Positions 1 to 64,000 of a stretch of 64,000 nucleotides of DNA are shown in pieces. The notes below the pieces were generated by a model that had not been told where the DNA came from, ran no database searches, and saw only the letters and a program-made list of their open reading frames with translations. The stretch lies in assembly GCF_010994095.1 (NCBI RefSeq), contig NZ_WJYO01000007.1, positions 62,001 to 126,000 of the forward strand, given 5' to 3'. Source of the stretch: Mumia xiangluensis. GTDB taxonomy: Bacteria; Actinomycetota; Actinomycetes; Propionibacteriales; Nocardioidaceae. The first letter of the stretch is position 1, and every line of letters begins with the position of its first letter. The translations under genes and the position numbers were made by a program.

Positions 1-1226
1 TTCTCGCCTTCTCGACCACATCGAGACGCCTGGCGCTCGGTATCGGACCAGCGGGGTCGGGCAAGACGACCGCCATGCGCGCGCTTGCCGCTGTCTGGAC
101 CAACAGCGGCGGCCGTGTGATCCCTCTGGCTCCGTCGGCGACTGCAGCACACGTCCTCGAGAACGAACTCAGGTGCCGCGCGGAGAATCTTCACAAGTTC
201 CAGCACCTCTCGCAGAATCCCAACATCGACGACGATTGGGCCAGCCTTCGACAAGGCGACCTCGTGCTCGTCGACGAAGCCACACTCGCGGGCACCCATC
301 GACTCGACGGGCTCGTCCAGTACGCCCGCACTCGTGGCGCCGTGGTTCGACTCCTCGGCGATCCATACCAGCTCTCATCCGTCGACGCTGGCGGCGCCTT
401 CCGACTCCTCATCGACCGAATCGGCGGCGCCGAGCTCACTGGCTTGCGCCGGTTCAGAGATCCCGCCGCCGCCCAAGCGACACTCGCGATTCGCCGCGGT
501 GACCCCACCGGCATCGAGTACTTCCTCGACAGCGGCCTCGCCGAGTCGGGCAGCGACACCGCCATGCTTTCTGCCGCGTACGACGGCTGGGCGCGTGATA
601 CCCATGCAGGCCTCCGAAGCCTCATCATCACCACGAATGATCGCGACGCCCTCGCCCTAAACCTTCAGGCGCGACGCATGCGCGTACGTGCCGGCACCGT
701 CGAGGAGAACGGCGTGACACTGCGCGATGAGTCAGTTGCTGGAGTCGGCGACCTCATCGTCACGCGCCGCAACGACCGCCGCCTGCGAAGCTCTGATAGG
801 TCGAGCTTCGTCAAGAACGGCGACACCTGGACCGTCACGACCGTCGGTGCGGACGGCGGGCTCCGAGCAAGATCGTCCGACGGGACGACCATCGACCTGC
901 CTAGCGACTACGTCGCCAATCACACCCAACTTGCTTACGCGATGACAGCCATGCGCGCCCAAGGAGCGACCGTCGACACGGCACACGTTGTCGTCGACGA
1001 AGCGACTACCCGCGAAGCGCTATACGTCGCACTCACACGCTCGCGCGAGCCAGCCCGCGAGTACGTCACCACGGAGCGCCTAGGTGCGATCGAACCCTCG
1101 GCGTCGTTGCCCTCCGCCAAGCCAAGTGGCCGAGACGTCCTCGCCAACACCCTCAGTCGTACCAATCTCGAGCGCTCAGCCCACGCGCTGCGGACTGGAG
1201 TTCACAGCCAAGCCACGATTGATTAG
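1..1226 (+). CDS. MobF/TrwC-type relaxase, C-terminal helicase part (5' end outside window)
   Basis: The frame is open from base 3, so the gene starts left of the window; 407 residues are visible. They form a RecD/TraI-type superfamily 1 helicase: Walker A GPAGSGKTT just before the first ATG at 75, Walker B LVDEAT, a motif III-like stretch around LLGDPYQLSSVD, and a C-terminal motif near AMRAQGATVDTAH followed by YVALTRSR. In actinobacterial plasmids and integrative elements this architecture is the C-terminal half of TraA/TrwC relaxases, which nick oriT and unwind the transferred strand. The relaxase domain itself is not seen, so a stand-alone AAA helicase remains possible. It fits the mobile-element character of bases 1 to 18,371. 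Confidence 0.8.
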   Translation, partial: LAFSTTSRRLALGIGPAGSGKTTAMRALAAVWTNSGGRVIPLAPSATAAHVLENELRCRAENLHKFQHLSQNPNIDDDWASLRQGDLVLVDEATLAGTHRLDGLVQYARTRGAVVRLLGDPYQLSSVDAGGAFRLLIDRIGGAELTGLRRFRDPAAAQATLAIRRGDPTGIEYFLDSGLAESGSDTAMLSAAYDGWARDTHAGLRSLIITTNDRDALALNLQARRMRVRAGTVEENGVTLRDESVAGVGDLIVTRRNDRRLRSSDRSSFVKNGDTWTVTTVGADGGLRARSSDGTTIDLPSDYVANHTQLAYAMTAMRAQGATVDTAHVVVDEATTREALYVALTRSREPAREYVTTERLGAIEPSASLPSAKPSGRDVLANTLSRTNLERSAHALRTGVHSQATID

Positions 1227-1550
1227 ACGTGGGCGAGACGACGAGCGTCCCCAGGACCGCGTCGCACAGCATCTCTCGTGAGTTCGAACTCGCCTACGAG
1301 GTTTGGACACGCGACGGTGATACCCGCCGGCTAAGTGCGTGGGTCCGGCCATTGACCTGCACGAAGGCCTTCCAGCACTTGTCAGCAGGTCTGGTCGCTG
1401 TTCGTTCCTCTGCCGCCTCAGTGCGGCCAAGGTTGGACTTGTCATCGCCGGTGGCCGCGCAAGGTGGTCTGGACGCAACTCATTATGGTGAACGACGGCG
1501 CAGCATTCCGCCCACTATGACGCTGGCGCGGGGCACGAGGGGACCGACGG

Positions 1551-2711
1551 TCAGAGAGTGTCGCCACCCTTCGTTGGCCGTCGCCTTCGCATGTTCCAAG
1601 ACTCTGCTCCAGCAAACGAGGATGAGATGTCCTGGCCCAGGAACGAGCGTGCTCGCTCGTGCGTATCGGGCGACGGGTTCACGATCGAGACCTCTACATC
1701 AGAGGCCAACCCGGCTTGGCCAGGCTTACGCGTTGTCACCCGTAAGAGTGTGCGAAGTTCCAGGTCGTCCGCAGGAAAGCTGTAGCCCACGATGTCGAGC
1801 CATGACGCCCGAGACAAGGCCCAGTACGCGTCGTCCCAGATCTCCCCGAGGTCCGCGATGAACGCTTCCTTTCCGGCGGCCATGGTCGCCATGTGGGGTT
1901 CGTCAAATCGACGGACGCCACGGGCGCTGGCTACCGGATGATCGTACGAGCGGTGCCGGACCAACAGTTCGTCGCCCTCGCGGCTGTGCTTCCGCAACGC
2001 CGCAGAACTAATGGGGGTGTCAATCCGATCAAACTCCCACGACTTCGTGGCCGCGACGTCGACGACACACGAATCGTCTCCACGCCCCCAATCCACCGAA
2101 CCGTGCAGCTTGAGAACTACGACCGTCTTCGGGGGCAGATCAACCAGCCTGTTTCCGCTCCGAGTGCGCGGCCAAGACAACTGGACATTCAACCCCGCGC
2201 GCACGGCGCTCTGCTCGACGATCGTGTCCCAGTTGGAGGTGATCACCACCGCCGGCCGACCCTGAGGTGCCTTGAACCAGCCGTCGTGCGGAAGGTGTGA
2301 TGCGCGGCGCCACTGCGCCGCGGCCGTGGCGAGCAGGCCTTGGGCGATTTCAGCTCGCAGGCCCTTCAGCAGGTCGCCGGGGTCGAGCGGGAGACGCTCA
2401 CGGCCGCCGTGCACGCGCTCCATCACCTCTAGAAGGGTGAAGAAGTCGCTGACCACCGGACGAAACTCGGGCGAACCCCCGTCAGGGTAGAGAACCCTGG
2501 CAGCAGCTTCCAGATCTGCCTTCCACTGCTTGGCAGAGCGCAGAGTCTCCCACCGGGCGTAGCCAGCCTCAAAAGCCCGCGGCCAAATGTGGCGGAGAAG
2601 CTCGTCCGTCAGAGGAAGCCCAGCTGCCTTGGAGGCACCAGCGCCGAGAAACATGACACCAAGCCGCCGGTCAGGCGGACGACCACCTCCAGACCGTCTT
2701 TCTGCCATCAC
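1551..2711 (-). CDS. SIR2-family protein (SIR2_2-like), possible NADase
   Basis: 386 residues. The N-terminal nucleotide-binding signature is FLGAGAS (about residues 21-27). It is followed by ITSNWD with Asn160, LKLHGS with His203, and IVGYSFPADD near residue 308. These are the landmarks of bacterial SIR2-like proteins, many of which cleave NAD+ in anti-phage systems such as DSR or Thoeris-type modules. Asn160 and His203 are the expected catalytic pair. No second defence subunit is adjacent: the left neighbour is the relaxase and the right one a divergently oriented peroxidase cluster. A defence role is therefore inference; a lone SIR2 effector is the simplest reading. Confidence 0.75.
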   Translation of the reverse strand: MMAERRSGGGRPPDRRLGVMFLGAGASKAAGLPLTDELLRHIWPRAFEAGYARWETLRSAKQWKADLEAAARVLYPDGGSPEFRPVVSDFFTLLEVMERVHGGRERLPLDPGDLLKGLRAEIAQGLLATAAAQWRRASHLPHDGWFKAPQGRPAVVITSNWDTIVEQSAVRAGLNVQLSWPRTRSGNRLVDLPPKTVVVLKLHGSVDWGRGDDSCVVDVAATKSWEFDRIDTPISSAALRKHSREGDELLVRHRSYDHPVASARGVRRFDEPHMATMAAGKEAFIADLGEIWDDAYWALSRASWLDIVGYSFPADDLELRTLLRVTTRKPGQAGLASDVEVSIVNPSPDTHERARSFLGQDISSSFAGAESWNMRRRRPTKGGDTL

Positions 2712-2901
2712 CCCTCCTCACGGCACAGGCTCCCACATTCCTCACACTCGATGCCGGAGCTCACCTCGCGCCGAGCGTGAGCTGGGCGAGGGCTCGCTGA
2801 ATGGCGGCATCAACTAAGGGATGGGCTAACGACGACACCACCCACGGCGAGTTCCGCGGCGGCCGGCCCGAAGACCTCGATCCGGCCGCCACCCGAGACG
2901 T

Positions 2902-4431
2902 TCAGACGCTGACTCCCCCGACCGTGAGGACGTCGGCGATACCGAATTCCCCGGCAGTTGCTCCCAGCGTGGGGCGCCAGTCAGGCTGGGCCCGCAGGAA
3001 GGACGAGCGGTCATTCTGGGTAAGGCCGATGAGAACCTCAGCGACCACGCGGCCGCCGATGGGGCCCAGCGACTGGCCACCTCGAGTGACCTCTGCCTCC
3101 TTGAGGAACCAGAACCAGAGGGGCGCCGGGTGCTGCAGCCCGGTCTGGATGGCGACCGTCGCGGGGTCGATGCGGAGCTTGCCGGCGGTCGCGGCGGCGA
3201 AGTCTTCGCCGCTCGGGAGTTCGAGCGCGACGCCGCGCTTGATGTTGAGAAACGCGAGCGACCGACGCATCTGGTCGATCGAGGCGGGCAGGGAGTGCAG
3301 CGGGCTCGAGATGCGGATGTCGAAGAGCCGCGCTCGCTGGGTCTCGCCGCCTGAGGTCGGCAGGCCGTCGAAGAACCGGTGCCACTCGATCTCCCATCCG
3401 GTCGGTATGCGCCGGAAGCCGCGGAGGTCAGCGAGTGGGTTGGAGTCACCCTCCACGGAGAACACGGGCAACGGCGTCAGTCCTCCGTTGAGGAGGTACG
3501 CGTCGCGGACGAGGCTGTGACCGAAGCGGTAGGCGCCCGCCGAGAACTCGACCGGCATCCACGGGTTGCGGCGGACGTTGTACAGCTTGAGGGCGGCGTC
3601 AAGCCGGCCGTGCTTGTCGCGCTTGAGCACCTCGTCGGCGGTTGCCTGGCCGACGATGAGCGGGAGAAACCCGGTGAGCACGAGCCACTGGTAGTGCCAC
3701 CGGACGAGCGTGACGATCTGGCCGAAGGTCGGCTGTCCGGTGACGGCAGGTCCGCCGCCCCAACCGCCCACGGGGGTGGCGGGGACGCCAGTCACGAGGG
3801 ACGGGTCAGCGCGTACGCGGTCGACGACGTGGTTGTGGAACTCGACGAACCCGAGGTGGAGCTGCGCGACGATGACGTGCACGTCGTTGCGGGGGTCGCC
3901 GATGAGGGCTCGGCCCTGGTGGTTGCGGTTGAGGTCGCGCTGCAGGAACTCGGGCGGGTTTACGCCGAGAAGCAGTCTGTCAGGGTCGTTGCCGTCGTAC
4001 AGCCAGGGGTTAGCGGACGGACCGAGGCCGTAGAGGCAGTCCAGGTCGAAGCGCGGCGTGCGGAAGTTCTCGAGAGCGTCCGGGTCGTTGGCCTGGTCGA
4101 GCATCGAAGTCGGGTCGAAGGTGATGTCGTGGTCGACGAACTGCGCGAAGTACGTCCACCCCGCCGCCAGCGTCGCGTCCGAAGGAGTCGGCTCACCGCT
4201 CCAGCCGCCGCCTGGCTGGTCCGGCTGGTCAACCATCGCAGCGACGACGTTCTGGATCTGCGCGTCGTCGAGAACCAGCGGGGTCAGGCCGCGGAACAGG
4301 CGTCCGAACTTGCCGGTTTCAGTCGTGGACCGCGGGACGTTGCCGATGCCGCGAGGCGGGGCCGATCCGTGGCCTGCGGCCACAGGGGCGCCGGAGGGCG
4401 GAGGGCCTCCGGGTGAGGCAGTTGCGGTCAT
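2902..4431 (-). CDS. Animal-type heme peroxidase family protein
   Basis: 509 residues from the ATG at 4431, chosen because GAGGGGAG lies 6 nt upstream; an in-frame ATG at 4494 lies inside the operator region and has no such site. Animal peroxidase (An_peroxidase) hallmarks are present: distal region FAQFVDHDITF with His101, the FVEFHN segment near residue 196, and YRFGHSLV with the probable proximal heme ligand His305. No signal peptide is evident, so it is probably cytoplasmic. It is divergent from the ImmA/IrrE-XRE pair and shares its promoter gap, suggesting control by that repressor. Substrate unknown. It is unlike the 739-residue dioxygenase-like member at 36609, which has a Tyr-x-x-His active-site motif. 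Confidence 0.85.
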   Translation of the reverse strand: MTATASPGGPPPSGAPVAAGHGSAPPRGIGNVPRSTTETGKFGRLFRGLTPLVLDDAQIQNVVAAMVDQPDQPGGGWSGEPTPSDATLAAGWTYFAQFVDHDITFDPTSMLDQANDPDALENFRTPRFDLDCLYGLGPSANPWLYDGNDPDRLLLGVNPPEFLQRDLNRNHQGRALIGDPRNDVHVIVAQLHLGFVEFHNHVVDRVRADPSLVTGVPATPVGGWGGGPAVTGQPTFGQIVTLVRWHYQWLVLTGFLPLIVGQATADEVLKRDKHGRLDAALKLYNVRRNPWMPVEFSAGAYRFGHSLVRDAYLLNGGLTPLPVFSVEGDSNPLADLRGFRRIPTGWEIEWHRFFDGLPTSGGETQRARLFDIRISSPLHSLPASIDQMRRSLAFLNIKRGVALELPSGEDFAAATAGKLRIDPATVAIQTGLQHPAPLWFWFLKEAEVTRGGQSLGPIGGRVVAEVLIGLTQNDRSSFLRAQPDWRPTLGATAGEFGIADVLTVGGVSV

Positions 4432-4444
4432 TGTGCACTCCCCT

Positions 4445-4563
4445 CGTTCGTTGGCCCGGCCGGCTGCCGCGCCTCTCCGTTCGCAAACGATCATCTATCG
4501 TTCGCAAACACGAATCAGGATGACACGCCGCTGTACCGTTCGTCAATGCGAACGGGCTATCGT
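4445..4563. promoter_or_regulatory. Divergent operator region with repeated CGTTCG sites
   Basis: The gap between the peroxidase and ImmA starts carries CGTTCG at 4445, 4478, 4499 and 4537, and its complement at 4549. The 11-mer CGTTCGCAAAC is repeated exactly at 4478-4488 and 4499-4509, 21 bp (two helical turns) apart. A perfect 7-bp inverted repeat, CCGTTCG with a 6-nt spacer, spans 4536-4555. This looks like binding sites for a dimeric helix-turn-helix repressor, most likely the XRE protein at 5444. The sites are seen directly; the regulator assignment is inference. Confidence 0.65.
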
Positions 4564-4571
4564 TAGTGAGG

Positions 4572-5447
4572 ATGACCGGGATAGAGGGGCTCTCAGCGCT
4601 GGAGATCGCCATGCGGCAACGCCCGCGGGCATCACCTGAGGACGTCATCCAAGACCTGGCTGCCGACCTGGTCGACCTGGGAGAGGTCACCCGCCCTCCC
4701 GTGGACCTGCGCCTGCTGGCGAGCATCCAGGCCATCGTTGACGTCGAGGAAACCATCGACACCTTTTCTGGCTGCCTCATCAACAAGGACGGCCAGCTCC
4801 GAGTCCAGCTAAACGCTCTCGAGTCGCTCCCCAGACAGAACTTCACGCTCGGCCACGAGATCTGCCACACCCTCCTTCCAGGGTTCACTCTGTCGACGAA
4901 CTTCCGTTGCACCCCGGGCCGCAGCACGCCCCGGCAATCAAGACAGCTCGACGTCGAGTGGCTCGCTGATGTAGGCGCGAGCGAACTCGTCCTTCCCCGC
5001 CGGCTTGTCACGAAGGACTTCGCTGAACGCCCTTTCGGCTGGGACGCACTCGAAGCAGTCAGCAACCTCTACGCAGCCAGCCTCGAGGCAACGGCCCGAC
5101 GGTTCGTGCGCCTCTCCGCGGCCCCCGCCTTCTTCGTGCGGCTGCAGTTCGGCACGAGCAAGACCAACCCGCGCCCCGAACTCCGCGTCCGCCATGCGTC
5201 GTGGTCACGCCACCTCAACATCTTCATCCCACCCAAGAAGTCGGTGCCACGAACGCACCCGATCTTCCGCGCAACCGAAGGCGAGCTCGTGGATGAAGTC
5301 GCCGACATGGCATGCCTCAGAGCGCCCGGACAGTTCCGGGTCTCCGCACGCCCGTACCCCTACTTCGACAACCAGAAAGGCGAAGACGTCCTGCGTGTGC
5401 TTGCCGTCGGCGTCAACTCGCCCACACGCAAGGAGAAGCGACCATGA
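4572..5447 (+). CDS. ImmA/IrrE family metallo-endopeptidase
   Basis: 291 residues from ATG 4572 (an in-frame GTG sits two codons upstream at 4566). The zinc motif HEICH is at residues 95-99, inside FTLGHEICHTLL, typical of the DUF955/ImmA-IrrE proteases. Family members (ImmA of ICEBs1, IrrE/PprI of Deinococcus) cleave an XRE-type repressor after stress. The stop codon overlaps the start of the XRE gene by 4 bp (ATGA, 5444-5447), so the two are translationally coupled. The C-terminal 150 residues lack a motif I can name. Its likely substrate is the neighbouring XRE protein. Confidence 0.88.
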   Translation: MTGIEGLSALEIAMRQRPRASPEDVIQDLAADLVDLGEVTRPPVDLRLLASIQAIVDVEETIDTFSGCLINKDGQLRVQLNALESLPRQNFTLGHEICHTLLPGFTLSTNFRCTPGRSTPRQSRQLDVEWLADVGASELVLPRRLVTKDFAERPFGWDALEAVSNLYAASLEATARRFVRLSAAPAFFVRLQFGTSKTNPRPELRVRHASWSRHLNIFIPPKKSVPRTHPIFRATEGELVDEVADMACLRAPGQFRVSARPYPYFDNQKGEDVLRVLAVGVNSPTRKEKRP

Positions 5448-5878
5448 ACGCACCGAACACCTCACGCAATCCAGACGACGTCAAGGCGATAGGCACACGT
5501 ATCCGAACACTCCGCACCGACAAAGGGCTCTCTCTGACCGAACTCGCCGAACGTGCGGGCGTCAGTAAGTCCTACCTCTCGACAGTCGAGCACGGAACCG
5601 GAAGCCGACCAGGTGTCGCGGTTCTGCACAAACTCGCTACAGCGCTCGGCGTAACGCTCGCCGATATTCTTGGGCGAGTCGTCCAGTCCACCCCAACGAC
5701 GGTCGATGTTCCCGAGTCGCTTCAGGAGTTCGCCGAAGCCAATAACCTCCCGCAGGTCGACATCGACATGCTCGCTGGCATCAAGTTCCGAGGGGACGCA
5801 CCGCGGACCGCTGCAAGGTGGCAGTTCATCTACAACGCCATCGTGATGAGCGGACAGGTGGAGGAGCGTCCTGGCTGA
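5444..5878 (+). CDS. XRE family transcriptional regulator
   Basis: 144 residues. An XRE helix-turn-helix lies at about residues 15-70: IRTLRTDKGLSLTELAERAG, then VSKSYLSTVEHG, then LHKLATALGVTLADIL. A short C-terminal region follows that could be the protease-sensitive dimerisation segment. The ATG at 5444 overlaps the ImmA/IrrE stop and is preceded by AAGGAGAAG. As the second gene of the pair it probably represses both divergent promoters through the CGTTCG sites at 4445-4555. Confidence 0.88.
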   Translation: MNAPNTSRNPDDVKAIGTRIRTLRTDKGLSLTELAERAGVSKSYLSTVEHGTGSRPGVAVLHKLATALGVTLADILGRVVQSTPTTVDVPESLQEFAEANNLPQVDIDMLAGIKFRGDAPRTAARWQFIYNAIVMSGQVEERPG

Positions 5879-6267
5879 GCAGCCCGTGCCAAAGAGCACC
5901 GCGCTTCTCCGACCGACATACCAATTCACCGGGCCCGGAATGCCAGGTACAACCGCGGCATTCCACCGGTGCGCAGTACTGGGCGTGCGGTGAGCCCGTG
6001 GTGTATTTGACCGGCCGCTGCGGACGGACAAGGTTCTCGCCCGCCGCCCCGGCTGGGCCGACCTACTTCTTACCGCCGCGATTCTCCCGGTCAGGACACC
6101 CCACGGCCTGAACGACCACCCCGATCTGCCCAAGTCGTCGCTTTGGTTCTGTTTGACTCGCGTCATGAACTTTCAGACCTTGGCGCTCGACATCTCGTGG
6201 AGACAACGCCTACCGGGCCAACCGACGAGTCCCCGGCCAGTCTCCGACTAGAGAGCTCGAAGTCGGC
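5879..6267. other. Intergenic stretch without recognisable gene
   Basis: About 390 bp after the XRE gene. Short open frames occur in several phases but none has a family signature, a ribosome site or consistent codon bias. I see no RNA gene or strong hairpin. It borders the decayed SLATT-like gene and may be decayed coding DNA. Confidence 0.5.
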
Positions 6268-6748
6268 GTGACCGCAGATCGGCTGGCCGAATTAGTGCGG
6301 GCGCAACGGTAAGCCGATCGCGATTATGCGCGAGCGAGCCGCCGGGGCTGGCAGCGTTACGCCACAGCGACTCAGAACCTGATTTGGATCACAGGGGCGT
6401 CGGCGACGGTAATCCTCGGCGTCTCAGACCTCAGCACCGGCGCCAGCATCGGCTTCGCCCTCACGGCATGTCACACTGTTGAGCTCGGCCGAGCCGTTCT
6501 TCAACTGGCGGTCTCGCTGGATCAACTGTGACGAGGCGCTCGCCGAGTGGCACGAGGCCGAAGAAGCCCTCTACCACTACGTGACCTCAACCGCGCGCGA
6601 GCAACTCGACCGCAACAGACTCCATGAATTTGGCCAGATGCGGCGGAACGCCTGGACTCGGTTCTCCCAGCAGTGGTTGCACGAGCGACGCGGAGGGAAC
6701 GGTCCGACAGCCATGACCTGCTTGCCCCAGACTTTGACCGTCGCCTAG
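6268..6748 (+). pseudogene. Decayed SLATT-domain-like membrane protein
   Basis: From GTG 6268 one frame reads a short N-terminus, is broken by TAA at 6310-6312, then continues through ARASRRGWQRYATATQNLIW and a hydrophobic stretch. Near 6470-6485 the similarity moves to another phase, which reads FFNWRSRW, then AEEALYHYV, then a charged amphipathic tail ending QQWLHERRGG. Two membrane segments followed by a coiled-coil region and an aromatic/Arg-Trp motif are the pattern of SLATT proteins, membrane effectors linked to nucleotide-second-messenger defence. One stop and one frameshift make it a pseudogene. The family call comes from pattern recall and is moderate. Confidence 0.5.
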
Positions 6749-6761
6749 AGTGGACACACCA

Positions 6762-6789
6762 GAGCCTCCATCAGACCCGGGGCGATTCA
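6762..6789. repeat. IS-end-like motif, copy 1
   Basis: A 28-bp motif running GAGCCTCCATCAGACCC to GGCGATTCA. It recurs with a few differences at 10862-10890 in the same orientation. It sits where the IstA N-terminal reading frame at 6925 loses similarity, so it probably marks the terminus of another insertion sequence that cut into the IS21 remnant. I recall similar sequences at actinobacterial transposon ends but cannot assign the family. Confidence 0.4.
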
Positions 6790-6961
6790 CAACCGTCGAC
6801 CTACCGATCCCCAGATCCCGCGCGACCTGACGCTGCGGAATACCGTCCGCAACCAGCCGCCGGATCAGAGCCCAATCCTCCACTGAGATCACCCATCCAA
6901 TCTGTCTGGGTGGCCTCGTATTCAAACGTCGCTATGGCCTCGTTGTCGAACGTCGTCGACA
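6790..6961 (-). pseudogene. IS21-family istA N-terminal fragment with terminal repeat
   Basis: Reading leftward from 6925, the protein starts with a methionine and gives VISVEDWALIRRLVADGI, then RQVARDLGIGRSTV. This is the N-terminal helix-turn-helix of IS21 IstA transposases, and similarity then stops. Upstream, the complement of 6961 begins TGTCGACGACGTTCGA, which matches 13 of 16 bases of the IS21-like end at 13511. So this is the left tip of an IS21 element whose remainder is gone. Both the end and the orientation agree with an IS21 relic. Confidence 0.6.
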
Positions 6962-7261
6962 ACACCCAGGTCTACTACGACCCCGCAGCCCGTGTGGGTC
7001 CGTGCCGCCAGCGCCGACAACGCCAAAGAGCCGGATGCGGTGTCAGTCGAGTTCACCGTCAGCATCGCCTCTGACTCGGAAGAGTACGCCTCCCTCGACC
7101 GGAAGTACTCGCGCTACCGCATCGACGTGATCCGCGAGCACGACGCGTGGAAGTGGCCGGTCCGGCAACGCCGATCCCGACCTGAGACCCAGACAGTCCG
7201 ACGGCAAAACCAGCCGGCGCAGGCTGGCAACCCCTACCGGCTGCCTGGCACCCTTCGGATC
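6962..7261 (+). pseudogene. Possible gene fragment, unknown
   Basis: From GTG 6992 an open frame reads VWVRAASADNAKEPDAV, then VEFTVSIASDSEEYASLD and a charged stretch ending near EHDAWKW (about 7155). The composition up to there is protein-like. A one-base slip after it would give a Gly-Pro-rich end and an early TGA. It may be the C-terminus of a secreted or membrane-anchored protein cut by the IS21 relic on its left. No family recognised; it could be chance. Confidence 0.25.
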
Positions 7262-7270
7262 TGACACGAC

Positions 7271-7347
7271 CGAAAACGGTCGTTCCCGGACACCACCTCG
7301 CAGAGCCGCAGACGCCGAGGGGGTGTGATGTTCGATCCCGCCTCTGC
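7271..7347. repeat. Interspersed repeat, copy 1
   Basis: A 77-bp stretch resembling 11680-11755. Shared blocks include CTCGCAGAG, GTGTGA and CGATCCCGCCTCTGC, with roughly three quarters of positions alike by eye. Both copies run in the same direction and lie in intergenic DNA of the island. Nature unknown: a small interspersed repeat or a degenerate IS fragment. Confidence 0.5.
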
Positions 7348-7361
7348 TCGCGCATTGACTC

Positions 7362-7393
7362 GCCGGCACCCCGACGTTGGTCGGGGTGCCGGC
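7362..7393. terminator. Strong hairpin terminator
   Basis: A perfect 14-bp stem (GCCGGCACCCCGAC against its complement) with a GTTG loop, ending 8 bp beyond the stop of the lipoprotein gene at 7402. Being symmetric, it can stop transcription from either side. There is no T-run, as is usual in high-GC actinobacteria. Confidence 0.75.
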
Positions 7394-7401
7394 GGACCAC
7401 A

Positions 7402-7968
7402 TCAAGAACCCGTGGTACAGGACGTATTCGGGTCGTTGCTCTCGCACATTGCAACGGCGACGGGAAGCACAAGCGATCCCTTGCCCCCATTTTCGGCGGT
7501 GTAGCGCAGTCGAATACCTTCGAGCGACGCTGCCTTAGCTTCACCCTTGTGTAGTTCGACAGCAACATTCTCGACACCTTGCGAGCACTCGCGGGTCACC
7601 TCGTCGCGACCGCGGAATGGCTCCGCATCCGGTAGCGACGTGTCCAGGATCTTCAGAGGCGTTACTCCGTCTCGAGGTGCAAAGACGGTCACGTCGGCGA
7701 TACTCAAGTCGCCGCTGACCTTGAGCGCTTCTGCGCCGTCGATCCTTACGCCTCCTGGAGTGGAGAGACACACCGTACTCACCCAGATGCTCGCCGTTCT
7801 GGTTCCCGCAGCGTTGAATCCGAGATTTGTCCACCCGCCGTCACCAGCAACGAGTAGTTCCGGCTTGGGCGTGCCTGTGGCATCGCTTCTCCCCTGCTCA
7901 GCCGAGCATGCACTCATGAATACGCTGACGCAGAGGATGACGACGCCACAGGCTACGCGACGGATCAT
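7402..7968 (-). CDS. Putative lipoprotein
   Basis: 188 residues from ATG 7968. That start is chosen because it gives a classic lipoprotein signal (MIRR, then a hydrophobic core, then FMSAC with lipobox Cys21) and overlaps the upstream stop by 4 bp (ATGA, 7965-7968). The mature part is mostly beta-type sequence with several cysteines and no domain I recognise. It is translationally coupled to the 855-residue secreted protein, suggesting that both work at the cell surface. Confidence 0.72.
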   Translation of the reverse strand: MIRRVACGVVILCVSVFMSACSAEQGRSDATGTPKPELLVAGDGGWTNLGFNAAGTRTASIWVSTVCLSTPGGVRIDGAEALKVSGDLSIADVTVFAPRDGVTPLKILDTSLPDAEPFRGRDEVTRECSQGVENVAVELHKGEAKAASLEGIRLRYTAENGGKGSLVLPVAVAMCESNDPNTSCTTGS

Positions 7969-10532
7969 CTTGGATGTGCCTGCACAGCTCGTGATGTCAG
8001 GGGTCCGACGCTGCTGTTGGCGCAGATGATCGACTTCTTCTTGAAGTTGAAGAGCAACTTCGTCGCTCGGGTGTAGCCGGCCTGAGCGGACAGGCTCACC
8101 CCAGCGAGGCTGATGGCGGAGGACTTGGTGTACGACTTGCCTCGAGTCTTCTCGAAGGTGTCGCCCGGATCCATCGCTGTGCACTGCTCCCGCCAATTCT
8201 TCTTGACCGAAGGCTCGGACTTCGTAAAGAACATGTTCCACGAGGAAGGGCGCCAGTACGTGGTCATCGTGCCCGCACATCCCGTCCGGAACTGACGGTA
8301 GTTGACCTTGTTCCACCAGGTCCGATTCACCTGACCCTTCTTCGTCACGGAGCCACCCGAACTCTTGGTTCGGGAAAGACTGATCGTGCCGCTGGGACGG
8401 TACGAACCTCCGTCGTAGCTGGCCGCAACTCCGAGCGTATGAGTTGCTCCTGTCCGCTGAGTCCAGCTCACCGGGGCACCGCTCCAGTTGTAGATCGAAC
8501 CGAACCGCTCCTGTACACCGTTGCGGACCTCGCCGGTCGGCTGGTTACTGATGCACGGCACACCGCCGGCCCTTGCGCTGGCTGCGCCCGGGGATACGGA
8601 CTCCGTCCCGTTCAGCATCGCTGCCGTCCTCGCGTTCGATTCTGCGACAGTCTCGCTGGTCCACTCGCTTGGGAAGAGATCCTCGGCGGTAACGGAAAGC
8701 GGTGACGTCGGCGCGTCAATCATTTCCGAGGTCGTTTGCAGAGAAACGACCTCCGCAGGCTCCACGTCAGTCTCCCACTCCGACTCGGGGTCATTGGTGT
8801 TGGTCGTCGATCCGGTCGAGAGGTCCATCCGAAGATGCGGGGGCTCGGCTGCCTCGTCATCGTCGACCGTGGAGAAACTCGCGACCTCGCTGGTCTCCTC
8901 TGCGATCACAGGGGCCGGTGTGAAGGTCGGAGCTCCGAGACCTTCGTCCTCGGCCAAGATCTGGAGATCCACCGATCCATCCGGATTGACGAACTCAGCC
9001 GGGACCTGGCTTGTGTCCACGTCGATTTCGAAGTCGCCCGCGTCGTTGGTAGTTGTCGCAGGGACACGCCAGATCGGCAGGTCGACATCGGCAGGCGCGT
9101 TCGCGAGATAGTCAGCATTTGGCCAGATCCCTGCCGCGACTTCGGCACCGGCAGCTGGCGTGTCGCTCTCGATGACCGTGCCCGACACGTGCGCGGTTCC
9201 TTCAGGTGCCGGCTCTGGCTCTACGTCGGCAAGACGGGGATCGGCAAACCATCCCTGCCCCGTCAGAGTGACGACCACGGGCTGCGTGCTGGTGTTATGG
9301 ACTGCGACCTGACCGTCACCGGAGACCCCAACGATCGCAGTCGAGGTGATCCCGTTCCATGGGTCGCCAAGATCCTTGGTGAAGGACGACGTGGTGGTGC
9401 CGGGCATCTCGTCGTCGGCGTTGAAGACGGTGACCGTTCCCGATGCCGTCCATGCCTTCACTGAGACGGTCATAGGAATAGCCGTCACGGAGCCGTCGGA
9501 AGGGATGCCTGCGACGCCCTCCACCTGAACCAGGCGTGTTTCTCCGGCTTGCAACTGCGCGGCAGGGTCCGTCGTTCCGGTCGCGTAGATATTCGCGGGG
9601 TTCATGGGGTGGAAGACGCTTCCCTCACCGGCAGTGCCGGTGAAGTAGCCCTGAACGTCGACCTTGACGTCGACCGATGACCCCTTGTAGTTCGTGACGC
9701 GCAACTTCCCGTCGGCGTTCAGCTTGATGTTGACACCCGAGTCGTACGGACCGGACGTGCCGTAATCCATGGCAGCGGGATAAGAGCTTGTCATGCTGGC
9801 GCCACCCGGACCGACCTTGAGCTGACCCGGGGCGGTGGCGTTTCGCGCTTCGATGTTTGCGAAGACTGCGGTCGCGTCGGTAGGGATATCACCCAGACCG
9901 GCAACCTGGATGTCAACGCTGGCGTCGGTTGCCAAGCGCTGCTGAGGGACGTTGGGCCCCGCTCCGGCTGACCCCGCGGTGTTGGCGATTCGCGTTGGCG
10001 TGATCGCCTCGAACCCACCACCGACGGCGCCGCCGGTGGTGAAGTAGCCCTGAATGTCGACGGTCACGCTCGTTGTGCCGATGTAGTTGTAGAGGCTGAA
10101 CTTGCCGTCGTCGCCGACCGGCACGATCGCGGTGTTGGACCTGGGAACGTTGACGTTGTCGTAGTAGAGGTTAGATACCACCGGTCGCGGCGTCCCTGAG
10201 GCCCAGGCCGTCATGTACGAACTCGTCGCCGCAGTCGTTCCGTGTGCGGCGAGGTCGATCACGACTGCAGATACGCCGGAAGCTGGAACCTCGCCGACAT
10301 CCGTGACTTGGTAAGAGCGAGTCTCATTCGCGTTGAAGTTGCCTGTACTTGCCGGACCCCACGTGTTGGCATCGACGATGCGCTTTGGGGTGACGGGTAC
10401 GAATACGCCACCAGTGTCTTCAGCGGCAGCTGGCGCCGCGCTGGCGAGCGGTAGGCCCGCCCCGAGAAGTCCGGCCACGACGGTGACCGCAACCGCGGCA
10501 GCCGTGACTCGGACACTTGCCCAAGTTTTCAT
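7965..10532 (-). CDS. Secreted multi-repeat surface protein
   Basis: 855 residues with a Sec signal peptide cut near LASAAPAAAE. The first 440 residues hold three related repeats opening with a (V/F)xP(V/M)xPxxI pattern (about residues 44, 180 and 305). The first two end in VDIQGYF or VDVQGYF and the third in the variant GQGWF. I recall such repeats in actinobacterial extracellular proteins. Next come a carboxypeptidase-regulatory-like beta domain near 450-560, an acidic linker, and a C-terminal domain of about 200 residues rich in Trp, Ser and Lys with paired cysteines. No catalytic motif is evident, so adhesion or wall association is a guess. It is first in a two-gene operon with the lipoprotein. 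Confidence 0.8.
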   Translation of the reverse strand: MKTWASVRVTAAAVAVTVVAGLLGAGLPLASAAPAAAEDTGGVFVPVTPKRIVDANTWGPASTGNFNANETRSYQVTDVGEVPASGVSAVVIDLAAHGTTAATSSYMTAWASGTPRPVVSNLYYDNVNVPRSNTAIVPVGDDGKFSLYNYIGTTSVTVDIQGYFTTGGAVGGGFEAITPTRIANTAGSAGAGPNVPQQRLATDASVDIQVAGLGDIPTDATAVFANIEARNATAPGQLKVGPGGASMTSSYPAAMDYGTSGPYDSGVNIKLNADGKLRVTNYKGSSVDVKVDVQGYFTGTAGEGSVFHPMNPANIYATGTTDPAAQLQAGETRLVQVEGVAGIPSDGSVTAIPMTVSVKAWTASGTVTVFNADDEMPGTTTSSFTKDLGDPWNGITSTAIVGVSGDGQVAVHNTSTQPVVVTLTGQGWFADPRLADVEPEPAPEGTAHVSGTVIESDTPAAGAEVAAGIWPNADYLANAPADVDLPIWRVPATTTNDAGDFEIDVDTSQVPAEFVNPDGSVDLQILAEDEGLGAPTFTPAPVIAEETSEVASFSTVDDDEAAEPPHLRMDLSTGSTTNTNDPESEWETDVEPAEVVSLQTTSEMIDAPTSPLSVTAEDLFPSEWTSETVAESNARTAAMLNGTESVSPGAASARAGGVPCISNQPTGEVRNGVQERFGSIYNWSGAPVSWTQRTGATHTLGVAASYDGGSYRPSGTISLSRTKSSGGSVTKKGQVNRTWWNKVNYRQFRTGCAGTMTTYWRPSSWNMFFTKSEPSVKKNWREQCTAMDPGDTFEKTRGKSYTKSSAISLAGVSLSAQAGYTRATKLLFNFKKKSIICANSSVGPLTSRAVQAHPR

Positions 10533-10921
10533 GGGCGATTCATATCACTTTGTCCCTTCCGGGACCAAATCGACGCAGATGGCCTCTACCAGAGGTAGAT
10601 CTCGCGCTGGTTCAGCGGTGTGGCGACCTCGGCGAAGCCGAGAGGCGCATCGTCGCGCCAGTGTTGGAGCGCTGCCACCGGCCTGATCGGCGAATGGCGC
10701 GAGAGCCGCCGCCTCGGCGACCCGCGATCGGTAGCTCGAACCCGGACTCGAGCGCTCGCTCTCCGACCTCTCGCAAGCGCGGCGGAACTAGGCCGCCAGT
10801 CCTACCGCCTGGCCAAAGGGGTCATCCGCGTACCACCAGTCGATCAGCTCTGAATCGCCCCGAGCCTCCACCAGACACGGGGCCGATTCATCCCGGCCCT
10901 CGTACAACCCGGCACGCCCAG
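10533..10921. other. Intergenic region upstream of the surface-protein operon
   Basis: About 390 bp. It should hold the promoter of the 855-residue protein. Apart from the inverted repeat at 10851-10890, only Arg-rich frames without family resemblance are seen. Confidence 0.45.
10851..10890. repeat. IS-end-like motif, copy 2, as an inverted repeat
   Basis: 10862-10890 resembles 6762-6789 (GAGCCTCCA, CAGAC, GGGG, CGATTCA). Here the preceding TGAATCGCCCC (10851-10861) is the complement of GGGGCGATTCA, so the block can fold on itself with one bulged base. It may be two abutted IS ends left by a deletion. Confidence 0.4.
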
Positions 10922-11293
10922 TCAGGGCCCAACGGCCTCGCGTTGCCACGGGATCTTTCGCTGGAGGCTACGGAGCACTGCCAACGAGCGGCCGTCTGAC
11001 CAGCCGTGCACGCTGTACCACTCGTTGGCATACCCGACAACAACGCTCACCCAACCAACTTCGAGTGCAAACAGCGCGCGAGTCCAGTCGTCAGTCGTGA
11101 GAGGCTCGCGCCTCCAGATCGCATCAGCGATCCGCTTCCCGTCGTCGACGAACTCCTCGAGGTCCGAGAAACCGAACGCTCGAGCCAGCGACTCGGTGCA
11201 CTCGGTGGGCCCGTCCCAGCCCTTGAGTCCGTGCGCCAGCATGTAGCGCTCGGCATTGCTGAGGTCGAGTGACACCGGGGCTCGTTCGGGCAT
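10922..11293 (-). CDS. Hypothetical protein
   Basis: 123 residues. The sequence is well balanced and protein-like: LSNAERYMLAHGLKGWDGP, then FGFSDLEEFVDDG, then ALEVGWVSVVVGY and several tryptophans. There are no signal or membrane segments and no recognised family. It resembles small cytosolic immunity- or colicin-type helical proteins only in general character. Isolated on its strand. Confidence 0.6.
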   Translation of the reverse strand: MPERAPVSLDLSNAERYMLAHGLKGWDGPTECTESLARAFGFSDLEEFVDDGKRIADAIWRREPLTTDDWTRALFALEVGWVSVVVGYANEWYSVHGWSDGRSLAVLRSLQRKIPWQREAVGP

Positions 11294-11439
11294 GACGACT
11301 ATTCTCCCGTCCGATCTGGCAGCGGCACCTCAAGTCGTGTGTCGGGATCCCGGGACTCTTACTGCTCGAACTTCTCCCCGTGGGCCACGCTCAAGGTGAA
11401 CGGCTACCGTGGGAAGACCTACAAGGGCAGGATCTACCG

Positions 11440-11616
11440 ATGCGTACGCTAACCCGAATTCTGGTCGGCTATGCCGTGATGCTCATCATCTACGGCATCG
11501 TCGTCGTCCTGGGCGGCGGATCGATCGGTCCCGTCGAGTTCGCCATCATCACGGCCGCTCTCGTAGCCGGACTCGCCGTGTATAGCGCTGCGACCCTTCG
11601 GAAGCAGAGACAGTAA
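11440..11616 (+). CDS. Small membrane protein
   Basis: 58 residues from ATG 11440, preceded by GGCAGG. Two hydrophobic helices (YAVMLIIYGIVVVLGGG and FAIITAALVAGLAVYSAA) are separated by a short turn, with basic residues at both ends. A longer frame begins at 11380, but its extra residues are polar and have no ribosome site. Function unknown. A hairpin follows at 11641. Confidence 0.5.
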   Translation: MRTLTRILVGYAVMLIIYGIVVVLGGGSIGPVEFAIITAALVAGLAVYSAATLRKQRQ

Positions 11617-11640
11617 ACCACGTCGTTCCCGTGTGACGGT

Positions 11641-11659
11641 GCCCCCACCTGGTGGGGGC
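11641..11659. terminator. Hairpin, probable terminator
   Basis: GCCCCCACC and GGTGGGGGC surround a single T, so the folded loop uses part of the arms. It lies 24 bp after the small membrane protein gene. Confidence 0.5.
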
Positions 11660-11679
11660 GGGGCACCTTCCATCTCGCC

Positions 11680-11755
11680 CGGAAACGGGCGCCCCGGACT
11701 CCTCCTCGCAGAGCGGCAACACGCCGGGAGTGTGAATATCCGATCCCGCCTCTGC
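11680..11755. repeat. Interspersed repeat, copy 2
   Basis: Counterpart of 7271-7347 in the same orientation. The most conserved part is the right end, CGATCCCGCCTCTGC. Not coding in any convincing frame. Confidence 0.5.
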
Positions 11756-11921
11756 CGCGGGTCAACCTCAACCGCGTTCTCGATTCGTGAGACCCAACGC
11801 GGCTTGTCCTCTACGTTCATCACACCTTCGTCAACAGGGTGAGTGTGCACGGAGACCAATCCGAGAAAATGGGGAAGATGGAGAACGATGATCGTCCGGA
11901 TCAAGCAGGTCGGCTAGCGAA

Positions 11922-12266
11922 ATGAGACGGGGACTGTCCAAGCCGTGGTTCGTGTCGCTCGTCATCACAGTCGCTGCGTCCATCTGGTGGGCATCGTTCA
12001 TGGTGACCACCATCTATCCCCGCGTCCCGGTCGACCTGGAGCGGCAAGGTGTGGATTGTGGCAACGTCTACGACATCTACTTCGGTAGCGCACACATCGG
12101 CAGCGAGGTTCTGACGAACGAGCTCGAGGCACTCGCCGACTGCGAGGAACAAGCCGGGGACAAGTTCAGAGTGGCGTTGCTGCCAGGGTCGATCATGCTG
12201 CTCGGTGCTGGCGCCACCCTTGCCTTGTGGCTCAGCAACCGCAAGCCGCTACTCGGCGCGCTCTAG
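11922..12266 (+). CDS. Membrane protein of unknown function
   Basis: 114 residues. An N-terminal helix (FVSLVITVAASIWWASFMV) and a C-terminal helix (SIMLLGAGATLALWL) flank an external loop of about 60 residues with two cysteines (VDCGNVY and LADCEEQ) that could pair outside the membrane. Family not recognised. It reads away from the repeat-bearing gap. Confidence 0.6.
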   Translation: MRRGLSKPWFVSLVITVAASIWWASFMVTTIYPRVPVDLERQGVDCGNVYDIYFGSAHIGSEVLTNELEALADCEEQAGDKFRVALLPGSIMLLGAGATLALWLSNRKPLLGAL

Positions 12267-12473
12267 ATGCGCACCCCTGCCACAAACTGGCCGGGATCAG
12301 CGCGGAACCTGATACCCACTGAGCCGGCACCTGTCTCTTCGTTGACGTGTCCGGAAGCGGTCGTTTCCGGGCGGAAGATCGTGACGCTCGAACTCCTGTC
12401 GGCGCTTTGCCGGAGACTTTGGAACGTTGTCGGTTGCGCTCCTCGAGGCCCAGAGCGTGAGGGTGCCGGTGCA

Positions 12474-12918
12474 GTGACCGCGAGCCAGATCGGCGATGTC
12501 GCGCGCTGGCGCACCCGCATTGAAGACCTCGCGACGCTCACCGCTCGCGCCGAGGCAGTCCGGCTGGCCAAGCGAGTGGTCGCGCTCAACGAGGATCTCG
12601 CGGCCAACCACGCCCAGATGATCGACCTCGTACGCGACAGCAAGGCCGCCGAACTACTGGACAAGACCTGCATCGGCCCGGTCACCGTCGCGGACGTCTA
12701 CGCCGCCTGGTCACGCGCCGGCGGGTCCGTTTCAAAGCAGCATTCGCCGCCCTCGCCGGCGTCAGTCCGATCCCCGGCTCGTTCGAGAACACCACCCGCT
12801 ACCGGCTCAAGCCCGCCCCGGTGACCGGCGGTTAACCAGCCCTGCACATGGCCGTCGTCACTCGCATGACCCACGACCCGACACCCGGGCCTACGCCGAG
12901 CGACGCCGCGCAGAGGGG
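12474..12918 (+). pseudogene. IS110-family transposase remnant (C-terminal part)
   Basis: From 12474 one frame reads LAANHAQMIDLVRDS, then CIGPVTVADVYAAWSRAG, the helix-hairpin-helix region of IS110 (DEDD) transposases. At about 12718 the similarity shifts frame: VRFKAAFAALAGVSPIPGSF, then TTRYRLKPAP up to a TAA near 12834. It shifts again near the conserved Leu-Asn-x-Ala-Leu-His block (LHMAVVTRMTHDP). At least two frameshifts and the loss of the whole N-terminal catalytic half make it inactive. Confidence 0.8.
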
Positions 12919-13003
12919 ATCTAGGGGAAGTTGGAGGAAGGTTCCAAGCGGTCCGTGTAATAGACCTCGTACTGAGGCCATAGAGCTTCTTGGAGATCGG
13001 CCG

Positions 13004-13234
13004 CTAGCCGAAACCCGGCCACACGAACTGACGCCAGACTTCAGGGTCGTCCCATTCCCACATCGGCCCTTGGTCCATGAACGTCTCGACCCAGCGCAGC
13101 AGCCTCTTCCTGAGATCAGCCGGCACGTCGAGGGTCGCGGGGTCCAGTTCGTGAAGGAGTCGGCCTACCTGGAGATGAAGGACGCTCTCGTCAGTCGAGG
13201 GCCATATCCAAACTCGTGGCCTTACGAGTCCCAT
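13004..13234 (-). CDS. Hypothetical small protein
   Basis: 76 residues, Trp-rich and acidic at the end (ETFMDQGPMWEWDDPEVWRQ). The composition is protein-like but no family is recognised. Its start overlaps the end of the 93-residue frame upstream by 13 bp, suggesting a two-gene unit or one broken gene. Between IS remnants, so it may be a relic. Confidence 0.4.
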   Translation of the reverse strand: MGLVRPRVWIWPSTDESVLHLQVGRLLHELDPATLDVPADLRKRLLRWVETFMDQGPMWEWDDPEVWRQFVWPGFG

Positions 13235-13503
13235 GCTCCCTTCCTAACGTCCTGTGTCATAGCGGACTGTCCCGCCACGGTTGATGATTTCTGCCTTGCG
13301 CTTGCCTCTTCCACCAACGCCACTGCCCGGGAAAGCGGCATGATCCTCATCCCGGTCTTGCCGAGGTACACGTAGACTCGCATCTTCTCGACCACGGTGT
13401 CGCCGTAGTACAGGTAGAACTTTCGCTGATAGCAAAAGCGCTTCGTAGTGGGGTCGCCGCCAACATCCAATAGGGAGAGCGCGGGTAGCGGGCAACGAGA
13501 CAT
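13222..13503 (-). CDS. Hypothetical small protein
   Basis: 93 residues with a beta-rich central part (KFYLYYGDTVVEKMRVYVYL) and a charged helix (SRAVALVEEASARQKS). No recognised family. It begins 8 bp from the IS21-like end at 13511, so its original start may have been removed by the insertion. Confidence 0.4.
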   Translation of the reverse strand: MSRCPLPALSLLDVGGDPTTKRFCYQRKFYLYYGDTVVEKMRVYVYLGKTGMRIMPLSRAVALVEEASARQKSSTVAGQSAMTQDVRKGAWDS

Positions 13504-13573
13504 CGCCTAGTGTCGGCGGCGCTCGAACTTTGGTCGGTTTCGACGGCCGAAAAGTGAACGGTGTGGGGGCAGC

Positions 13574-14383
13574 CTAGTGGGGTTGGTGGTCGGCGGTCTC
13601 GCGGATGCTGGGCAGGGTGTCGATGCCGCGGTTGCGTAGTCGGTAGCTGGCGCCTTTGAGGGTGAGGACGTCGGCGTGGTGGACGACACGGTCGATCATC
13701 GCGGCGGCGACGACCTGGTCGCCGAAGACGCCGCCCCAGCCGCTGAACGGCAGGTTGCTGGTGAGGATCAGCGAGGCGTGTTCGTAGCGGCTGGAGACGA
13801 GTTGGAAGAACAGGTTCGCTGCGTCTTGTTCGAAGGGCAGGTAGCCGACCTCGTCGACGATGATCAGGCCGTAGCGGCGCAGTCGGGCGAGCTCGTGCGG
13901 GAGCCGGCCAGCGCGGTGGGCGTCGGACAGGCGGATGACCCAGTCGGTTGCGGTCGCGAACAGCACCCGATGCCCGTGGTTGGCGGCGGCAATACCGAGC
14001 CCGGTGGCCAGGTGGGTCTTGCCGGTGCCGGGCGGTCCGAGGAGCACGACGTTGCGGGCCTCGGTCAGGAACCCGCCGGAGGCGAGGGCGGCGATCTGCT
14101 GACGGACGGCAGGTTGGGCGTCGAAGTCGAACTCCTCGATCGTCTTGCGGGCTGCGAACCCCGCGGCGCGGATGCGCAGTTGGGCGCCGGAGGCGTTGCG
14201 GGCGGCGACCTCGCGTTCGAGGACGGCAGCGAGGTATTCCTCATGGGTCCAGCCGGCGTCGCGGGCGTGGTCGGCGAGTCGCGCGGCTGCTTCGATGATC
14301 CGGGGTGCCTTCATCGCCGAAGCCAGGTAGGTCAGCTGCTTGAGCGCCTCAGTCGCGTCGGTCTTCGTCTTCGCGGCCATCAC
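13574..14383 (-). CDS. istB: IS21 helper ATPase IstB
   Basis: 269 residues, full length. DnaC/IstB-type AAA+ ATPase with Walker A GPPGTGKTHLA, Walker B LIIVDEVGYLPF, sensor region LILTSNLPFSGWG and the C-terminal RYRLRN-like motif (SYRLRNRGI). IstB promotes strand transfer by IstA and target selection. The start overlaps the end of istA by 4 bp (ATGA, 14380-14383), the normal IS21 arrangement. The gene itself looks intact, although its partner is broken. Confidence 0.92.
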   Translation of the reverse strand: MMAAKTKTDATEALKQLTYLASAMKAPRIIEAAARLADHARDAGWTHEEYLAAVLEREVAARNASGAQLRIRAAGFAARKTIEEFDFDAQPAVRQQIAALASGGFLTEARNVVLLGPPGTGKTHLATGLGIAAANHGHRVLFATATDWVIRLSDAHRAGRLPHELARLRRYGLIIVDEVGYLPFEQDAANLFFQLVSSRYEHASLILTSNLPFSGWGGVFGDQVVAAAMIDRVVHHADVLTLKGASYRLRNRGIDTLPSIRETADHQPH

Positions 14384-15387
14384 GCGACCTCGCCGACGAT
14401 CAGGCCGAACGCGCGGTCGTAGTCGGCGAGGTCCCTGACCAGGCCGTCGTGCGGATCATCGGCCATCGGCCGGGGACGCTGATACTGCTCGCGCAGCACC
14501 CTCGCCGCGGTCACGTGAGCGGGGTCGGTGACAGTCATCGCGCGTGCCCACACCCGGTCATGGCTGGCGACCAGACGGCCACCGTGGCGGACCTCGACCC
14601 GGGACAGGTCTGCATGGACGTCGACGAACCGGCCGATCACGCTCGGGTCGACGGAGTAGTCGGACGCATCGACGCGGACGTAGTAGTCACGGCCCAGCCG
14701 GACCCGGTTGATCCACCCCAGCGTGGGCGGCGCCGGCGGCAGGGGCAGCATCGCCGTCTTGTCGGCCTCGAGCAGATCGACCGGACGCGCCCGGATGGTG
14801 CGCACGATCCGGGCGTTCGCCTTGATCAGCCAGTCGCTGAACTGGGTGTTGAAGTCGGCCGGTGAGGTGAAGTCGCGGCCGGGCATGAACGAGGTCTCGA
14901 AGAACCCGTTACGACGCTCGACCAGGCCCTTGGACTCCGGGTCGTACGGCTTGAGCCGCTGCAGCGTGGTGGCCAGCATGCCGGTGAACGCCTCGACGCC
15001 GTGGGCGTGCCGTTTGCCGCGTCCGATGCCGGGCTCGTTGTCCCAGATCAACCGACGCGGCACCGCACCGAGCTGCTGCAGCAGCTCCCACATGCCCAGC
15101 AGCAGATCCTCGGTATGGCGAGACGGGAGCATCGTCGCGAGCGTGAACCGTGAATGCGCCGCCGTGATCACCAGCACCGGCAGCAGCGCCTGGGTGCCGT
15201 CCTCGAGCCTGATCTTGCGCGGCGGGAACCACAGGTCGCACTGCGCCGCGTCACCGGGCAGTCAGGTCAACCGGTCCGACGGATCGACTGGCCGATGCTC
15301 AGGCCGCAGACGCCGGACGTTGTCACGGAACCACGTGATCGACCCAGTCCAGCCCACCCGCTCGGCGATCACCGTCGCCGGCATGTC
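14380..15387 (-). pseudogene. istA: IS21 transposase IstA, N-terminally truncated with internal stop
   Basis: The frame from about 15387 reads MPATVIAERVGWTGSITWFR, then RRLRPEHRPVDPSDRLT. It meets TGA at 15262-15264 and continues in the same frame with AAQCDLWFPPRK, the rve integrase core (VITAAHSRF, IWDNEPG) and the C-terminal beta region down to 14380. The conserved residue at the stop is normally Trp, so a single TGG to TGA change explains it. Roughly the first 60-80 residues are missing. The 265-residue downstream part could still be made from an internal start, but without the DNA-binding N-terminus. Confidence 0.82.
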
Positions 15388-15837
15388 CGGGTGGCCGAAC
15401 AAGGTCTCAAACTCGGCCAGGGCCAGCTCGATCGCATCGATCGCGTCGTGCTTGTTCGCCGTCGATGAGACGTGGAACGGGTACTCGTACTTCGACCAGT
15501 AGTCCCGGCAGCCGGCGAGCCGCCAGGTGCCGCCGCGTTTGGTCTCGAACTCGGAGAAGTCCAGCTGCCACACCTGGTTCGGACCTGTCGGCTCGTTCGC
15601 GAACGCGGCCTTGCGGCGCTCTGCCGACCGGCGGCGTCCGCGCTGGTAGACCGCGGGCAGGATCAGCCCCTCGTCACGCAACAGCCTCAGCACCGTCGCC
15701 ATAGACACGACGTGGCCGTCGTGGCGGACCATCGCCCACACCTTGCGGTGCCCCGACGCCGGATGCGCCAGCCCATGCTTCAACACGACCTCGAGGTCCT
15801 CGAAGGGCCGGGCCGGCCCTCCGCCGACTTCTTCCAA
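15388..15837 (-). pseudogene. IS3-type transposase OrfB, C-terminally truncated and fused to istA
   Basis: Open from 15837. HGLAHPASGHRKVWAMV, LRLLRDEGLILP and NQVWQLDFSEFET (first catalytic Asp) followed by GCRDYWSKY belong to an rve-type OrfB. After ALAEFETLFGHP (about 15388) the expected second Asp and Glu regions are absent and IstA sequence follows in frame. The hybrid frame is 191 codons long. It is a recombination or insertion scar, not a working transposase. Confidence 0.75.
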
Positions 15838-16099
15838 ATCCGGTTCTCGACCGCGGCCTCGCCCAAGGCCTGGGTCAGGTCGGCCACCTCGGCCTCGAGT
15901 TGCTACTCACGCGTCGACGGCCCGGACCGGCCGCCAGCGCGGTCTTGCCCGCCTCGAGGAAGTCGGCCTTCCAACGACCGATCGACTGCTCGGACACCAT
16001 CTCCTTGCGTGCCGCCTCGGCGATCGTCATCTCGCCTGCCAACACGCTCAACACGATCCGGGTCTTCTTCTCAGCCGGGATCGAGGGTGATTCTGACAT
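15838..16099 (-). pseudogene. IS3-type OrfA remnant
   Basis: From ATG 16099: IPAEKKTRIVLSVLAGEMT, then AEAARKEMVSEQSIGRW, a helix-turn-helix OrfA, then DFLEAGKTALAAGP. A frameshift follows. The conserved leucine-rich coiled coil (LEAEVADLTQALGEAAVENR) is then found in another frame with a TAG in place of a Gln codon. Inactive. Confidence 0.72.
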
Positions 16100-16201
16100 A
16101 TTTCAGATTCTCCTTCAGGACTGACTCAACAGCCCTGCCACGAATCATGACGCGCGACAATCAGACCCCAACCGTCACACACCCTCATCTGTGAAGAGCC
16201 G

Positions 16202-17245
16202 TCAATCGGATGCGAACAGCGGCTCACCGTCAAAATCCATATCAACGAGACCGCCCATCGGCTTGATGTTGAGCAGGTCCGGCTCGGGCAGATTGACAGG
16301 GACGTATCGCTCGTCTTCGGGGTGGTGGAAGACGTACTCCCTTGCCGATTCCGCCGTGTGCGTGTTGAAAAACTTCTCCATTGCTGTGGTCCCGGACTGG
16401 ATTCGGTCGATCCGTCCGGCAAGCACCATCTCGCGGAATTGCTGGACACGCGGATCTCCCGCTCCGACACCTTCCAACATCGCCATGGGATCACTCATGA
16501 GCAGCCCCAGCTTGCGAGTGAGCGGGAAGGTGACGCCCCATGCCGTCGCGAAGCCGACTCCTTCCCATGGCTCGTCGTCCGGTCGGCGCACCAGGCTGAC
16601 TGGAGCATCCGATGTGATGAGGGAGCGTCGGTCGAAGCGAACGAGTGTCCAGGGACGGGTCGCAAGGTAGGGCGTCAACTCGATTGCGGTCTCGACCGTG
16701 TTCTGGATGTGAGCCAGGTTGGAGAATCCGATCGGCGGTCCACCGGGCTGGGTGGCCTCGTCCCAGATTCGATCCTCTTGCTCGGACGTCGGATCGAACC
16801 CAAGGTTGTTTTGGATCCAAGTACCGACGTTTTTGCGACCACCGACACCTACCTCCAGCCGAACCACGGTCGCGCGGAGGTGCTCGATTGTCCTCCGGGT
16901 ATCTGGCCCGCGCACGCTTTGCAAGGCCGTGTAGTGGGCAAAGGCCCACCTGTTCTCCTCGGAGGGAGGAAACTCGCCGTTGGCAAAGCCCCTGATGATA
17001 CTGAGGGCCTGGCCCTCGACTTCACTAAGCACCTTCTCGAACGCGTCTGGCTCCTCGAACTCGCCGACCGTGTGGAAGTGGTTCTGCGCAGCCACGTTCT
17101 TCACTCTGGGCGTGTATGGCGGTCGGGAGCAGTCAAGGGGCACGACCCTGATGCGCTCCTGGCTCGTCGCGAATCCCCGAAGGTACCCCTGCGGCACATA
17201 GTGATGGAGCTTCGCAGTGCTCTTCTTGCCGGTCATGCGCACCAT
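16202..17245 (-). CDS. DUF4238 domain-containing protein
   Basis: 347 residues. The N-terminal HHYVPQGYLRGFA motif (about residues 14-26) is the defining start of DUF4238. Further on are SLITSDAPVSLV, LGLLMSDPMAML and a C-terminal region with conserved acidic and aromatic residues, at the usual family length. The biochemical function of the family is unknown; members are often found alone in genomic islands. Two candidate starts (residues 1 and 4) are nearly equivalent. It is intact amid IS debris, suggesting it is still under selection. Confidence 0.82.
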   Translation of the reverse strand: MVRMTGKKSTAKLHHYVPQGYLRGFATSQERIRVVPLDCSRPPYTPRVKNVAAQNHFHTVGEFEEPDAFEKVLSEVEGQALSIIRGFANGEFPPSEENRWAFAHYTALQSVRGPDTRRTIEHLRATVVRLEVGVGGRKNVGTWIQNNLGFDPTSEQEDRIWDEATQPGGPPIGFSNLAHIQNTVETAIELTPYLATRPWTLVRFDRRSLITSDAPVSLVRRPDDEPWEGVGFATAWGVTFPLTRKLGLLMSDPMAMLEGVGAGDPRVQQFREMVLAGRIDRIQSGTTAMEKFFNTHTAESAREYVFHHPEDERYVPVNLPEPDLLNIKPMGGLVDMDFDGEPLFASD

Positions 17246-17409
17246 CTAGGCGCTCGCACTTGAATCGCGCTCACCACTGCAACTCCCCCTACGTCGCGCA
17301 TCTGCGCACCTCTTCGATTTCGACTGGTGACCCCTCGTCACGACGACAGTCTTGCTGACGAGACCGACTGGTAAGGCTACGAGCGAAAAGAACCGCTCTT
17401 CACAGTCCT

Positions 17410-17646
17410 GTGCAAGACGACAGATCGACCACCTACACCTTGAACCACCCCGGCGTGTCCGGGGAGCTGTGGACACACCAATCCTGGGTTACTCAGACGC
17501 CCCTGGCCCTATCAACCCCTCACCTTTGCTGGTGGAGCGGGTCCGCTACGAAGCAGCTCGCCCAGATCGACGACGATGGACACCTTTCTATCCACGCTGG
17601 CCCAGAGTTCAGCGAGCCGCTCAACGCCTTTGCCGAGCCCGAGTAA
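17410..17646 (+). CDS. Possible small protein
   Basis: 78 residues, Trp- and His-rich, ending IHAGPEFSEPLNAFAEPE. Codon third positions are GC-rich enough to be coding, but no family or clear ribosome site is seen. The flanking DNA (17246-17409 and 17647-17798) holds nothing recognisable. Confidence 0.3.
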   Translation: MQDDRSTTYTLNHPGVSGELWTHQSWVTQTPLALSTPHLCWWSGSATKQLAQIDDDGHLSIHAGPEFSEPLNAFAEPE

Positions 17647-17798
17647 CCGGCCGCGGGACGGCCGACCTGCCCCACTCCGCCGCGTTCGACCACGATCTTT
17701 GGGTAGGGGAGCCGAGACGGTGGGCCTTCGGCGGGACGCGAAGCGGGGCTCGTAGTAGTCCCACAAGAGTTCACCGGCGAACCTGGCAGGCTTCTTCC

Positions 17799-18104
17799 GT
17801 GGACTACGAAATTCTCGCTGAACGAGCCCGAGCAGCCCTGATCACTGCCGCGATGCGGCGCAGCACCCTCACCTACGGCGAGCTCGCCCGCGCCATCGAC
17901 TTCGACCCCGACGTCCCTGTGGGTCACCATATGAACCGAATACTTGACCTCGTCAGTCAAGAATGCATCGATCGGAGTGAGCCATCACTGGCGCCGCTGG
18001 TCGTCAACGAACGCACGGGAGAGCCAGGCAAGGGCTACCGCGACGGCGGGGAACCCTGGCATAAGTCGGTGCGACGATGCTTTCACGCGTGGCCGCCTGT
18101 CTGA
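17799..18104 (+). CDS. Hypothetical protein, last gene of the island
   Basis: 101 residues from GTG 17799; the upstream open frame has no protein character. It contains RSTLTYGELARAIDFDP, then PLVVNERTGEPGKGYRD. This pattern, a short helical N-terminus then a (L/V)VVN-x(4)-G-x-PG-x-G-(F/Y) motif, is familiar from small actinobacterial hypothetical proteins of unknown role. It lies 240 bp before the att-like tRNA fragment. Confidence 0.55.
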   Translation: MDYEILAERARAALITAAMRRSTLTYGELARAIDFDPDVPVGHHMNRILDLVSQECIDRSEPSLAPLVVNERTGEPGKGYRDGGEPWHKSVRRCFHAWPPV

Positions 18105-18345
18105 CTCCGACTTGGCGCGCCGTCTCGCCAAACCACTCGACGGAGCCCCGCGCGCCAAGTTGCCAGCGCGGGACGCGTGTGGCACCAAAGGATGGCCTCC
18201 GGTTTATGCTCCCTCTTTCAACGCGAAACGGCCCGAATCAGCGAGCACGCGCCAGACACCCGAGCGAGCATCGCCGCAGGTCAGGGCACATTTCCGAGCA
18301 CTCCCCCGCACCCGCGAGAACTCCCGTCCGCTTCTCACTGGGTTC

Positions 18346-18371
18346 GGGTTCGAGTCCCTGATGGCGCACCA
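18346..18371 (+). other. tRNA 3'-end fragment, probable attR of an integrated element
   Basis: GGGTTCGAGTCCCTG followed by ATGGCGCACCA has the T-loop (TTCGAGT), the 3' acceptor strand, a discriminator A and CCA of a tRNA. The 5' half is missing: no GCGCCAT acceptor strand or anticodon arm lies upstream. The T-stem pairs only in its three inner positions, because the two bases to the left no longer match. That is what remains when an element integrates at a tRNA 3' end: the intact tRNA stays at attL (left of this window) and only the identity core is copied at attR. Confidence 0.68.
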
Positions 18372-18375
18372 TCCA

Positions 18376-18410
18376 CGAAGGCCAGGCATCGCGATGATGC
18401 CTGGCCTTCG
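18376..18410. terminator. Strong hairpin behind the tRNA fragment
   Basis: Perfect 15-bp arms (CGAAGGCCAGGCATC and complement) around a GCGAT loop, 4 bp after the CCA. It is placed as the native terminator of the original tRNA gene, supporting the view that chromosome begins here. Confidence 0.8.
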
Positions 18411-18472
18411 TCGTACGTCCGCTGGTTGAGCGAGCCGATACCGCCGCTGGCACGACGGAACCGCTCGTGGTT

Positions 18473-18961
18473 TCACGCTTGCTGCTGGGCGCGGACGGTT
18501 GCACGGTCGCGACTGGTCGCGATGGTCGCCGAGGGCGAGGTGCGGGGCCAGGTCCAGGCGTACCGAATGATGAGGGCGAGAAGGATCAACTCCAGTACGA
18601 CGCCAAGGCCGTAAAACCACAGCCAGGACTCGCCCGCCACGTTGAATGCCGTGACGGGGACGTAGACCGCGGCCACGACGAGGTTCGTGATGCGGTTGAC
18701 CCGGGCGGGCAGCGTCACCGACAGCACGACCATGAAGATCGGGATGGCCATCAGGGTCAGCGCCGCGGTCGAGAAGGTCTGGGAGAGGTCGAACTCGAAG
18801 ACCCGGCCGTCGAGGATGTCCTCGATGACGCCGGGCGTGAAGAAGTTGAGAATGTCCACGTAGGCGTACAGGAACATCAAGCTTGTCCACGCTGCGGCGA
18901 GCTTGGCTCTCACCGGGACCGGCTGGTCTTCCAGGGTGGTGGTGGGTTGACGTGTGCTCAT
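18473..18961 (-). CDS. DUF6326-type membrane protein
   Basis: 162 residues from ATG 18961, with CGGAG 5-6 nt upstream. Four hydrophobic segments are seen, starting LMFLYAYVDILNFFTPG, then ALTLMAIPIFMVVLSVTLP, then NLVVAAVYVPVTAFNV, then LGVVLELILLALIIRYAW. The first segment with Tyr-Val-Asp-x-Leu is typical of DUF6326 proteins. Function unknown. First chromosomal gene after the island. Confidence 0.72.
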   Translation of the reverse strand: MSTRQPTTTLEDQPVPVRAKLAAAWTSLMFLYAYVDILNFFTPGVIEDILDGRVFEFDLSQTFSTAALTLMAIPIFMVVLSVTLPARVNRITNLVVAAVYVPVTAFNVAGESWLWFYGLGVVLELILLALIIRYAWTWPRTSPSATIATSRDRATVRAQQQA

Positions 18962-19124
18962 CATGGGCTCCGTTGTCGTGGTGAGGATCGGTAGGTCCAC
19001 GATCACTGAGCCCGGCGGCGGGGCACATCGGCCCGGAGGCCGGACCTCGCCTGGCCGATGGAATGGTCTCGCTCTCGTTCTTTCGGCGGGTACGCCGAGG
19101 CGCGCCGATCCCTAGGCTGGGGCC

Positions 19125-20264
19125 GTGGTCACCTTCCGGCGCTCCCTCTGGCATGAGCCGCGGCCTGCCGACGCCCCACCCATCGGTCGTCTCGACTGGC
19201 TGCTGGTGGGCGTGTTCGCGGCGGCTGCCTTGATCGAGGGCATCGTTCGTCCGGACTTGGCCTGGCGCCCCCTGGTGACGGTGCTCGCCCTCGCCGTGAT
19301 GCCTGTCCTGCTCTGGCGGCGGAGCCACCCCTTGCTGGCCGCCCTGGTCGGGTGGGCGGCCGTCGGGCTGCTCTCGATCCTCCAGCTGACTGCGGACGCC
19401 GGGGACCTCGGCCTCTACTCCATGATGGCCGTCCTGATCCTGCTCTACTCCCTCGTGCGGTGGGGCTCGGGACCGGAGGTAGTCCTGGGGACGGCGTTCG
19501 TGACAGTCGTCGTCGCGCTCGGGATGTACGCGTCCGCCGCGGGCTGGGCCGACATCTTCGGCGGGACCGTCCTCCTGCTGTTGTTCGTCGCCCTCGCGGC
19601 GGTGTTCCGATACCGCGCGGACCTCTGGCATCGCCAACAGCGGGAGATCCGCAATCAGGAGCGGGTCGCGCTGGCGCGCGAGCTGCACGACATCGTGGCC
19701 CACCACGTCTCGGCCATCGCGGTGCAGGCGCAGGCCGGTGGAGTGGTCGCCGGCATCCAGCCTGAGAAGGCTGCCGAGATCCTGGCCGCGATCGAGTCTG
19801 AAGCGACGCGAACCCTGGCGGAGATGAGATCCATGGTGCGGGTGCTGCGCGAGGAGGAAACCGTGTCCTACTCACCGCCGCTTGGCGTCGCGGACCTGCC
19901 TGCCCTGGCGCGCGCTGACGCGACACCCACCGTCGAGGTCTCGCTGGACGGTTCGTTGACTCACTTGGCACGACCCGTAGACGCCGCGCTCTACCGGCTC
20001 GCGCAGGAGTCGCTGACCAACGCCGTACGGCATGCCCCGGGCGCGACCCGCGTCGGGATCGACGTACGCCGGGAGGGCGACGCCGTCAGGCTGCGTGTCA
20101 GCGACGACGGACTGACCGAGCCGGGGTCAGCCCCGGAGCCTGGGTTTGGCCTGCTGGGCATGGCCGAACGCGCCCAGCTCCTCGGCGGATCGCTCTCCGC
20201 GGGGCCGGCGCCCGAGGGTGGCTGGGTGGTCGAGGCCGTCCTGCCGGTGGAGGCGCTGGCATGA
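19125..20264 (+). CDS. Sensor histidine kinase, NarL/LuxR-type
   Basis: 379 residues from GTG 19125. Several N-terminal membrane helices (LLVGVFAAAALIEGIV to LLLLFVALAAVFRY) precede a HisKA_3 dimerisation domain with the phosphoacceptor His in ALARELHDIVAHH, then a HATPase domain (ESLTNAVRHAPGA, then GFGLLGMAERAQLLGG). No large extracellular sensor loop, so it probably senses a membrane signal. Overlaps the response regulator by 4 bp. Confidence 0.92.
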   Translation: MVTFRRSLWHEPRPADAPPIGRLDWLLVGVFAAAALIEGIVRPDLAWRPLVTVLALAVMPVLLWRRSHPLLAALVGWAAVGLLSILQLTADAGDLGLYSMMAVLILLYSLVRWGSGPEVVLGTAFVTVVVALGMYASAAGWADIFGGTVLLLLFVALAAVFRYRADLWHRQQREIRNQERVALARELHDIVAHHVSAIAVQAQAGGVVAGIQPEKAAEILAAIESEATRTLAEMRSMVRVLREEETVSYSPPLGVADLPALARADATPTVEVSLDGSLTHLARPVDAALYRLAQESLTNAVRHAPGATRVGIDVRREGDAVRLRVSDDGLTEPGSAPEPGFGLLGMAERAQLLGGSLSAGPAPEGGWVVEAVLPVEALA

Positions 20265-20917
20265 GCATCCGAATCGTCGTAGCCGACGACCAGGACCTGG
20301 TCCGGACCGGGCTGGTGATGATCCTCGGCGCACAACCCGACCTCGAGGTCGTCGGGGAGGCAGCAGACGGGCTCGCGGCGCTCGACCTGGCCACCCGGCT
20401 GCGTCCCGATGTCCTCCTCGTCGACATCCGTATGCCCGGGCTCGACGGCGTCGAGGTGACGCGGCGCCTCGCCGGGCCAGACGTGGAGGACCCGATGGCG
20501 GTCGTCGTGATCACCACCTTTGATCTCGACGAGTACGTCCTCGGCGCCCTCCGCGCCGGCGCCCGCGGCTTCCTGCTCAAAGACGCCGGCCCGGAGCTCC
20601 TCGTGCAGGCCATCCACGCGGCGGCCAACGGGGACGCGCTGATCGCCCCCAACATCACCCGCCGGCTGCTCGCGACCTTCGCCGACCAGGCGCCGGTGGC
20701 ACCGGTCCAGCCCACCGACCCGCTCACCGAGCGCGAGGAGGAGGTGCTCGCGCTGGTAGCCCGAGGCCGCACCAACGCCGAGATCGCCACCGAGCTCTTC
20801 GTCGGCCTCAGCACGGTCAAGACCCACGTCGCATCGTTGATGACCAAGCTCGGCACCCGCAACCGCGTCGAGATCGCGATGTGGGCCTACGACACGAGAC
20901 GCGTCAGGGCCGATTAG
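20261..20917 (+). CDS. LuxR-type response regulator
   Basis: 218 residues. Receiver domain with phosphoacceptor Asp55 (LLVDIRMPG), acidic pocket VVADDQD, and Lys in GFLLKDAG. C-terminal LuxR helix-turn-helix: LTEREEEVLALVARGRTN, then LSTVKTHVASLMTKL. Coupled by ATGA overlap to the kinase at 19125. The targets are not evident in the window. Confidence 0.93.
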   Translation: MSIRIVVADDQDLVRTGLVMILGAQPDLEVVGEAADGLAALDLATRLRPDVLLVDIRMPGLDGVEVTRRLAGPDVEDPMAVVVITTFDLDEYVLGALRAGARGFLLKDAGPELLVQAIHAAANGDALIAPNITRRLLATFADQAPVAPVQPTDPLTEREEEVLALVARGRTNAEIATELFVGLSTVKTHVASLMTKLGTRNRVEIAMWAYDTRRVRAD

Positions 20918-21002
20918 AGGGTGCAGATCGCAGCGTAGGCCGTGGGGTTCGCCCTGCTGCCCGCGCCAGGTGCCCAGCGCGGGGAGCAGGACGGCGGTCG
21001 TT

Positions 21003-21404
21003 TCAGGCGACTGCGGTTCCTTCGAGCTCGATCATCTGGCCGGGGATCGCGAGGCGTGTCACCCCGAGCATGGTGGTGGTTGGTGTGACTCGGGCGGCTC
21101 CCAGCCGCGATGCCAGCACGCCGTAGTGCTGGAAGAGCAGGTCGACGTCGGTGGTGTAGACGGTGAGCCGGACGAGGTTGGCCAACGACATCCCCGCCGC
21201 GGCTAGGACAGCCTCCAGATTGTCCAGGCTCAACGCCACCTGCGCCGCCATGTCTCCCTCGTGTTGGGGCGTACCGTCGGCACCCATCGCGGTCTGCCCA
21301 GAGCAGTACAGGGTCCGCGGGTGGCCGGTGACGACCTCTCCTTGGTTGAACCCCATCTCCAGCGACCACGTCACCGGATTGACGGCCGTTCGTTCGATTC
21401 CCAC
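21003..21404 (-). CDS. RidA family protein
   Basis: 133 residues with the YjgF/YER057c/UK114 fold: GHPRTLYCSGQTAM, then NLEAVLAAAGMSLANLVRLTVY, then TMLGVTRLAIPGQMIELEGTAV. Members hydrolyse reactive enamine/imine intermediates; canonical RidA has a key Arg before the C-terminus, where this sequence has TRLAIPG. Divergent from a WYL regulator with an operator-like palindrome between, so it is probably that regulator's target. Confidence 0.88.
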   Translation of the reverse strand: MGIERTAVNPVTWSLEMGFNQGEVVTGHPRTLYCSGQTAMGADGTPQHEGDMAAQVALSLDNLEAVLAAAGMSLANLVRLTVYTTDVDLLFQHYGVLASRLGAARVTPTTTMLGVTRLAIPGQMIELEGTAVA

Positions 21405-21492
21405 ATCAGCTCCATTCTGATCTTGTCGGGCATGTCCCCGATTGCGCGAGCGCCGCTAGTTCGGCGTCGCCTTGAACCCTGCCGTTGAATCA

Positions 21493-21507
21493 CGACACCT
21501 TGTGTCG
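21493..21507. promoter_or_regulatory. Operator-like palindrome between ridA-like gene and WYL regulator
   Basis: A perfect inverted repeat, CGACAC-CTT-GTGTCG, 23 bp before the WYL regulator start and 89 bp before the RidA gene. Position and symmetry suggest an autoregulatory site that also controls the divergent gene. Confidence 0.55.
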
Positions 21508-21530
21508 GGTATTCGGTAGCGTGTCGCCTT

Positions 21531-22502
21531 GTGCGGGCTGACCGGCTGGTGTCGTTGGTGCTGCTGCTGCGCCAGCGCGGTCGGCTGACCGCGGATGCGC
21601 TGGCCAGGGAGCTCGAGGTCTCTACCCGCACGGTCCTACGCGACATCGAGGCACTCTCCGCAGCGGGTGTCCCCGTGTACGCCGAACGTGGGCGACACGG
21701 TGGGTTCTCGTTGCTTCCCGGTTTCAGGACCGAACTCACCGGGTTGAACCACAACGAAGCCCTCGCCCTGCTCGCCGCCGGCTCGGGTGCCGGCGACCAG
21801 CTCTTCGGCCTTGGAACGGCTCTCGCCTCAGCTATGCGCAAGGTCGTCGATGCGCTTCCCCAAAGCCACCAGATCGCCGCGAGCAACGCGGCCCAACGCT
21901 TCCTCGTCGACCCCGAGACCGACCTGCTCTCGCGCCGCCTGTCTCGGGATGACATCCCGGACGCCACCCTGAGCATCGTTCGCGGTGGCGTCCTCGCCGG
22001 CCACAAGCTGCGCATCCACTACGCGTCCCGGGGCCAGTCGCCGCGGTGGTGCACCGTGGACCCGATCGGTCTGGTGACCGTACGAGACAAGGGTTACCTG
22101 CTGGCCACCGAGTCCGGCACGGACAGGACCATGCGGATATCGCGGATCCGCACCGCTCACGAACTGCCTGAACCCGCAGACCGTCCAGACCAGGTCGACC
22201 TCGAACGTATCTGGGCACAGCGCTGCGCCCAGTTCCTCTCCGAAGGCCACATCCCCGTCCAAGTACGCGTGAACCCGGCGCGTCGAGACCACCTTCTGGA
22301 CATGGCGGAAGCCGTCCGCACCGAGGAACCCGAACCGGACGGCTGGCTACGCCTCGAGCTCACCTTTCAGGACCTCTGGCACGCGGAGTGGGCGCTGTGG
22401 CAGCTCGGCACCGACGCCGAAGCACTCGCGCCATTCGATCTACGTACCTCCCTGCGTACCCGCGCACAGACAGTCGCAGATCGCTACCGAGATCCGGCGT
22501 GA
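21531..22502 (+). CDS. WYL-domain (YafY-type) transcriptional regulator
   Basis: 323 residues from GTG 21531. An N-terminal HTH_11 domain (LTADALARELEVSTRTVLRD, then IEALSAAGVPVYAERG) is followed by a WYL-type central domain (LRIHYASRG, VDPIGLV, GYLLAT) and a C-terminal WCX region (WLRLELTFQDLWHAEWALW). The family senses nucleic acids or small ligands. Likely regulates itself and the RidA gene. Confidence 0.9.
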   Translation: MRADRLVSLVLLLRQRGRLTADALARELEVSTRTVLRDIEALSAAGVPVYAERGRHGGFSLLPGFRTELTGLNHNEALALLAAGSGAGDQLFGLGTALASAMRKVVDALPQSHQIAASNAAQRFLVDPETDLLSRRLSRDDIPDATLSIVRGGVLAGHKLRIHYASRGQSPRWCTVDPIGLVTVRDKGYLLATESGTDRTMRISRIRTAHELPEPADRPDQVDLERIWAQRCAQFLSEGHIPVQVRVNPARRDHLLDMAEAVRTEEPEPDGWLRLELTFQDLWHAEWALWQLGTDAEALAPFDLRTSLRTRAQTVADRYRDPA

Positions 22503-22549
22503 CTCACATCCCCGGCAAAGTCGTCCGCGTCATGAAGGAGCCCACTCCC

Positions 22550-23347
22550 ATGCAAGCCGATCTGCTGCCCGCCGATGGTGCGACGTGGTCGTCGATCACC
22601 ATCGGGGAGTCAGGAGCCACAGTGCTCCACGACCGCGAATCCGCGCGTTACGCGAAGCTCGTACCTGCCGAGCAGGCCGCGGAACTGGCCGGCGAACGGG
22701 ATCGGATCCGCTGGCTGGAACAGACCGGCATCCCTGGTCCGTCGGTGCTCGAGTGGCGACGGACCGACGACGGCGCATGCCTCGTGACGCGCGCTGTGCC
22801 AGGTGTTCCGGCTGCCCAGCTCGATGCAAGCGCGCTCCGGCAGGCCTGGCCCACGATCACGGCTCTCGTGCGCGAGCTGCACAACATCCCGCCGGCGACC
22901 TGCCCCTTCGACCGCGGACTGGCCACGATGATGCCGCTCGCACGTACGACCGTGGCCGCCAACCGCGTCCAGCGGGACTTCTTGCCAGAAGACGTGCAGC
23001 ACGTGCCACCCAGGGCAATCCTCGGCCAGCTAGAAGACGAACTGGCTCGAAATCTCCGCCGTGAAAGCAATGAGCGCGTCGTTTGTCACGGTGATCTCTG
23101 CCTACCGAATATTCTCGTCGACCCCGACACGCTCCGCGCTTCGGGATTGGTCGACCTCGGACGCCTCGGTCGCGCGGACCCCTACGCGGACATCGCCCTG
23201 CTCTTGACCAACGCCCGCGAGTCTTGGCCCGACGAGCTCACGGCCCGCGAAGCAGACCACGGCTTCGCGGAGGGGTACGGCATCGACCTGGACGCCGACC
23301 GTCTCGGCTTCTACCAGTTGCTTGACCCACTGACCTGGCCCCGATGA
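22550..23347 (+). CDS. APH(3'')-like aminoglycoside O-phosphotransferase
   Basis: 265 residues from ATG 22550, chosen because AAGGAG lies 9 nt upstream; an in-frame ATG at 22532 lacks such a site. Kinase motifs: catalytic loop VCHGDLCLPNIL and DFG-equivalent LVDLGRLGRADPYADIALLL, which closely follow the APH(3'') type (streptomycin kinase), as does the length. Chromosomal APH-like genes in soil actinobacteria often have unknown natural substrates, so resistance is not proven. Followed 45 bp later by a VOC protein. Confidence 0.85.
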   Translation: MQADLLPADGATWSSITIGESGATVLHDRESARYAKLVPAEQAAELAGERDRIRWLEQTGIPGPSVLEWRRTDDGACLVTRAVPGVPAAQLDASALRQAWPTITALVRELHNIPPATCPFDRGLATMMPLARTTVAANRVQRDFLPEDVQHVPPRAILGQLEDELARNLRRESNERVVCHGDLCLPNILVDPDTLRASGLVDLGRLGRADPYADIALLLTNARESWPDELTAREADHGFAEGYGIDLDADRLGFYQLLDPLTWPR

Positions 23348-23392
23348 CCTTTAGGGACTCAGGACGTCCAGCGCCTGTGCGAGCATGACGGC

Positions 23393-23728
23393 ATGGACGA
23401 AGAGGTCGTTCCTGTTCTGCACGTGGACGACGCTGAGGTTGCCGTCGCTTGGTACGCACGGCTGGGATTCACCAAGCAGTGGGAGCACCGCTTCGAGCCT
23501 GGATTCCCCGCGTTCGTCGAGGTGGCGCGCGGGCTCGGGATGCGGCTGTTCTTGTCGGAGCACCAGGGCGACGCTCGGCCCGACACCTTGATCTATCTGC
23601 GGGTGCTGGACGTCGACGCAGCCGCATCGGAGTTCGGTGTTCCCGTGGAGGATGCTCCGTGGGCACGTGAGATCGAGCTGCGCGATCCGGACGGGAACCG
23701 GCTTCGAATCGGCACGCCGAAGGAGTGA
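23393..23728 (+). CDS. VOC family protein (glyoxalase/bleomycin-resistance type)
   Basis: 111 residues, a complete small VOC protein: VPVLHVDDAEVAVAWYARLGF at the start, FVEVARGLGMRLFLSEHQ in the middle, IELRDPDGNRLRIG at the end. Close behind the APH gene and on the same strand, so possibly co-transcribed. Bleomycin-type binding proteins and small dioxygenases share this fold; the function is not determined by sequence. Confidence 0.85.
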   Translation: MDEEVVPVLHVDDAEVAVAWYARLGFTKQWEHRFEPGFPAFVEVARGLGMRLFLSEHQGDARPDTLIYLRVLDVDAAASEFGVPVEDAPWAREIELRDPDGNRLRIGTPKE

Positions 23729-23753
23729 CCACAGGCGCCTGGCCGTCGCGTGA

Positions 23754-24416
23754 CTAGCTGGTGACCCGCCGTGCCGCGACCACCAGATTGTCCTGATAGC
23801 CGCCCGATGAACGGACGTACGCCCCCCAGCAGGTCACCAGATGGAGGCGCGGTCTCCCGCCATGGGCGAACACGGCGTCGAGGTCGATCTTGTCCTTGTC
23901 GATCCGCGTGATCGAGGTGACGGCATACCGCACGCGCTCACCACCGGCGACCACGTCGATGCGGTCGCCACGGCGGAGACCTCCGAGCGTTGCCAGTGGC
24001 CCTGGCCCGTCGGCCGCAGTGTCCACGTGCCCCGCGACGACGGTCGAGCCTTCCCGATCCAGGGGCCGACCTCCGTACTTGTACCAGCCGAGCTTCTCCG
24101 GTGATCTCGGTAGCGCCATCGCACCGTCTGGTGCCACGCCCGTGGGTACGACCCTCATCCGCACTCCCAATCGAGGGATGCTCACCCACTCGGGCGATGA
24201 CGCATCGGGCCCGTCAGGTGCGGAGGTGACGACTCGTCCCTGAGTCGCCGCCTGGGGCGGTGAGGTGAGGTCGTCGGGCAGCGTGCTGGATGCGGCGTAG
24301 CCGTCGGCAACCGAGCCGTCATCCCCTGTCCAGGCGACGGCTCCGGCGGCGACGCCGCCCGCGAGGGCGGCCACCAGGATGGTCACCGCCCTGCGGGTGG
24401 TGAGTCGTGTTCTCAC
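23754..24416 (-). CDS. Class F sortase
   Basis: 220 residues from GTG 24416, which overlaps the DUF4397 stop by 4 bp (GTGA) and gives a proper N-terminal signal anchor (RRAVTILVAALAGGVAAGAV). Sortase core: VSIPRLGV, VVAGHVDT with His130, LHLVTCWG with Cys196, GGYQDNLVV. Position 208 is Gln where many class F/E enzymes have a basic or different residue, and Arg202 may supply the catalytic Arg. The single-TM, short form is usual for actinobacterial class F. Paired with a surface DUF4397 protein. Confidence 0.87.
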   Translation of the reverse strand: MRTRLTTRRAVTILVAALAGGVAAGAVAWTGDDGSVADGYAASSTLPDDLTSPPQAATQGRVVTSAPDGPDASSPEWVSIPRLGVRMRVVPTGVAPDGAMALPRSPEKLGWYKYGGRPLDREGSTVVAGHVDTAADGPGPLATLGGLRRGDRIDVVAGGERVRYAVTSITRIDKDKIDLDAVFAHGGRPRLHLVTCWGAYVRSSGGYQDNLVVAARRVTS

Positions 24417-25231
24417 TGCTGGCGTCGCGGCACCGGCGTACGGGTGAGAAGTGCAGCGAGCCCGCCCGCGATCAGCGTGCCCGCGACGATCCATCCCACC
24501 GCGCTGCCGAACATCAAGCCGTCCGCTGCCTGTCCTCCGGACCCACCGGGCACGCTGCCAGGCGAGGAGTGCATGCCGTCGATCGTCTGCACCGCAAGCT
24601 GCAGGTTGTCGTCCTGGGCACTGCCCCATGCGTACACGATCGTGCTCACACCCTCGGCAACATCCACATCAGCGGGGCCGATCACCACATCCTCGGTCCC
24701 AGCGAGCACCACGTCCGCGGACACCGTCCCGGCCGGGAGGTCGGCGGTGTCCTCGTTCGGGTTCGTCAGATCCGTGAACGCGGGCTCACCATTGGCGCGC
24801 ACGTCGACGGCAGGCGCCGCTGCGACGTGGCGAACGGTCAGCCGGCCGTCGCCGGCGGCGATCTTCGAGGTGTCGTTGACGAACGGCGTCAGCGCGGGGT
24901 TGCCGTCAGCATCAAGGTTGGCGACGACCGTGATGTTGGCGCCGCCAGGCACGGCAACTCCGTTCGCCTCGACGATGGCGTCGCCGTCAGCGCCGTCACC
25001 AGCCGCGACGACCTTGAGGTCGTAGTCACCGGCAGGCAACGAGACCGGGTCGGTCAGAGTGCCGGGCTCGAAGTTCGTGAGGAGCTCGTCGCCGTTGGCA
25101 TAGACGTCGACGACAGCTTCCGGGATACCGTGAAGCACGGACACGTGGGCATCGTCCGCCGCAGATGCCGGCATCATCGAGAACCCGATGGCGCCGAGCG
25201 TGACGCCCAGCAGGATCAGCAGCCTTCTCAT
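24413..25231 (-). CDS. DUF4397 domain-containing secreted/membrane-anchored protein
   Basis: 272 residues from ATG 25231 (GGAGGG 8 nt upstream). Signal peptide MRRLLILLGVTLGAIGFSMMPASA, then DUF4397 repeats (HVSVLHGIPEAVVDVYANGD, then LPAGDYDLKVV; second copy LTVRHVAAAPAVDVRANGE). A Gly/Ser linker, a C-terminal helix (VGWIVAGTLIAGGLAALL) and a basic tail follow. There is no clear LPxTG, so it is probably membrane-anchored. Operon with the class F sortase is typical for actinobacteria. Confidence 0.88.
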   Translation of the reverse strand: MRRLLILLGVTLGAIGFSMMPASAADDAHVSVLHGIPEAVVDVYANGDELLTNFEPGTLTDPVSLPAGDYDLKVVAAGDGADGDAIVEANGVAVPGGANITVVANLDADGNPALTPFVNDTSKIAAGDGRLTVRHVAAAPAVDVRANGEPAFTDLTNPNEDTADLPAGTVSADVVLAGTEDVVIGPADVDVAEGVSTIVYAWGSAQDDNLQLAVQTIDGMHSSPGSVPGGSGGQAADGLMFGSAVGWIVAGTLIAGGLAALLTRTPVPRRQQ

Positions 25232-25385
25232 CGCAATCACCCTCCGTCTGTGGAGGCTCGCTGCCGGCCGCGGGTCGGACGGTCGAGCGCACCCCCCGAG
25301 GTCAGTGCGTCGACCTCACTCAGGTATTCGTGCGATCGCCCACAAAAGTTGCCTGCACAGGGAAAGTTCAACCAGGAGGTCCGAG

Positions 25386-25766
25386 ATGCCCCGTCAGATC
25401 ATCACGACTTCGAACGCGCCGAGCTCACCGCTCTTCAGCCAAGGAGTCAAAGCGGGGTCCCAGGTGTTCATCTCGGGAACCACCGGTATCGACTCGAGCA
25501 CCGGTCGCATGGCCGGTGACAGCATCCAGGCTCAGACCCGGCAAGCGTTGGCGAACTGCGAGGCCATCCTGCGGGAGGCTGGCGCGACGCTCGATGACGT
25601 CGTCGAGGTAGGCGTGCTGCTCACCGACCCGGGCGACTTCGCGGGCATGAACGAGGAGTACGCCCGCTGGTTCCCGTCTGAACCACCGGCCCGCTACGCC
25701 GCCAAGCTAGGAGCCGAGATACCGGGACTGCTCGTCTCGATACGTATGACGGCATCCCTGGCTTGA
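25386..25766 (+). CDS. RidA family protein
   Basis: 126 residues from ATG 25386, preceded by AGGAGGT. SSPLFSQGVKAGSQVFISGTT, then NCEAILREAGATLDDVVEVGVLL, then YAAKLGAEIPGLLVSIRMTA; the Arg near the C-terminus (SIRMTA) is the RidA active-site arginine. A more canonical RidA than the one at 21003. No linked pathway gene. Confidence 0.9.
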   Translation: MPRQIITTSNAPSSPLFSQGVKAGSQVFISGTTGIDSSTGRMAGDSIQAQTRQALANCEAILREAGATLDDVVEVGVLLTDPGDFAGMNEEYARWFPSEPPARYAAKLGAEIPGLLVSIRMTASLA

Positions 25767-25953
25767 TCGTCGCGGCACTCCGCCAAGTGATCGGTTTGTT
25801 CCCACCACTCCCGACGCAATGTGCGCGTCGGAGATTGACCGCACTCGAGCGGGGTACCGTGAACAGGCCGAGGATTCCTGGCGTGGGGCGGCTCCTGCTC
25901 CGTTTTCCGGTGCACACCCAAAGCCTGGTCGTACGAGCGGGGAGGAGCCGGAC

Positions 25954-26595
25954 ATGAGAGACGAGCATGCGATCGCCATCTCCGCTCCGCGTTCCCGCGA
26001 TGTCCTGGCCCGAGTCGTGGGGAGTCTGTTCGTCGCCGCCATCGTGCCAGGCGTGTTGCTGTGGACGATGCTGCAACTCTTCAACGTCGCCGTGGCAGTG
26101 ATCGCCGTTCTGGCCTGGATGTTGGTGGCGATGGGCTGGCGATACGCGACGAAGCGACCGGTGTCCGTCCTGCTCCTGCTGACCCTGGGGATCTTGACGA
26201 TCAAGACGGCGTTCACCCTGGTCAGCGGAAACACCTTCGTCTACTTCGTCCAACCGGTGATCGCCGACGTCATCGTGGCCGTCATCTTCCTGGGCTCGCT
26301 GTGGACGGCGCGGCCTATCATCGCGCGTATCGCACCAGACTTCTATCCCCTGAGTGCCTCGACTGCCGCGCACCCCGAGATCCGTGCCCTGTTCCGACGG
26401 CTCACGCTGATGTGGGGTGCGGTGATCTTGGCCAAGGGCGCCATCACGCTCTGGCTGCTGCTGTCGCTCTCGACCGCCAGCTTCGTGCTGATCAAGGGCG
26501 GGGCGGTCTTCACCCTGACGGTTGTCGCGACAGTCGTGACGATCGTGTGGTCCGCCGCGGTGGTCCGCCGGCAGAGTCCGTTGCAGCCCGCGTGA
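25954..26595 (+). CDS. VC0807-like integral membrane protein
   Basis: 213 residues from ATG 25954 with GGAGGAG upstream. About six membrane helices (VVGSLFVAAIVPGVLLWTML to TLTVVATVVTIVWSAAVV), with a polar DFYPLSASTAAHPEIRALFRR loop in the middle. This layout resembles VC0807/DUF3159-type membrane proteins of unknown role. Stand-alone. Confidence 0.7.
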   Translation: MRDEHAIAISAPRSRDVLARVVGSLFVAAIVPGVLLWTMLQLFNVAVAVIAVLAWMLVAMGWRYATKRPVSVLLLLTLGILTIKTAFTLVSGNTFVYFVQPVIADVIVAVIFLGSLWTARPIIARIAPDFYPLSASTAAHPEIRALFRRLTLMWGAVILAKGAITLWLLLSLSTASFVLIKGGAVFTLTVVATVVTIVWSAAVVRRQSPLQPA

Positions 26596-26621
26596 GGGCG
26601 CTCAGACCAGCAACCGTGGAC

Positions 26622-26990
26622 TCACTCGCTCGGCGGCACCTGGAAGGCCCGGACCTCGATCCGACCGCCTAGGGCCTTCGATGCCTTGGCGGCCCAGCCA
26701 ACGGCGGCCTCCTCGTCGGCGACCTCGATGATCCAGAATCCGCCGAGGTACTCGGGAGCTTCGACGAAGGGGGCGTTGACGGTGCTCACAGACTCGCCGG
26801 TGTTGTCCACCGTGATCGCGCTCGAGGGCGGCATCAGCCCACCCGCGAAGACGAGAGCGCCGGTCGACGTCAGCTCTTCGATGATCGCGCCGGTGGCAGC
26901 CAGGGCCGCCTCGAGCTCGGCCGGGTCCATGGTCTCCATCGTCGGCTCTTCGTCGGAGTCGTGAGGAACGGACAGCAAGTATTGGGTCAT
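26622..26990 (-). CDS. YciI/DGPF-like family protein
   Basis: 122 residues from ATG 26990. MTQYLLSVPH at the start, LTSTGALVFAGGLMPPSSAI, then FVEAPEYLGGFWIIEVADEE and a basic/acidic end (GRIEVRAFQVPP). The DGPF/YciI-like family is often adjacent to ECF sigma factors, but none is nearby. Enzymatic role uncertain. Confidence 0.85.
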   Translation of the reverse strand: MTQYLLSVPHDSDEEPTMETMDPAELEAALAATGAIIEELTSTGALVFAGGLMPPSSAITVDNTGESVSTVNAPFVEAPEYLGGFWIIEVADEEAAVGWAAKASKALGGRIEVRAFQVPPSE

Positions 26991-27020
26991 GTTGCTGGTG
27001 ACCACCCGCGACGCGGAAAC

Positions 27021-27989
27021 TCATCGGCCCTCGGGCACCTCGAGCACGATCTTGCCGCGGCTGTCGCCGGCAGCGATCCGGGCGAAGGCTGCCTGAGCGT
27101 CCCGCAGTGGATAGACGCTGTCGATCGGTGGCGAGAAACCGGCCTGACTGATCAGGGCGGTGACCGACTCGAGGTCCGCTCGCGACTGCGGAACGACCAG
27201 TACGCCGACCCGCTTGCCGCGGACCCTCCCGACCGGGAAGCCGACGGCCGCCGTACCCAACAGGATCCTGGCCTGCCCGCCGACCATCGCGTAACGCCCG
27301 CCGGGACGCAGGGCGCGGTGCACACGGAACGGTGAGCGTTCTGCGACGAGATCAACGATGAGGTCGTACCGCCCGCGCTCGTCTGCCCAGTCCTGCGTGG
27401 CGAAGTCGATGGTGTGGTCCGCCCCGATCTCGCGCAGGAAGTCGGCCTTGTCGGCTCGGTCGACCCCAGTCACCTCGGCACCGGCGTGCTTCGCCAGACC
27501 GACGACGAACACTCCCCCAGCACCACCCGCGCCGTTGACCAGCACGGCGTCGCCCGGTCGGACATGGGCCGTGGCCCGGTGCGCGATGCCTCCGGCCTGC
27601 GGGATCGCCGCCGCTTCGACGAACGAGAGTCCGTCGGGCTTGCGGGCCAGCAGCTTGGGGCGCGTGGCCACGAGCTCAGCCATGCCGCCGCGATATCCGG
27701 CGAGCTCGCCGTACAGCTCGTCGCCCGGGGCATACTCCGTGACCCCACGGCCTACGGCAGCGACGACGCCGGCGACGTCGGATCCGGGCACGGGATCCCG
27801 GGGATGGCGGAGTCCGTTGGTCCACCGCGCGTACGCCGGCCGACCTTCCAGATTCTCCCGGTCCGAGCCGTTCAGCGAGACCGCTCGCACGCGGAGCAGC
27901 ACTTCGTCGTCGGCCGGAACGGGGTCGGGGAGCTCGCCCAACCGGACGACGTCCGCGCTGCCGTACCTGTCCTGGATGACGGCTTGCAT
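27021..27989 (-). CDS. NAD(P)-dependent alcohol dehydrogenase / quinone reductase (MDR family)
   Basis: 322 residues from ATG 27989 with AGGGG upstream. GroES-like N-terminus (VIQDRYGSADVVRLGELP, VPGSDVAGVV), Rossmann motif VLVNGAGGAGG (residues about 145-155), and C-terminus FARIAAGDSRGKIVLEVPE. Lacks the structural zinc cysteines, so it belongs with the zinc-independent quinone oxidoreductase/reticulon-4-interacting-like branch. Acts on small enones or quinones in the family; true substrate unknown. Confidence 0.88.
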   Translation of the reverse strand: MQAVIQDRYGSADVVRLGELPDPVPADDEVLLRVRAVSLNGSDRENLEGRPAYARWTNGLRHPRDPVPGSDVAGVVAAVGRGVTEYAPGDELYGELAGYRGGMAELVATRPKLLARKPDGLSFVEAAAIPQAGGIAHRATAHVRPGDAVLVNGAGGAGGVFVVGLAKHAGAEVTGVDRADKADFLREIGADHTIDFATQDWADERGRYDLIVDLVAERSPFRVHRALRPGGRYAMVGGQARILLGTAAVGFPVGRVRGKRVGVLVVPQSRADLESVTALISQAGFSPPIDSVYPLRDAQAAFARIAAGDSRGKIVLEVPEGR

Positions 27990-28223
27990 AGTGACCCCTA
28001 CCTGCGGCACTCGAACTGGCCACATGCTATCCGCGTCTGCGCCTTGAGTGGGGCTCCCCACCGCAGGCGATCGGGCCGACCAGTCGGCTGCATCCCGGCT
28101 CGACGCTCGCCGTCATCATCGCTCTGTCGCGTTCGTTCAAGCCGCCGCGCCCGCGATCCGGCGATGCTGGTGCTCTGTCCACGACACCATCAGCGGCGAG
28201 GTTTCGTCGCGGAGCGGAGAACC

Positions 28224-28589
28224 ATGAGCTTGGCCGAGTTGAAGATGATCACTCTGGACTGCGCGGACGCCCCGGCGTCGGCGGCCTTCTGGTCGGAGGT
28301 GCTGGGCTGGGAGGTGGCGCACTCACAGGACGAGTACGCCATGCTCACCGGTCCCGCCCACGCCCTCGGCTTCGGCTCGATCCCCGACTACGAAGCGCCG
28401 GCGTGGCCCAACGAGCACGGCTCGAAGCAGTTCCATCTCGACCTTGCCGTCGACGATCTCGAGACCGCCGAGAAGGCGATGGTCAACCTCGGGGCTCGCG
28501 TGCCGGACGAGCAGCCCGGCGAGACCTGGCGGGTGCTGATCGACCCCGGCGGGCACCCGTTCTGCATCACGCGAGCCGGCAGCTGGTGA
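28224..28589 (+). CDS. VOC family protein (glyoxalase-like domain)
   Basis: 121 residues from ATG 28224, preceded by GCGGAG. MITLDCADAPASAAFWSEVLG, then QFHLDLAVDDLETAEKAMVNL, then VLIDPGGHPFCITR: the Glyoxalase_6 type common in actinobacteria. Metal-ligand pattern His (HLDL) and C-terminal acidic positions partly kept. Divergent from the oxidoreductase at 27989; followed by a terminator hairpin. Confidence 0.88.
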   Translation: MSLAELKMITLDCADAPASAAFWSEVLGWEVAHSQDEYAMLTGPAHALGFGSIPDYEAPAWPNEHGSKQFHLDLAVDDLETAEKAMVNLGARVPDEQPGETWRVLIDPGGHPFCITRAGSW

Positions 28590-28612
28590 GCTGACGCTCA
28601 CCGACGCGCAAC

Positions 28613-28636
28613 GCCCCCGGCCCGAGGGCCGGGGGC
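28613..28636. terminator. Bidirectional terminator hairpin
   Basis: Eleven-base arms GCCCCCGGCCC / GGGCCGGGGGC with a GA loop between two convergent genes (ends 28589 and 28656). Confidence 0.75.
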
Positions 28637-28655
28637 GGCGCCGTACCACCTCGGT

Positions 28656-29762
28656 CTAGCTCCCGGAGATGATGCCCGGCAGCGCGTCCTCGAACAGCTC
28701 GATGAAGGTCGCGGCCGGCAGCACGTAGCTTCGCGGCTTGGCAGCTGCCGCGAGCTCGGCTCCCCATGCCGCGGCGCGCTCCCGCTGCAGCGGCGTCCCA
28801 TGGTGTCCAGGACTGGCGAACTGGCAGTCACCCACGGTGTAGAAGCTCAGCAGCGCGTCGGTGACCCGCTTCTGGTTGAGGGCGAGGCCCTTCTTGTGGA
28901 CGCCGTAGTAGGCCGCCATGGCGTCGGCCATCAGCTCGGTACGGCGCGTGGCCTCCGCAGGATCCGTCGGGCCGGTGTCGAAGACGCCGAGCTCGAACTG
29001 GACGTGGTGGGCGAACTCGTGCGCCATGATCACTCGCGGGCCGACGTCGCCCAGGCCGATGGCGTCGTACGCCGCGAGGATGCCGTCGCCGAACACCAGC
29101 TTGTCGGGCAGGGCGGCGAGCACGGGATCTGTCTCGTCCTCGCCACTGAATGCGTAGGCGTTCAGCGTCCACAGCGGGTTGTCGTAGAAGTCTCCCTGCG
29201 TCTGCATGAAGTCGGCGACGGTCTGTGCCTCGAGCTCGATCTGGGCGGGGGTCATCGGGGCGATCTCCCCGGCCTCCACCATGGCGGTCAGCGTGGCTGC
29301 GATGCGGTCGGCGTCGAGCAGCACGTCACCGTGCATGGCCATCAGCTGGATGTCAGCGGACTCGATGTCCCAGAACCTACGGAGGTCGCGGAACGTGTTC
29401 TGGAGCTGGTGGGCGTGCGACTCGAGCGCATAGTCCGGGTCACCGGTCGTGCCGAAGAAGAGCGCGTCGTACGTCGGGACATCCAGCAGGGTGTCGAGGT
29501 GGGCGAACAGGAAGGTGAGCTGTTCGGTCGTCATGTCGGAGAGCAACCCGTCGACGTAGCCGTCGAGCAAGGTGCCCGCACACTCGCTGGGAGCGACGGC
29601 CTGTCGTACCGCGGCCTTCGCCGGGATCTCGACCAGGTCGCGCTGGGCCGTCGGTGCGGAGGCCTTAGGCGCAGCGGTCGCGGTGGCGACCGGGCTCAGC
29701 AGCCCGAGCGCCAGGAGCATCGCGGCGCCGAGCGCCACGAGCAAACGGATGGATCTGGTCAC
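28656..29762 (-). CDS. Secreted putative zinc metalloprotease
   Basis: 368 residues from GTG 29762, chosen because AAGGAG lies 6 nt upstream; an ATG at 29777 overlaps that site. Signal peptide RSIRLLVALGAAMLLALGLL ending near ATATAAP. A HEFAHH zinc motif follows VIMA about two thirds along, with a downstream Glu/Asp-rich segment (RRTELMADAMAAYYGVH) giving the likely third ligand and a Met. The family resembles neutral zinc metallopeptidases (gluzincin-like, HExxH plus ELMAD). Probably extracellular. Confidence 0.8.
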   Translation of the reverse strand: MTRSIRLLVALGAAMLLALGLLSPVATATAAPKASAPTAQRDLVEIPAKAAVRQAVAPSECAGTLLDGYVDGLLSDMTTEQLTFLFAHLDTLLDVPTYDALFFGTTGDPDYALESHAHQLQNTFRDLRRFWDIESADIQLMAMHGDVLLDADRIAATLTAMVEAGEIAPMTPAQIELEAQTVADFMQTQGDFYDNPLWTLNAYAFSGEDETDPVLAALPDKLVFGDGILAAYDAIGLGDVGPRVIMAHEFAHHVQFELGVFDTGPTDPAEATRRTELMADAMAAYYGVHKKGLALNQKRVTDALLSFYTVGDCQFASPGHHGTPLQRERAAAWGAELAAAAKPRSYVLPAATFIELFEDALPGIISGS

Positions 29763-29874
29763 GCGCTTCTCCTTCATTCGGGACCGAGCGCCCGCCGCCC
29801 GGGTCGGCAACCCAAGGGGTGCCCCGTCAGCGGGGTGCGCACACCTTCCGCAGGTGCGCCGGCTGGAAACGGCG

Positions 29875-31743
29875 TCAGACCGATCGGGTGATCCGGCGCG
29901 AACCGACCAGCGCGGCGACCAGCGTCAACCCGAGGCAGGTGCCCAGGATGGCCAGCAGCGGAAGCCACGGGATCGTCATGCCGACCGCGCCGACGTCACG
30001 GGTCACGGCCTGCCGGATCAGCCAACCCACGAAGCCCGTCACCGCTCCCCCGACGACCAGCGCGGCTCCACCGACCAAGCCGGCCTCCCACAGCGCGGTA
30101 CGGCGCAGCTGTCGATCGGTCGCACCCAGGAGCATCGCGGTCCGCACCTGCGTACGGCGCTGCGAGGCGCCGATCAGCACGGCATTGACGATGGCGATGG
30201 CGGCGTACAGCCCGGCCGGGCCGAGGAGCACCCACAGTCCGAGGCTGTTGCCGGCACGCGTCTGCTGGTCGACCGAGTCGATCCACGCGTCCGCAGCGAG
30301 CACCCTCCCGGCAGTCCCCGCGAGCAGCGCATCGAGGTCGGCGGAGCCGGGGTCGACGAACACGACGTCCGGGACGGTGAGCGGAAGGTCGGCGACCATC
30401 GCACGAGGTACGAGCACCTCTCCGTACAGGTCCGGAGCATCGCGTACGACCGCGGCGACCGTCGCGCGGATCCGCTGGCCGCCGACCCGCACGTCGATCG
30501 GGTCGCCGACGTCCGCGCCGAGGTCGAAGGCGTAGGTCTCGGTCACCACGATGTCGTCGGCGCCGAGCCGGGCGAGGCTGCCTTCCACCGCGGTGAGCCC
30601 GCGAGCCTGGGTCGCCGCGGGGAGGTCGATCACGTCGACCAGATCTCGCTCGCCGTCCGGGCGGAGCCGGGCCGAGATCGTGGAACGCGGGTCGGCGACG
30701 GCCACGCCCTGCGCCGCCACGATGCGCTCCGCCACCGCCGGGTCGCCTCCGGTCTCGACCACGAGCGGCGTGCGCAGCTGCTCGCGGTCCAGGGCCGTCG
30801 TCCAGTCGGCGGTGAAGCTCAGCGCGACGATCAGTGATCCGGCGATCGCCGAGATCGCGAGGATCGGCGCCGCGAGCGCGGCCGGCATGCGTACGGCGGT
30901 GCGCACCTGCTCGCGCGCCAGCCGCGCGGTGACGTCGCGATCGACGAACGGCCGCCCCAGCAGCCCGGCGAGCCACGGGAACAGCACCCCGCCGAAGCAG
31001 ACCAGACCGATCACCAAGACCTCCGGCACGAGGATCGAGACGACCACCGTGAAGAGCGGGGTGAAGTGGTCGGCGACCGCCATCAGAGCGATCGGCGCGC
31101 CGAGGCAGACGGACCCGATCGTGATGGCCACGACGCTCGGTCGGCGGCGCTCGACGCCGGCCTCACGCAGGGCGGCCGCCGGTGCGACCCGCGCCGCCCG
31201 GGCGGACGAGCGCCAGCTGCCGAGCAGCGCCACGCCGATGGCGACTGGCCCGGCCACCGCCCACGGCAGCCACGGTGCGGACGGCTCGAGCGCGACGTCG
31301 AGGAGTCCGCGTGCGCGGAGCGCCCAGACGAACACGGTGGTGGCCGGTGCGGACAGCAGACAGCCCGCCGCCCCGGCCAGCACCGCGACCAGCGCGGACT
31401 CGCCGAGGACCATCCGGCGCACCTGCCAGGGCGTGGCACCGATCAACCGGAGCATCCCGAGCTCGCGCCGGCGTGAGGCGACGACGAACCCGAAGGTGCT
31501 GCCCACGACGAACAGGGCCATGAACACCGAGATCCCCGCCATCACGCCGACGAGCGAGGACAGGTCGGCGAGCTGGGTGCGCTGGTCAGCGCTGAGGTCC
31601 GACGCGTTGATGGCGGCGTCGACGGCGGCGGCGAGATTCACAGCGGTCCCGACGAGGACCGTCCCGCACGCGAGGGCGACGAAGGCTCCGGCGTACGGCG
31701 GCCAGGAGCGCCGCACCGTCTGGCGGCTGAGCCGGAGCATCAT
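29875..31743 (-). CDS. ABC transporter permease, FtsX/MacB-like
   Basis: 622 residues with two FtsX-type membrane modules: an N-terminal helix, three helices (VGVMAGISVFMALFVVGSTFG and so on) with the RRRELGMLRLIGATPWQVRR coupling helix, a periplasmic-side domain, and a second set with QRRTQVRTAMLLGATDRQLRR. Duplicated FtsX permeases export peptides/lipids or sense cell-wall antibiotics. Start overlaps the ATPase stop by ATGA (31740-31743). Confidence 0.92.
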   Translation of the reverse strand: MMLRLSRQTVRRSWPPYAGAFVALACGTVLVGTAVNLAAAVDAAINASDLSADQRTQLADLSSLVGVMAGISVFMALFVVGSTFGFVVASRRRELGMLRLIGATPWQVRRMVLGESALVAVLAGAAGCLLSAPATTVFVWALRARGLLDVALEPSAPWLPWAVAGPVAIGVALLGSWRSSARAARVAPAAALREAGVERRRPSVVAITIGSVCLGAPIALMAVADHFTPLFTVVVSILVPEVLVIGLVCFGGVLFPWLAGLLGRPFVDRDVTARLAREQVRTAVRMPAALAAPILAISAIAGSLIVALSFTADWTTALDREQLRTPLVVETGGDPAVAERIVAAQGVAVADPRSTISARLRPDGERDLVDVIDLPAATQARGLTAVEGSLARLGADDIVVTETYAFDLGADVGDPIDVRVGGQRIRATVAAVVRDAPDLYGEVLVPRAMVADLPLTVPDVVFVDPGSADLDALLAGTAGRVLAADAWIDSVDQQTRAGNSLGLWVLLGPAGLYAAIAIVNAVLIGASQRRTQVRTAMLLGATDRQLRRTALWEAGLVGGAALVVGGAVTGFVGWLIRQAVTRDVGAVGMTIPWLPLLAILGTCLGLTLVAALVGSRRITRSV

Positions 31744-32486
31744 CGTCGCTCCAGGTCGCTCATCGCAGCGGCGATCTGGGTCGCGTCGGCGCGGTCCAGC
31801 CGCCCGACGACGAGGCCGTCCTCCAGGAACAGGGTGGTGTGTGCGTACGACGCGGACAGCGGGTCGTGCGTCACCATCACGACCGTCTGCCGCTGCTCGT
31901 CGGCGACCGCGCGCATCAGCTCGAGCACCTGCCGACCGGAGCTCCGGTCGAGTGCCCCGGTCGGCTCGTCGGCGAACAGCACCTCCGGCTGCAGGTGCAG
32001 CGCGCGAGCGATCGCGACCCGCTGCTGCTGGCCGCCGGACAGCTCGGGCGGTCGCCGCCGCGCCTTGCCCTCGAGACCGACCTGGCGCAGCGCGTCGACG
32101 ATCGCGGCACGCCGTACGCGCCGACCGGCCAGGCGCGCCGGAAGCGCGACGTTCTCCGCCGCGGTCAGGGCGTCGAGGAGGTTGTAGGACTGGAACACGA
32201 AGCCCATCGCCGTACGCCGAAGCTTCGTCAGTCCGGTCTGGTTCATCGCCCCGAGCGGCTGTCCGCCCACGACGACCTCACCACGGGTGGGTCGGTCGAG
32301 GCCGGCGGCCACCTGGAGCAGCGTGGACTTGCCGGAGCCGGACGGCCCCATGATCGCGGTGAAGCTGCCGCGAGCGAAGGCGTGCGTGACGCCGCGCAGG
32401 GCGTGCACGTCACCCGCGCGGGACCTGTACGTACGGGTGACGCCGTCGAGCCCGACGGCGATGTCGGTGGTGAGGTGGGTCGTCAT
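31740..32486 (-). CDS. ABC transporter ATP-binding protein, MacB/LolD type
   Basis: 248 residues. Walker A GPSGSGKST, Q-loop GFVFQSYNLLDALT, signature LSGGQQQRVAIARAL, Walker B VLFADEPTGALD, H-loop VMVTHDPL. Partner of the permease downstream. Divergent from a histidine kinase/response regulator pair, the usual arrangement for envelope-stress or antimicrobial-peptide response transporters. Confidence 0.95.
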   Translation of the reverse strand: MTTHLTTDIAVGLDGVTRTYRSRAGDVHALRGVTHAFARGSFTAIMGPSGSGKSTLLQVAAGLDRPTRGEVVVGGQPLGAMNQTGLTKLRRTAMGFVFQSYNLLDALTAAENVALPARLAGRRVRRAAIVDALRQVGLEGKARRRPPELSGGQQQRVAIARALHLQPEVLFADEPTGALDRSSGRQVLELMRAVADEQRQTVVMVTHDPLSASYAHTTLFLEDGLVVGRLDRADATQIAAAMSDLERR

Positions 32487-32539
32487 GTCTCCATCGAAGG
32501 CGCCGACGGGCCGCCGATCTCTGGCCCGTACGCGACACC

Positions 32540-32563
32540 CGGGGTAGCGCGTGCGCTACCCCG
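32540..32563. promoter_or_regulatory. 24-bp palindrome in divergent promoter region
   Basis: Perfect 11-base arms CGGGGTAGCGC / GCGCTACCCCG around GT, midway between the ABC ATPase start (32486) and the kinase start (32594). Most likely the binding site of the LuxR-type regulator at 33832, controlling both operons; a leader hairpin for the kinase mRNA is the alternative. Confidence 0.6.
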
Positions 32564-32593
32564 CTCGGGCCCTCCACGCCCTAGGGTCGACAC

Positions 32594-33844
32594 ATGAGCG
32601 GTACGCCTGACGCCTGGGCCGCCCTGCGCGCGCAGCCCTGGCGCTACCTGGGCTCCCGGTGGCCGTGGGGTGCTCTCGCCTACCTGCTGACGACCGTGCC
32701 GGTCGGCCTGGTCACGCTGGTCGTGCTCGGCCTCACGCTGTTCGTCGGTGCGGTGACGCTGGTCGTCGTGGTCGGGATCGTGGTGCTGGCCACGATCCCG
32801 GTGCTCGCCGGGCTGCTGGGCGTGGTGGAACGCGCGCGGCTGCGGCTCGTCCAACGCGCGGCACCCTCGGGGATGACGCTGGCCGACCGGCTCCGCGCGG
32901 GACGTCGCCTCGCGGTGTCCTGGCCGGAGGTCGGGTACGCGTTCCTGGTCGCCGTCGTGCTCTGGCCGCTCGATGCGCTGCTCCTGGTGCTCGCGGTGAG
33001 CTTCCCGGTCGTGATGCTGCTCGCTCCGTGGCTGGCGACGGTCGGCCGGATGGAGGTCATGGGCTGGCAGGTCGATCCCGGCACGGAGGCATGGGCGGCC
33101 TCCGCGGTCGGCCTGGTGCTGCTGGTCGCGGCGGCGTACCTGGTCGGAGTGGCAGCCGTGGCCCAGGCCGCGCTCGCCAGGCTGCTGCTCGACCCGCGCG
33201 AGGCCGACCTGGCTCGCGCGGTCGTCGACCTGAGACGGTCTCGGGTCGACCTGGTCGACGCGTTCGAGACCGAGCGTCGCCGGATCGAGCGAGACCTCCA
33301 CGACGGGGTGCAGCAGCAGCTGGTCGCGCTGACGATGACCCTCGGGCACGCCGAGCTCGACGTCCCCGAGGGGCCGGGCCTGACCCTGGTTCGCCGAGCG
33401 CACCGTCAGGCCGAGCAGGCGCTCGACGACCTGCGCGGCACCGTACGAGGCATCCACCCGCGGGTGCTCGCCGACCACGGGCTCGCGGCTGCGGTGCACG
33501 AGATCGCCGACCGCTCGACGGTCCCGGTCGACGTCGACATCCGTCTCGAGGAGCGGCTGCCGGTCCCGGTCGAGGCGGCGGCTTACTTCGTCGTCAGCGA
33601 GGCGCTCACCAACGTCGCCCGGCACGCCCACGCGCGGCGGACCGAGGTTCACGCCTGGCGCCAGGCAGACCGTGTCGTGCTCACCGTCGTCGACGACGGC
33701 GTCGGCGGAGCACATCTCGACGGCGCTGGCAGCGGGCTGCGCGGGCTCGCGATCCGCCTCGACGCCCTGGGCGGCGAGCTGAGGGTGAGCAGCCCGTCGG
33801 GCGGGCCGACCGAGGTGCGGATGGAGTGCCCGTGCGCCGGCTGA
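32594..33844 (+). CDS. Sensor histidine kinase (HisKA_3)
   Basis: 416 residues. A four-helix N-terminal sensor region (LTTVPVGLVTLVVLGLTLFVG and others) is followed by RIERDLHDGVQQQLVALTM with the phosphoacceptor His, and a HATPase with VSEALTNVARHAHA and GSGLRGLAIRLDALGGEL. DHGLAAAVHEIADRS supports the LiaS/DesK-like group. Overlaps the regulator gene by 13 bp. Confidence 0.92.
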   Translation: MSGTPDAWAALRAQPWRYLGSRWPWGALAYLLTTVPVGLVTLVVLGLTLFVGAVTLVVVVGIVVLATIPVLAGLLGVVERARLRLVQRAAPSGMTLADRLRAGRRLAVSWPEVGYAFLVAVVLWPLDALLLVLAVSFPVVMLLAPWLATVGRMEVMGWQVDPGTEAWAASAVGLVLLVAAAYLVGVAAVAQAALARLLLDPREADLARAVVDLRRSRVDLVDAFETERRRIERDLHDGVQQQLVALTMTLGHAELDVPEGPGLTLVRRAHRQAEQALDDLRGTVRGIHPRVLADHGLAAAVHEIADRSTVPVDVDIRLEERLPVPVEAAAYFVVSEALTNVARHAHARRTEVHAWRQADRVVLTVVDDGVGGAHLDGAGSGLRGLAIRLDALGGELRVSSPSGGPTEVRMECPCAG

Positions 33845-34482
33845 GGATCGTGCTCGCCGAGGACGCAGCCCTCCTGCGCGAAGGCCTGGTCGGCATCCTG
33901 GAGCGCGCCGGCCACGAGGTCGTGGCTGCGGTGGGCGACGCGGATGCCCTGCTCGCGTACGTCGCGAAGGAGCGGCCGGACGCCGTGGTCACCGACATCC
34001 GCATGCCGCCGACGCACACCGACGAAGGGCTGCGGGCGGCAGCGCGGATCAGGAGCGAGCACCCCGGGATCGCGATCATGGTGCTGTCGGCGTACGTCGC
34101 CGAGGCGTACGTCCCCGAGCTGATCGACTCCGCTGCTGGCGGCGGCATCGGCTACCTGCTCAAGGACCGGGTCGGGCACGTCCGCGAGTTCCTCGACAGC
34201 CTCGACCGGGTGGCCTCCGGCGAGACGGTCATCGACCCGCAGGTGGTCAGGCAGCTGCTCGGCAGGCGCCGCGACGACGGTCCGCTCGCCTCGCTGACCG
34301 AGCGAGAGCGGGAGGTGCTGGGTCTGATGGCCGAGGGGCGTACGAACGGGTCGATCGCCGAGGTGCTGGTGGTGAGCGAGGCGGCGGTGCGCAAGCACGT
34401 CGGCAACATCTTCGCCAAGCTCCGGCTCGACTCCGACTCGGACCGCCGCGTGTCGGCGGTTCTGGCCTACCTTCGCGGATAG
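33832..34482 (+). CDS. LuxR-type response regulator
   Basis: 216 residues from GTG 33832 (another GTG two codons upstream at 33826 is equally possible). Asp55 in VVTDIRMPP, LLKDRVG with the conserved Lys, C-terminal LTEREREVLGLMAEGRTN then SEAAVRKHVGNIFAKL. Probably controls the divergent ABC transporter through the palindrome at 32540. Confidence 0.92.
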   Translation: MRRLRIVLAEDAALLREGLVGILERAGHEVVAAVGDADALLAYVAKERPDAVVTDIRMPPTHTDEGLRAAARIRSEHPGIAIMVLSAYVAEAYVPELIDSAAGGGIGYLLKDRVGHVREFLDSLDRVASGETVIDPQVVRQLLGRRRDDGPLASLTEREREVLGLMAEGRTNGSIAEVLVVSEAAVRKHVGNIFAKLRLDSDSDRRVSAVLAYLRG

Positions 34483-34491
34483 CCGCCCGTC

Positions 34492-35016
34492 CTAGAGGTC
34501 CTCGGGGAGCAGGATCGTCGCGAGGGTGACGCGGCGACAGCCCGCACGCTCGGCGCGGTACGGGGCGAGCAGCTCACCGAGGGCGGCCTGGATGCTCGCC
34601 AGGTCCTCCTGCGTCACGTAGAGCGGCCCCTCGCCGAAGCCGAGGAAGTCACGCGCGCTCTCGTCACCGTTCGCGACAGCACGGTCGAAGGTGTCGCTGA
34701 CGTCAGCGATGAACGTCAGAAAAGCGGTACGCAGCTGCGCGTCGCTCATCGCCCGCAGCTCGGCCTGATCGACGCGCGCCATCCGATCACCGAGCGCGAG
34801 GGTGCGCTCCACCGCACCACGCACCCGACGCTCCCCCACCACCGTCAAGATCCCCGCGTCGACCAGCTTCGCGACGTGCCGATAGAGGGTTGCCGTCGTG
34901 ACGCCGGGCAGCGCCTCGCGAAGCTGGGACGTCGTGAGCTGACGCCCACCGAGCTGCTTGATGATCTGCAGGCGCACGGGGTGCATGACGACGTCGGCGA
35001 TCGGTGACTCACCCAT
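34492..35016 (-). CDS. Winged-helix (ArsR-like) transcriptional regulator
   Basis: 174 residues. The first 80 form a winged helix: MHPVRLQIIKQLGGRQLTTS, then LPGVTTATLYRHVAKLVDAG. The rest is a helical ligand-binding/dimer region (AFLTFIADVSDTFDRAV). Divergent from a 121-residue protein across a palindrome, so probably a self-controlling repressor of that gene. Confidence 0.85.
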   Translation of the reverse strand: MGESPIADVVMHPVRLQIIKQLGGRQLTTSQLREALPGVTTATLYRHVAKLVDAGILTVVGERRVRGAVERTLALGDRMARVDQAELRAMSDAQLRTAFLTFIADVSDTFDRAVANGDESARDFLGFGEGPLYVTQEDLASIQAALGELLAPYRAERAGCRRVTLATILLPEDL

Positions 35017-35023
35017 GGGACCT

Positions 35024-35045
35024 CATTATTCTCACTCTGATAATG
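35024..35045. promoter_or_regulatory. Operator-like inverted repeat CATTAT-N10-ATAATG
   Basis: Perfect 6-base arms with a 10-nt spacer, only 8 bp from the regulator start and 41 bp before the divergent gene. AT-rich in a GC-rich genome, so it may also include the promoter -10 boxes. Confidence 0.55.
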
Positions 35046-35085
35046 TTCGCAGTCTGATCCCATCGTAGAACTGCGGAGGACATCG

Positions 35086-35451
35086 ATGACCCGAGTACAC
35101 GCCGATCACACCGGCATCCACGTCACGTTTCCCGGCTGGGAGCGACTGGTGGCCGGGAAATCCGCCTTCAACGCCCCTCCCCAGACCATCCAGCAGGCGA
35201 CGGCCGAGCCGGGCTGGACCTCTCAGATGCTCGGCGCCCGCTCAGGGCTCGCCGTGTCCGGCTACCTGAAGATCGGCACCTTCCGGCATCCGTCAGGTCT
35301 GCGGCGACTGGTGGCGATGCGACGCGGCGTACCGCTGCTGCGCGTAGCCGTCGACCGCCGGCTGACCGGCTTCGACGAGCTCCTGATCAGCACACCCGAC
35401 GCGGTCACCCTCGCCGAACTCCTGAACGCCCCCGCGTCGCATGATCGATAG
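35086..35451 (+). CDS. Hypothetical protein divergent from ArsR-like regulator
   Basis: 121 residues, start preceded by TGCGGAGG. VTFPGWERLVAGKSAFNAP, then SGYLKIGTFRHPSGLRRLVAM, then RGVPLLRVAVDRRLTGFDELL. The alternating beta pattern and Asp-rich turn at the end suggest a PH-like (bPH) small fold. No catalytic motif. Probably regulated by the protein at 34492. Confidence 0.6.
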   Translation: MTRVHADHTGIHVTFPGWERLVAGKSAFNAPPQTIQQATAEPGWTSQMLGARSGLAVSGYLKIGTFRHPSGLRRLVAMRRGVPLLRVAVDRRLTGFDELLISTPDAVTLAELLNAPASHDR

Positions 35452-35495
35452 TCGCTCGGCGCGACCTCGACGCGTGACTGAAGTACGTTGGCGCT

Positions 35496-35721
35496 GTGAG
35501 TGAGGACTGGCGCACTGCTCGGATCGATGAGATTCGATCGTTGATCAAGCAGGCTGAGCCCGACGTGGTCGAGGAGATCAAATGGCGCAAGCCATCGAAC
35601 CCTGACGGCGTGCCGGCGTTCTCGCTGGACGGCCTCATCTGCACGCTGGAAGCCTGATCAGCTGGACCTGAGCGCGTTCAAGTCGTTGATTCACCAGGCG
35701 GTCAGAGTCAATCGCGGTTGA
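35496..35721 (+). pseudogene. DUF1801 family protein with internal deletion
   Basis: From GTG 35496: MSEDWRTARIDEIRSLIKQ, then VVEEIKWRKPSNPDGVPAFS, then LICTLEA and TGA at 35652-35654. The normal family continues for about 50 more residues. Here a shifted frame resumes with DQLDLSAFKSLIHQAVRVNR and a stop at 35719, which is the usual C-terminus. The missing middle and the frame change point to an internal deletion. Confidence 0.75.
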
Positions 35722-35770
35722 GGTCGCCGGTTGATCCCCTCCAGGCGCCGCTCCTCACTATTCTGACGAG

Positions 35771-36505
35771 ATGTGGAGTCAATCCGACCCCGACGACCGC
35801 TTCGCCGACCTGGCGCGGTGTCTCACGGACCAGGGCGACGAGTCCGACACGCTCGATCAGGCGCTCAAGATGACGGTAGAGACCATCGCCGGCTGTGACG
35901 AGGCAGCGATCAGCCTGATCCGCCGGGGAAATCGGGTCGAGACCCTCAACGCCACCGGCTCCCGTGCACGAGACGCCGACTTCCTGCAGTACGAGGTCGG
36001 CGAGGGCCCGTGTCTCGACACCATCCACGACCACGGGACCACCCTGGTCCGCGACCTCGCCCATGAGGGCCGGTGGCCCCATTGGAGTCTGCCCGTCAGC
36101 CGCGACCTCGGGTTCGGCAGCGTCCTCTGCTTCCAGCTCTTCACGTCCGCCGACGACTACGGCGCACTGAACATGTACGCCGATCGGGTCGATGCCTTCG
36201 ACGAGCACGACCAGGTCGTCGGCGTCGCCATGGCCGCCCACATCGCCGTCGCGCTCGCTTCATCACGCCAGATCGAGCAGCTGGGACGCTCGGTGCGCAC
36301 CCGAACGATCATCGGCCAGGCGATGGGCATCGTGATGGAGCGCTACGACCTCGACGATCCCCGCGCTTTCCGATTCCTGCAGCGTGTCTCCAACATGACC
36401 AACATCCGGCTCCTCGACGTCGCCGAGCACATCGTCACCACACGCCAGATCCCCCAGGACGGCCCGGGCGTCCGTTCTCTCGAGCCACCCGGGCCTGACG
36501 CTTGA
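35771..36505 (+). CDS. GAF and ANTAR domain protein
   Basis: 244 residues. GAF-type sensor (MTVETIAGCDEAAISLIRRG to LCFQLFTSADDYGALNMYAD) at about residues 25-150. C-terminal ANTAR RNA-binding helices (RTIIGQAMGIVMERYDLDDP, then FRFLQRVSNMTNIRLLDVAE). Such actinobacterial proteins act as antiterminators by binding paired stem-loops in nascent mRNA. No target loops identified here. Confidence 0.92.
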   Translation: MWSQSDPDDRFADLARCLTDQGDESDTLDQALKMTVETIAGCDEAAISLIRRGNRVETLNATGSRARDADFLQYEVGEGPCLDTIHDHGTTLVRDLAHEGRWPHWSLPVSRDLGFGSVLCFQLFTSADDYGALNMYADRVDAFDEHDQVVGVAMAAHIAVALASSRQIEQLGRSVRTRTIIGQAMGIVMERYDLDDPRAFRFLQRVSNMTNIRLLDVAEHIVTTRQIPQDGPGVRSLEPPGPDA

Positions 36506-36608
36506 CCGTTGGTACCGACAGTCAAACCCTGCCCGCACGGTGCCCAATTCATCGGCCGCTACCAGTCTGGCTCGCAACGCGCTCGTGACCGCGGTGGATG
36601 ACGCTCGC

Positions 36609-38828
36609 TCAGCGAACGTCCGGGGCGTCGCCGGCCCAGGGGTCGTCGTGCCGTCCCTCCCAGGCGCGCAGCGGGTGGCGCTCGGGCGAGAGCGGGCCGA
36701 TGTCCCAGGGCTCGAAGGCGTTGGAGACGTTGGCGAGGCCGGTCTGGGCGAGGTCGGGGTAATGACGCAGCAGGACGTCCTTCATGGTGGTCCCGTCCAC
36801 CCAGGCGATCCCCTCGGGCGTGTAGATCTCCTCGCGGAAGTCGGTGGTGTAGAACCGGTCACCCAACAGCCGGAGCGATGCGTTGAGGATGAAGATCTGG
36901 AACAGGGTCTCGCCGAAACCGAACCCGGTGGGCCGGTGGCCCTCCGAGAGCGTGCCGACCAGCAGGTCCATGTCGTCGATGTTGTCGTGCCCGTCGGCGT
37001 CGGTGCCATAGACCTCGCGGAGGGTGGCCACGCAGTCGCGGTCGTCGGTGAGGGCATCGAAGCTCGGCACCGGCTCGAGGCCGAGCTCACGACGCAGCTG
37101 GTTGTACGACGGCACGCCACGCTCGCGGTCGCGGTAGAGGTCGATCGCACCGATGTCGGCGACCGGAGCGCCCGGCACCGTGATCGCGCGCAACGAGTCC
37201 GGGTAGTTGTTGTTGACGAGCGCACACGCCGACTGCTCGCCCAGCGTCCGCGCCAGCGCCTCGAACCCGTGCTCGGCCAGCAGCGCAGGCGATGCGGCAT
37301 GGCGGGTGCGCTGGAACGGCACGGAGGCCAGCTCGTCGCCGGCGGCATCGACGAGGCGGATCCGGTCGGGCAGCAGCGAGTGCAGACGGTAGATGCTGAC
37401 GAACTCCTCCGACAGCCCGTACGTCGGGGCGTCGCCGGGCGCGTTGCCGACGATCCCGCCGAGCTCCCGGCTGGCGATGGGGACGTCCTCGAGCGCCTGC
37501 TTACGTTCTCCGCCGAGCAGCGAGGTCACCAGACCGAACCAGTTCGCCTCCATGCCGCTCAGCAGTGCCTCGTTCGGGAGGATGGCGGGCGTCCACTCGA
37601 GGGTGTGGATGCGGGCGATCAGCGCGGCGTTGACGAGGCGGGCGGTCTGGAAGAGCGCCTCGTCGTCCCAGTCCGGATAGGACCGAGCGAGCGTGTCGGC
37701 GATGGCGTTGTGCTCCCGGGCGAAGAGCGTGTGCAGCATCGCAAGCCCGACCCACCAGTTCCGGACGAAACCGGATCGCTCGGTGCCCGTCTCGGGGTCG
37801 AGAGGGAGCGAGCCGTCGTCGTTTACGATCAGCCGCCCCCCGGTGTGGGCGCGCAGGGAGTGCTGGGACTCCCAGTCGCTGCCGTAGATCTGAGAGGCGT
37901 CCCACCAGTGGGTCACCTCGTTCAGGAACGTCACCGGCATGTCCCGGTCGGCGCCGTCGTCGCGCCGGGTCGGATCGGAGAGCGACCGGCGGACCTCGAG
38001 GTGCTCGATGCCGTGCTCCCGGAGCGGGTCGTCCTCGGCCAGCGGGATCGTGTCGGTCTCCCCGTCGAGGTCGGTGCCGTGGCTGATCCAGTCGTGGTTC
38101 TGGAACTGGATCCAGGCGCCACCCCACAGGTTGAGGAAGGGCATCTCGACCCGCGGCCCCTTGGGGGCGAGCAGCTTGCGGCTGACGTCGCGGACGCTCA
38201 CCGGGTCGGATGCGGGGTTCTCGCGCGGGCGCACCCCGGCAAGGCCCTGATCGTCGCCGACGTTGCGGAAGAACCGCGTGTACGCGGCCCCGACCATCGG
38301 GTCGATCCTCCCCGCCTCGTCACGGGAGAGGTCGTTCCAGCTGCCGTCGGCCGTCCGCCACCGTCGAGCGAACGCCGGCACCTGCGACTGCGGCTCGGCG
38401 AACCCGGTCGCTTGACCGGCGGCGTACGTGCGGACGACGTTGTTCGCGAACAGCGTCTCGCGCATGTGGGCCAGCTTGAGAATCTTGACCGATGTCGACA
38501 CGGGCCCGGGCAGATGTGCACCCGACGCGTACCAGTTGGTCCAGATCCGGCCGCTGGTGTGCCGACCCAGCAGGCTCGTGACGCGGTGCAGGAGGCCGGA
38601 GCCGACGGCGCCGAGCACCCGTCCGGCCGCGACCTTCGCGCCACGGAGGGCGTCCGGGGCCGGCTGCGGGCCAGGTGGCGGGGTGCCGAGGTCGGGCGGC
38701 TCGATGAACGCACCGTCACGCCTGACCCGCGCGATGTGCTCGGCGAACACGGTCGCCTGGTGCTCGCCGCGGTCGATGCCGGTCGCCGCGTTGGCCGCTG
38801 CCAGCTCGTCGGGTACGTCGGTGGCCAT
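36609..38828 (-). CDS. Cyclooxygenase/alpha-dioxygenase-like heme peroxidase family protein
   Basis: 739 residues of the animal heme peroxidase superfamily. Distal heme His245 lies in WIQFQNHDW, a substrate-helix-like HTLFAREHNAIAD follows near residue 366, and IYRLHSLLPD near 480 places Tyr480 and His483 as Tyr-x-x-His. That spacing matches the catalytic Tyr and proximal His of cyclooxygenases (Tyr385/His388) and plant alpha-dioxygenases. This points to fatty-acid oxygenation by a tyrosyl radical rather than ordinary peroxidation. No signal peptide. Divergent (94 bp gap) from a lipoxygenase, supporting a lipid-oxidation role. The substrate is inference. Confidence 0.85.
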   Translation of the reverse strand: MATDVPDELAAANAATGIDRGEHQATVFAEHIARVRRDGAFIEPPDLGTPPPGPQPAPDALRGAKVAAGRVLGAVGSGLLHRVTSLLGRHTSGRIWTNWYASGAHLPGPVSTSVKILKLAHMRETLFANNVVRTYAAGQATGFAEPQSQVPAFARRWRTADGSWNDLSRDEAGRIDPMVGAAYTRFFRNVGDDQGLAGVRPRENPASDPVSVRDVSRKLLAPKGPRVEMPFLNLWGGAWIQFQNHDWISHGTDLDGETDTIPLAEDDPLREHGIEHLEVRRSLSDPTRRDDGADRDMPVTFLNEVTHWWDASQIYGSDWESQHSLRAHTGGRLIVNDDGSLPLDPETGTERSGFVRNWWVGLAMLHTLFAREHNAIADTLARSYPDWDDEALFQTARLVNAALIARIHTLEWTPAILPNEALLSGMEANWFGLVTSLLGGERKQALEDVPIASRELGGIVGNAPGDAPTYGLSEEFVSIYRLHSLLPDRIRLVDAAGDELASVPFQRTRHAASPALLAEHGFEALARTLGEQSACALVNNNYPDSLRAITVPGAPVADIGAIDLYRDRERGVPSYNQLRRELGLEPVPSFDALTDDRDCVATLREVYGTDADGHDNIDDMDLLVGTLSEGHRPTGFGFGETLFQIFILNASLRLLGDRFYTTDFREEIYTPEGIAWVDGTTMKDVLLRHYPDLAQTGLANVSNAFEPWDIGPLSPERHPLRAWEGRHDDPWAGDAPDVR

Positions 38829-38922
38829 GGCAACTCCCTCATCAGGCCCGCCTGCGTCGACCGAGGGTCGTCTGGGATACGTCTCATCCCCGACGATCGT
38901 GCTGCGCGGCTACTCTCGGAAC

Positions 38923-40461
38923 ATGTTGACGCGGCAGCGTTTCCGCCTGTACCGCACGATCCTGGCCGGCTTTCTCAGCGCCGGCTTCAAAGATCACCCG
39001 ATCGAGCCGCTGGCGCAACCCGTGGACACGCGGATCGACCACGTGTCCCACGACGAGCTGTGGCCGGACATCCCTCTGCCGGGGGTCCGGGTCGCGGCCA
39101 CGTTCATCCCGTCCGACCATGCCGAGCGGCGCGGGCTCAAGATCCGGGTGCAGATGCGACTGCGTCGTCTGCTGGTCGACCTGGCGCCACCGGACGCCCC
39201 GCCGATCCCGGCCGACGAGCAGGCCTTCCTCGACGCGGTCTACCCGCGCGAGTTCGACAAGGCGGGAGTACGGCGCCCGGTGCTGCCGCCGGAGCTGCGC
39301 GGGCCGGACGCCGACGTCATCGCCGAGATCGCCGTACGCGGTCCGTTCGGCTCCTTCCTGCGGCGAGCGACGGCCCAGGAGGTCACCGCTGGTGAGGCCG
39401 CTGAGGACGAGTACGTCGTGGACCTCTCGCACTATCTCGACCAGCCGGTGCGCGACGGTCTGCTCCGGCCGGGCGGCAAGGCCGTGCTGTCACCGACTGC
39501 GGCGGGCCTCCGCACCCGTACCGTGATCCGCAGCGACGACCTCGAGCAGGAAACCGCGCGCCGAGCACTGCTTGCGGCCATGAACGAGGACATGACGACC
39601 TTCCGTCACAACCTCTCGATCCACAACGTCATCCTCACCGACGTCACCATCGCGACGATCAACGAGCTGATGGCCCGTCACCCGGTCAGGCGACTGCTCC
39701 AGCACACCTTCCACACGCTGCTCATCGGCAACCTCGAGAACTGCAACGCCCACTTCGCCGGCGCGAAGAGCTTCGCGGTCACGCTGTTCTCCCACGACGC
39801 GAAGGAGGTCGCGGCCCTCGCCGCGCGGCACCTGCACGGCTTCGACCTGCACAGCTTCACCCCGGACACCCAGTTCGAACGCCGCGGAACCACCGAGACG
39901 CCGTTCGCCTACCCGTACCGCGACAACGTCCTCGAGCTGTGGGCGGTCAACCTCGACTACGTGCGCGAGTACCTGGCGCTGTACTACGCCGACGACGACG
40001 CGGTCCGCGCTGACCCCGACCTCGCACGGTGGGCCGACGCGCTCGACACGCTGCTGCCGAACCCCGTCAGCAGACCCGACGGTGGAATCACCCGTGAATG
40101 GCTGGCCCGGGTGTGCGCGACGGTCATCCACCTCTCGACCGTCGAGCACGACATCCTCAACAACGTCATCTGGGACTACGGGACGTTCGGGTTCGCGGTG
40201 CCCGCCGTGGTCCCGGCGAGCGCCGACCAGATGGATCAGGTGCGGGCGCTCGACACGCTCGCGGTCCTCTTCGTGACCTGGCGCCCGTTCAACATGCTCC
40301 TCGAGAGCCACGTCGAGGACATGGCCCTCGACGGAGCAGGACGGCGCGTGATGCTCGCGTGGCTGGACCGGCTGCGGACGCTGCAGACGGAGATGGAGGA
40401 TCGCGGGTACGACCCGTCGCTGGCCTACCCGGCCAACTTCAACATCAGCATCACCAACTAG
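38923..40461 (+). CDS. Lipoxygenase family protein
   Basis: 512 residues from ATG 38923. Iron-site pattern of lipoxygenases: His229-x4-His234 in TFRHNLSIHNVIL, then ELMARHPVRRLLQHTFHTLLIGN-like helix, then His409-x3-Asn413 in TVEHDILNNVIWDYG. The usual fifth ligand is a C-terminal Ile; here the end is FNISITN, with Ile510 two residues before the end. The N-terminus lacks a PLAT domain, as in many short bacterial enzymes. Reaction expected: peroxidation of polyunsaturated fatty acids with molecular oxygen. Divergent from the dioxygenase-like gene; its stop TAG overlaps the convergent DUF5995 stop within CTAG at 40458-40461. Confidence 0.82.
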   Translation: MLTRQRFRLYRTILAGFLSAGFKDHPIEPLAQPVDTRIDHVSHDELWPDIPLPGVRVAATFIPSDHAERRGLKIRVQMRLRRLLVDLAPPDAPPIPADEQAFLDAVYPREFDKAGVRRPVLPPELRGPDADVIAEIAVRGPFGSFLRRATAQEVTAGEAAEDEYVVDLSHYLDQPVRDGLLRPGGKAVLSPTAAGLRTRTVIRSDDLEQETARRALLAAMNEDMTTFRHNLSIHNVILTDVTIATINELMARHPVRRLLQHTFHTLLIGNLENCNAHFAGAKSFAVTLFSHDAKEVAALAARHLHGFDLHSFTPDTQFERRGTTETPFAYPYRDNVLELWAVNLDYVREYLALYYADDDAVRADPDLARWADALDTLLPNPVSRPDGGITREWLARVCATVIHLSTVEHDILNNVIWDYGTFGFAVPAVVPASADQMDQVRALDTLAVLFVTWRPFNMLLESHVEDMALDGAGRRVMLAWLDRLRTLQTEMEDRGYDPSLAYPANFNISITN

Positions 40462-41147
40462 TCCGTGGGGATGAGCAACGCCCTCGACGTCATGCCGACG
40501 GTGTGACCTAGACCGTCGAGGAAGCGGCCACGCAGGATCCGCGTCCGGCGCAGCGCCCAGATCGTCTCGGCGGTGACCCATGCGAGATCACGTGCCTTGT
40601 CGATCTTCCAGGTGCTGATCAGGTGGACGACCGGGCCGACTCGGTCGTCGACCGCACGCCCTGACGCGTCCAGGAACGACCGCCGGATCGACGACTCGAC
40701 CTGGGCGAGGATGTCGTTGACCGTCTCGTAGTCGGCGTGGATGTCGTCAGGCTCGAGGCCACCCGCTCGACAGGTGTCGACCACGGCGATCGGAAGGTCG
40801 TGCTCGATGTGCGTGTTCATGCCCGCGACGGCGTACTGGATGGACAAGCGCCGCGCGCCACGTGACTCGAACAGTGGCCGCCACGCCGGCGCGACCCGCC
40901 GCCCCGCCGCGTCGTCGTCGATCGCCGCCAGCCAGTGGTTGGCGAAGCCGACATCGAGCGAGGCCATCGTCTCCGCGTCCCGGAACCGGGTGCCGGCCGA
41001 CGCCGGATCGGCGATGACCGCCGCGACCCGCTCGGTGACGGTGAGGTACATCCGGTTGAACACCGCGACCCCGTCCTTGGCCGGGAGCCCGGCATCGATC
41101 TCTCGCAGACGGGAGATGACGCCGTCGACGGACTTCGGCAGACTCAT
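40458..41147 (-). CDS. DUF5995 family protein
   Basis: 229 residues from ATG 41147, overlapping the upstream glutamine amidotransferase stop by 4 bp. Helical; the central SIQYAVAGMNTHIEHDLPIAVV block with conserved Asn-Thr-His and HxD-like residues characterises DUF5995, a family of unknown function frequent in actinobacteria. The His/Asp cluster hints at metal binding. Convergent with the lipoxygenase. Confidence 0.8.
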   Translation of the reverse strand: MSLPKSVDGVISRLREIDAGLPAKDGVAVFNRMYLTVTERVAAVIADPASAGTRFRDAETMASLDVGFANHWLAAIDDDAAGRRVAPAWRPLFESRGARRLSIQYAVAGMNTHIEHDLPIAVVDTCRAGGLEPDDIHADYETVNDILAQVESSIRRSFLDASGRAVDDRVGPVVHLISTWKIDKARDLAWVTAETIWALRRTRILRGRFLDGLGHTVGMTSRALLIPTD

Positions 41148-41977
41148 GCGCCGAGCTCGGGTTGGAACGCGCGCAGCTCTTCCGAGCCGCCGTGGACGAT
41201 CACGCACGTCGACTCGGGGACCTCGCGCCACGCGCCACGAAGGTCGCCGAGCGGCTCGGACACCACGAGGCGGGTCTCGTCCGACAGTCCGTGCAGCACA
41301 GGGTTGTCGGGGTACTGGTGGCGCAGCGTCGAGACGTCGGTGCTGTGGAACAAGGAGCGCGAGCGGCCCTCGCTCGAATAGCGGAACCCCCAGATCGTCT
41401 CGCCGTCTGTCGTCGCCACCGTCATCTGCACCGGGAACCCCACGCCGTGCCGCCGTGCTGTCTCCTCGATCAGGCCGACCGCGCGGGCGACGGCGGCCGG
41501 CGGGTCCTCGGTCAGACCGAAGGTGAGCGCGAGGAAGAAGAACAGCTCCGAGTCCGTCGAACCCTCGATCGAGGGAAACAGGTCCGCGTCGACCGCCATC
41601 ATGAGGTCACGCTTCATGGACGCGAATCCGTCCAGGTACCCGTTGTGCATCCAGAGCCAACGACCGTGCCGGAACGGATGGCAGTTCGTCTGCTGCACCG
41701 GCGAGCCGATCGAGGCACGGATGTGCGAGAAGACGAGCGGCGACTCGATGTGCGTCGCCAGGTCGCGCAGGTTGCGGTCGTTCCACGCCGGCTCAGCGCT
41801 GCGGAACAGTCCTGGAGTCTCCGGACGGCCGTACCAACCCACGCCGAATCCGTCCCCGTTCGTCGGCTCCGCGCCCAGCTCGGAGCTCAGGCTCTGCACG
41901 ATGAGGGAGTGCTTGGGCTTGTACAGCAGGTCCTCGATGAGGACGGGTGAGCCCGAGTAGGCGAGCCAGCGACACAT
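41144..41977 (-). CDS. Class II glutamine amidotransferase
   Basis: 277 residues. Cys2 immediately after the start Met is the N-terminal nucleophile (MCRWLAYSG); NGDGFGVGWYG, VFSHIRASIGSPVQQTNCHPF and RWLWMHNGYLDG are the Ntn-hydrolase core, as in YafJ/EgtC-like proteins. Stand-alone GATase II without a synthase domain, so it may be a gamma-glutamyl hydrolase. Operon with DUF5995. Confidence 0.9.
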   Translation of the reverse strand: MCRWLAYSGSPVLIEDLLYKPKHSLIVQSLSSELGAEPTNGDGFGVGWYGRPETPGLFRSAEPAWNDRNLRDLATHIESPLVFSHIRASIGSPVQQTNCHPFRHGRWLWMHNGYLDGFASMKRDLMMAVDADLFPSIEGSTDSELFFFLALTFGLTEDPPAAVARAVGLIEETARRHGVGFPVQMTVATTDGETIWGFRYSSEGRSRSLFHSTDVSTLRHQYPDNPVLHGLSDETRLVVSEPLGDLRGAWREVPESTCVIVHGGSEELRAFQPELGA

Positions 41978-42032
41978 GATGCCCTCCTGCGGATAGCCGT
42001 CGTCCTCATCATGACTGACTTAGGATCACCGC

Positions 42033-42377
42033 ATGGATGAGGACGCTGCGCTGCGGGCGAGCCGGATCGCGGGTGCCGCCACGCTGGTCATCGGTACGGC
42101 GCTGCTGGTTCAGCCCAGTCGCGTGGGGCCGCTGGCCGGCGTCGCCGACCCGCGCACGGCGCGAAAGCTCGGTCTGGTCGATCTCTCGTTGGTGCCTGGC
42201 CTGCTCGGGGGTACGCCGCGGTGGCCGTGGCTGGCGGCGCGAGCGGCAGCCAACGTGGGCACCGCGGTCGTCGTCGCCCGAGGTGGCTGGGCGGGTCGTG
42301 CGACGGCCGCGAGTCTGCTGGCGTTGACCCTCGTCGACGGTCGTGCCGCCCGCACGCTGCACGCGCGCCGGCGCTGA
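42033..42377 (+). CDS. Small membrane-associated hypothetical protein
   Basis: 114 residues, Ala- and Leu-rich: SRIAGAATLVIGTALLVQPSR, then ARAAANVGTAVVVARGGWAG, then a third helix and a basic end. Three or four weak hydrophobic helices; resembles the DUF4267-like small actinobacterial membrane proteins only in general outline. Divergent from the amidotransferase. Confidence 0.6.
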   Translation: MDEDAALRASRIAGAATLVIGTALLVQPSRVGPLAGVADPRTARKLGLVDLSLVPGLLGGTPRWPWLAARAAANVGTAVVVARGGWAGRATAASLLALTLVDGRAARTLHARRR

Positions 42378-42394
42378 CCGACGTACGGAACGGC

Positions 42395-43300
42395 TCACGC
42401 CTCGCGCGGTGTGCTGCGGGCGTACGCCTCCCACGACGACAGGATCGGGCCGGACACGTCCCAGTCCTCCGGCGCCTCGAAGTAGTCGGGGTGGTGCTTC
42501 TCGGTGTACGCGCGGATCTTGGGCGGCACGTCGTCGAGCCCGCGGATCGTCTTGCGACTGTGCAGTCGGCCGGTCATCACCCCGCCCTCGAGGCCCGAGC
42601 CACCCATCCGCATCCACGGCCAGAACGGTGAGACGCGCGAGAACCCGGCGCGGAAGTGCGCCGAAGCGAGGTCGCGGTCCTCGAGCTCTCGCTTGGAGGT
42701 GTAGATGACGAAGTGCTCCGACGGGTTGATCGTGTCGCCGGTCGAAGACTTGGGCCAGCCCGACGGTGTCACCGGGTTGGGGTACTCGTGGGCGTAGTCC
42801 CACTCCAGCAGCACCTCGTCGCCGTACACCGCCCACGGGAGGAGGAACGGCAGCGTCCCGTCGTCGGACGCGTCGACGTTCTCGTTCATCGCGACGCCGT
42901 GCTCCTCGGCGTCACCGACGTACAGCCTCGGCATCTCCAGCGTGAGCTCGCCGCCGATCTTGTCGTTGAGGAACGGGAAGACGTCGACCGTCTCGCCGGT
43001 GAACGGGTTGTCCCAGCTCTCGATGACCTCCCCCGTGCGCAGGTCGTAGAAGAACCCGGTCTCCTTGCCGCGCATCTGCAGTCGCTCGCCCGCGCCCTCG
43101 CCGACGAAGCGGACCTTCGTGATGCCGGTCCCGGCGTACCCGAACAGCGGCTGCAGCCGCGACGTCCCCACCGAGGCGTACATCGCCCCGTGGAAGGTCG
43201 AGATCAGGGGGTCTTCGCCGAAGGTCCCCCACGTCTTGCCGAACGCGTACAGGTTGTCGCGCGGCGACGCGGCGAGGTCGAGCGGGTCGGATCGGGTCAC
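42395..43300 (-). CDS. DUF1838 family protein
   Basis: 301 residues. KTWGTFGEDPLISTFHGAMY, GKETGFFYDLRTGEVIESWDN, and late FVIYTSKRELEDRD plus FWPWMRMGG are the repeated landmarks of DUF1838. No signal peptide here, although many homologues have one. Function unknown. Upstream of the sulfatase region but on the opposite strand. Confidence 0.85.
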   Translation of the reverse strand: MTRSDPLDLAASPRDNLYAFGKTWGTFGEDPLISTFHGAMYASVGTSRLQPLFGYAGTGITKVRFVGEGAGERLQMRGKETGFFYDLRTGEVIESWDNPFTGETVDVFPFLNDKIGGELTLEMPRLYVGDAEEHGVAMNENVDASDDGTLPFLLPWAVYGDEVLLEWDYAHEYPNPVTPSGWPKSSTGDTINPSEHFVIYTSKRELEDRDLASAHFRAGFSRVSPFWPWMRMGGSGLEGGVMTGRLHSRKTIRGLDDVPPKIRAYTEKHHPDYFEAPEDWDVSGPILSSWEAYARSTPREA

Positions 43301-43397
43301 GGCGGCATCCTCTTCACAAGCGGCAGGTGGATGGACGCTAGCAGCACCCGCCCCGCATGGGCCCCGTCACCGGCTCGAGCGACGCTAGACTGCCGCC

Positions 43398-43694
43398 GTG
43401 CTCTCGTGGCGTTCCCAGAACTCGTTCCTGTCGATCTGCTCCGAGGGCTCGGTGCTCTCGATCGGGAGCATCGGGTCCATCGCCTCGATCGGCTCGATCG
43501 GCTCGGTGCTGTCCGTCGGCTCGATCGGGTCCTTGATGTCGGTGATGTCGATGCTCTCCCACCAGAGCAACTGCTCCATCTTGAGCCGACAGAGCAACTG
43601 CTCGATCCTCAGCGAGCAGAGCAGCGCGTCGATCCTGAGCCGCCGCAGCAGCCGGTCGATCCTCGGCCGGGTCCGTCAGCATCCGGGGACCTAG
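43398..43694 (+). CDS. Ser-Ile-Gly repeat protein (solenoid-like)
   Basis: 98 residues from GTG 43398, overwhelmingly Ser, Ile, Gly and Leu. About five SIG steps (around ICSEGSVLSIGSIGS) are followed by steps of the type SHQSNCSILSRQSNCSILSE, then an Arg-rich end. The regular Ser/Ile spacing could build a narrow beta-solenoid like that of small repeat or ice-binding-like proteins. I recall similar short SxLSxxS repeat proteins annotated hypothetical in actinobacteria. No signal peptide. The DNA repeat itself (TCGATCGG units) could also expand or shrink by slippage. Next gene is the sulfatase. Confidence 0.55.
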   Translation: MLSWRSQNSFLSICSEGSVLSIGSIGSIASIGSIGSVLSVGSIGSLMSVMSMLSHQSNCSILSRQSNCSILSEQSSASILSRRSSRSILGRVRQHPGT

Positions 43695-43803
43695 CTCCCG
43701 AGCTCACCGGGCGCCGTCGCACGACGCCGACGACAAAAGGTGCGGGCGCATGGATCGTGGCCATGATGATGATCACGAACGCCCTGCCCGAGGAGGAGTC
43801 GTC

Positions 43804-46128
43804 GTGGACACCAGCTTTCCGTCCCTACCCCGTCAGGACAGCCTGCCGTTTCCCCCGACGCCGTCGGCCTCTGTGGCCGGGCGCACGATGCAGGAGTCGA
43901 CGTACGAGCGCCGGGTCGAGCCCCCACGGCTCGCCGACGACGCCCCCAACATCCTGGTCATCCTCATCGACGATGCCGGGCCGGGGCTCCCCGACACCTT
44001 CGGCGGCGAGGTGCGCACGGACACCCTGACGCGCATCCGCGAGCAGGGCATCGGATACAACCGTTTCCACACCACGGCGATGTGCTCGCCGACCCGTGCC
44101 TCGCTGCTGACCGGACGCAACCACCACCGGATCGGCAACGGACAGATCGCCGAGCTGGCGAACGACTGGGACGGCTACTCGGGGCGCATCCCCGACAGCA
44201 CCGCGCTCGCAGCCGAGGTGCTCACCGACTACGGCTACTCCACGGCCGCGTTCGGCAAGTGGCACAACACCCCGGCCGAGGAAACGACGCCGGCAGGGCC
44301 GTTCCACAACTGGCCGACCGGCAAGGGCTTCGAGTACTTCTACGGGTTCCTCGCCGGCGAGGCGTCGCAGTGGGAGCCCAACCTCGTCCGCAACACCACG
44401 AGCGTGCTGCCGCCGAAGCGTCCCGAGGAGGGCTACCACCTCAGCGAGGACCTCGCGGACGACGCGATCGGGTGGCTCCGCAAGCACAAGGCGTTCGAGC
44501 CTGACAAGCCGTTCTTCATGTACTGGGCGAGCGGATGCCTGCACGGCCCTCACCACGTCATGAAGGAGTGGGCGGACAAGTACGCCGGTGCGTTCGACGA
44601 CGGGTGGGACGCGTACCGCGAGCGCGTGTTCGCGCGGGCGAAGACCCAGGGTTGGATCCCCGAGGACGCCGAGCTCACCCCGCGCGACCCGAACCTGCCC
44701 GCGTGGGACGACATCCCCGAAGAGGAGCGTCCGTTCCAGCGCCGGCTCATGGAGGTCGCGGCCGGGTTCGCCGAGCACTGCGACGTCCAGGTCGGCCGGC
44801 TCGTCGACGAGCTCGAGCGGCTTGGCTACGGCGACGACACGATCGTGTTCTACATCTGGGGCGACAACGGCTCCTCGGGCGAGGGCCAGAACGGCACGAT
44901 CAGTGAGCTCCTGGCGCAGAACGGCATCCCCACCACCGTCGACATGCACATCAAGGCGCTCGACGACATCGGAGGGCTCGACGTGCTCGGGTCCCCGAAG
45001 ACGGAGAACCAGTACCACGCCGGCTGGGCGTGGGCCGGCAGCACGCCGTACAAGGGGATGAAGCTGCTCGCCTCCCACCTCGGCGGCACACGCAACCCGA
45101 TGGTCGTCCGATGGCCAGGGACGATCACGCCGGCCGCCGAGCCGCGAACCCAGTTCCACCACTGCAACGACCTCGTCCCGACCCTGTACGAGATCCTGGG
45201 GATCACTCCCCCGCGCGTCGTCCGCGGCGTCGAGCAGCAACCGCTGGACGGTGTGAGCTTCGCGTACACGTTCGACGACCCGGACGCGGAAGGGCGTCTT
45301 CGCACCCAGTACTTCGAGATCATGGGCAGCCGCGCGATCTATCACGACGGGTGGATGGCGTCGGCCTTCGGACCGCGTACGCCGTGGCTGCCCGGGTTGC
45401 CCGACGGCATCCTGGACTGGACACCGGACCACGACACGTGGGAGCTGTACCACCTCGACGAGGACTGGACACAGGCACGCGACCTCGCTGCGGAACACCC
45501 CGAACGGCTTGCGCGGATGAAGGAGATCTTCGCCATCGAGGCCGCCCGCAACAGCGTGTACCCGGTCGGCGGCGGTCTGTGGGTGCCGGTGTTCCATCCC
45601 GAGATGCGCATCTCCACGCCGTACCGCGAGTGGAGCTTCACCGGCGACATCGTGCGGATGCCGGAGTTCTGCGCACCCGCGCTCGGCAACCGTGCGAACA
45701 CCGTCACCATCGATGCCGACCTGCCGGAGAACGCCAACGGTGTCCTGTACGCCCTCGGCGGTGCCGGCGGCGGCCTCACCTGCTTCGTCGAGGACGGCTA
45801 CCTCTGCTACGAGTACAACCTGTTCATCCTCATGCGCACCAAGCTGCGCTCCGAGGAGCCGCTCCCGACCGGGAAGGTCGCGATCGAGGTGGAGACCGTC
45901 TACGCGGAGCCGCGACCAGGGGGTCCGCTCGACATCACGATCCGCGTGAACGGCGACGTCGTGGCGTCCGGGCAGGTGCCCGTCAGCGCGCCGCTGCTGT
46001 TCACCGCCAACGACTGTCTCGACATCGGCACCTGCCTCGGCAGCTCGGTCTCTCTCGACTACTACGACAAGGCGCCGTTCCCGTTCAACGGGACGATCCG
46101 GACCGTCGACGTACGGTACGCGAGCTGA
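43804..46128 (+). CDS. Arylsulfatase (type I, formylglycine-dependent)
   Basis: 774 residues from GTG 43804 (GAGGAGGAG upstream). Sulfatase core: NILVILIDDAGPG, FHTTAMCSPTRASLLTGRN with Cys94 of CxPxR as the residue converted to formylglycine, GKWHNTPAEE, HGPHHVMKEWADK, and IWGDNGSSGEG. A C-terminal beta domain follows the catalytic part. No signal peptide, as in cytoplasmic arylsulfatases of this long type (PF00884 subfamily with extra C-terminal domain). A formylglycine-generating enzyme is not in the window. Confidence 0.93.
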   Translation: MDTSFPSLPRQDSLPFPPTPSASVAGRTMQESTYERRVEPPRLADDAPNILVILIDDAGPGLPDTFGGEVRTDTLTRIREQGIGYNRFHTTAMCSPTRASLLTGRNHHRIGNGQIAELANDWDGYSGRIPDSTALAAEVLTDYGYSTAAFGKWHNTPAEETTPAGPFHNWPTGKGFEYFYGFLAGEASQWEPNLVRNTTSVLPPKRPEEGYHLSEDLADDAIGWLRKHKAFEPDKPFFMYWASGCLHGPHHVMKEWADKYAGAFDDGWDAYRERVFARAKTQGWIPEDAELTPRDPNLPAWDDIPEEERPFQRRLMEVAAGFAEHCDVQVGRLVDELERLGYGDDTIVFYIWGDNGSSGEGQNGTISELLAQNGIPTTVDMHIKALDDIGGLDVLGSPKTENQYHAGWAWAGSTPYKGMKLLASHLGGTRNPMVVRWPGTITPAAEPRTQFHHCNDLVPTLYEILGITPPRVVRGVEQQPLDGVSFAYTFDDPDAEGRLRTQYFEIMGSRAIYHDGWMASAFGPRTPWLPGLPDGILDWTPDHDTWELYHLDEDWTQARDLAAEHPERLARMKEIFAIEAARNSVYPVGGGLWVPVFHPEMRISTPYREWSFTGDIVRMPEFCAPALGNRANTVTIDADLPENANGVLYALGGAGGGLTCFVEDGYLCYEYNLFILMRTKLRSEEPLPTGKVAIEVETVYAEPRPGGPLDITIRVNGDVVASGQVPVSAPLLFTANDCLDIGTCLGSSVSLDYYDKAPFPFNGTIRTVDVRYAS

Positions 46129-46138
46129 CCCGGGCTCG

Positions 46139-47116
46139 TCACGACGTGTGGCGCAGCATGTCGGCGCCGAGGCGGGTCAGGGTGTGGAGCACGGTCTCGG
46201 CATGGCGGCGGCTGCTGATCAGCCCAGCCTCGCGCAGCGTACGCGTGTGATAGCTGACCGTCCCGGCTGACACTCCCGCCCGTCGAGCGATCTCCGAGGT
46301 GGTGGCGCCGGCAGCGCAGGCTGCGAGAACGGTGGCGCGACTTCCGCCGATCAGCGCCGCCACGGCCTCCTCCGAGGAGGCAGCGACCTGGTCCTCGGCG
46401 GTGCGAGGCATCGGGTAGACCAGCACCTGGGGCAACCCCGGGTCCGCCATGGTGACGGGCTGCTGCCAGCAGAAGTAGGAGGGGACGATGCGGAGTCCGC
46501 GCCCGTCGAGGTGGACGTCGCGGTCGTCGACGTGGTCGATCACGCTGAGCACCGGCGGACGCCACTGGATCGTCGGGCCGAGCCCTCGGAGAAGACCGTC
46601 CACTCCCCCGTCCAGCAGATGCCGGGCACGCAGTGCGCGCTCGCTGTCGAGGAGGCCACGCATCTGACCGGCGACCGGCGAGATCACGGCGGAGTGGTAG
46701 GCGCGGAGCGTCTCGACCAGGACGCGTCGCTCCCGCGGCGTGGCGAGCGTGTGCAGCGGCGAGGCGTGGCGGCGGCGCGGCTCGATCTGCGTGATCTCCC
46801 CGGTGACACGGCGCTTCGGTGCGGCGAGGATCGCCTCGAGTCCCGCGCCGAGACCGGCCTCTCCCTCGCCCGGGGTGAGGAAGTCGGGGAAGTACTGGGC
46901 GCGCGGATAGAGCGGCAGGAGCAGCGTGCGTACGGCACGACCGAGCGGGCTGCCGCGCAGGGTGCGGACCGCGTCCGCGTGCCAGCGACCGTGTGCCCAC
47001 CGCCCTCGACGCGTCTGGAAGCGGTGCAGGCTCGAGGCGATCTCCCACAACGGGTCGGGCGCGTCGGCAAGGCGCGTGCGGGCGAGGTCGAGCTCGCCGA
47101 AGTGGATGCGCAGCAC
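46139..47116 (-). CDS. ArsR-like winged-helix regulator with N-terminal sensor domain
   Basis: 325 residues from GTG 47116 (AGGGGG upstream); an open frame continues to 47155. About 250 residues of a conserved actinobacterial N-terminal domain (LRIHFGELDLARTRLADAPD, then VPSYFCWQQPVTMADPG) precede a C-terminal winged helix (ATVLAACAAGATTSEIARRAG, then GTVSYHTRTLREAGLI). Typical of DUF5937-type/ArsR proteins. Divergent from a small secreted peptidoglycan-binding protein and probably its regulator. Confidence 0.85.
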   Translation of the reverse strand: MLRIHFGELDLARTRLADAPDPLWEIASSLHRFQTRRGRWAHGRWHADAVRTLRGSPLGRAVRTLLLPLYPRAQYFPDFLTPGEGEAGLGAGLEAILAAPKRRVTGEITQIEPRRRHASPLHTLATPRERRVLVETLRAYHSAVISPVAGQMRGLLDSERALRARHLLDGGVDGLLRGLGPTIQWRPPVLSVIDHVDDRDVHLDGRGLRIVPSYFCWQQPVTMADPGLPQVLVYPMPRTAEDQVAASSEEAVAALIGGSRATVLAACAAGATTSEIARRAGVSAGTVSYHTRTLREAGLISSRRHAETVLHTLTRLGADMLRHTS

Positions 47117-47317
47117 TGGATTCCCCCTGACCAGGACGCCCACCAGGACCCCCACAGGCTCGCAAACTCATCGGTTCACCATGCGAGGACTTTCAACGCT
47201 CATCGAAAAGCCTGTCGACGGCTCCGTCCTCGGTGACACGATCCCTTCGCCGTGGCGGTCCGCCGACAGCAGGCGGGAAGACCACGGTGTCCATCCAGCG
47301 CCACAAGGGGGAATGTC

Positions 47318-47767
47318 ATGAAGAAGAAGGTCATCACCGTCCTGGCCACCGCCGGACTCACCGCGGGCCTGCTGCTCGCGTCCGGGGGGCCGGCGGCGGC
47401 AAGTCCCGCGTGCACCACGAACGGGTACGGCGTCACCAGGAGCGGCAACATCCTTTCCGTGCCGGCGACGAGCAGCGGCAGCCTGCACTGTCATCTCCAG
47501 CAGGGCTACAACGGCAACCGCGCGGTCTGGCAGCTCCAGTACTCGATCACCTGGTGCTACCGCGGCTACGGGGAGGCCGTGCTCAACATCGGCGTCGACG
47601 GCAACTTCGGCCCGAAGACCAAGGCCGCGCTCAGGCGCGTCCAGCAGATCGAGCGCATCACCGCCGACGGCGTCTACGGTCCGCAGACGAGGGACGCGAT
47701 GATGCACCGGCAGGACTCGTGGGAGGGCGACCAGGACCCGAACGTCTGCAAGAAGCTGAGCTGGTGA
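47318..47767 (+). CDS. Secreted peptidoglycan-binding protein
   Basis: 149 residues from ATG 47318, with AAGGGGGAA upstream. Signal peptide to LLASGGPAAAS, a Cys-containing beta part, then a PG_binding_1 domain: LNIGVDGNFGPKTKAALRRV, then DGVYGPQTRDAM. Four cysteines likely form disulfides outside. Followed 2 bp later by another small secreted protein, so these form an operon. Confidence 0.88.
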   Translation: MKKKVITVLATAGLTAGLLLASGGPAAASPACTTNGYGVTRSGNILSVPATSSGSLHCHLQQGYNGNRAVWQLQYSITWCYRGYGEAVLNIGVDGNFGPKTKAALRRVQQIERITADGVYGPQTRDAMMHRQDSWEGDQDPNVCKKLSW

Positions 47768-47769
47768 CG

Positions 47770-48162
47770 ATGAGGTCGCGGATCACCGGTGTCGTCGCGG
47801 CAGTTGCCGCGTTCGTCGCCGTCACGATGGGAGCGTCGCCCGCCTCGGCTGAGTCGTTCAACGGCTGCGCGTGGCCCCGCGTGTGCTTCTACCTCACCAT
47901 GGACCACTGGTGGGCCGGAACGCCGACGTCGAGCTTCCAGGACGTGACGAGCTCCTACCAGAACCTCGGGTCCCGCAGCCGTGGCTCGGACTGGGTCCAC
48001 AACTCCCGCAATGACGACCGCGTGTGGCTGCGCTACACCGTGAACTCGACGGGCGCGGTGGAGCAGGTCTGTCTCAACCCGAACACCATGATCCACTTCG
48101 ACGGCGCCTACACCGTGACCGGCGTGCGGATCGAGTGGGCGGACCGGTGCCCCGGCACGTGA
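47770..48162 (+). CDS. Small secreted protein, I36 inhibitor-like
   Basis: 130 residues. Signal peptide RSRITGVVAAVAAFVAVTMG to SPASA, then a compact Cys/Trp/Tyr-rich domain (NGCAWPRVCFYLTMDHW, then RGSDWVHNSRNDDRVWLRY). This pattern resembles the peptidase-inhibitor family I36/beta-gamma-crystallin-like small secreted proteins of Streptomyces, but the match is weak. Co-transcribed with the peptidoglycan-binding protein. Confidence 0.68.
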   Translation: MRSRITGVVAAVAAFVAVTMGASPASAESFNGCAWPRVCFYLTMDHWWAGTPTSSFQDVTSSYQNLGSRSRGSDWVHNSRNDDRVWLRYTVNSTGAVEQVCLNPNTMIHFDGAYTVTGVRIEWADRCPGT

Positions 48163-48168
48163 CGGACA

Positions 48169-50031
48169 TCAGAAGCCGAGCCCGTGGCCGAACGGGAACA
48201 GCTCGCCCGTGCCGTCCGCGCGCGGGATCGACACCGGCAGCTTGCCCGTCGGGTCCACCTCGCCGTACATCACCCGCACCAGCGCCTCGATCTGGTGTGT
48301 CGTGTAGCCGAAGGTGTCGAGCACGGTCGCCGCCTCGGGGAACGACGCGACGTCGTACGGGTTGCGCATCGCCGCGACCACGACCGGCTTCCCGGTCGCG
48401 AGCAAGGCCCGCACCAGCGCGGTCTGCGCCGTCGCGGCCGCGGTCGGCAGACCGGTGGCCGCGCTGACGGCGTACGCGTTGTTCGTCGACACCAGCACGA
48501 GGTCGGCCGTCTGGGCGGCCGCCACAGCATTGGCGATCGCGGTCGCGGACGGCGTCGTCCCGGACTCGAGGACCTGTGTCGTCGCGCCGCGAGCGGTGAG
48601 CGCGGAAGCCATCGACTGCGTGGTGCCGACACCCCACCCGGCGACCAGGACCTTGCGGGCGCCCGGAGCGAGCGGGAGCAGCCCCGCGTCGTTCTTGACG
48701 AGCGTCGTCGTCCGGTTGGTGATCGCCTGGGCGTCGGCCAGGTGCTGGGGCGCACCGACGATCTGCGTCGCAGCGGCGGGATCGACGTACGGGTCCTTGA
48801 AGATCCCTCGCTTGTGCTTGTGCATCAGGATCCGGTAGACCGACTCGTCGAGCCGCTTCTTGCTGATCGTGCCGTCCTCGACCGCCGCGAGCACGGCAGC
48901 GTACGCGGTGTCCATCTGCGGCGGGACCAGCAGCTGGTCGGAGCCCGCGAGGAAGGCCTGGACCGGCGCGACGTTCGGCGGGTACGTCGCCGTGGCACCC
49001 GCCATGTCGAGGGCGTCGGTGACGATCAGGCCGTCGAAGTCGAGCTCGTCGCGGAGCAGCCCCGTCAGGATCTTGTGGGACATGGTCGCCGGCACGCCCG
49101 GGTCGATCGCCGGCAGCACGACGTGCGCGGTCATGATCGTGTCCACGCCAGCGGCGATCGCCGCGCGGAACGGCGGCAGGTCGATCGCCTCGAGCTGGGC
49201 GCGGGTGTGGGTCACCTCGGGCAGACCGAAGTGGCTGTCCGTGCCGGTGTCACCGTGGCCCGGGAAGTGCTTCGCGACCGCCGAGACCCCGCCGGCGTGG
49301 AAACCCCGGACCTGCGCCGCAGCGAGGTCGGACACGAGCGCCGGGTCGGAGCCGATGGACCGGATCCCGATCACCGGGTTGTTCGGGTTGACGTTGACGT
49401 CCGACACCGGTGCGTAGTCCTGCGTCACGCCGACCGCATCCAGCTCGGTGCCGATGACCTCCGCCGAGCGCGTGGCATCCGCCTCCGAGCGTCCTGCGCC
49501 GAGCGCCATGTTGCCGGGCATCTGCGTCGCGGGGGCACCGAAGCGGGCCACGAGGGCGCCGCCCTCCTGGTCGACCGAGACCTGCAGCGGGATACGACCG
49601 GGCTGAGCGAGCGCGGCGGTCTGCAGCCCGTTGGACAGGGTCGCCACCTGGGCAGGGGTGCCGATGTTGTCGTCGTTGTTGCGCGTCGTGTAGTAGATGA
49701 CTCCACCAGGCTGGTACTTCGCGATCGCCTGCGCGGGCGTGTCGACGCCGTACAACCGCTGGTTGGTGGCCTTCGCAGTGTCGCTCACGGTGTTGGCGTC
49801 GCGACCCGCCACCTCGATGACGAAGAGCTGGCCGACCTTCTGCTCCACCGTCATGTGGCGCAGCTTGGAGATCACCTTGCCCCGGTACGGCGCGTCGCCG
49901 GAGTGGCCCGGATCGCTGGCGGTGGCGGCCGGCGGCCCGAACGCCGCGGCAAGTGCCAGCGCCACGATGAAGACCAGCAGACGGAGCGGCGTCCGCGTGC
50001 GGTGAGGGGTGGATGCAGTCCAAGCAAACAT
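48169..50031 (-). CDS. Glycoside hydrolase family 3, NagZ-like beta-N-acetylhexosaminidase
   Basis: 620 residues with signal peptide (LRLLVFIVALALAAAFGPPA). GH3 core: GQLFVIEVAGRD, VSVDQEGGALVARF, KHFPGHGDTGTDSHF (the NagZ catalytic His-Asp loop), LIVTDALDMAGA with the nucleophile Asp. A second alpha/beta domain (VAGWGVGTTQSM, VAAMRNPYDVASF) follows. Expected to release GlcNAc from peptidoglycan or chitin fragments outside the membrane. Convergent with the secreted protein pair. Confidence 0.93.
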   Translation of the reverse strand: MFAWTASTPHRTRTPLRLLVFIVALALAAAFGPPAATASDPGHSGDAPYRGKVISKLRHMTVEQKVGQLFVIEVAGRDANTVSDTAKATNQRLYGVDTPAQAIAKYQPGGVIYYTTRNNDDNIGTPAQVATLSNGLQTAALAQPGRIPLQVSVDQEGGALVARFGAPATQMPGNMALGAGRSEADATRSAEVIGTELDAVGVTQDYAPVSDVNVNPNNPVIGIRSIGSDPALVSDLAAAQVRGFHAGGVSAVAKHFPGHGDTGTDSHFGLPEVTHTRAQLEAIDLPPFRAAIAAGVDTIMTAHVVLPAIDPGVPATMSHKILTGLLRDELDFDGLIVTDALDMAGATATYPPNVAPVQAFLAGSDQLLVPPQMDTAYAAVLAAVEDGTISKKRLDESVYRILMHKHKRGIFKDPYVDPAAATQIVGAPQHLADAQAITNRTTTLVKNDAGLLPLAPGARKVLVAGWGVGTTQSMASALTARGATTQVLESGTTPSATAIANAVAAAQTADLVLVSTNNAYAVSAATGLPTAAATAQTALVRALLATGKPVVVAAMRNPYDVASFPEAATVLDTFGYTTHQIEALVRVMYGEVDPTGKLPVSIPRADGTGELFPFGHGLGF

Positions 50032-50184
50032 TTCGCCTCCGGGGGGCCACTTTGCGTGTGACGAGCGTCACACGCACCCTAGACCTGGTGCGCACCCGTT
50101 GGGAAGGGCGTACGGCGAAGGAACGGCTTGCGTCCTGCGTCAGACCCCTGTGCCAGCATCGGGCCCATGTTCGAGGAGCGCCGC

Positions 50185-50703
50185 ATGCCCACGAGAACCC
50201 CCGAGTCGCGTGCCTTCGCCGAGCGCGTGCAGGTCGTCATGGACCTGACCTCGCGCCTGAACGCCCTGCGGCACAGCGACGTCGACGGCCGCAACCTTCT
50301 GCTCAGCGAGATCTTCGGCAAACCCCTCCCGGAGTCGCTGACGATCTATCCGCCGTTCTTCTGCGACTACGGCCTCGGGACCGAGTTCGGCGAGCGCGTC
50401 TTAGTCAACCAGGGCTGCTCCTTCCTCGACCTCGGAGGCATCACCGTCGGTGACCGGGTCCTCATCGGGCCGGGTGTCACGCTCTCCACGGCCGGGCATC
50501 CGGTCGCCGTCGCCGAGCGGTTCGACTTCATCACGCACGCGCCCATCGTCATCGAGGACGACGTCTGGATCGGAGCAGCGGCGACCGTCGTGCCCGGTGT
50601 GACGATCGGTCACGGTTCGGTCGTCGGTGCGGGCACGGTCGTCGCGCACGACGTCCCGCCGCTGAGCGTCGTGACCGGCGGCGGTTTCGTGATGCGGCGC
50701 TAG
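50185..50703 (+). CDS. Hexapeptide sugar O-acetyltransferase (maltose acetyltransferase type)
   Basis: 172 residues from ATG 50185 (GAGGAG 6 nt upstream; ATGs at 50128 and 50167 lack this). An N-terminal helical Mac part (SRAFAERVQVVMDLTSRLNA) is followed by left-handed beta-helix repeats: VNQGCSFLDLGGITVGDRV, IGPGVTLSTAGHPV with the catalytic His, and IGAAATVVPGVTIGHGSVVG. Transfers acetyl from acetyl-CoA to a sugar hydroxyl. Stop overlaps the convergent MBL stop in CTAG at 50700-50703. Confidence 0.9.
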   Translation: MPTRTPESRAFAERVQVVMDLTSRLNALRHSDVDGRNLLLSEIFGKPLPESLTIYPPFFCDYGLGTEFGERVLVNQGCSFLDLGGITVGDRVLIGPGVTLSTAGHPVAVAERFDFITHAPIVIEDDVWIGAAATVVPGVTIGHGSVVGAGTVVAHDVPPLSVVTGGGFVMRR

Positions 50704-51527
50704 CGACCAGCCCCGATCCCGGTCTCGCCGTCGTGGTCTCCGCGCACCCACGCGATGTGGCGGGCGGCGGAGAACTCGAGCACGGCCTTCGCGTCCCCGT
50801 CGATCAGGTTGCCGAAGTTGCCGACGATGCGATCGAAGTCGAGCGGCGCGAGCCGGTCTGCGATCGCCTGGACGACGGCCGCCGACAGCGGGATCTTGTT
50901 CGGATAGCTGCGCATGAAGCCCAACGACCGCCGGTCGGGGTTCGGGAAGACGGTGTCACCGCTGAGCAGGAGGCCGCGCCCGGTCTCGTCGTCGGCCCAG
51001 TGCGCGACGGCAGCACCGACGAAGTGACCGCCGATGCGGTGCAGGGTCAGCCCGGGCGCGAGCTCGTGCACGTCCTCCCACAGCTGGACGCGCGGCGTGC
51101 TTCGACCGACCCACTCGGCGTCCGACGCGCACACGAGGACGGGCGCATCCAGCACGTCGCCCCACGCGGTCTGCACTCCGAACATGTGCGGATGGCTCGC
51201 CGCGACGGCCAGGACGGGACCGCGCTCGAGGATCCGACGAGCGGTCGCCTCGTCGTGGTAGCCGGGCGGATCCCACAGCAACGACCCGCGGTCCGTCGTC
51301 ACCAGCTGCGCGGTCTGACCGATCCCGACCGCCGGCTTCGTCCGGATCTCCGCTCGTCGCGGCTCGCGGTCGGTCCAGACCAGCTGCTGGCCCGCAGCGC
51401 TCAGCTCGTCCGTCGTGGTCCAGCGCTGCCCGTCTGCCGGCACCCATTGGCGCTCGTCCTCGCAGATCGGGCAGACCTCGGGAAGGGGCTCGCTGAACTC
51501 GACGCCGCAGGTGGCACAGATCCGCAT
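50700..51527 (-). CDS. MBL-fold metallohydrolase with N-terminal zinc ribbon
   Basis: 275 residues from ATG 51527. Starts with a rubredoxin-like zinc ribbon (CATC, then CPIC), then an MBL-like domain: SLLWDPPGYHDE, VAASHPHMFG in the place of HxHxDH, IGGHFVGAAVAHW, GLLLSGDTVFPNP, WVRGDHDGE. The canonical HxHxDH is modified (SHPHM), so the metal site may be partial. Role unknown. Confidence 0.8.
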   Translation of the reverse strand: MRICATCGVEFSEPLPEVCPICEDERQWVPADGQRWTTTDELSAAGQQLVWTDREPRRAEIRTKPAVGIGQTAQLVTTDRGSLLWDPPGYHDEATARRILERGPVLAVAASHPHMFGVQTAWGDVLDAPVLVCASDAEWVGRSTPRVQLWEDVHELAPGLTLHRIGGHFVGAAVAHWADDETGRGLLLSGDTVFPNPDRRSLGFMRSYPNKIPLSAAVVQAIADRLAPLDFDRIVGNFGNLIDGDAKAVLEFSAARHIAWVRGDHDGETGIGAGR

Positions 51528-51673
51528 GGCTGCTCCTCGTCGGTGGCTTCGTTCACCGTAGCCGCCCGCTGCGCCGACCCCCCGTTTCCGGGGGTTACGC
51601 GCCGCCGTGTTCGACGCCAGGGTGAGGTCGACCGGTCCACACGGGCGTGGGCCTTCGGGAGAGGAAAGCCGAC

Positions 51674-52393
51674 ATGATCGGATCGAGGAACGTCCGCCGC
51701 ACACTCGTCGGGGCCGCGACGGCCACGCTGATGGCGGCCGGCACCGTTGCCGCCACCGCACCCGCCAGTGCAGTCACCTGCAAGCCGTTCACGTTCATCG
51801 GTGTCCGTGGCACCGAGGACGGCCAACAGGCATCGATGGGTACGAGGCTGCCGACCGCACAGCTCGCGTTCACCCAGAAGAAGGGTGCGGCGAACGTCCA
51901 GAGCGACTACGTGTCGTACCCGGCGTCGTTCAACTACCTCGCTTCGATGAGCAGTGGCCGGACGGCCCTGAAGGCCAAGATCACCGCGTACGTGAACGGG
52001 TGCCCGTCGACGAAGATCGCGCTGGTCGGCTACTCCCAGGGCGCGCACATCGTCGGCGACGTCGTCGTCGGCCTCTCGTCCACCCAGCTGTCGCGGCTGC
52101 AGGGCATCGGCCTGATCGGCGACCCGATGTTCAACTCGGCGCTCCGGGGGAAGGTCAGCAACAACTCTGCCTCCCGAGGCGGCGTGTGGGGCAAGCGGAG
52201 CTCCTGGCCGGCGGGACTCTTCGTCTACAACGTCTGCAACACCGGCGACCTGATCTGCGCCAACGACGGCACGAACGCGGTCGCGAGCGCGGGCGTCGCG
52301 CCGCACCAGTACTACACGACGACGACCTACTCGCCGGTCGCCGGCACGACGGGTGCGTACGCCATCGGACTCCACGTGGCGACGCGTTCCTGA
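51674..52393 (+). CDS. Secreted cutinase family protein
   Basis: 239 residues from ATG 51674 (GAGAGGAAAG upstream). Signal peptide RRTLVGAATATLMAAGTVAA to APASA. Catalytic Ser in the nucleophile elbow LVGYSQGAHIVGDV, Asp in NTGDLICAND, His in VAPHQYY; FTFIGVRGTEDG near the start is the oxyanion region. Cutinase/acetylxylan-esterase type serine hydrolase acting on ester-linked polymers or lipids outside the cell. Confidence 0.92.
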   Translation: MIGSRNVRRTLVGAATATLMAAGTVAATAPASAVTCKPFTFIGVRGTEDGQQASMGTRLPTAQLAFTQKKGAANVQSDYVSYPASFNYLASMSSGRTALKAKITAYVNGCPSTKIALVGYSQGAHIVGDVVVGLSSTQLSRLQGIGLIGDPMFNSALRGKVSNNSASRGGVWGKRSSWPAGLFVYNVCNTGDLICANDGTNAVASAGVAPHQYYTTTTYSPVAGTTGAYAIGLHVATRS

Positions 52394-52403
52394 CCGACGC
52401 GCC

Positions 52404-53372
52404 TCAGTGCGTGAGGAGCACCTTGCCCTCGGTCTGACGGGACTCGAGCGCGGTGAACGCGTCGGCGACCCGGGCGATCGGGTAGCGACCGCCGATCGTG
52501 ACCCGGAGGTCGCCGGCGCGGACCCACGCGAACAGCTCGTCGGTGCGGCCGCGCAGCTCCTCAGGCGTACGTGTGTAGTGGAGGACGGTCGGGCGGGTCA
52601 CGTACAGGGACCCGCCCGCCGCCAGCCGCGTCAGCTCCAGCGGCGGGACCGGTCCGCTCGCCGCCCCGTACACGACGTACGTCCCGCGCACCGCCAGCGA
52701 GGCGATGCTGCCGTCGACGGTCGCCGCTCCCACGCCGTCGTACACCGCGGCGACGCCGACACCGTCGGTCAGGTCGGCGACCGTCTCGGCGAACCCGTCG
52801 TACGCGATCGCGTGGTCGGCGCCGGCGGCGCGCGCGGCCTCGGCCTTCGCCTCGGTCGAGACCGTGCCGATCACCCGCGCACCGCGAAGCTTCGCGACCT
52901 GGGTGAGCATCTGCCCGACGCCACCCGCCGCGGCATGCACCAGGACCGTGTCGCCGGCGGCGATTGCGTACGCGTCGGTGGCGAGGTAGTGCGCCGTCAC
53001 CCCCTGCATCAGCACCGCCGCCGCGAACTCGTCGTCGAGCCCGTCCGGGACCGGCACCACCGTGCCGGCGTCGACGACCGCGAAGTCGGCGAAGCTGCCC
53101 TTGCCACCGGTCAGCCATCCCACGCGCTGGCCGACGTCGACACCGCTCACGGCGTCGCCGACCTCGGCGACAACACCGACGCCCTCGACCCCGGCGACAT
53201 ACGGGGCGGCGACCGGCGTGGTGCCGTTGCGCTGGTAGGCGTCCAGGTAGTTCACCCCCGACACGGAGAGCTCGACCAGGACCTCACCGCTCGCGGGCGT
53301 CGGCCTGTCCCTCTCGACGACCTCGAACACCTCGGGCCCGCCATGGCGGTTCACGACGATCGCACGCATCAA
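52404..53372 (-). CDS. Quinone oxidoreductase (MDR family)
   Basis: 322 residues. MRAIVVNRHGGPEVFEVVE, then YVAGVEGVGVVAEVGD, then VLVHAAAGGVGQMLTQVAKL (NADPH site) and IARVADAFTALESRQTEGKV at the end. Zinc-independent QOR1-type enzyme reducing quinones or enones. Only about half alike in arrangement to the one at 27021, so not a recent duplicate. Convergent end with the cutinase (10 bp). Confidence 0.92.
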   Translation of the reverse strand: MMRAIVVNRHGGPEVFEVVERDRPTPASGEVLVELSVSGVNYLDAYQRNGTTPVAAPYVAGVEGVGVVAEVGDAVSGVDVGQRVGWLTGGKGSFADFAVVDAGTVVPVPDGLDDEFAAAVLMQGVTAHYLATDAYAIAAGDTVLVHAAAGGVGQMLTQVAKLRGARVIGTVSTEAKAEAARAAGADHAIAYDGFAETVADLTDGVGVAAVYDGVGAATVDGSIASLAVRGTYVVYGAASGPVPPLELTRLAAGGSLYVTRPTVLHYTRTPEELRGRTDELFAWVRAGDLRVTIGGRYPIARVADAFTALESRQTEGKVLLTH

Positions 53373-53405
53373 CCAGTTCCTTGTCGCTCGCTGGAAGCTT
53401 CATCA

Positions 53406-54029
53406 TCACAGCGGTGCGGGCGAGCGCCAGGACCGTCTCACCGACGAGCGCCGGTCCCGGAGGGCGTCCTCGGCGATGGCGAGGAGCATGACCAGTCCGG
53501 TGAGCACCGCGATCGCCGCCGTGGCCGTCGGCGTCCACAGCAGGCCGAGGGCCACAGCCACCGCGCCGAGCACCGACATCGTCAGTCCGAGCCGGGTGAA
53601 CAGGGGCGTCTGGAAGGCCCTCGCAAACGGCAGGAAGTGCAGGCCGACGGCGAGCACGATGACCCCGGGCAGAACGTCTACGGCGTCGCCTGCGTCGAGC
53701 GCCGCTCGCCCCACCTGGACCACGACGAGCATGCCGGCGACGCTGGCCAGGTAGACCCAGCCCGCGCTCCGAGACACCTGCTGGGGATCAGGGAAGCGGC
53801 GCTCCACGAGGAAGACCGCCCAGACGTACGTCGCGAGAGCGGCCGCCCACAGCACCACAGCGACCAGGGACGCGGTGTGCGCCAGCTCGACGCGATTGGC
53901 GTGGACGAACACGCTCGCGCCGATGGCGCCGACGATCGTCCCCCAGACCCGTGGGTCGCCCGGGCGCCGCAGTCCCCGATCCACCCGATCCGTCCGACTG
54001 ACCGCCGATGCTTCGTTTCCCGTCTTCAC
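53406..54029 (-). CDS. Membrane protein, probably 6-7 TM
   Basis: 207 residues from GTG 54029; the open frame extends to 54131 but its first 34 residues are polar and overlap the divergent gene. Hydrophobic segments VWGTIVGAIGASVFVHANRV, SLVAVVLWAAALATYVWAVF, WVYLASVAGMLVVVQVG, LPGVIVLAVGLHFLPF, and the C-terminal pair. No recognised family. Start uncertain. Confidence 0.65.
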   Translation of the reverse strand: MKTGNEASAVSRTDRVDRGLRRPGDPRVWGTIVGAIGASVFVHANRVELAHTASLVAVVLWAAALATYVWAVFLVERRFPDPQQVSRSAGWVYLASVAGMLVVVQVGRAALDAGDAVDVLPGVIVLAVGLHFLPFARAFQTPLFTRLGLTMSVLGAVAVALGLLWTPTATAAIAVLTGLVMLLAIAEDALRDRRSSVRRSWRSPAPL

Positions 54030-54080
54030 CCTCGCGATGCTAGAGGTCGGCGAGACCCTCGACGGCACTAGCCTGACGTC

Positions 54081-54815
54081 ATGGTGAGCGTGGCCGCCGA
54101 CGGCCGTTTCGAGACGTTCGGCTCGCAGCACCTCGCAGTGCTGTGCGCCTTCGCGATCGGCCTCGCTGCCGTCGTGTGGATCGGCTGGCGTGTCCGGGGC
54201 ACTGCGGCCGAGACGCCGGTGAGCCGCGCGCTCGCACTCGGGATCTGCGCGGTCACGATCCCGCTCCAGGTCATGCAGTTCCTCCCTGACGAGTGGAACC
54301 CGAGGACGTCACTTCCCTTCCAGCTCTGCGACCTCGCGTGGGTCTTCGCCGTTCACGCCCTCTGGACGCGCTCACGCCTCACGTCGACCGTGACGTACCT
54401 GTGGGGCATCACGCTCACCACCCAGGGCATGCTCACACCCGACCTCGCCACGCCGTGGCCCGAGCCGCGGTTCCTCATGTTCTGGGCGATGCACATCCTC
54501 ATCGTCTGGGCAGCGCTCTACCTCGTGGTCGGGCTCGGGGTCTGGCCGACGTGGGCGACCTACCGCCGTACGGTCGTCATCACGCTCGTCTGGGCCGTGC
54601 TCGCCTTCACCTACAACGCGATCGCCGACGTCAACTACGGCTACCTCAACGGCAAGCCGAACGGCGCCTCGCTCCTCGACTACCTCGGACCGTGGCCGGC
54701 GTACGTCGTCCTCGAGATCGCGATCGTCGCCGCGGTGTGGGCGCTGCTCACCTGGCCGTGGACGCGCCGCGAGGCCAGGACCTCCGTGGCGCCAGCGATC
54801 GGGCATCGGCCGTGA
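54081..54815 (+). CDS. TIGR02206/YwaF-type membrane protein
   Basis: 244 residues, about six membrane helices. FETFGSQHLAVLCAFAIGLAA near the start, SLPFQLCDLAWVFAVHALWT, and ADVNYGYLNGKPNGASLLDYL match the TIGR02206 family, whose function is unknown. Its end overlaps the convergent GNAT gene by 68 bp. Confidence 0.88.
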   Translation: MVSVAADGRFETFGSQHLAVLCAFAIGLAAVVWIGWRVRGTAAETPVSRALALGICAVTIPLQVMQFLPDEWNPRTSLPFQLCDLAWVFAVHALWTRSRLTSTVTYLWGITLTTQGMLTPDLATPWPEPRFLMFWAMHILIVWAALYLVVGLGVWPTWATYRRTVVITLVWAVLAFTYNAIADVNYGYLNGKPNGASLLDYLGPWPAYVVLEIAIVAAVWALLTWPWTRREARTSVAPAIGHRP

Positions 54816-55350
54816 CCGTGATCAACGCACCGTCGCGGCCGTAGCGCGCATCGCTCACCCGCCTCGTGATCATGCGCCGTACGACGTGGTTCTCAGCGCT
54901 GACCACGGCGTGGACGTGTGCGAAGCCGTGACCCGACACGTCGTCGACGAGCGCGTCGACCAGGCGCGACCCGAGACCTTGCCCCTGGTGGTCGTCGGCG
55001 ACGACCAGCGCGATCTCGACCGTCGACGCACCCGACGGATCGTCAGCGGTCGGGACCGGCGCCCACATCGCGTGCCCGATGACGGCGGCGCCGCGGACCG
55101 CCAGCAGGGATCCACCCGTCGCGCCGGGGACCAGGAGCTGTCTCGGCAGGCCGGGCGGCATCACCTGGCCGAGCCCGGTGAGGAACCGTTTGTAGAGCGT
55201 CTCTGCCGACAGCCCGGACAGGAACGTCGTCATCGCCTCGAGATCCTGGGCAGATCCTGGACGGATGTCCGTCCGCTCAGGGGCGGGGGGTTCGGACTCC
55301 GGGCGGACGACGGGCGGGGGCGACCAAGGGCGCGACTGGAGCATGGTCAT
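54748..55350 (-). CDS. GNAT family N-acetyltransferase
   Basis: 200 residues. IRPGSAQDLEAMTTFLSGL, then STVEIALVVADDHQGQGLGS with the Q/RxxGxG/A-type acetyl-CoA loop, then GFAHVHAVVSAENHVVRRMI. Similar to the GNAT modules of protein lysine acetyltransferases, but alone. Start preceded by AGGAG and overlapping the hydrolase stop by ATGA. Confidence 0.86.
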   Translation of the reverse strand: MTMLQSRPWSPPPVVRPESEPPAPERTDIRPGSAQDLEAMTTFLSGLSAETLYKRFLTGLGQVMPPGLPRQLLVPGATGGSLLAVRGAAVIGHAMWAPVPTADDPSGASTVEIALVVADDHQGQGLGSRLVDALVDDVSGHGFAHVHAVVSAENHVVRRMITRRVSDARYGRDGALITVTADARSLAPRRSWPRGASTAR

Positions 55351-56237
55351 GGCCGTGCTCCTGCGGCGAGGAAGTCCACGACGGCGTCGAGGACGTGCGG
55401 GTCGCTCAGGAGCGCGCTGTGGCCGAGGCCGATCGTGTCGAGCCTCTGACTGCGCGCGCCGTGCGCCGCAACGATCAGGTCGGCCTGGCTCGGGTGCACG
55501 ACGTCGTCGAGCCGGTCCTGGACGACGAGGAGCTCGTCCGCGGGACCGTCACCGACCGAGAAGCGGTCCCAGATGTCGGGTGCGCCGTCGAACAGCCGCT
55601 GCTCGATAGTCCGGCGCAGGCGTACGTTGACCTCCGCCCCGAGACCGAGCGCCGCGCAGAACGCGTCGACGAGATAGCCGAAGTCCCCCACGCCGTTGAT
55701 CGCGACGACGCGACGCGCAGCCAGCCCGTGTCGGAGCGCGTGGAACGCGATCGGGGCGCCGAGCGAGTGCGCGACCACGCCCTCGAACGGCTCGCTCCGG
55801 TCCACCACGGCTCGGATGATCGCCTCGTGGTCGAGGATCGTGCCGGCGCCGCCGCGCGTGGCTCCGTGCCCGAGGGCGTCGTACGAGACAGCACTGAAGC
55901 CGTGCGCGACCAAGCGGTCGATGATCGATGCGAAGCGTGACGCCCGGGACCTCCAGCCGTGCACGAGCAGGACGGGCCTCGCGCCGTCGCCCCACTCGTA
56001 CAGGGCGACGCGACGCCCACGCCACGGCAGGCTCGACACGCGCGCTGCGCGATGGACGACCTGCTCGTGCTGTCGGACCGGGCCTCGCCGGAGCGGGCGG
56101 CGCCACAGCTCGAAGCCGGCGCGTGCCGCGGAGTCGGGCGCGACCCGGGCGAGCCCGCCGAGGGCACGTCCCGCGAGTCGCGTCGTGAGTGGTTGTGGCG
56201 GTGCGCCGACCGGCATCGCCTGGAGCGTGGACGTCAT
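55347..56237 (-). CDS. Alpha/beta hydrolase
   Basis: 296 residues from ATG 56237 (GAGGGGGAT upstream). PVLLVHGWRSRASRFASIID (oxyanion), GVVAHSLGAPIAFHALRHG, with Ser as nucleophile, LLVVQDRLDDVVHPSQADL and a late GLGHSALL giving Asp and His. Type of small-molecule esterase/lactonase uncertain. Operon with GNAT; divergent from TetR at 56317 which probably represses it. Confidence 0.9.
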   Translation of the reverse strand: MTSTLQAMPVGAPPQPLTTRLAGRALGGLARVAPDSAARAGFELWRRPLRRGPVRQHEQVVHRAARVSSLPWRGRRVALYEWGDGARPVLLVHGWRSRASRFASIIDRLVAHGFSAVSYDALGHGATRGGAGTILDHEAIIRAVVDRSEPFEGVVAHSLGAPIAFHALRHGLAARRVVAINGVGDFGYLVDAFCAALGLGAEVNVRLRRTIEQRLFDGAPDIWDRFSVGDGPADELLVVQDRLDDVVHPSQADLIVAAHGARSQRLDTIGLGHSALLSDPHVLDAVVDFLAAGARP

Positions 56238-56259
56238 CGGATCCCCCTCGCGAATACAA

Positions 56260-56273
56260 TACGAACGATCGTA
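56260..56273. promoter_or_regulatory. TetR operator-like palindrome
   Basis: TACGAACGATCGTA: 5-base arms TACGA/TCGTA with a 4-base centre, 23 bp before the hydrolase start and 44 bp before the TetR start. Confidence 0.6.
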
Positions 56274-56316
56274 CCATTTGTTTGGCGCACGGTCGTGCGG
56301 TAAGTTCGGGGACGTC

Positions 56317-56976
56317 ATGGACACCGAGATGCTGGACGAGCACCCCGACGGACGCGTACGGCGCGGCAACGCGACGCGACGAGCCGTGCTTCGTCGTGCC
56401 GTCGACGTCGCCTCGGTGGAGGGCCTCGACGGACTGTCGATCGGGCGCCTCGCGACCGAGCTGTCGATGAGCAAGAGCGGCCTCTTCGCCCTCTTCGGCG
56501 CGAAGGAGGAGCTCCAGCTGGCCACGATCCGCGCCGCCAAGCGCATCTACATCGACACGGTCGTCACCCCGGCACTCGAGACGCCGCCGGGTCTGGGACG
56601 GGTGTGGGCACTGGTCGCCGCGTGGATCGACTACTCCCGTGGACGCGTCTTCCCGGGCGGATGCTTCTTCGCGAGGACGAGCTACGAGTACGCCGCCCGC
56701 GACGGCGAGGTCCGCGACGCGCTCACCGCGTCCCGCCACGAGTGGCTCGAGCTGATCGAGCAGTCACTCGCCGAGGCGCAGTCCCTGGGCGAGCTCGCCG
56801 GCACCGAGGCTCTGCCCCAGCTCGCCTTCGAGCTCAACGCCTTCCTCGACGGCGCGAACCTCGACTCGCTGCTGGGCCGCGGCGAGCCCGCGTACGACCA
56901 GGCGCGCCGCGCCATCCGAGACCGTCTCGCATCGGCGAACCGAGCAGCCACGCAACCCTGGGACGGCACGACCTAG
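56317..56976 (+). CDS. TetR family transcriptional regulator
   Basis: 219 residues from ATG 56317. N-terminal HTH: RRAVDVASVEGLDGLSIGRL, then LSMSKSGLFALFGAKEELQ. C-terminal TetR_C_33/YxaF-like region with GGCFFARTSYEYAARDG. Divergent from the hydrolase-GNAT operon with the TACGA palindrome between them. Confidence 0.93.
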   Translation: MDTEMLDEHPDGRVRRGNATRRAVLRRAVDVASVEGLDGLSIGRLATELSMSKSGLFALFGAKEELQLATIRAAKRIYIDTVVTPALETPPGLGRVWALVAAWIDYSRGRVFPGGCFFARTSYEYAARDGEVRDALTASRHEWLELIEQSLAEAQSLGELAGTEALPQLAFELNAFLDGANLDSLLGRGEPAYDQARRAIRDRLASANRAATQPWDGTT

Positions 56977-56979
56977 GAC

Positions 56980-57594
56980 TCACGCGAGCACGCGCGGGAT
57001 GGTCTGGCGCACGAGCGTGACGAGCGCTCCGCTCAGGAGCCCCTCGGCCTGCTCGCGCGTGACCTCGGCGCCGGTCAGCCAGCGCCGGGTGACGACGGTC
57101 GCGTACGCCGAGTAGCCGTGCAGCGCGATGCGGACGGCGGGATCCTCTCGGACGGCGTGGAGGCCGGCGATCTCGCAGATCTGGTCGGTCATGCTCTCGA
57201 CGTACTCGTTGAGCAGTCGCTCGATCTCGCCGTCACGCGACGCCCCCAGGAAGCCCGATGCGGCGAGCCAGGTCTCGCGACTGCGGGAGACCATGACGAC
57301 CCACTCGTGCACCGCCTCCTCGATGCGGTCCTCCGCGGTCGCGCCTTCGACGAACGCCGGCGTCGGGAGGCGCGGCGCGCCGAGCAGCCGGCCGATCACC
57401 GCGAGGTAGAGGTCTCTCTTCGTCGGGAAGTAGTGGCTCAGCAGACCTCTGCTGATGCCGCACGCCTGCGCGAGCTCGCTGGTCGACACCTCGTCGTACG
57501 GGCGCTCCGCGAAGACGCGGCTCGCGGCGGAGACGATCAGGTCGCGTCGCTCGTCCGGAGGGAGGCGGCGACGCGGTGTGTCCATGCCTGTCAT
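56980..57594 (-). CDS. TetR family regulator of the lcp cluster
   Basis: 204 residues; ATG 57594 or 57585 are both possible. HTH: SAASRVFAERPYDEVSTSEL, then CGISRGLLSHYFPTKRDLYL. The C-terminal part is helical with a TetR_C_36-like outline. Divergent from the first lcp gene with a perfect palindrome (57658) between. TetR-type repressors of lcp are known in rubber-degrading actinobacteria, so this is the likely LcpR; the ligand would be a rubber-derived oligo-isoprenoid. Confidence 0.87.
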   Translation of the reverse strand: MTGMDTPRRRLPPDERRDLIVSAASRVFAERPYDEVSTSELAQACGISRGLLSHYFPTKRDLYLAVIGRLLGAPRLPTPAFVEGATAEDRIEEAVHEWVVMVSRSRETWLAASGFLGASRDGEIERLLNEYVESMTDQICEIAGLHAVREDPAVRIALHGYSAYATVVTRRWLTGAEVTREQAEGLLSGALVTLVRQTIPRVLA

Positions 57595-57657
57595 CTTGCC
57601 GGAGCCAGGCACGTCCGACTGTCGGATGGCCGGACCCGCACGACCGCGAGGGCTTAT

Positions 57658-57670
57658 TGGCAAGTTGCCA
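57658..57670. promoter_or_regulatory. TetR operator-like palindrome upstream of lcp
   Basis: TGGCAA-G-TTGCCA, a perfect 13-bp palindrome, 63 bp after the TetR start and 84 bp before lcp ATG 57754. The right arm TTGCCA could serve as the lcp -35 region, with GATATT at 57691 as a possible -10 (20 bp apart, longer than usual). Confidence 0.6.
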
Positions 57671-57753
57671 GTTGTTATTGTCATGCTGCCGATATTAGCC
57701 CTACGATGCGCTGAAGGCCGCTCGCGGCACGCGACTCGACGGGGAGTGTGGAC

Positions 57754-58986
57754 ATGTCAGAGCTCAGCAGACGAAACCTCATCAGGGCTGGCGGAGCCCT
57801 CGGCGCGCTGGGCGCCTTCGCGGCCGCCGCCCCCGCCCGAGCATGGACGTGGTCGTCCACGGGCTCGATCGCGGGAACCGGCACCGGTCGCGACCCGCGC
57901 TACGTGTGGGACGACCTGGCGGATCCCGTGCTCGCCTCGCTCCTCGACCGCGGCGGTGTCCCCGCCGTGAACGACGTGCTCCGTTCGTGGACGAAGAACG
58001 GTCAGACCGTCCCGTCCGGCCTCCCCTCCGACGTCGCGGCGCTCGTCAACCAGACCCGCAGGCTCCCGGCGTGGGCGGACCAGGCGAAGCTCGACCTCGC
58101 GTACCAGTTCACCAGGAAGCGCGGGCTCTACCTCGGCGTCCTGTACGGCATGAACAGCGGCATGATGAGCGCCGCGATCCCGCGCGAGGCGCGCGCTGTC
58201 TACTACTCGAAGGGCGGCGCGGACCTCACGGACCGCATCGCGAAGACGGCGAAGCTCGGGTACGACATCGGCGACTACCACGCGTACCGGCCGGACGGCG
58301 AGATGATCGTGACCTGTGTGAAGACCAGGCTCACGCACGCCGCCGTCCGTCACCTGCTCCCCCAGTCCCCGCACTGGGTGGCCTCGGCCGACGAAGACAT
58401 CCCGATCAGCCAGTTCGACATCATGGTGACGTGGCACAGCCTCGCGTCGTCGGTCTGGCAGAAGCTCCGGGAGTGGAACATCCGCATCCCCAAGGCCGAG
58501 GCTGACGCCTACCTCCACATCTGGCAGGTGACCGCGTCGATGCTCGGCGTCCTCGACGAGTACATCCCCGCATCCTGGGACGAGGCGCTCGCCCAGCGTG
58601 AGCAGGTGCTGGTGCCGCTGCTCGGACCGACGCCCGAAGGCGTCAAGCTCGCGGAGATGCTGGTGAACCTGGGCGACCGCATCGACTTCACCCTGGTGAC
58701 CAAGCCAGCGTTCGAGTCGGTCACCCGATACATGCTCGGCGACCAGGTCACGGACTGGCTGGGGATCGACCGCAACCCCATCCTCGACGCCACGGTCGCC
58801 GCGGCCTGGATCCCGTTCGTCCGGCTGCGCGAGCTCGGTCTCCCTCTGCTCGGGGTGCCGTCGATCTACTTCGTGTTCGAGGAGCTGATCCGGAAGTTCG
58901 CGCTCTTCTACCTCGAGCCCGGCCAGACGATCAACATCGACATCCCGACGATGAACAACCCGAACTACCCGAGCTCGGCGTCCTGA
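57754..58986 (+). CDS. lcp: Latex clearing protein (rubber oxygenase), copy 1
   Basis: 410 residues from ATG 57754 (GGGGAG 7 nt upstream), with a Tat signal (SRRNLIRAGGALGALGAF to APARA). DUF2236/MpaB superfamily. Catalytic set of Lcp from Streptomyces sp. K30 is kept with exact spacing: Glu145 (IPREARAVYY), Arg161, Lys164, Thr165 (DRIAKT), Arg192 and heme-axial His195 (KTRLTH), which correspond to Glu148, Arg164, Lys167, Thr168, Arg195, His198. Secreted b-type cytochrome that cleaves cis-1,4-polyisoprene oxidatively to oligo-isoprenoids with aldehyde and ketone ends. First gene of lcp-lcp-oxiB-oxiA. Confidence 0.93.
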   Translation: MSELSRRNLIRAGGALGALGAFAAAAPARAWTWSSTGSIAGTGTGRDPRYVWDDLADPVLASLLDRGGVPAVNDVLRSWTKNGQTVPSGLPSDVAALVNQTRRLPAWADQAKLDLAYQFTRKRGLYLGVLYGMNSGMMSAAIPREARAVYYSKGGADLTDRIAKTAKLGYDIGDYHAYRPDGEMIVTCVKTRLTHAAVRHLLPQSPHWVASADEDIPISQFDIMVTWHSLASSVWQKLREWNIRIPKAEADAYLHIWQVTASMLGVLDEYIPASWDEALAQREQVLVPLLGPTPEGVKLAEMLVNLGDRIDFTLVTKPAFESVTRYMLGDQVTDWLGIDRNPILDATVAAAWIPFVRLRELGLPLLGVPSIYFVFEELIRKFALFYLEPGQTINIDIPTMNNPNYPSSAS

Positions 58987-59014
58987 GACGCCCACGCAGC
59001 GAGGAGGACAGATC

Positions 59015-60253
59015 ATGAACGAGGTCAGCAGACGCAAGGTCCTGATCGCCGGCGGTGCGCTCGGCGCGGCCGGGGCGCTCGGAGGGATGGCGCCGGCGGC
59101 AGCCCGACCCGCGTGGACGTGGGCGGCGACCAGCTCGCTCGCCGGCTCGGGTCGCGGCATCGACCCCCAGTGGGTGTGGGACGAGGAGGTCGACGCCCTC
59201 ATGGCGGCGGTGATCGACCGCGGCGACGTCCCTCTCGTCAACCAGCACCTGGCGGGGTGGTCCCGCAACGACCAGCCCGTCCCGTCCGGGCTCCCGGCCG
59301 ACGTCCGCGCGTGGATGGAGCGCGCCCGGCAGCTGCCGGACTGGGCAGACCACGGCAAGCTGCGCGCCGCCGCCCGATTCAACGAGTCGCGCGGCATCCT
59401 GCTCAACCTCTGCAACGGCCCCGGCGGCGGCATGCTGAGCACGGCGATCCCCAGGGAGGCACGCGCCGTCTACTACTCCAAGGGCGGCGCCGACATGGAG
59501 GACCGCGTCGCGAAGACGAGCATCCTCGGGTTCTCGGTCGGCGACCTCAACGCGTACGAGCCCGACGGCGACTGCATCGTGCAGGCCGTCAAGACCCGGA
59601 TGGTGCACGCCTCCGTACGCCATCTCCTCCCCCAGTCTCCGCACTGGGAGGGCACGAGCGGTGGTCAGAAGATCCCGATCAGCATCGCCGACGTGCTGGT
59701 CACCTGGCACAGCCTCCCCACGTGGACGATGAAGAAGCTGCGGGAGTGGCGCGTACGCCTCACCACCGAGGAGTCCGAGGGCTACCTCCACTCCTGGCAG
59801 GTGACCGCCCACCTGCTCGGCGTCCCCGACGAGTACATCCCGTCCTCGTGGGACGCCGCCAACACCCAGTACACGCAGCTCTTCGAGCCCGTCCTCGGCC
59901 CGACCCCCGAGGGTGTCATTCTCACCGACATCCTGCTCGGCCAGCTCGCGGAGCAGACCAGCCCGTTCAGCGTCAGCCGACCGCTCGTCGACGCCCTCGC
60001 CCGGTTCCTCGTCGGTGACAGGATCGCCGACTGGGACGGGATCGACCGGGAGCCGCTGTGGGAGGGCGCGATCCGCGCCGCCTGGCCCGCCTTCATCGCC
60101 CTCCGCGAAGGAGCCATCAAGCTGCCACTGGTGCCGCGGCTCGCGTGGACGATCGACGAGATCGCCCGCGCGTACCTCATGTTCTACCTGACCAAGGGCA
60201 AGGGGACCGTCATCTCGATCCCCGACCGCAACCGCACCTTCCCCGCGTCATGA
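59015..60253 (+). CDS. lcp: Latex clearing protein (rubber oxygenase), copy 2
   Basis: 412 residues; ATG 59015 follows GAGGAGGACAG. Tat signal SRRKVLIAGGALGAAGALGG. Numbering equals Lcp-K30: Glu148 (IPREARAVYY), Arg164, Lys167, Thr168 (DRVAKT), Arg195, His198 (KTRMVH). Clearly a paralogue of the gene 28 bp upstream but diverged throughout, so an old duplication. The stop overlaps the oxiB start by ATGA (60250-60253). Confidence 0.93.
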   Translation: MNEVSRRKVLIAGGALGAAGALGGMAPAAARPAWTWAATSSLAGSGRGIDPQWVWDEEVDALMAAVIDRGDVPLVNQHLAGWSRNDQPVPSGLPADVRAWMERARQLPDWADHGKLRAAARFNESRGILLNLCNGPGGGMLSTAIPREARAVYYSKGGADMEDRVAKTSILGFSVGDLNAYEPDGDCIVQAVKTRMVHASVRHLLPQSPHWEGTSGGQKIPISIADVLVTWHSLPTWTMKKLREWRVRLTTEESEGYLHSWQVTAHLLGVPDEYIPSSWDAANTQYTQLFEPVLGPTPEGVILTDILLGQLAEQTSPFSVSRPLVDALARFLVGDRIADWDGIDREPLWEGAIRAAWPAFIALREGAIKLPLVPRLAWTIDEIARAYLMFYLTKGKGTVISIPDRNRTFPAS

Positions 60254-62544
60254 CCGACGAGGACCTTCCCCCGCCGGCCGCCGGCGGCTTCGGTCGCCGC
60301 CGCTTCCTCGGCTACGTGCTCGCTGCCACGACGTTGACGACGGCCGCCAAGCTCAGCATCGCGCCCAGCGCGGAGGGCATCGTCTCACCGCAGCCGACCG
60401 ACTTCCTCGACCTCAACGACCTGATGACGGTCGCGGCCCTGCCGACCTCGCACCTGATCACGGTCAACGTCAACACCGACGGCACGGTGTCGTTCGCGCT
60501 GCCGCGGGCCGAGGTCGGCCAGGGCATCACGACCTCGACCGCGATGCTGATCGCGGAGGAGATGGACGTCCCGCTGGACCGCCTCCGGGTGACCCTTGCC
60601 GACGCGCGGCCGGAGCTGCTGTTCAACCAGCTCACCGGAGGCTCCAACACGACCATCGCGACCTTCACCCCGATCCGGGTCGCCGCGGCCATCGCCCGGC
60701 TGAGGCTGCTCGCGGCAGCGGCAGCCGAGCTCGGGGTCGCGAGGTCCGACGTCACGCTGCGCGGCGGTGTCGTCACGGCTCCGGGGCACACCGGCCTCGA
60801 CATCGGCGAGCTGGCCGCGAAGGCAGCGAGCTCCCGTACGGAGGAGGTCCGGGTCACGCTCAAGGGGCGCGAGGACTTCACGGTCATCGGCACGGCACGC
60901 AACCGCGTGGATGCGCTCGCCGCGGTCACCGGGCGCAAGACCTTCGCGATGGACCTCCAGGTCCCGGACGCGAAGCCGACGATGGTCTGCCGCCCGCCGA
61001 CGATCAACGGCACCGTCCGGTCGGTGGCGAACGCCGCCACCGTCCGCGCGATGCCGGGCGTCACCGACGTCGTCACGATCGCGACGGGTGTCGCGGTGCG
61101 CGCCGAGACCTTCGGCCAGTGCATCGACGCCGTCCGGGCCCTTCAGGTGTCGTGGGGGCCCGGCACGGCCGAGGGCAAGTCCGACGACGACGTCATCGCC
61201 GAGCTGCGGCGGGCCGAGCTACCGATGGGGCTTCCGCCGCTGACGCCCACGGTCGACACCCGGTTCACCTTCCACTTCCGCAGCAACAGCGCACTCGAGA
61301 CCAACTGCGCGATCGCCGACGTCAGCGGTGGCCGCGCGGAGATCTGGTCGTCCCTGAAGTCGCCGATCGTCGCGAAGCAGAAGATCGCCGCAAAGCTCGG
61401 CCTCCCGGTCAGCGCCGTGACCGTCCACGTGACCGAGGGCGGTGGGTCGTTCGGGCGGCGGCTCTTCTTCGACGCCGCGCTCGAGGCCGCCGAGGTGTCG
61501 AAGAAGATCGGCAAACCGGTCAAGCTCATGTGGCATCGCGCGGACGACTCGCGTCAGGGCCGCACGCACCCGATGGCACTCTCGCGGGTCAGGGCGACCT
61601 ACCTCGGCAGCTCCGTACTGGGCTTCAAGCAGGTGCACACGAGCGTCGCCACCGACCTCGGCCACGGCCTCGGCGAAATGATCACGGCACTGGCCGCGAG
61701 CATCCCCGTCGGCGACCTCGCATTCTCCGAGACGTTCTTCCAGCTGTCCCAGACGATGCCGTACGACTTCGGGGTCAGCAACCGCGTCCTGAACGAGACC
61801 GACAAGGGCTTCAACACGGGCAGCATGCGCAACGTCTACTCCCCCGACATGACGTGCGCGCGGGAGCTGGTCGTCGACCGCGTCGCTTCCAGGATGCGGA
61901 AGGACCCGTACCAGTTCCGCCGGGGCTCCCTGCGCAGCGATCGAGCGCGGGCGGTGCTCGACAAGGTCGCCGAAGCCGGCAGCTGGGGTCGGCGACTGCC
62001 GGCCGGGGTCGCTCAAGGCATCGCCTTCCACGACGAGTACCGCTCCATGAGCGCCGTCCTCGTCGAGCTCGACTGCCGCCCCGAGGCCGTCGGCCGCACG
62101 ATCCGCGATGCGGTGACCGGACCGCGGGTCACCAAGGCCGTGATCGCCGCGGACGTCGGCCTCGCCGTGAACCCACGCGGTCTCGAGGCGCAGATGATGG
62201 GGTGCCTGATGGACGGCATCGCGCTCGCGCTGACCTCGAGCCTCCACCTCCGCGACGGCCACTTCCTCGAGGCGAGCTGGGACAACTACTTCTACACCCG
62301 GCAGTGGAACACGCCGCCCGACCTGCAGATCTTCGTCATGCCTCCGACCACCGGAGACCCCGGTGGTGCAGGCGAGCTCGGCGTCGCGGCGTCGATGGCG
62401 GCCGTGGCATGCGCGTACGGAAGGGCGACCGGGACGATGCCGACGACGTTCCCCATCAACCACGGGGTGCTGTCGTTCGAACCGAAGCCCACGGTGCCGC
62501 CGATCCCGCAGTCCCCTACCGACGGCCTGCAACACGTCCGCTGA
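60250..62544 (+). CDS. oxiB: Molybdenum hydroxylase large subunit (isoquinoline 1-oxidoreductase beta type), OxiB
   Basis: 764 residues with a Tat signal (GFGRRRFLGYVLAATTLTTAA). Mo-binding aldehyde dehydrogenase domains in order: ITVNVNTDGTVSFALPRAEVG, GGSNTTIATF, GGGSFGRRLFFDAALEA, FNTGSMRNVY, and the C-terminal GDPGGAGELGVAASM with the catalytic Glu of the molybdopterin site. In rubber-degrading Streptomyces sp. K30, oxiAB beside lcp is needed to oxidise the aldehydes from Lcp cleavage. Coupled to lcp copy 2 by a 4-bp overlap. Confidence 0.9.
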   Translation: MTDEDLPPPAAGGFGRRRFLGYVLAATTLTTAAKLSIAPSAEGIVSPQPTDFLDLNDLMTVAALPTSHLITVNVNTDGTVSFALPRAEVGQGITTSTAMLIAEEMDVPLDRLRVTLADARPELLFNQLTGGSNTTIATFTPIRVAAAIARLRLLAAAAAELGVARSDVTLRGGVVTAPGHTGLDIGELAAKAASSRTEEVRVTLKGREDFTVIGTARNRVDALAAVTGRKTFAMDLQVPDAKPTMVCRPPTINGTVRSVANAATVRAMPGVTDVVTIATGVAVRAETFGQCIDAVRALQVSWGPGTAEGKSDDDVIAELRRAELPMGLPPLTPTVDTRFTFHFRSNSALETNCAIADVSGGRAEIWSSLKSPIVAKQKIAAKLGLPVSAVTVHVTEGGGSFGRRLFFDAALEAAEVSKKIGKPVKLMWHRADDSRQGRTHPMALSRVRATYLGSSVLGFKQVHTSVATDLGHGLGEMITALAASIPVGDLAFSETFFQLSQTMPYDFGVSNRVLNETDKGFNTGSMRNVYSPDMTCARELVVDRVASRMRKDPYQFRRGSLRSDRARAVLDKVAEAGSWGRRLPAGVAQGIAFHDEYRSMSAVLVELDCRPEAVGRTIRDAVTGPRVTKAVIAADVGLAVNPRGLEAQMMGCLMDGIALALTSSLHLRDGHFLEASWDNYFYTRQWNTPPDLQIFVMPPTTGDPGGAGELGVAASMAAVACAYGRATGTMPTTFPINHGVLSFEPKPTVPPIPQSPTDGLQHVR

Positions 62545-62560
62545 CCGAGGAGAAGATCCC

Positions 62561-63037
62561 GTGCCCAAGCACACATTCCGGCTGAACGGTCGCCAGGTCG
62601 CCGTCGATGTCGCCGACGACGTGCGCCTGCTGTGGGTCCTGCGCGACCTGCTCGGCGTCACCGGACCCAAGTACGGCTGCGGCATCAACGTCTGCAAGGC
62701 CTGCACGAGCCACCTCAACGGCAAGGCCTTCAATCCGTGCGCCGTCCCCGTCAAGGACATCGGCCCCACCGACGAGGTCACCACGATCGAGGGCCTTCCT
62801 GACACGGTCGGCCGCTCACTCCACCCCATGCAGGAGGCATGGATCGAACGCGACGTTGCCCAGTGCGGCTACTGCCAGCCTGGTCAGATCATGACGGCGG
62901 TCGCGCTCGTACGCCGGGTCGCCGCCGAAGGCCGTTCGATCACCGACGAGGACCTCGACGGGATCCGCAACATCTGCCGCTGTGGCACCTACTCGCGCAT
63001 CCGCGACGCGATCCGGTCCGGCGCGGCGGAGATGTGA
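62561..63037 (+). CDS. oxiA: 2Fe-2S subunit of molybdenum hydroxylase, OxiA
   Basis: 158 residues from GTG 62561, GAGGAG 8 nt upstream. First cluster ligands GCGINVCKAC and a later Cys in FNPC; second cluster CGYCQPGQIM and ICRCGTY. Typical small subunit of the IorA/AldH type. No own signal, so it would travel with Tat-dependent OxiB. No FAD subunit follows, as in isoquinoline 1-oxidoreductase. Confidence 0.92.
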   Translation: MPKHTFRLNGRQVAVDVADDVRLLWVLRDLLGVTGPKYGCGINVCKACTSHLNGKAFNPCAVPVKDIGPTDEVTTIEGLPDTVGRSLHPMQEAWIERDVAQCGYCQPGQIMTAVALVRRVAAEGRSITDEDLDGIRNICRCGTYSRIRDAIRSGAAEM

Positions 63038-63045
63038 ACGCGTGA

Positions 63046-63082
63046 CGGAGCCGAGCCGGTCCCGTGCACCGACTCGGCTCCG
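63046..63082. terminator. Terminator of the lcp-oxi operon
   Basis: 15-base arms (CGGAGCCGAGCCGGT against ACCGACTCGGCTCCG, one mismatch) around the 7-nt loop CCCGTGC, 8 bp after oxiA. Confidence 0.75.
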
Positions 63083-63132
63083 CGAGACCGCGTCGGTGGC
63101 GACGGCGTACCGCTTGTCCAGCCGTGGCCACG

Positions 63133-64000
63133 TCAGCCGTCTCGGCGCGCCGGAGGCATGAGCCGACCGGCGAGCACCGCGACGCCGCCGAGGACGAGCG
63201 CGGCGCCGATCGTCACGGTGCGCCACACGAACAGCGCGGCGACCAGGGAGCCCTCGAGCTCCGGACCCGCGTACGCGACCATGATCGCGACGGCGGACGC
63301 GTCGAGGACCCCGAGGCCGAAGATCGGCAGCAGGGTCATGGGATAGACCAGCAGGTACGCGGCGACCGCCTCGCTGGCAGGCAGCGCGTCGGCTCCGACC
63401 CCGACGAACCGCACGCTCAGCAGCAGGATCGCGGCGTCGCACGCGAGCATCACCAGCAGTGCCGCCAGCGACCGGGGCAGTCCCGTCGAGAGGCGGCCCG
63501 AGATCTGTTCGCGGAACGCGGTGGCCGCCGCCTCCCACTCCTCGGGATCGACGCTGCGCCGGACCGTACGGACGCTCCGCCCGGCAACGAGCCCGACGCG
63601 GCCCGCCGTCGTCCGTCCCCGCGCGACGAGGTAGACCACGACGAGGATGACCGCCGCGACCGATCCTCCGGCGAGGGCTCCAGCACCGAACGACGAGTCG
63701 AACCTGTCGGTGAGCACGAGGACGAACCCGATCACCGGCGCGGACCACCGCACCGTGTTGTGGGCGACCTTCGTCATGACCACCCCGGCGACCGCGGCCG
63801 GTGGCTCGACGCGCCACCGCGCGAGCATCGTGAGACGGATCGCGGTGTCGGCCGGCGGTGGCGCCACGACGCGCATCAACATGGCGGCCTGGTCGCTCAC
63901 GACGGCGCGAGTCATGCCCAGCCCGGGGACGAAGAGGGCCGTCGGGACAGCGCTCAGGACCTGGCGCACGACCACGACACCGAACAGCACTACGAGCTGC
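63133..64000 (-). CDS. Lysylphosphatidylglycerol synthase/flippase-like membrane protein (5' end outside)
   Basis: At least 285 residues visible from GTG 63990, with the frame open to the window edge, so the true start may lie beyond. About six to seven helices (VLFGVVVVRQVLSAVPTALF, FGAGALAGGSVAAVILVVVYL, LAALLVMLACDAAILLLS, YPMTLLPIFGLGVLDASAVA) and a charged loop PEEWEAAATAFREQI. Outline of the UPF0104/LPG-synthase-TM family. Convergent with oxiA. Confidence 0.7.
   Translation of the reverse strand, partial: QLVVLFGVVVVRQVLSAVPTALFVPGLGMTRAVVSDQAAMLMRVVAPPPADTAIRLTMLARWRVEPPAAVAGVVMTKVAHNTVRWSAPVIGFVLVLTDRFDSSFGAGALAGGSVAAVILVVVYLVARGRTTAGRVGLVAGRSVRTVRRSVDPEEWEAAATAFREQISGRLSTGLPRSLAALLVMLACDAAILLLSVRFVGVGADALPASEAVAAYLLVYPMTLLPIFGLGVLDASAVAIMVAYAGPELEGSLVAALFVWRTVTIGAALVLGGVAVLAGRLMPPARRDG

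Follow-up and report, generated by a model that had tools for sequence, protein, structure and literature searches.

A Mumia gene cluster that looks like a complete rubber degradation operon with two tandem rubber-cutting enzymes

RESULTS

Gene content and layout of the cluster

The window, i.e., the whole stretch of 64,000 nucleotides analyzed, comes from a Mumia strain (Nocardioidaceae), an actinobacterium of the soil type. Its positions 56980-63082 read as a divergent gene for the TetR-family regulator LcpR, followed by lcp1, lcp2, oxiB, and oxiA, with the features listed below.

56980..57585, minus strand: LcpR, TetR-family regulator, divergent from lcp1 (Pfam TetR_N, E 3.7e-16)
57658..57670, no strand: perfect 13-base palindrome TGGCAAGTTGCCA, probably the palindrome of the sequence-only reading; absent in three relatives
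57676..57694, no strand: candidate LcpR operator TATTGTCATGCTGCCGATA, an imperfect dyad over a promoter-like -35; recognizable in 4/4 Mumia intergenic regions
57754..58986, plus strand: lcp1, Lcp1-clade rubber oxygenase, 410 aa (phmmer to 5o1l, E 6.8e-149; PF09995)
59015..60253, plus strand: lcp2, 412-aa rubber oxygenase of the Lcp2 clade (Lcp2-clade signature; phmmer match to 5o1l, E 5.9e-155)
60250..62544, plus strand: oxiB, molybdopterin-binding large subunit, 764 aa (Pfam MoCoBD_2 and MoCoBD_1)
62561..63037, plus strand: oxiA, small subunit with two [2Fe-2S], 158 aa, start codon GTG (Fer2_2, E 3.9e-25; Fer2, E 3.2e-5)
63046..63082, plus strand: G+C-rich hairpin 3' of oxiA, a possible terminator without T-run (folding versus shuffles)

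This set looks like a complete Mumia operon for rubber breakdown, with two tandem rubber-cutting enzymes. The start of lcp1 is probably ATG 57754 rather than GTG 57748, because this ATG and the purine-rich stretch before it are kept in three other Mumia genomes. At the other end of the pair, lcp2 and oxiB share an ATGA, in which the oxiB ATG (60250-60252) overlaps the lcp2 TGA (60251-60253); oxiB adjoins lcp2 in other genera too. The OxiAB type, a Mo-binding large subunit and a 2x[2Fe-2S] small subunit adjoining lcp, is also present at Lcps in 16 other clusters. The translated OxiA has eight Cys in both expected motifs, the N-terminus of OxiB carries a Tat-like motif (GRRRFLG), and none of the five cluster genes encodes an FAD subunit. 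In an NCBIfam scan, each Lcp matched 0 families, and OxiA and OxiB stayed far under the cut-offs of the families related to them; the scan thus speaks neither for nor against the Lcp and OxiAB names.

The sequence-only reading had described regulator, palindrome, the four genes, and a terminator as one unit. The gene set and the ATGA overlap agree with this description, whereas its palindrome (probably that at 57658-57670) is not conserved and its terminator lacks a T-run after the stem. The hairpin at 63046-63082 folds with -34.6 kcal/mol for 71 nt (z -2.0; 8/200 shuffles were equally stable) and was not listed by the terminator scan.

Promoter region and the LcpR gene

A TetR gene divergent from lcp, with an imperfect dyad in the common promoter, represents an LcpR-type arrangement. 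LcpR orthologues that are 68-79% identical adjoin lcp1 in three other Mumia genomes. We place the start of LcpR probably at 57585, giving about 200 aa, because this ATG is common to all four aligned Mumia genomes and because the longer TetR frame (234 aa, ATG 57684) would cross the conserved dyad; the longer frame to 57684 is nevertheless possible.

The dyad at 57676-57694 was chosen by eye from conserved columns, the repeat scan itself having omitted it. Between 6 and 7 of its 8 arm positions pair, and it is kept with changes in the four Mumia genomes. It lies over the -35 of a promoter-like TTGTCA-18-TACGAT at 57678-57707 (1 found versus 0.1 expected), and it is probably the LcpR operator upstream of lcp1. 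The perfect palindrome at 57658-57670, which the terminator scan also listed as a terminator-like stem, was rejected as operator since it is missing from the other three Mumia promoters. Around lcp genes, phmmer at E 1e-3 detected a frame resembling LcpR in only 5 of 15 loci searched, namely, the three Mumia loci, Streptomyces fructofermentans (5e-26, about 4 kb off), and Antrihabitans (1e-7), so that the regulation cannot be transferred by homology from other tandem clusters.

Both oxygenases belong to the Lcp family

Among solved structures, the only matches of both Lcps at E 0.001 were 5o1l and 5o1m, i.e., LcpK30 (phmmer). Identity to LcpK30 amounts to 56.1% for Lcp1 and 54.8% for Lcp2 over nearly the whole chain, and both match PF09995 with 57.3 (lcp1) and 47.6 (lcp2) bits versus a cut-off of 23. 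Glu, Arg, Lys, Thr, Arg, and His had been claimed at the 148/164/167/168/195/198 spacing of Lcp-K30. An 87-row alignment in K30 numbering bears this out, with E148, R164, K167, T168, R195, H198, D56, D60, R202, and T230 present in both proteins as in K30. The 870 residue cells checked contained two X (R164 in row L110, H198 in row L061) and two gaps; the alignment behind this check and behind the list of clade changes given below included four overlong rows (read past the stop) in untrimmed form. By eye, both N-termini are Tat-like, with SRRNLI in Lcp1 and SRRKVLI in Lcp2, an SRR followed by a hydrophobic stretch.

A generic MpaB protein was the alternative to be considered. It is ruled out by the structure matches to LcpK30 only and by the kept active-site residues, and both proteins fall inside supported Lcp clades. 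At the level of sequence, they are thus Lcps rather than generic MpaB/DUF2236 proteins, as first proposed.

Comparison with known systems

The sequence-only reading regarded the two adjacent, diverged Lcps as the notable part. This layout is, in fact, already known from other actinobacteria, having been published for Actinoplanes sp. OR16, Streptomyces sp. CFMR7, Dactylosporangium sp. AC04546, and Microtetraspora sp. AC03309. According to its published description, OR16 has an lcp1-lcp2-oxiB-oxiA operon with the divergent TetR gene ACTI_59620, for which RT-PCR over all three junctions and a gel shift with the TetR were reported (PMC7413915). The three of three purified OR16 Lcps consumed O2 with latex, at 4.02, 1.17, and 0.22 U/mg, and the reported optima are 30 C and pH 7.0 for Lcp1 and 35 C and pH 7.5 for Lcp2 (PMC7413915).

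Compared by description and unaligned, OR16 and Mumia agree in gene order and orientation, and the OR16 TetR is reported to bind upstream of lcp1. They differ in family and in the ATGA overlap of lcp2 and oxiB noted for Mumia, and the palindromes published for OR16 and VH2 do not resemble the Mumia dyad. A further likeness is a third, OR16-like lcp elsewhere in the Mumia genome, which adjoins the gene of a 392-aa protein with two TetR_N stretches; OR16 is described as having a third lcp by a duplicated-domain TetR (ACTI_69510). As described, strains AC04546 and AC03309 also have an adjacent lcp pair followed by oxiB-oxiA in other taxa, as does CFMR7, another taxon known here via citing papers. 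Streptomyces sp. K30 shares with Mumia an lcp that adjoins oxiB-oxiA and all tested active-site residues (5o1l, 5o1m), but it has a single lcp, which lies outside both window clades, among Streptomyces relatives. Gordonia polyisoprenivorans VH2 likewise has a genome with a second Lcp, namely, lcp2 on plasmid p174 (NC_016907.1, L104); unlike the window lcp2, however, this gene belongs to the Lcp1 clade and has no oxiBA among its 12 surrounding annotated features. A cursory literature search for Mumia and rubber found no experimental rubber work on the genus; one rubber review names Mumia once.

Elsewhere in the genome, there are 12 Mce/MlaD matches, which form two sets of six (contigs C2 and C4). 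The genome also contains six PF09995 matches, three of which have no match to Lcp2 at E 1e-40, and the MPAB_Lcp domain is found in non-Lcp proteins as well. One could read from this occurrence that the operon acts on other isoprenoids and that rubber is incidental for the host. We consider this very improbable, in view of the 55-56% identity to LcpK30 along the full chain length, the conservation of all tested active-site residues, and the OR16-like gene set that includes an lcp3 with a double TetR.

Lcp2 forms a clade associated with OxiAB

Lcp1 and Lcp2 are 51% identical and fall into different clades, each with members from other orders, which excludes a recent tandem duplication. Judged from the sequences, they are two old clades. 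Both trees (87 and 148 rows) come from quick searches, that of 148 rows without a mixture model; in the 87-row tree, the four overlong rows were trimmed and L103_7863 entered without its first 118 residues, being correct in the 148-row tree.

All 32 Lcp2-clade genes identified are located inside an oxiBA cluster, and 31 of the 32 have another Lcp in the cluster. None of those identified lacked either an adjoining oxiBA or a second Lcp in the genome. The count refers to fetched loci, the Lcps outside it being mostly 49-56% identical to Lcp2; a divergent Lcp2 (G733) was examined since it is in tandem, and a solitary divergent one could have escaped. In the order sample G156, an OxiB of at least 67% identity was present in 22/22 Lcp2-bearing genomes, as compared to 1/77 Lcp-bearing genomes without an identified intact Lcp2 (Fisher 4e-21, with kinship ignored and the 67% line set post hoc).

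The Lcp2 clade has 20 clade-fixed changes, some of them near the heme pocket; at 2 of these 20 positions (257 and 358), both window Lcps have the same residue. Five of the 20 are on the 45 published tunnel/pocket residues (p 0.08). Fixed or near-fixed changes affect the tunnel/pocket residues 138, 165, 169, 174, and 396, and further changes occur at their chain neighbors 134, 141, and 173. A link of these changes to function is only suggestive. They would fit a specialized Lcp2 that acts on oligo-isoprenoids from Lcp1 or on another polymer (trans-isoprene, butadiene rubber, or other terpenoid polymers), as would the strict link to oxiBA and the reported lower activity on latex of OR16 Lcp2 relative to OR16 Lcp1. 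However, the enrichment at tunnel residues is modest at the p value given, and OR16 Lcp2, possibly a member of the Lcp2 clade, is still described as attacking latex. We regard such a specialization as quite conceivable, if somewhat short of probable.

The tandem pair varies within Mumia

The tandem pair is unstable within Mumia. About 65 kb separate the two genes in genome G001, an 11-codon scar of a second lcp lies between lcp1 and oxiB in genome G004, and M. quercus has no lcp2. The tandem is missing from three other Mumia genomes and is thus not essential. In addition, the lcp1 body of the window looks exchanged with another Mumia lineage.

In the OxiBA tree, the four Mumia clusters join (100/100), and the window pairs with M. 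quercus, which has no lcp2 (98/94). Taken alone, this grouping would allow an insertion of lcp2 into an lcp1-oxiBA cassette. Because of the lcp remnant between lcp1 and oxiB of G004, the data favor an ancestral tandem with later losses over such a new insertion. Against the 5' ends of lcp2, this remnant scores 34 (window) and 38 (G001), values reached by 0 and 0 of 5000 shuffles; against those of lcp1, it scores 29 (its own) and 23 (window), reached by 0 and 25 of 5000. No match to the lcp2 3' ends was found, and no lcp remnant was seen in the lcp1-oxiB spacer of M. quercus. The remnant thus appears nearest to lcp2, but it may be a partial lcp1 copy.

The loss or breakage of lcp2 in several genomes, which besides G004 and M. 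quercus include G923 with a C-terminal lcp2 remnant, is what would be expected if the two Lcps were redundant, with the second copy providing dosage or another pH or temperature optimum and no division of labor. The published OR16 data point in the same direction, as Lcp1 and Lcp2 both act on latex with different optima. Redundancy, in contrast, does not account for the clade-fixed changes of Lcp2, some at the pocket, and fails to predict that oxiBA and a second Lcp constantly accompany every identified Lcp2-clade gene. We consider it possible but rather doubtful.

DISCUSSION

We consider it very likely that the cluster is an LcpR-repressed lcp1-lcp2-oxiB-oxiA operon in which Lcp1 is the main cutter, Lcp2 is auxiliary, and OxiAB oxidizes aldehydes. 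By precedent of OR16 and VH2, the TetR repressor LcpR would sit on the dyad over the lcp1 -35 until a rubber breakdown product frees the promoter. The four genes would then be transcribed as a single message, with the translation of oxiB coupled to that of lcp2, as their overlap suggests. From homology to LcpK30 and the intact active sites, the two Lcps are predicted to be Tat-exported, b-type heme dioxygenases that cleave the polymer between isoprene units, which would leave aldehyde and keto ends. OxiAB, a Mo/2x[2Fe-2S] oxidoreductase, may convert the aldehyde ends into acids, which would be taken up and then beta-oxidized. Lcp1 is probably the main enzyme attacking latex, whereas Lcp2 may be an auxiliary oxygenase with altered heme surroundings and a role tied to the OxiAB branch.

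A more far-reaching proposal is that Lcp2 represents a distinct subfamily that works only with a partner Lcp and OxiAB. The tandem would then be a two-step depolymerase in which Lcp1 cuts and Lcp2 trims the oligomers for OxiAB; as it stands, we hold this to be unlikely.

Mumia is a further genus with an OR16-like rubber gene set. Its close relatives represent natural variants (tandem, split, lcp2-deleted, and lcp-free) that could reveal the role of the second Lcp. If Lcp2 is a dedicated partner, enzymatic rubber recycling should start from mixtures of Lcp1 and Lcp2, not from a single Lcp.

A predicted rubber operon of a published kind

The Mumia genome containing the window (4.62 Mb; contig C7:62001-126000) harbors the following features, in window coordinates:

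56980-63037, rubber cluster: LcpR (- strand), lcp1, lcp2, oxiB and oxiA (+ strand)
63046-63082, hairpin after the cluster

Among 177,635 distinct solved-structure sequences, Lcp1 and Lcp2 each matched only two entries at E 0.001, both of them LcpK30 (Streptomyces sp. K30), with identities of 56.1% and 54.8%, respectively. As the sequence-only reading had proposed, both proteins retain Glu, Arg, Lys, Thr, Arg and His at K30 positions 148, 164, 167, 168, 195 and 198; an alignment of 87 Lcps showed that four further structural residues are likewise retained. Each of these residues occurs in 86 or 87 of the 87 rows, one row having R at K167; such near-universality is to be expected of rows picked by similarity. 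OxiB contains two molybdopterin-binding domains, whose best stretches are ordered MoCoBD_2, then MoCoBD_1, and OxiA has both [2Fe-2S] domains. The cluster is real and probably a working rubber operon.

The same operon was described in Actinoplanes sp. OR16, where RT-PCR spanned every junction, a gel shift was shown for the divergent TetR, and Lcp1, Lcp2 and Lcp3 were purified and all active (PMC7413915). The Results of that article give 4.02, 1.17 and 0.22 U/mg, respectively, corresponding to about 3.4- and 18-fold differences; its Discussion states 7- and 18-fold, an inconsistency within the article (PMC7413915). Adjacent lcp pairs preceding oxiBA were also reported for Dactylosporangium AC04546 and Microtetraspora AC03309 and, as cited in the articles on these two strains, for Streptomyces CFMR7. 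The window operon is of this published kind, and the adjacent, diverged Lcps, initially regarded as its notable part, are a layout already in print for all four strains in the parts of the articles available.

Two other genes are located near the cluster. A second TetR-family gene (56317-56976, + strand; TetR_C_13, E 2.6e-28) is convergent with LcpR, with 4 bases separating the two ends, and a TMEM164-family membrane protein is encoded at 54081-54815. Its 87% identical counterpart in Mumia genome G004 (locus L047, 12990-13700) lies directly 3' of oxiA.

Putative operator of LcpR

The dyad at 57676-57694 was recognizable, with changes, in all four Mumia LcpR-lcp1 intergenic regions, its arms pairing at 6, 7, 7 and 6 of 8 positions. 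It overlaps the sole promoter-like site in 56900-63300 (0.1 expected); by eye, no -10-like hexamer was seen at the corresponding place in G004. Given the position of the dyad and the precedents of OR16 and Gordonia polyisoprenivorans VH2, we infer that LcpR would repress the lcp promoter at this putative operator.

Abundance of Lcps and a third lcp

In the class sample, 36 of 394 genomes carried Lcps (E 1e-60 or better), and the coordinates placed two Lcps at most 2.5 kb apart in 7 of these 36, including the window genome; in two further genomes (G247 and G203) the pair is separated by oxiBA. The family sample contained 26 carriers among 294 genomes, and by coordinates only the window genome had tandem Lcps.

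The window genome has a third gene elsewhere:

G000:C2:431658-432851 (locus L010, 8653-9846), third lcp, Lcp3 clade, 49% identity to Lcp2

It is adjoined by a convergent gene for a 392-amino-acid protein with two TetR_N stretches (L010 9897-11075), resembling OR16, whose third lcp adjoins a TetR built of two related halves (PMC7413915). Mce/MlaD-domain matches form two groups of six (G000:C2:864026-870197 and C4:158974-164881), which are candidates for isoprenoid-acid uptake.

Two Lcp clades and the association of Lcp2 with oxiBA

In a quick tree of 87 Lcps that included K30, window Lcp2 fell in a clade of 15 (SH-aLRT 99) and window Lcp1 in a clade of 47 (SH-aLRT 90). The latter joins a 12-row Lcp3 clade (support 98), and K30 lies outside the window clades with its Streptomyces relatives. 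In a 148-row tree, the Lcp2 clade comprised 39 rows (support 99); subtracting 8 duplicates (L143 = L022, L138 = L103 and six re-fetched genes) left 31 genes, and G733, counted by its signature residues, brought the total to 32. These phylogenies argue that Lcp1 and Lcp2 are members of two old clades.

All 32 Lcp2-clade genes identified are part of an oxiBA cluster. Another Lcp was found within about 0.5 kb in 28 of the 32, beyond oxiBA in three (G247, G203 and Amycolatopsis acidicola) and about 65 kb off in one (Mumia G001). The gene orders were lcp1-lcp2-oxiBA, lcp2-lcp1-oxiBA and lcp2-oxiBA-lcp1. Partners were mostly of the Lcp1 clade, but of K30 type in G128 and Streptomyces fructofermentans and of Lcp3 type in G358. 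A non-exhaustive search of the literature, covering parts of the articles, revealed no earlier statement of this near-exclusive tie to oxiBA and a partner Lcp.

In the sample from the order of genome G156, 99 of 345 genomes carried Lcps and 50 had OxiB matches at E 1e-200 or better. With a line of at least 67% OxiB identity, set after the table was inspected, 24 genomes remained: G923, G754 and the 22 that bear Lcp2, of which 21 were recognized by their identity to Lcp2 and one is G733. G923 contains a C-terminal 90-residue lcp2 remnant between lcp1 and oxiB (locus L183, 3277-3546), a loss in another family than that of the window. G754 is an exception to the rule, with OxiB alone: it had no Lcp match at E 1e-60, its OxiB (G754:C31:8717-10990) is close (69%), and its OxiAB may have another substrate source. 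Further exceptions are G670, whose OxiB (61% identity) lies next to a solitary Lcp according to the coordinates, and Mumia G003 and G004, where oxiBA accompanies lcp1 only.

The two clades differ at 20 positions, each at least 80% conserved per clade; window Lcp1 and Lcp2 are identical at two of them (257 and 358). Five of the 20 (138, 165, 169, 174 and 396) are among 45 tunnel or pocket residues (PMC11095694), and positions 131, 132, 134 and 141 are near 138 along the chain. Since the chance of at least five such coincidences is 0.08, this is a hint, not proof, that Lcp2-clade changes may be concentrated at the tunnel or pocket.

Proposed mosaic history within Mumia

Four of the six Mumia genomes searched, including that of the window, contain Lcps; G002 and G005 had none at E 1e-40. 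G003 and G004 share the layout LcpR-lcp1-oxiB-oxiA, and G001 has LcpR-lcp1 at one locus and lcp2-oxiB-oxiA about 65 kb off, with another divergent TetR-family gene (locus L042, 9521-10267). By eye, an inverted repeat (GAGATACA/TGTATCTC) was noted upstream of this lcp2-oxiBA, at about L042 10299-10335. Between lcp1 and oxiB of G004 (L047 10084-10148), a Shine-Dalgarno-like stretch precedes an 11-codon frame, the start of which best matches that of lcp2 and less well that of lcp1; we read this frame as the remnant of a second lcp.

The window lcp1 body (57850-58980) shows 91-95% DNA identity to G004, versus 66-78% on the LcpR side and 71-85% in oxiBA; the markers gyrB and an rpoB piece gave 88.8% and 94.1%. 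The much closer match of the lcp1 body than of its flanks to G004 points to gene exchange among members of the genus. The OxiBA tree pairs the window with M. quercus (support 98/94). In the parts of the rubber operon literature available, no mention of such a mosaic history was found. The simplest reading is that recombination would have swapped lcp1 between lineages of Mumia, with repeated losses of lcp2 from an ancestral tandem.
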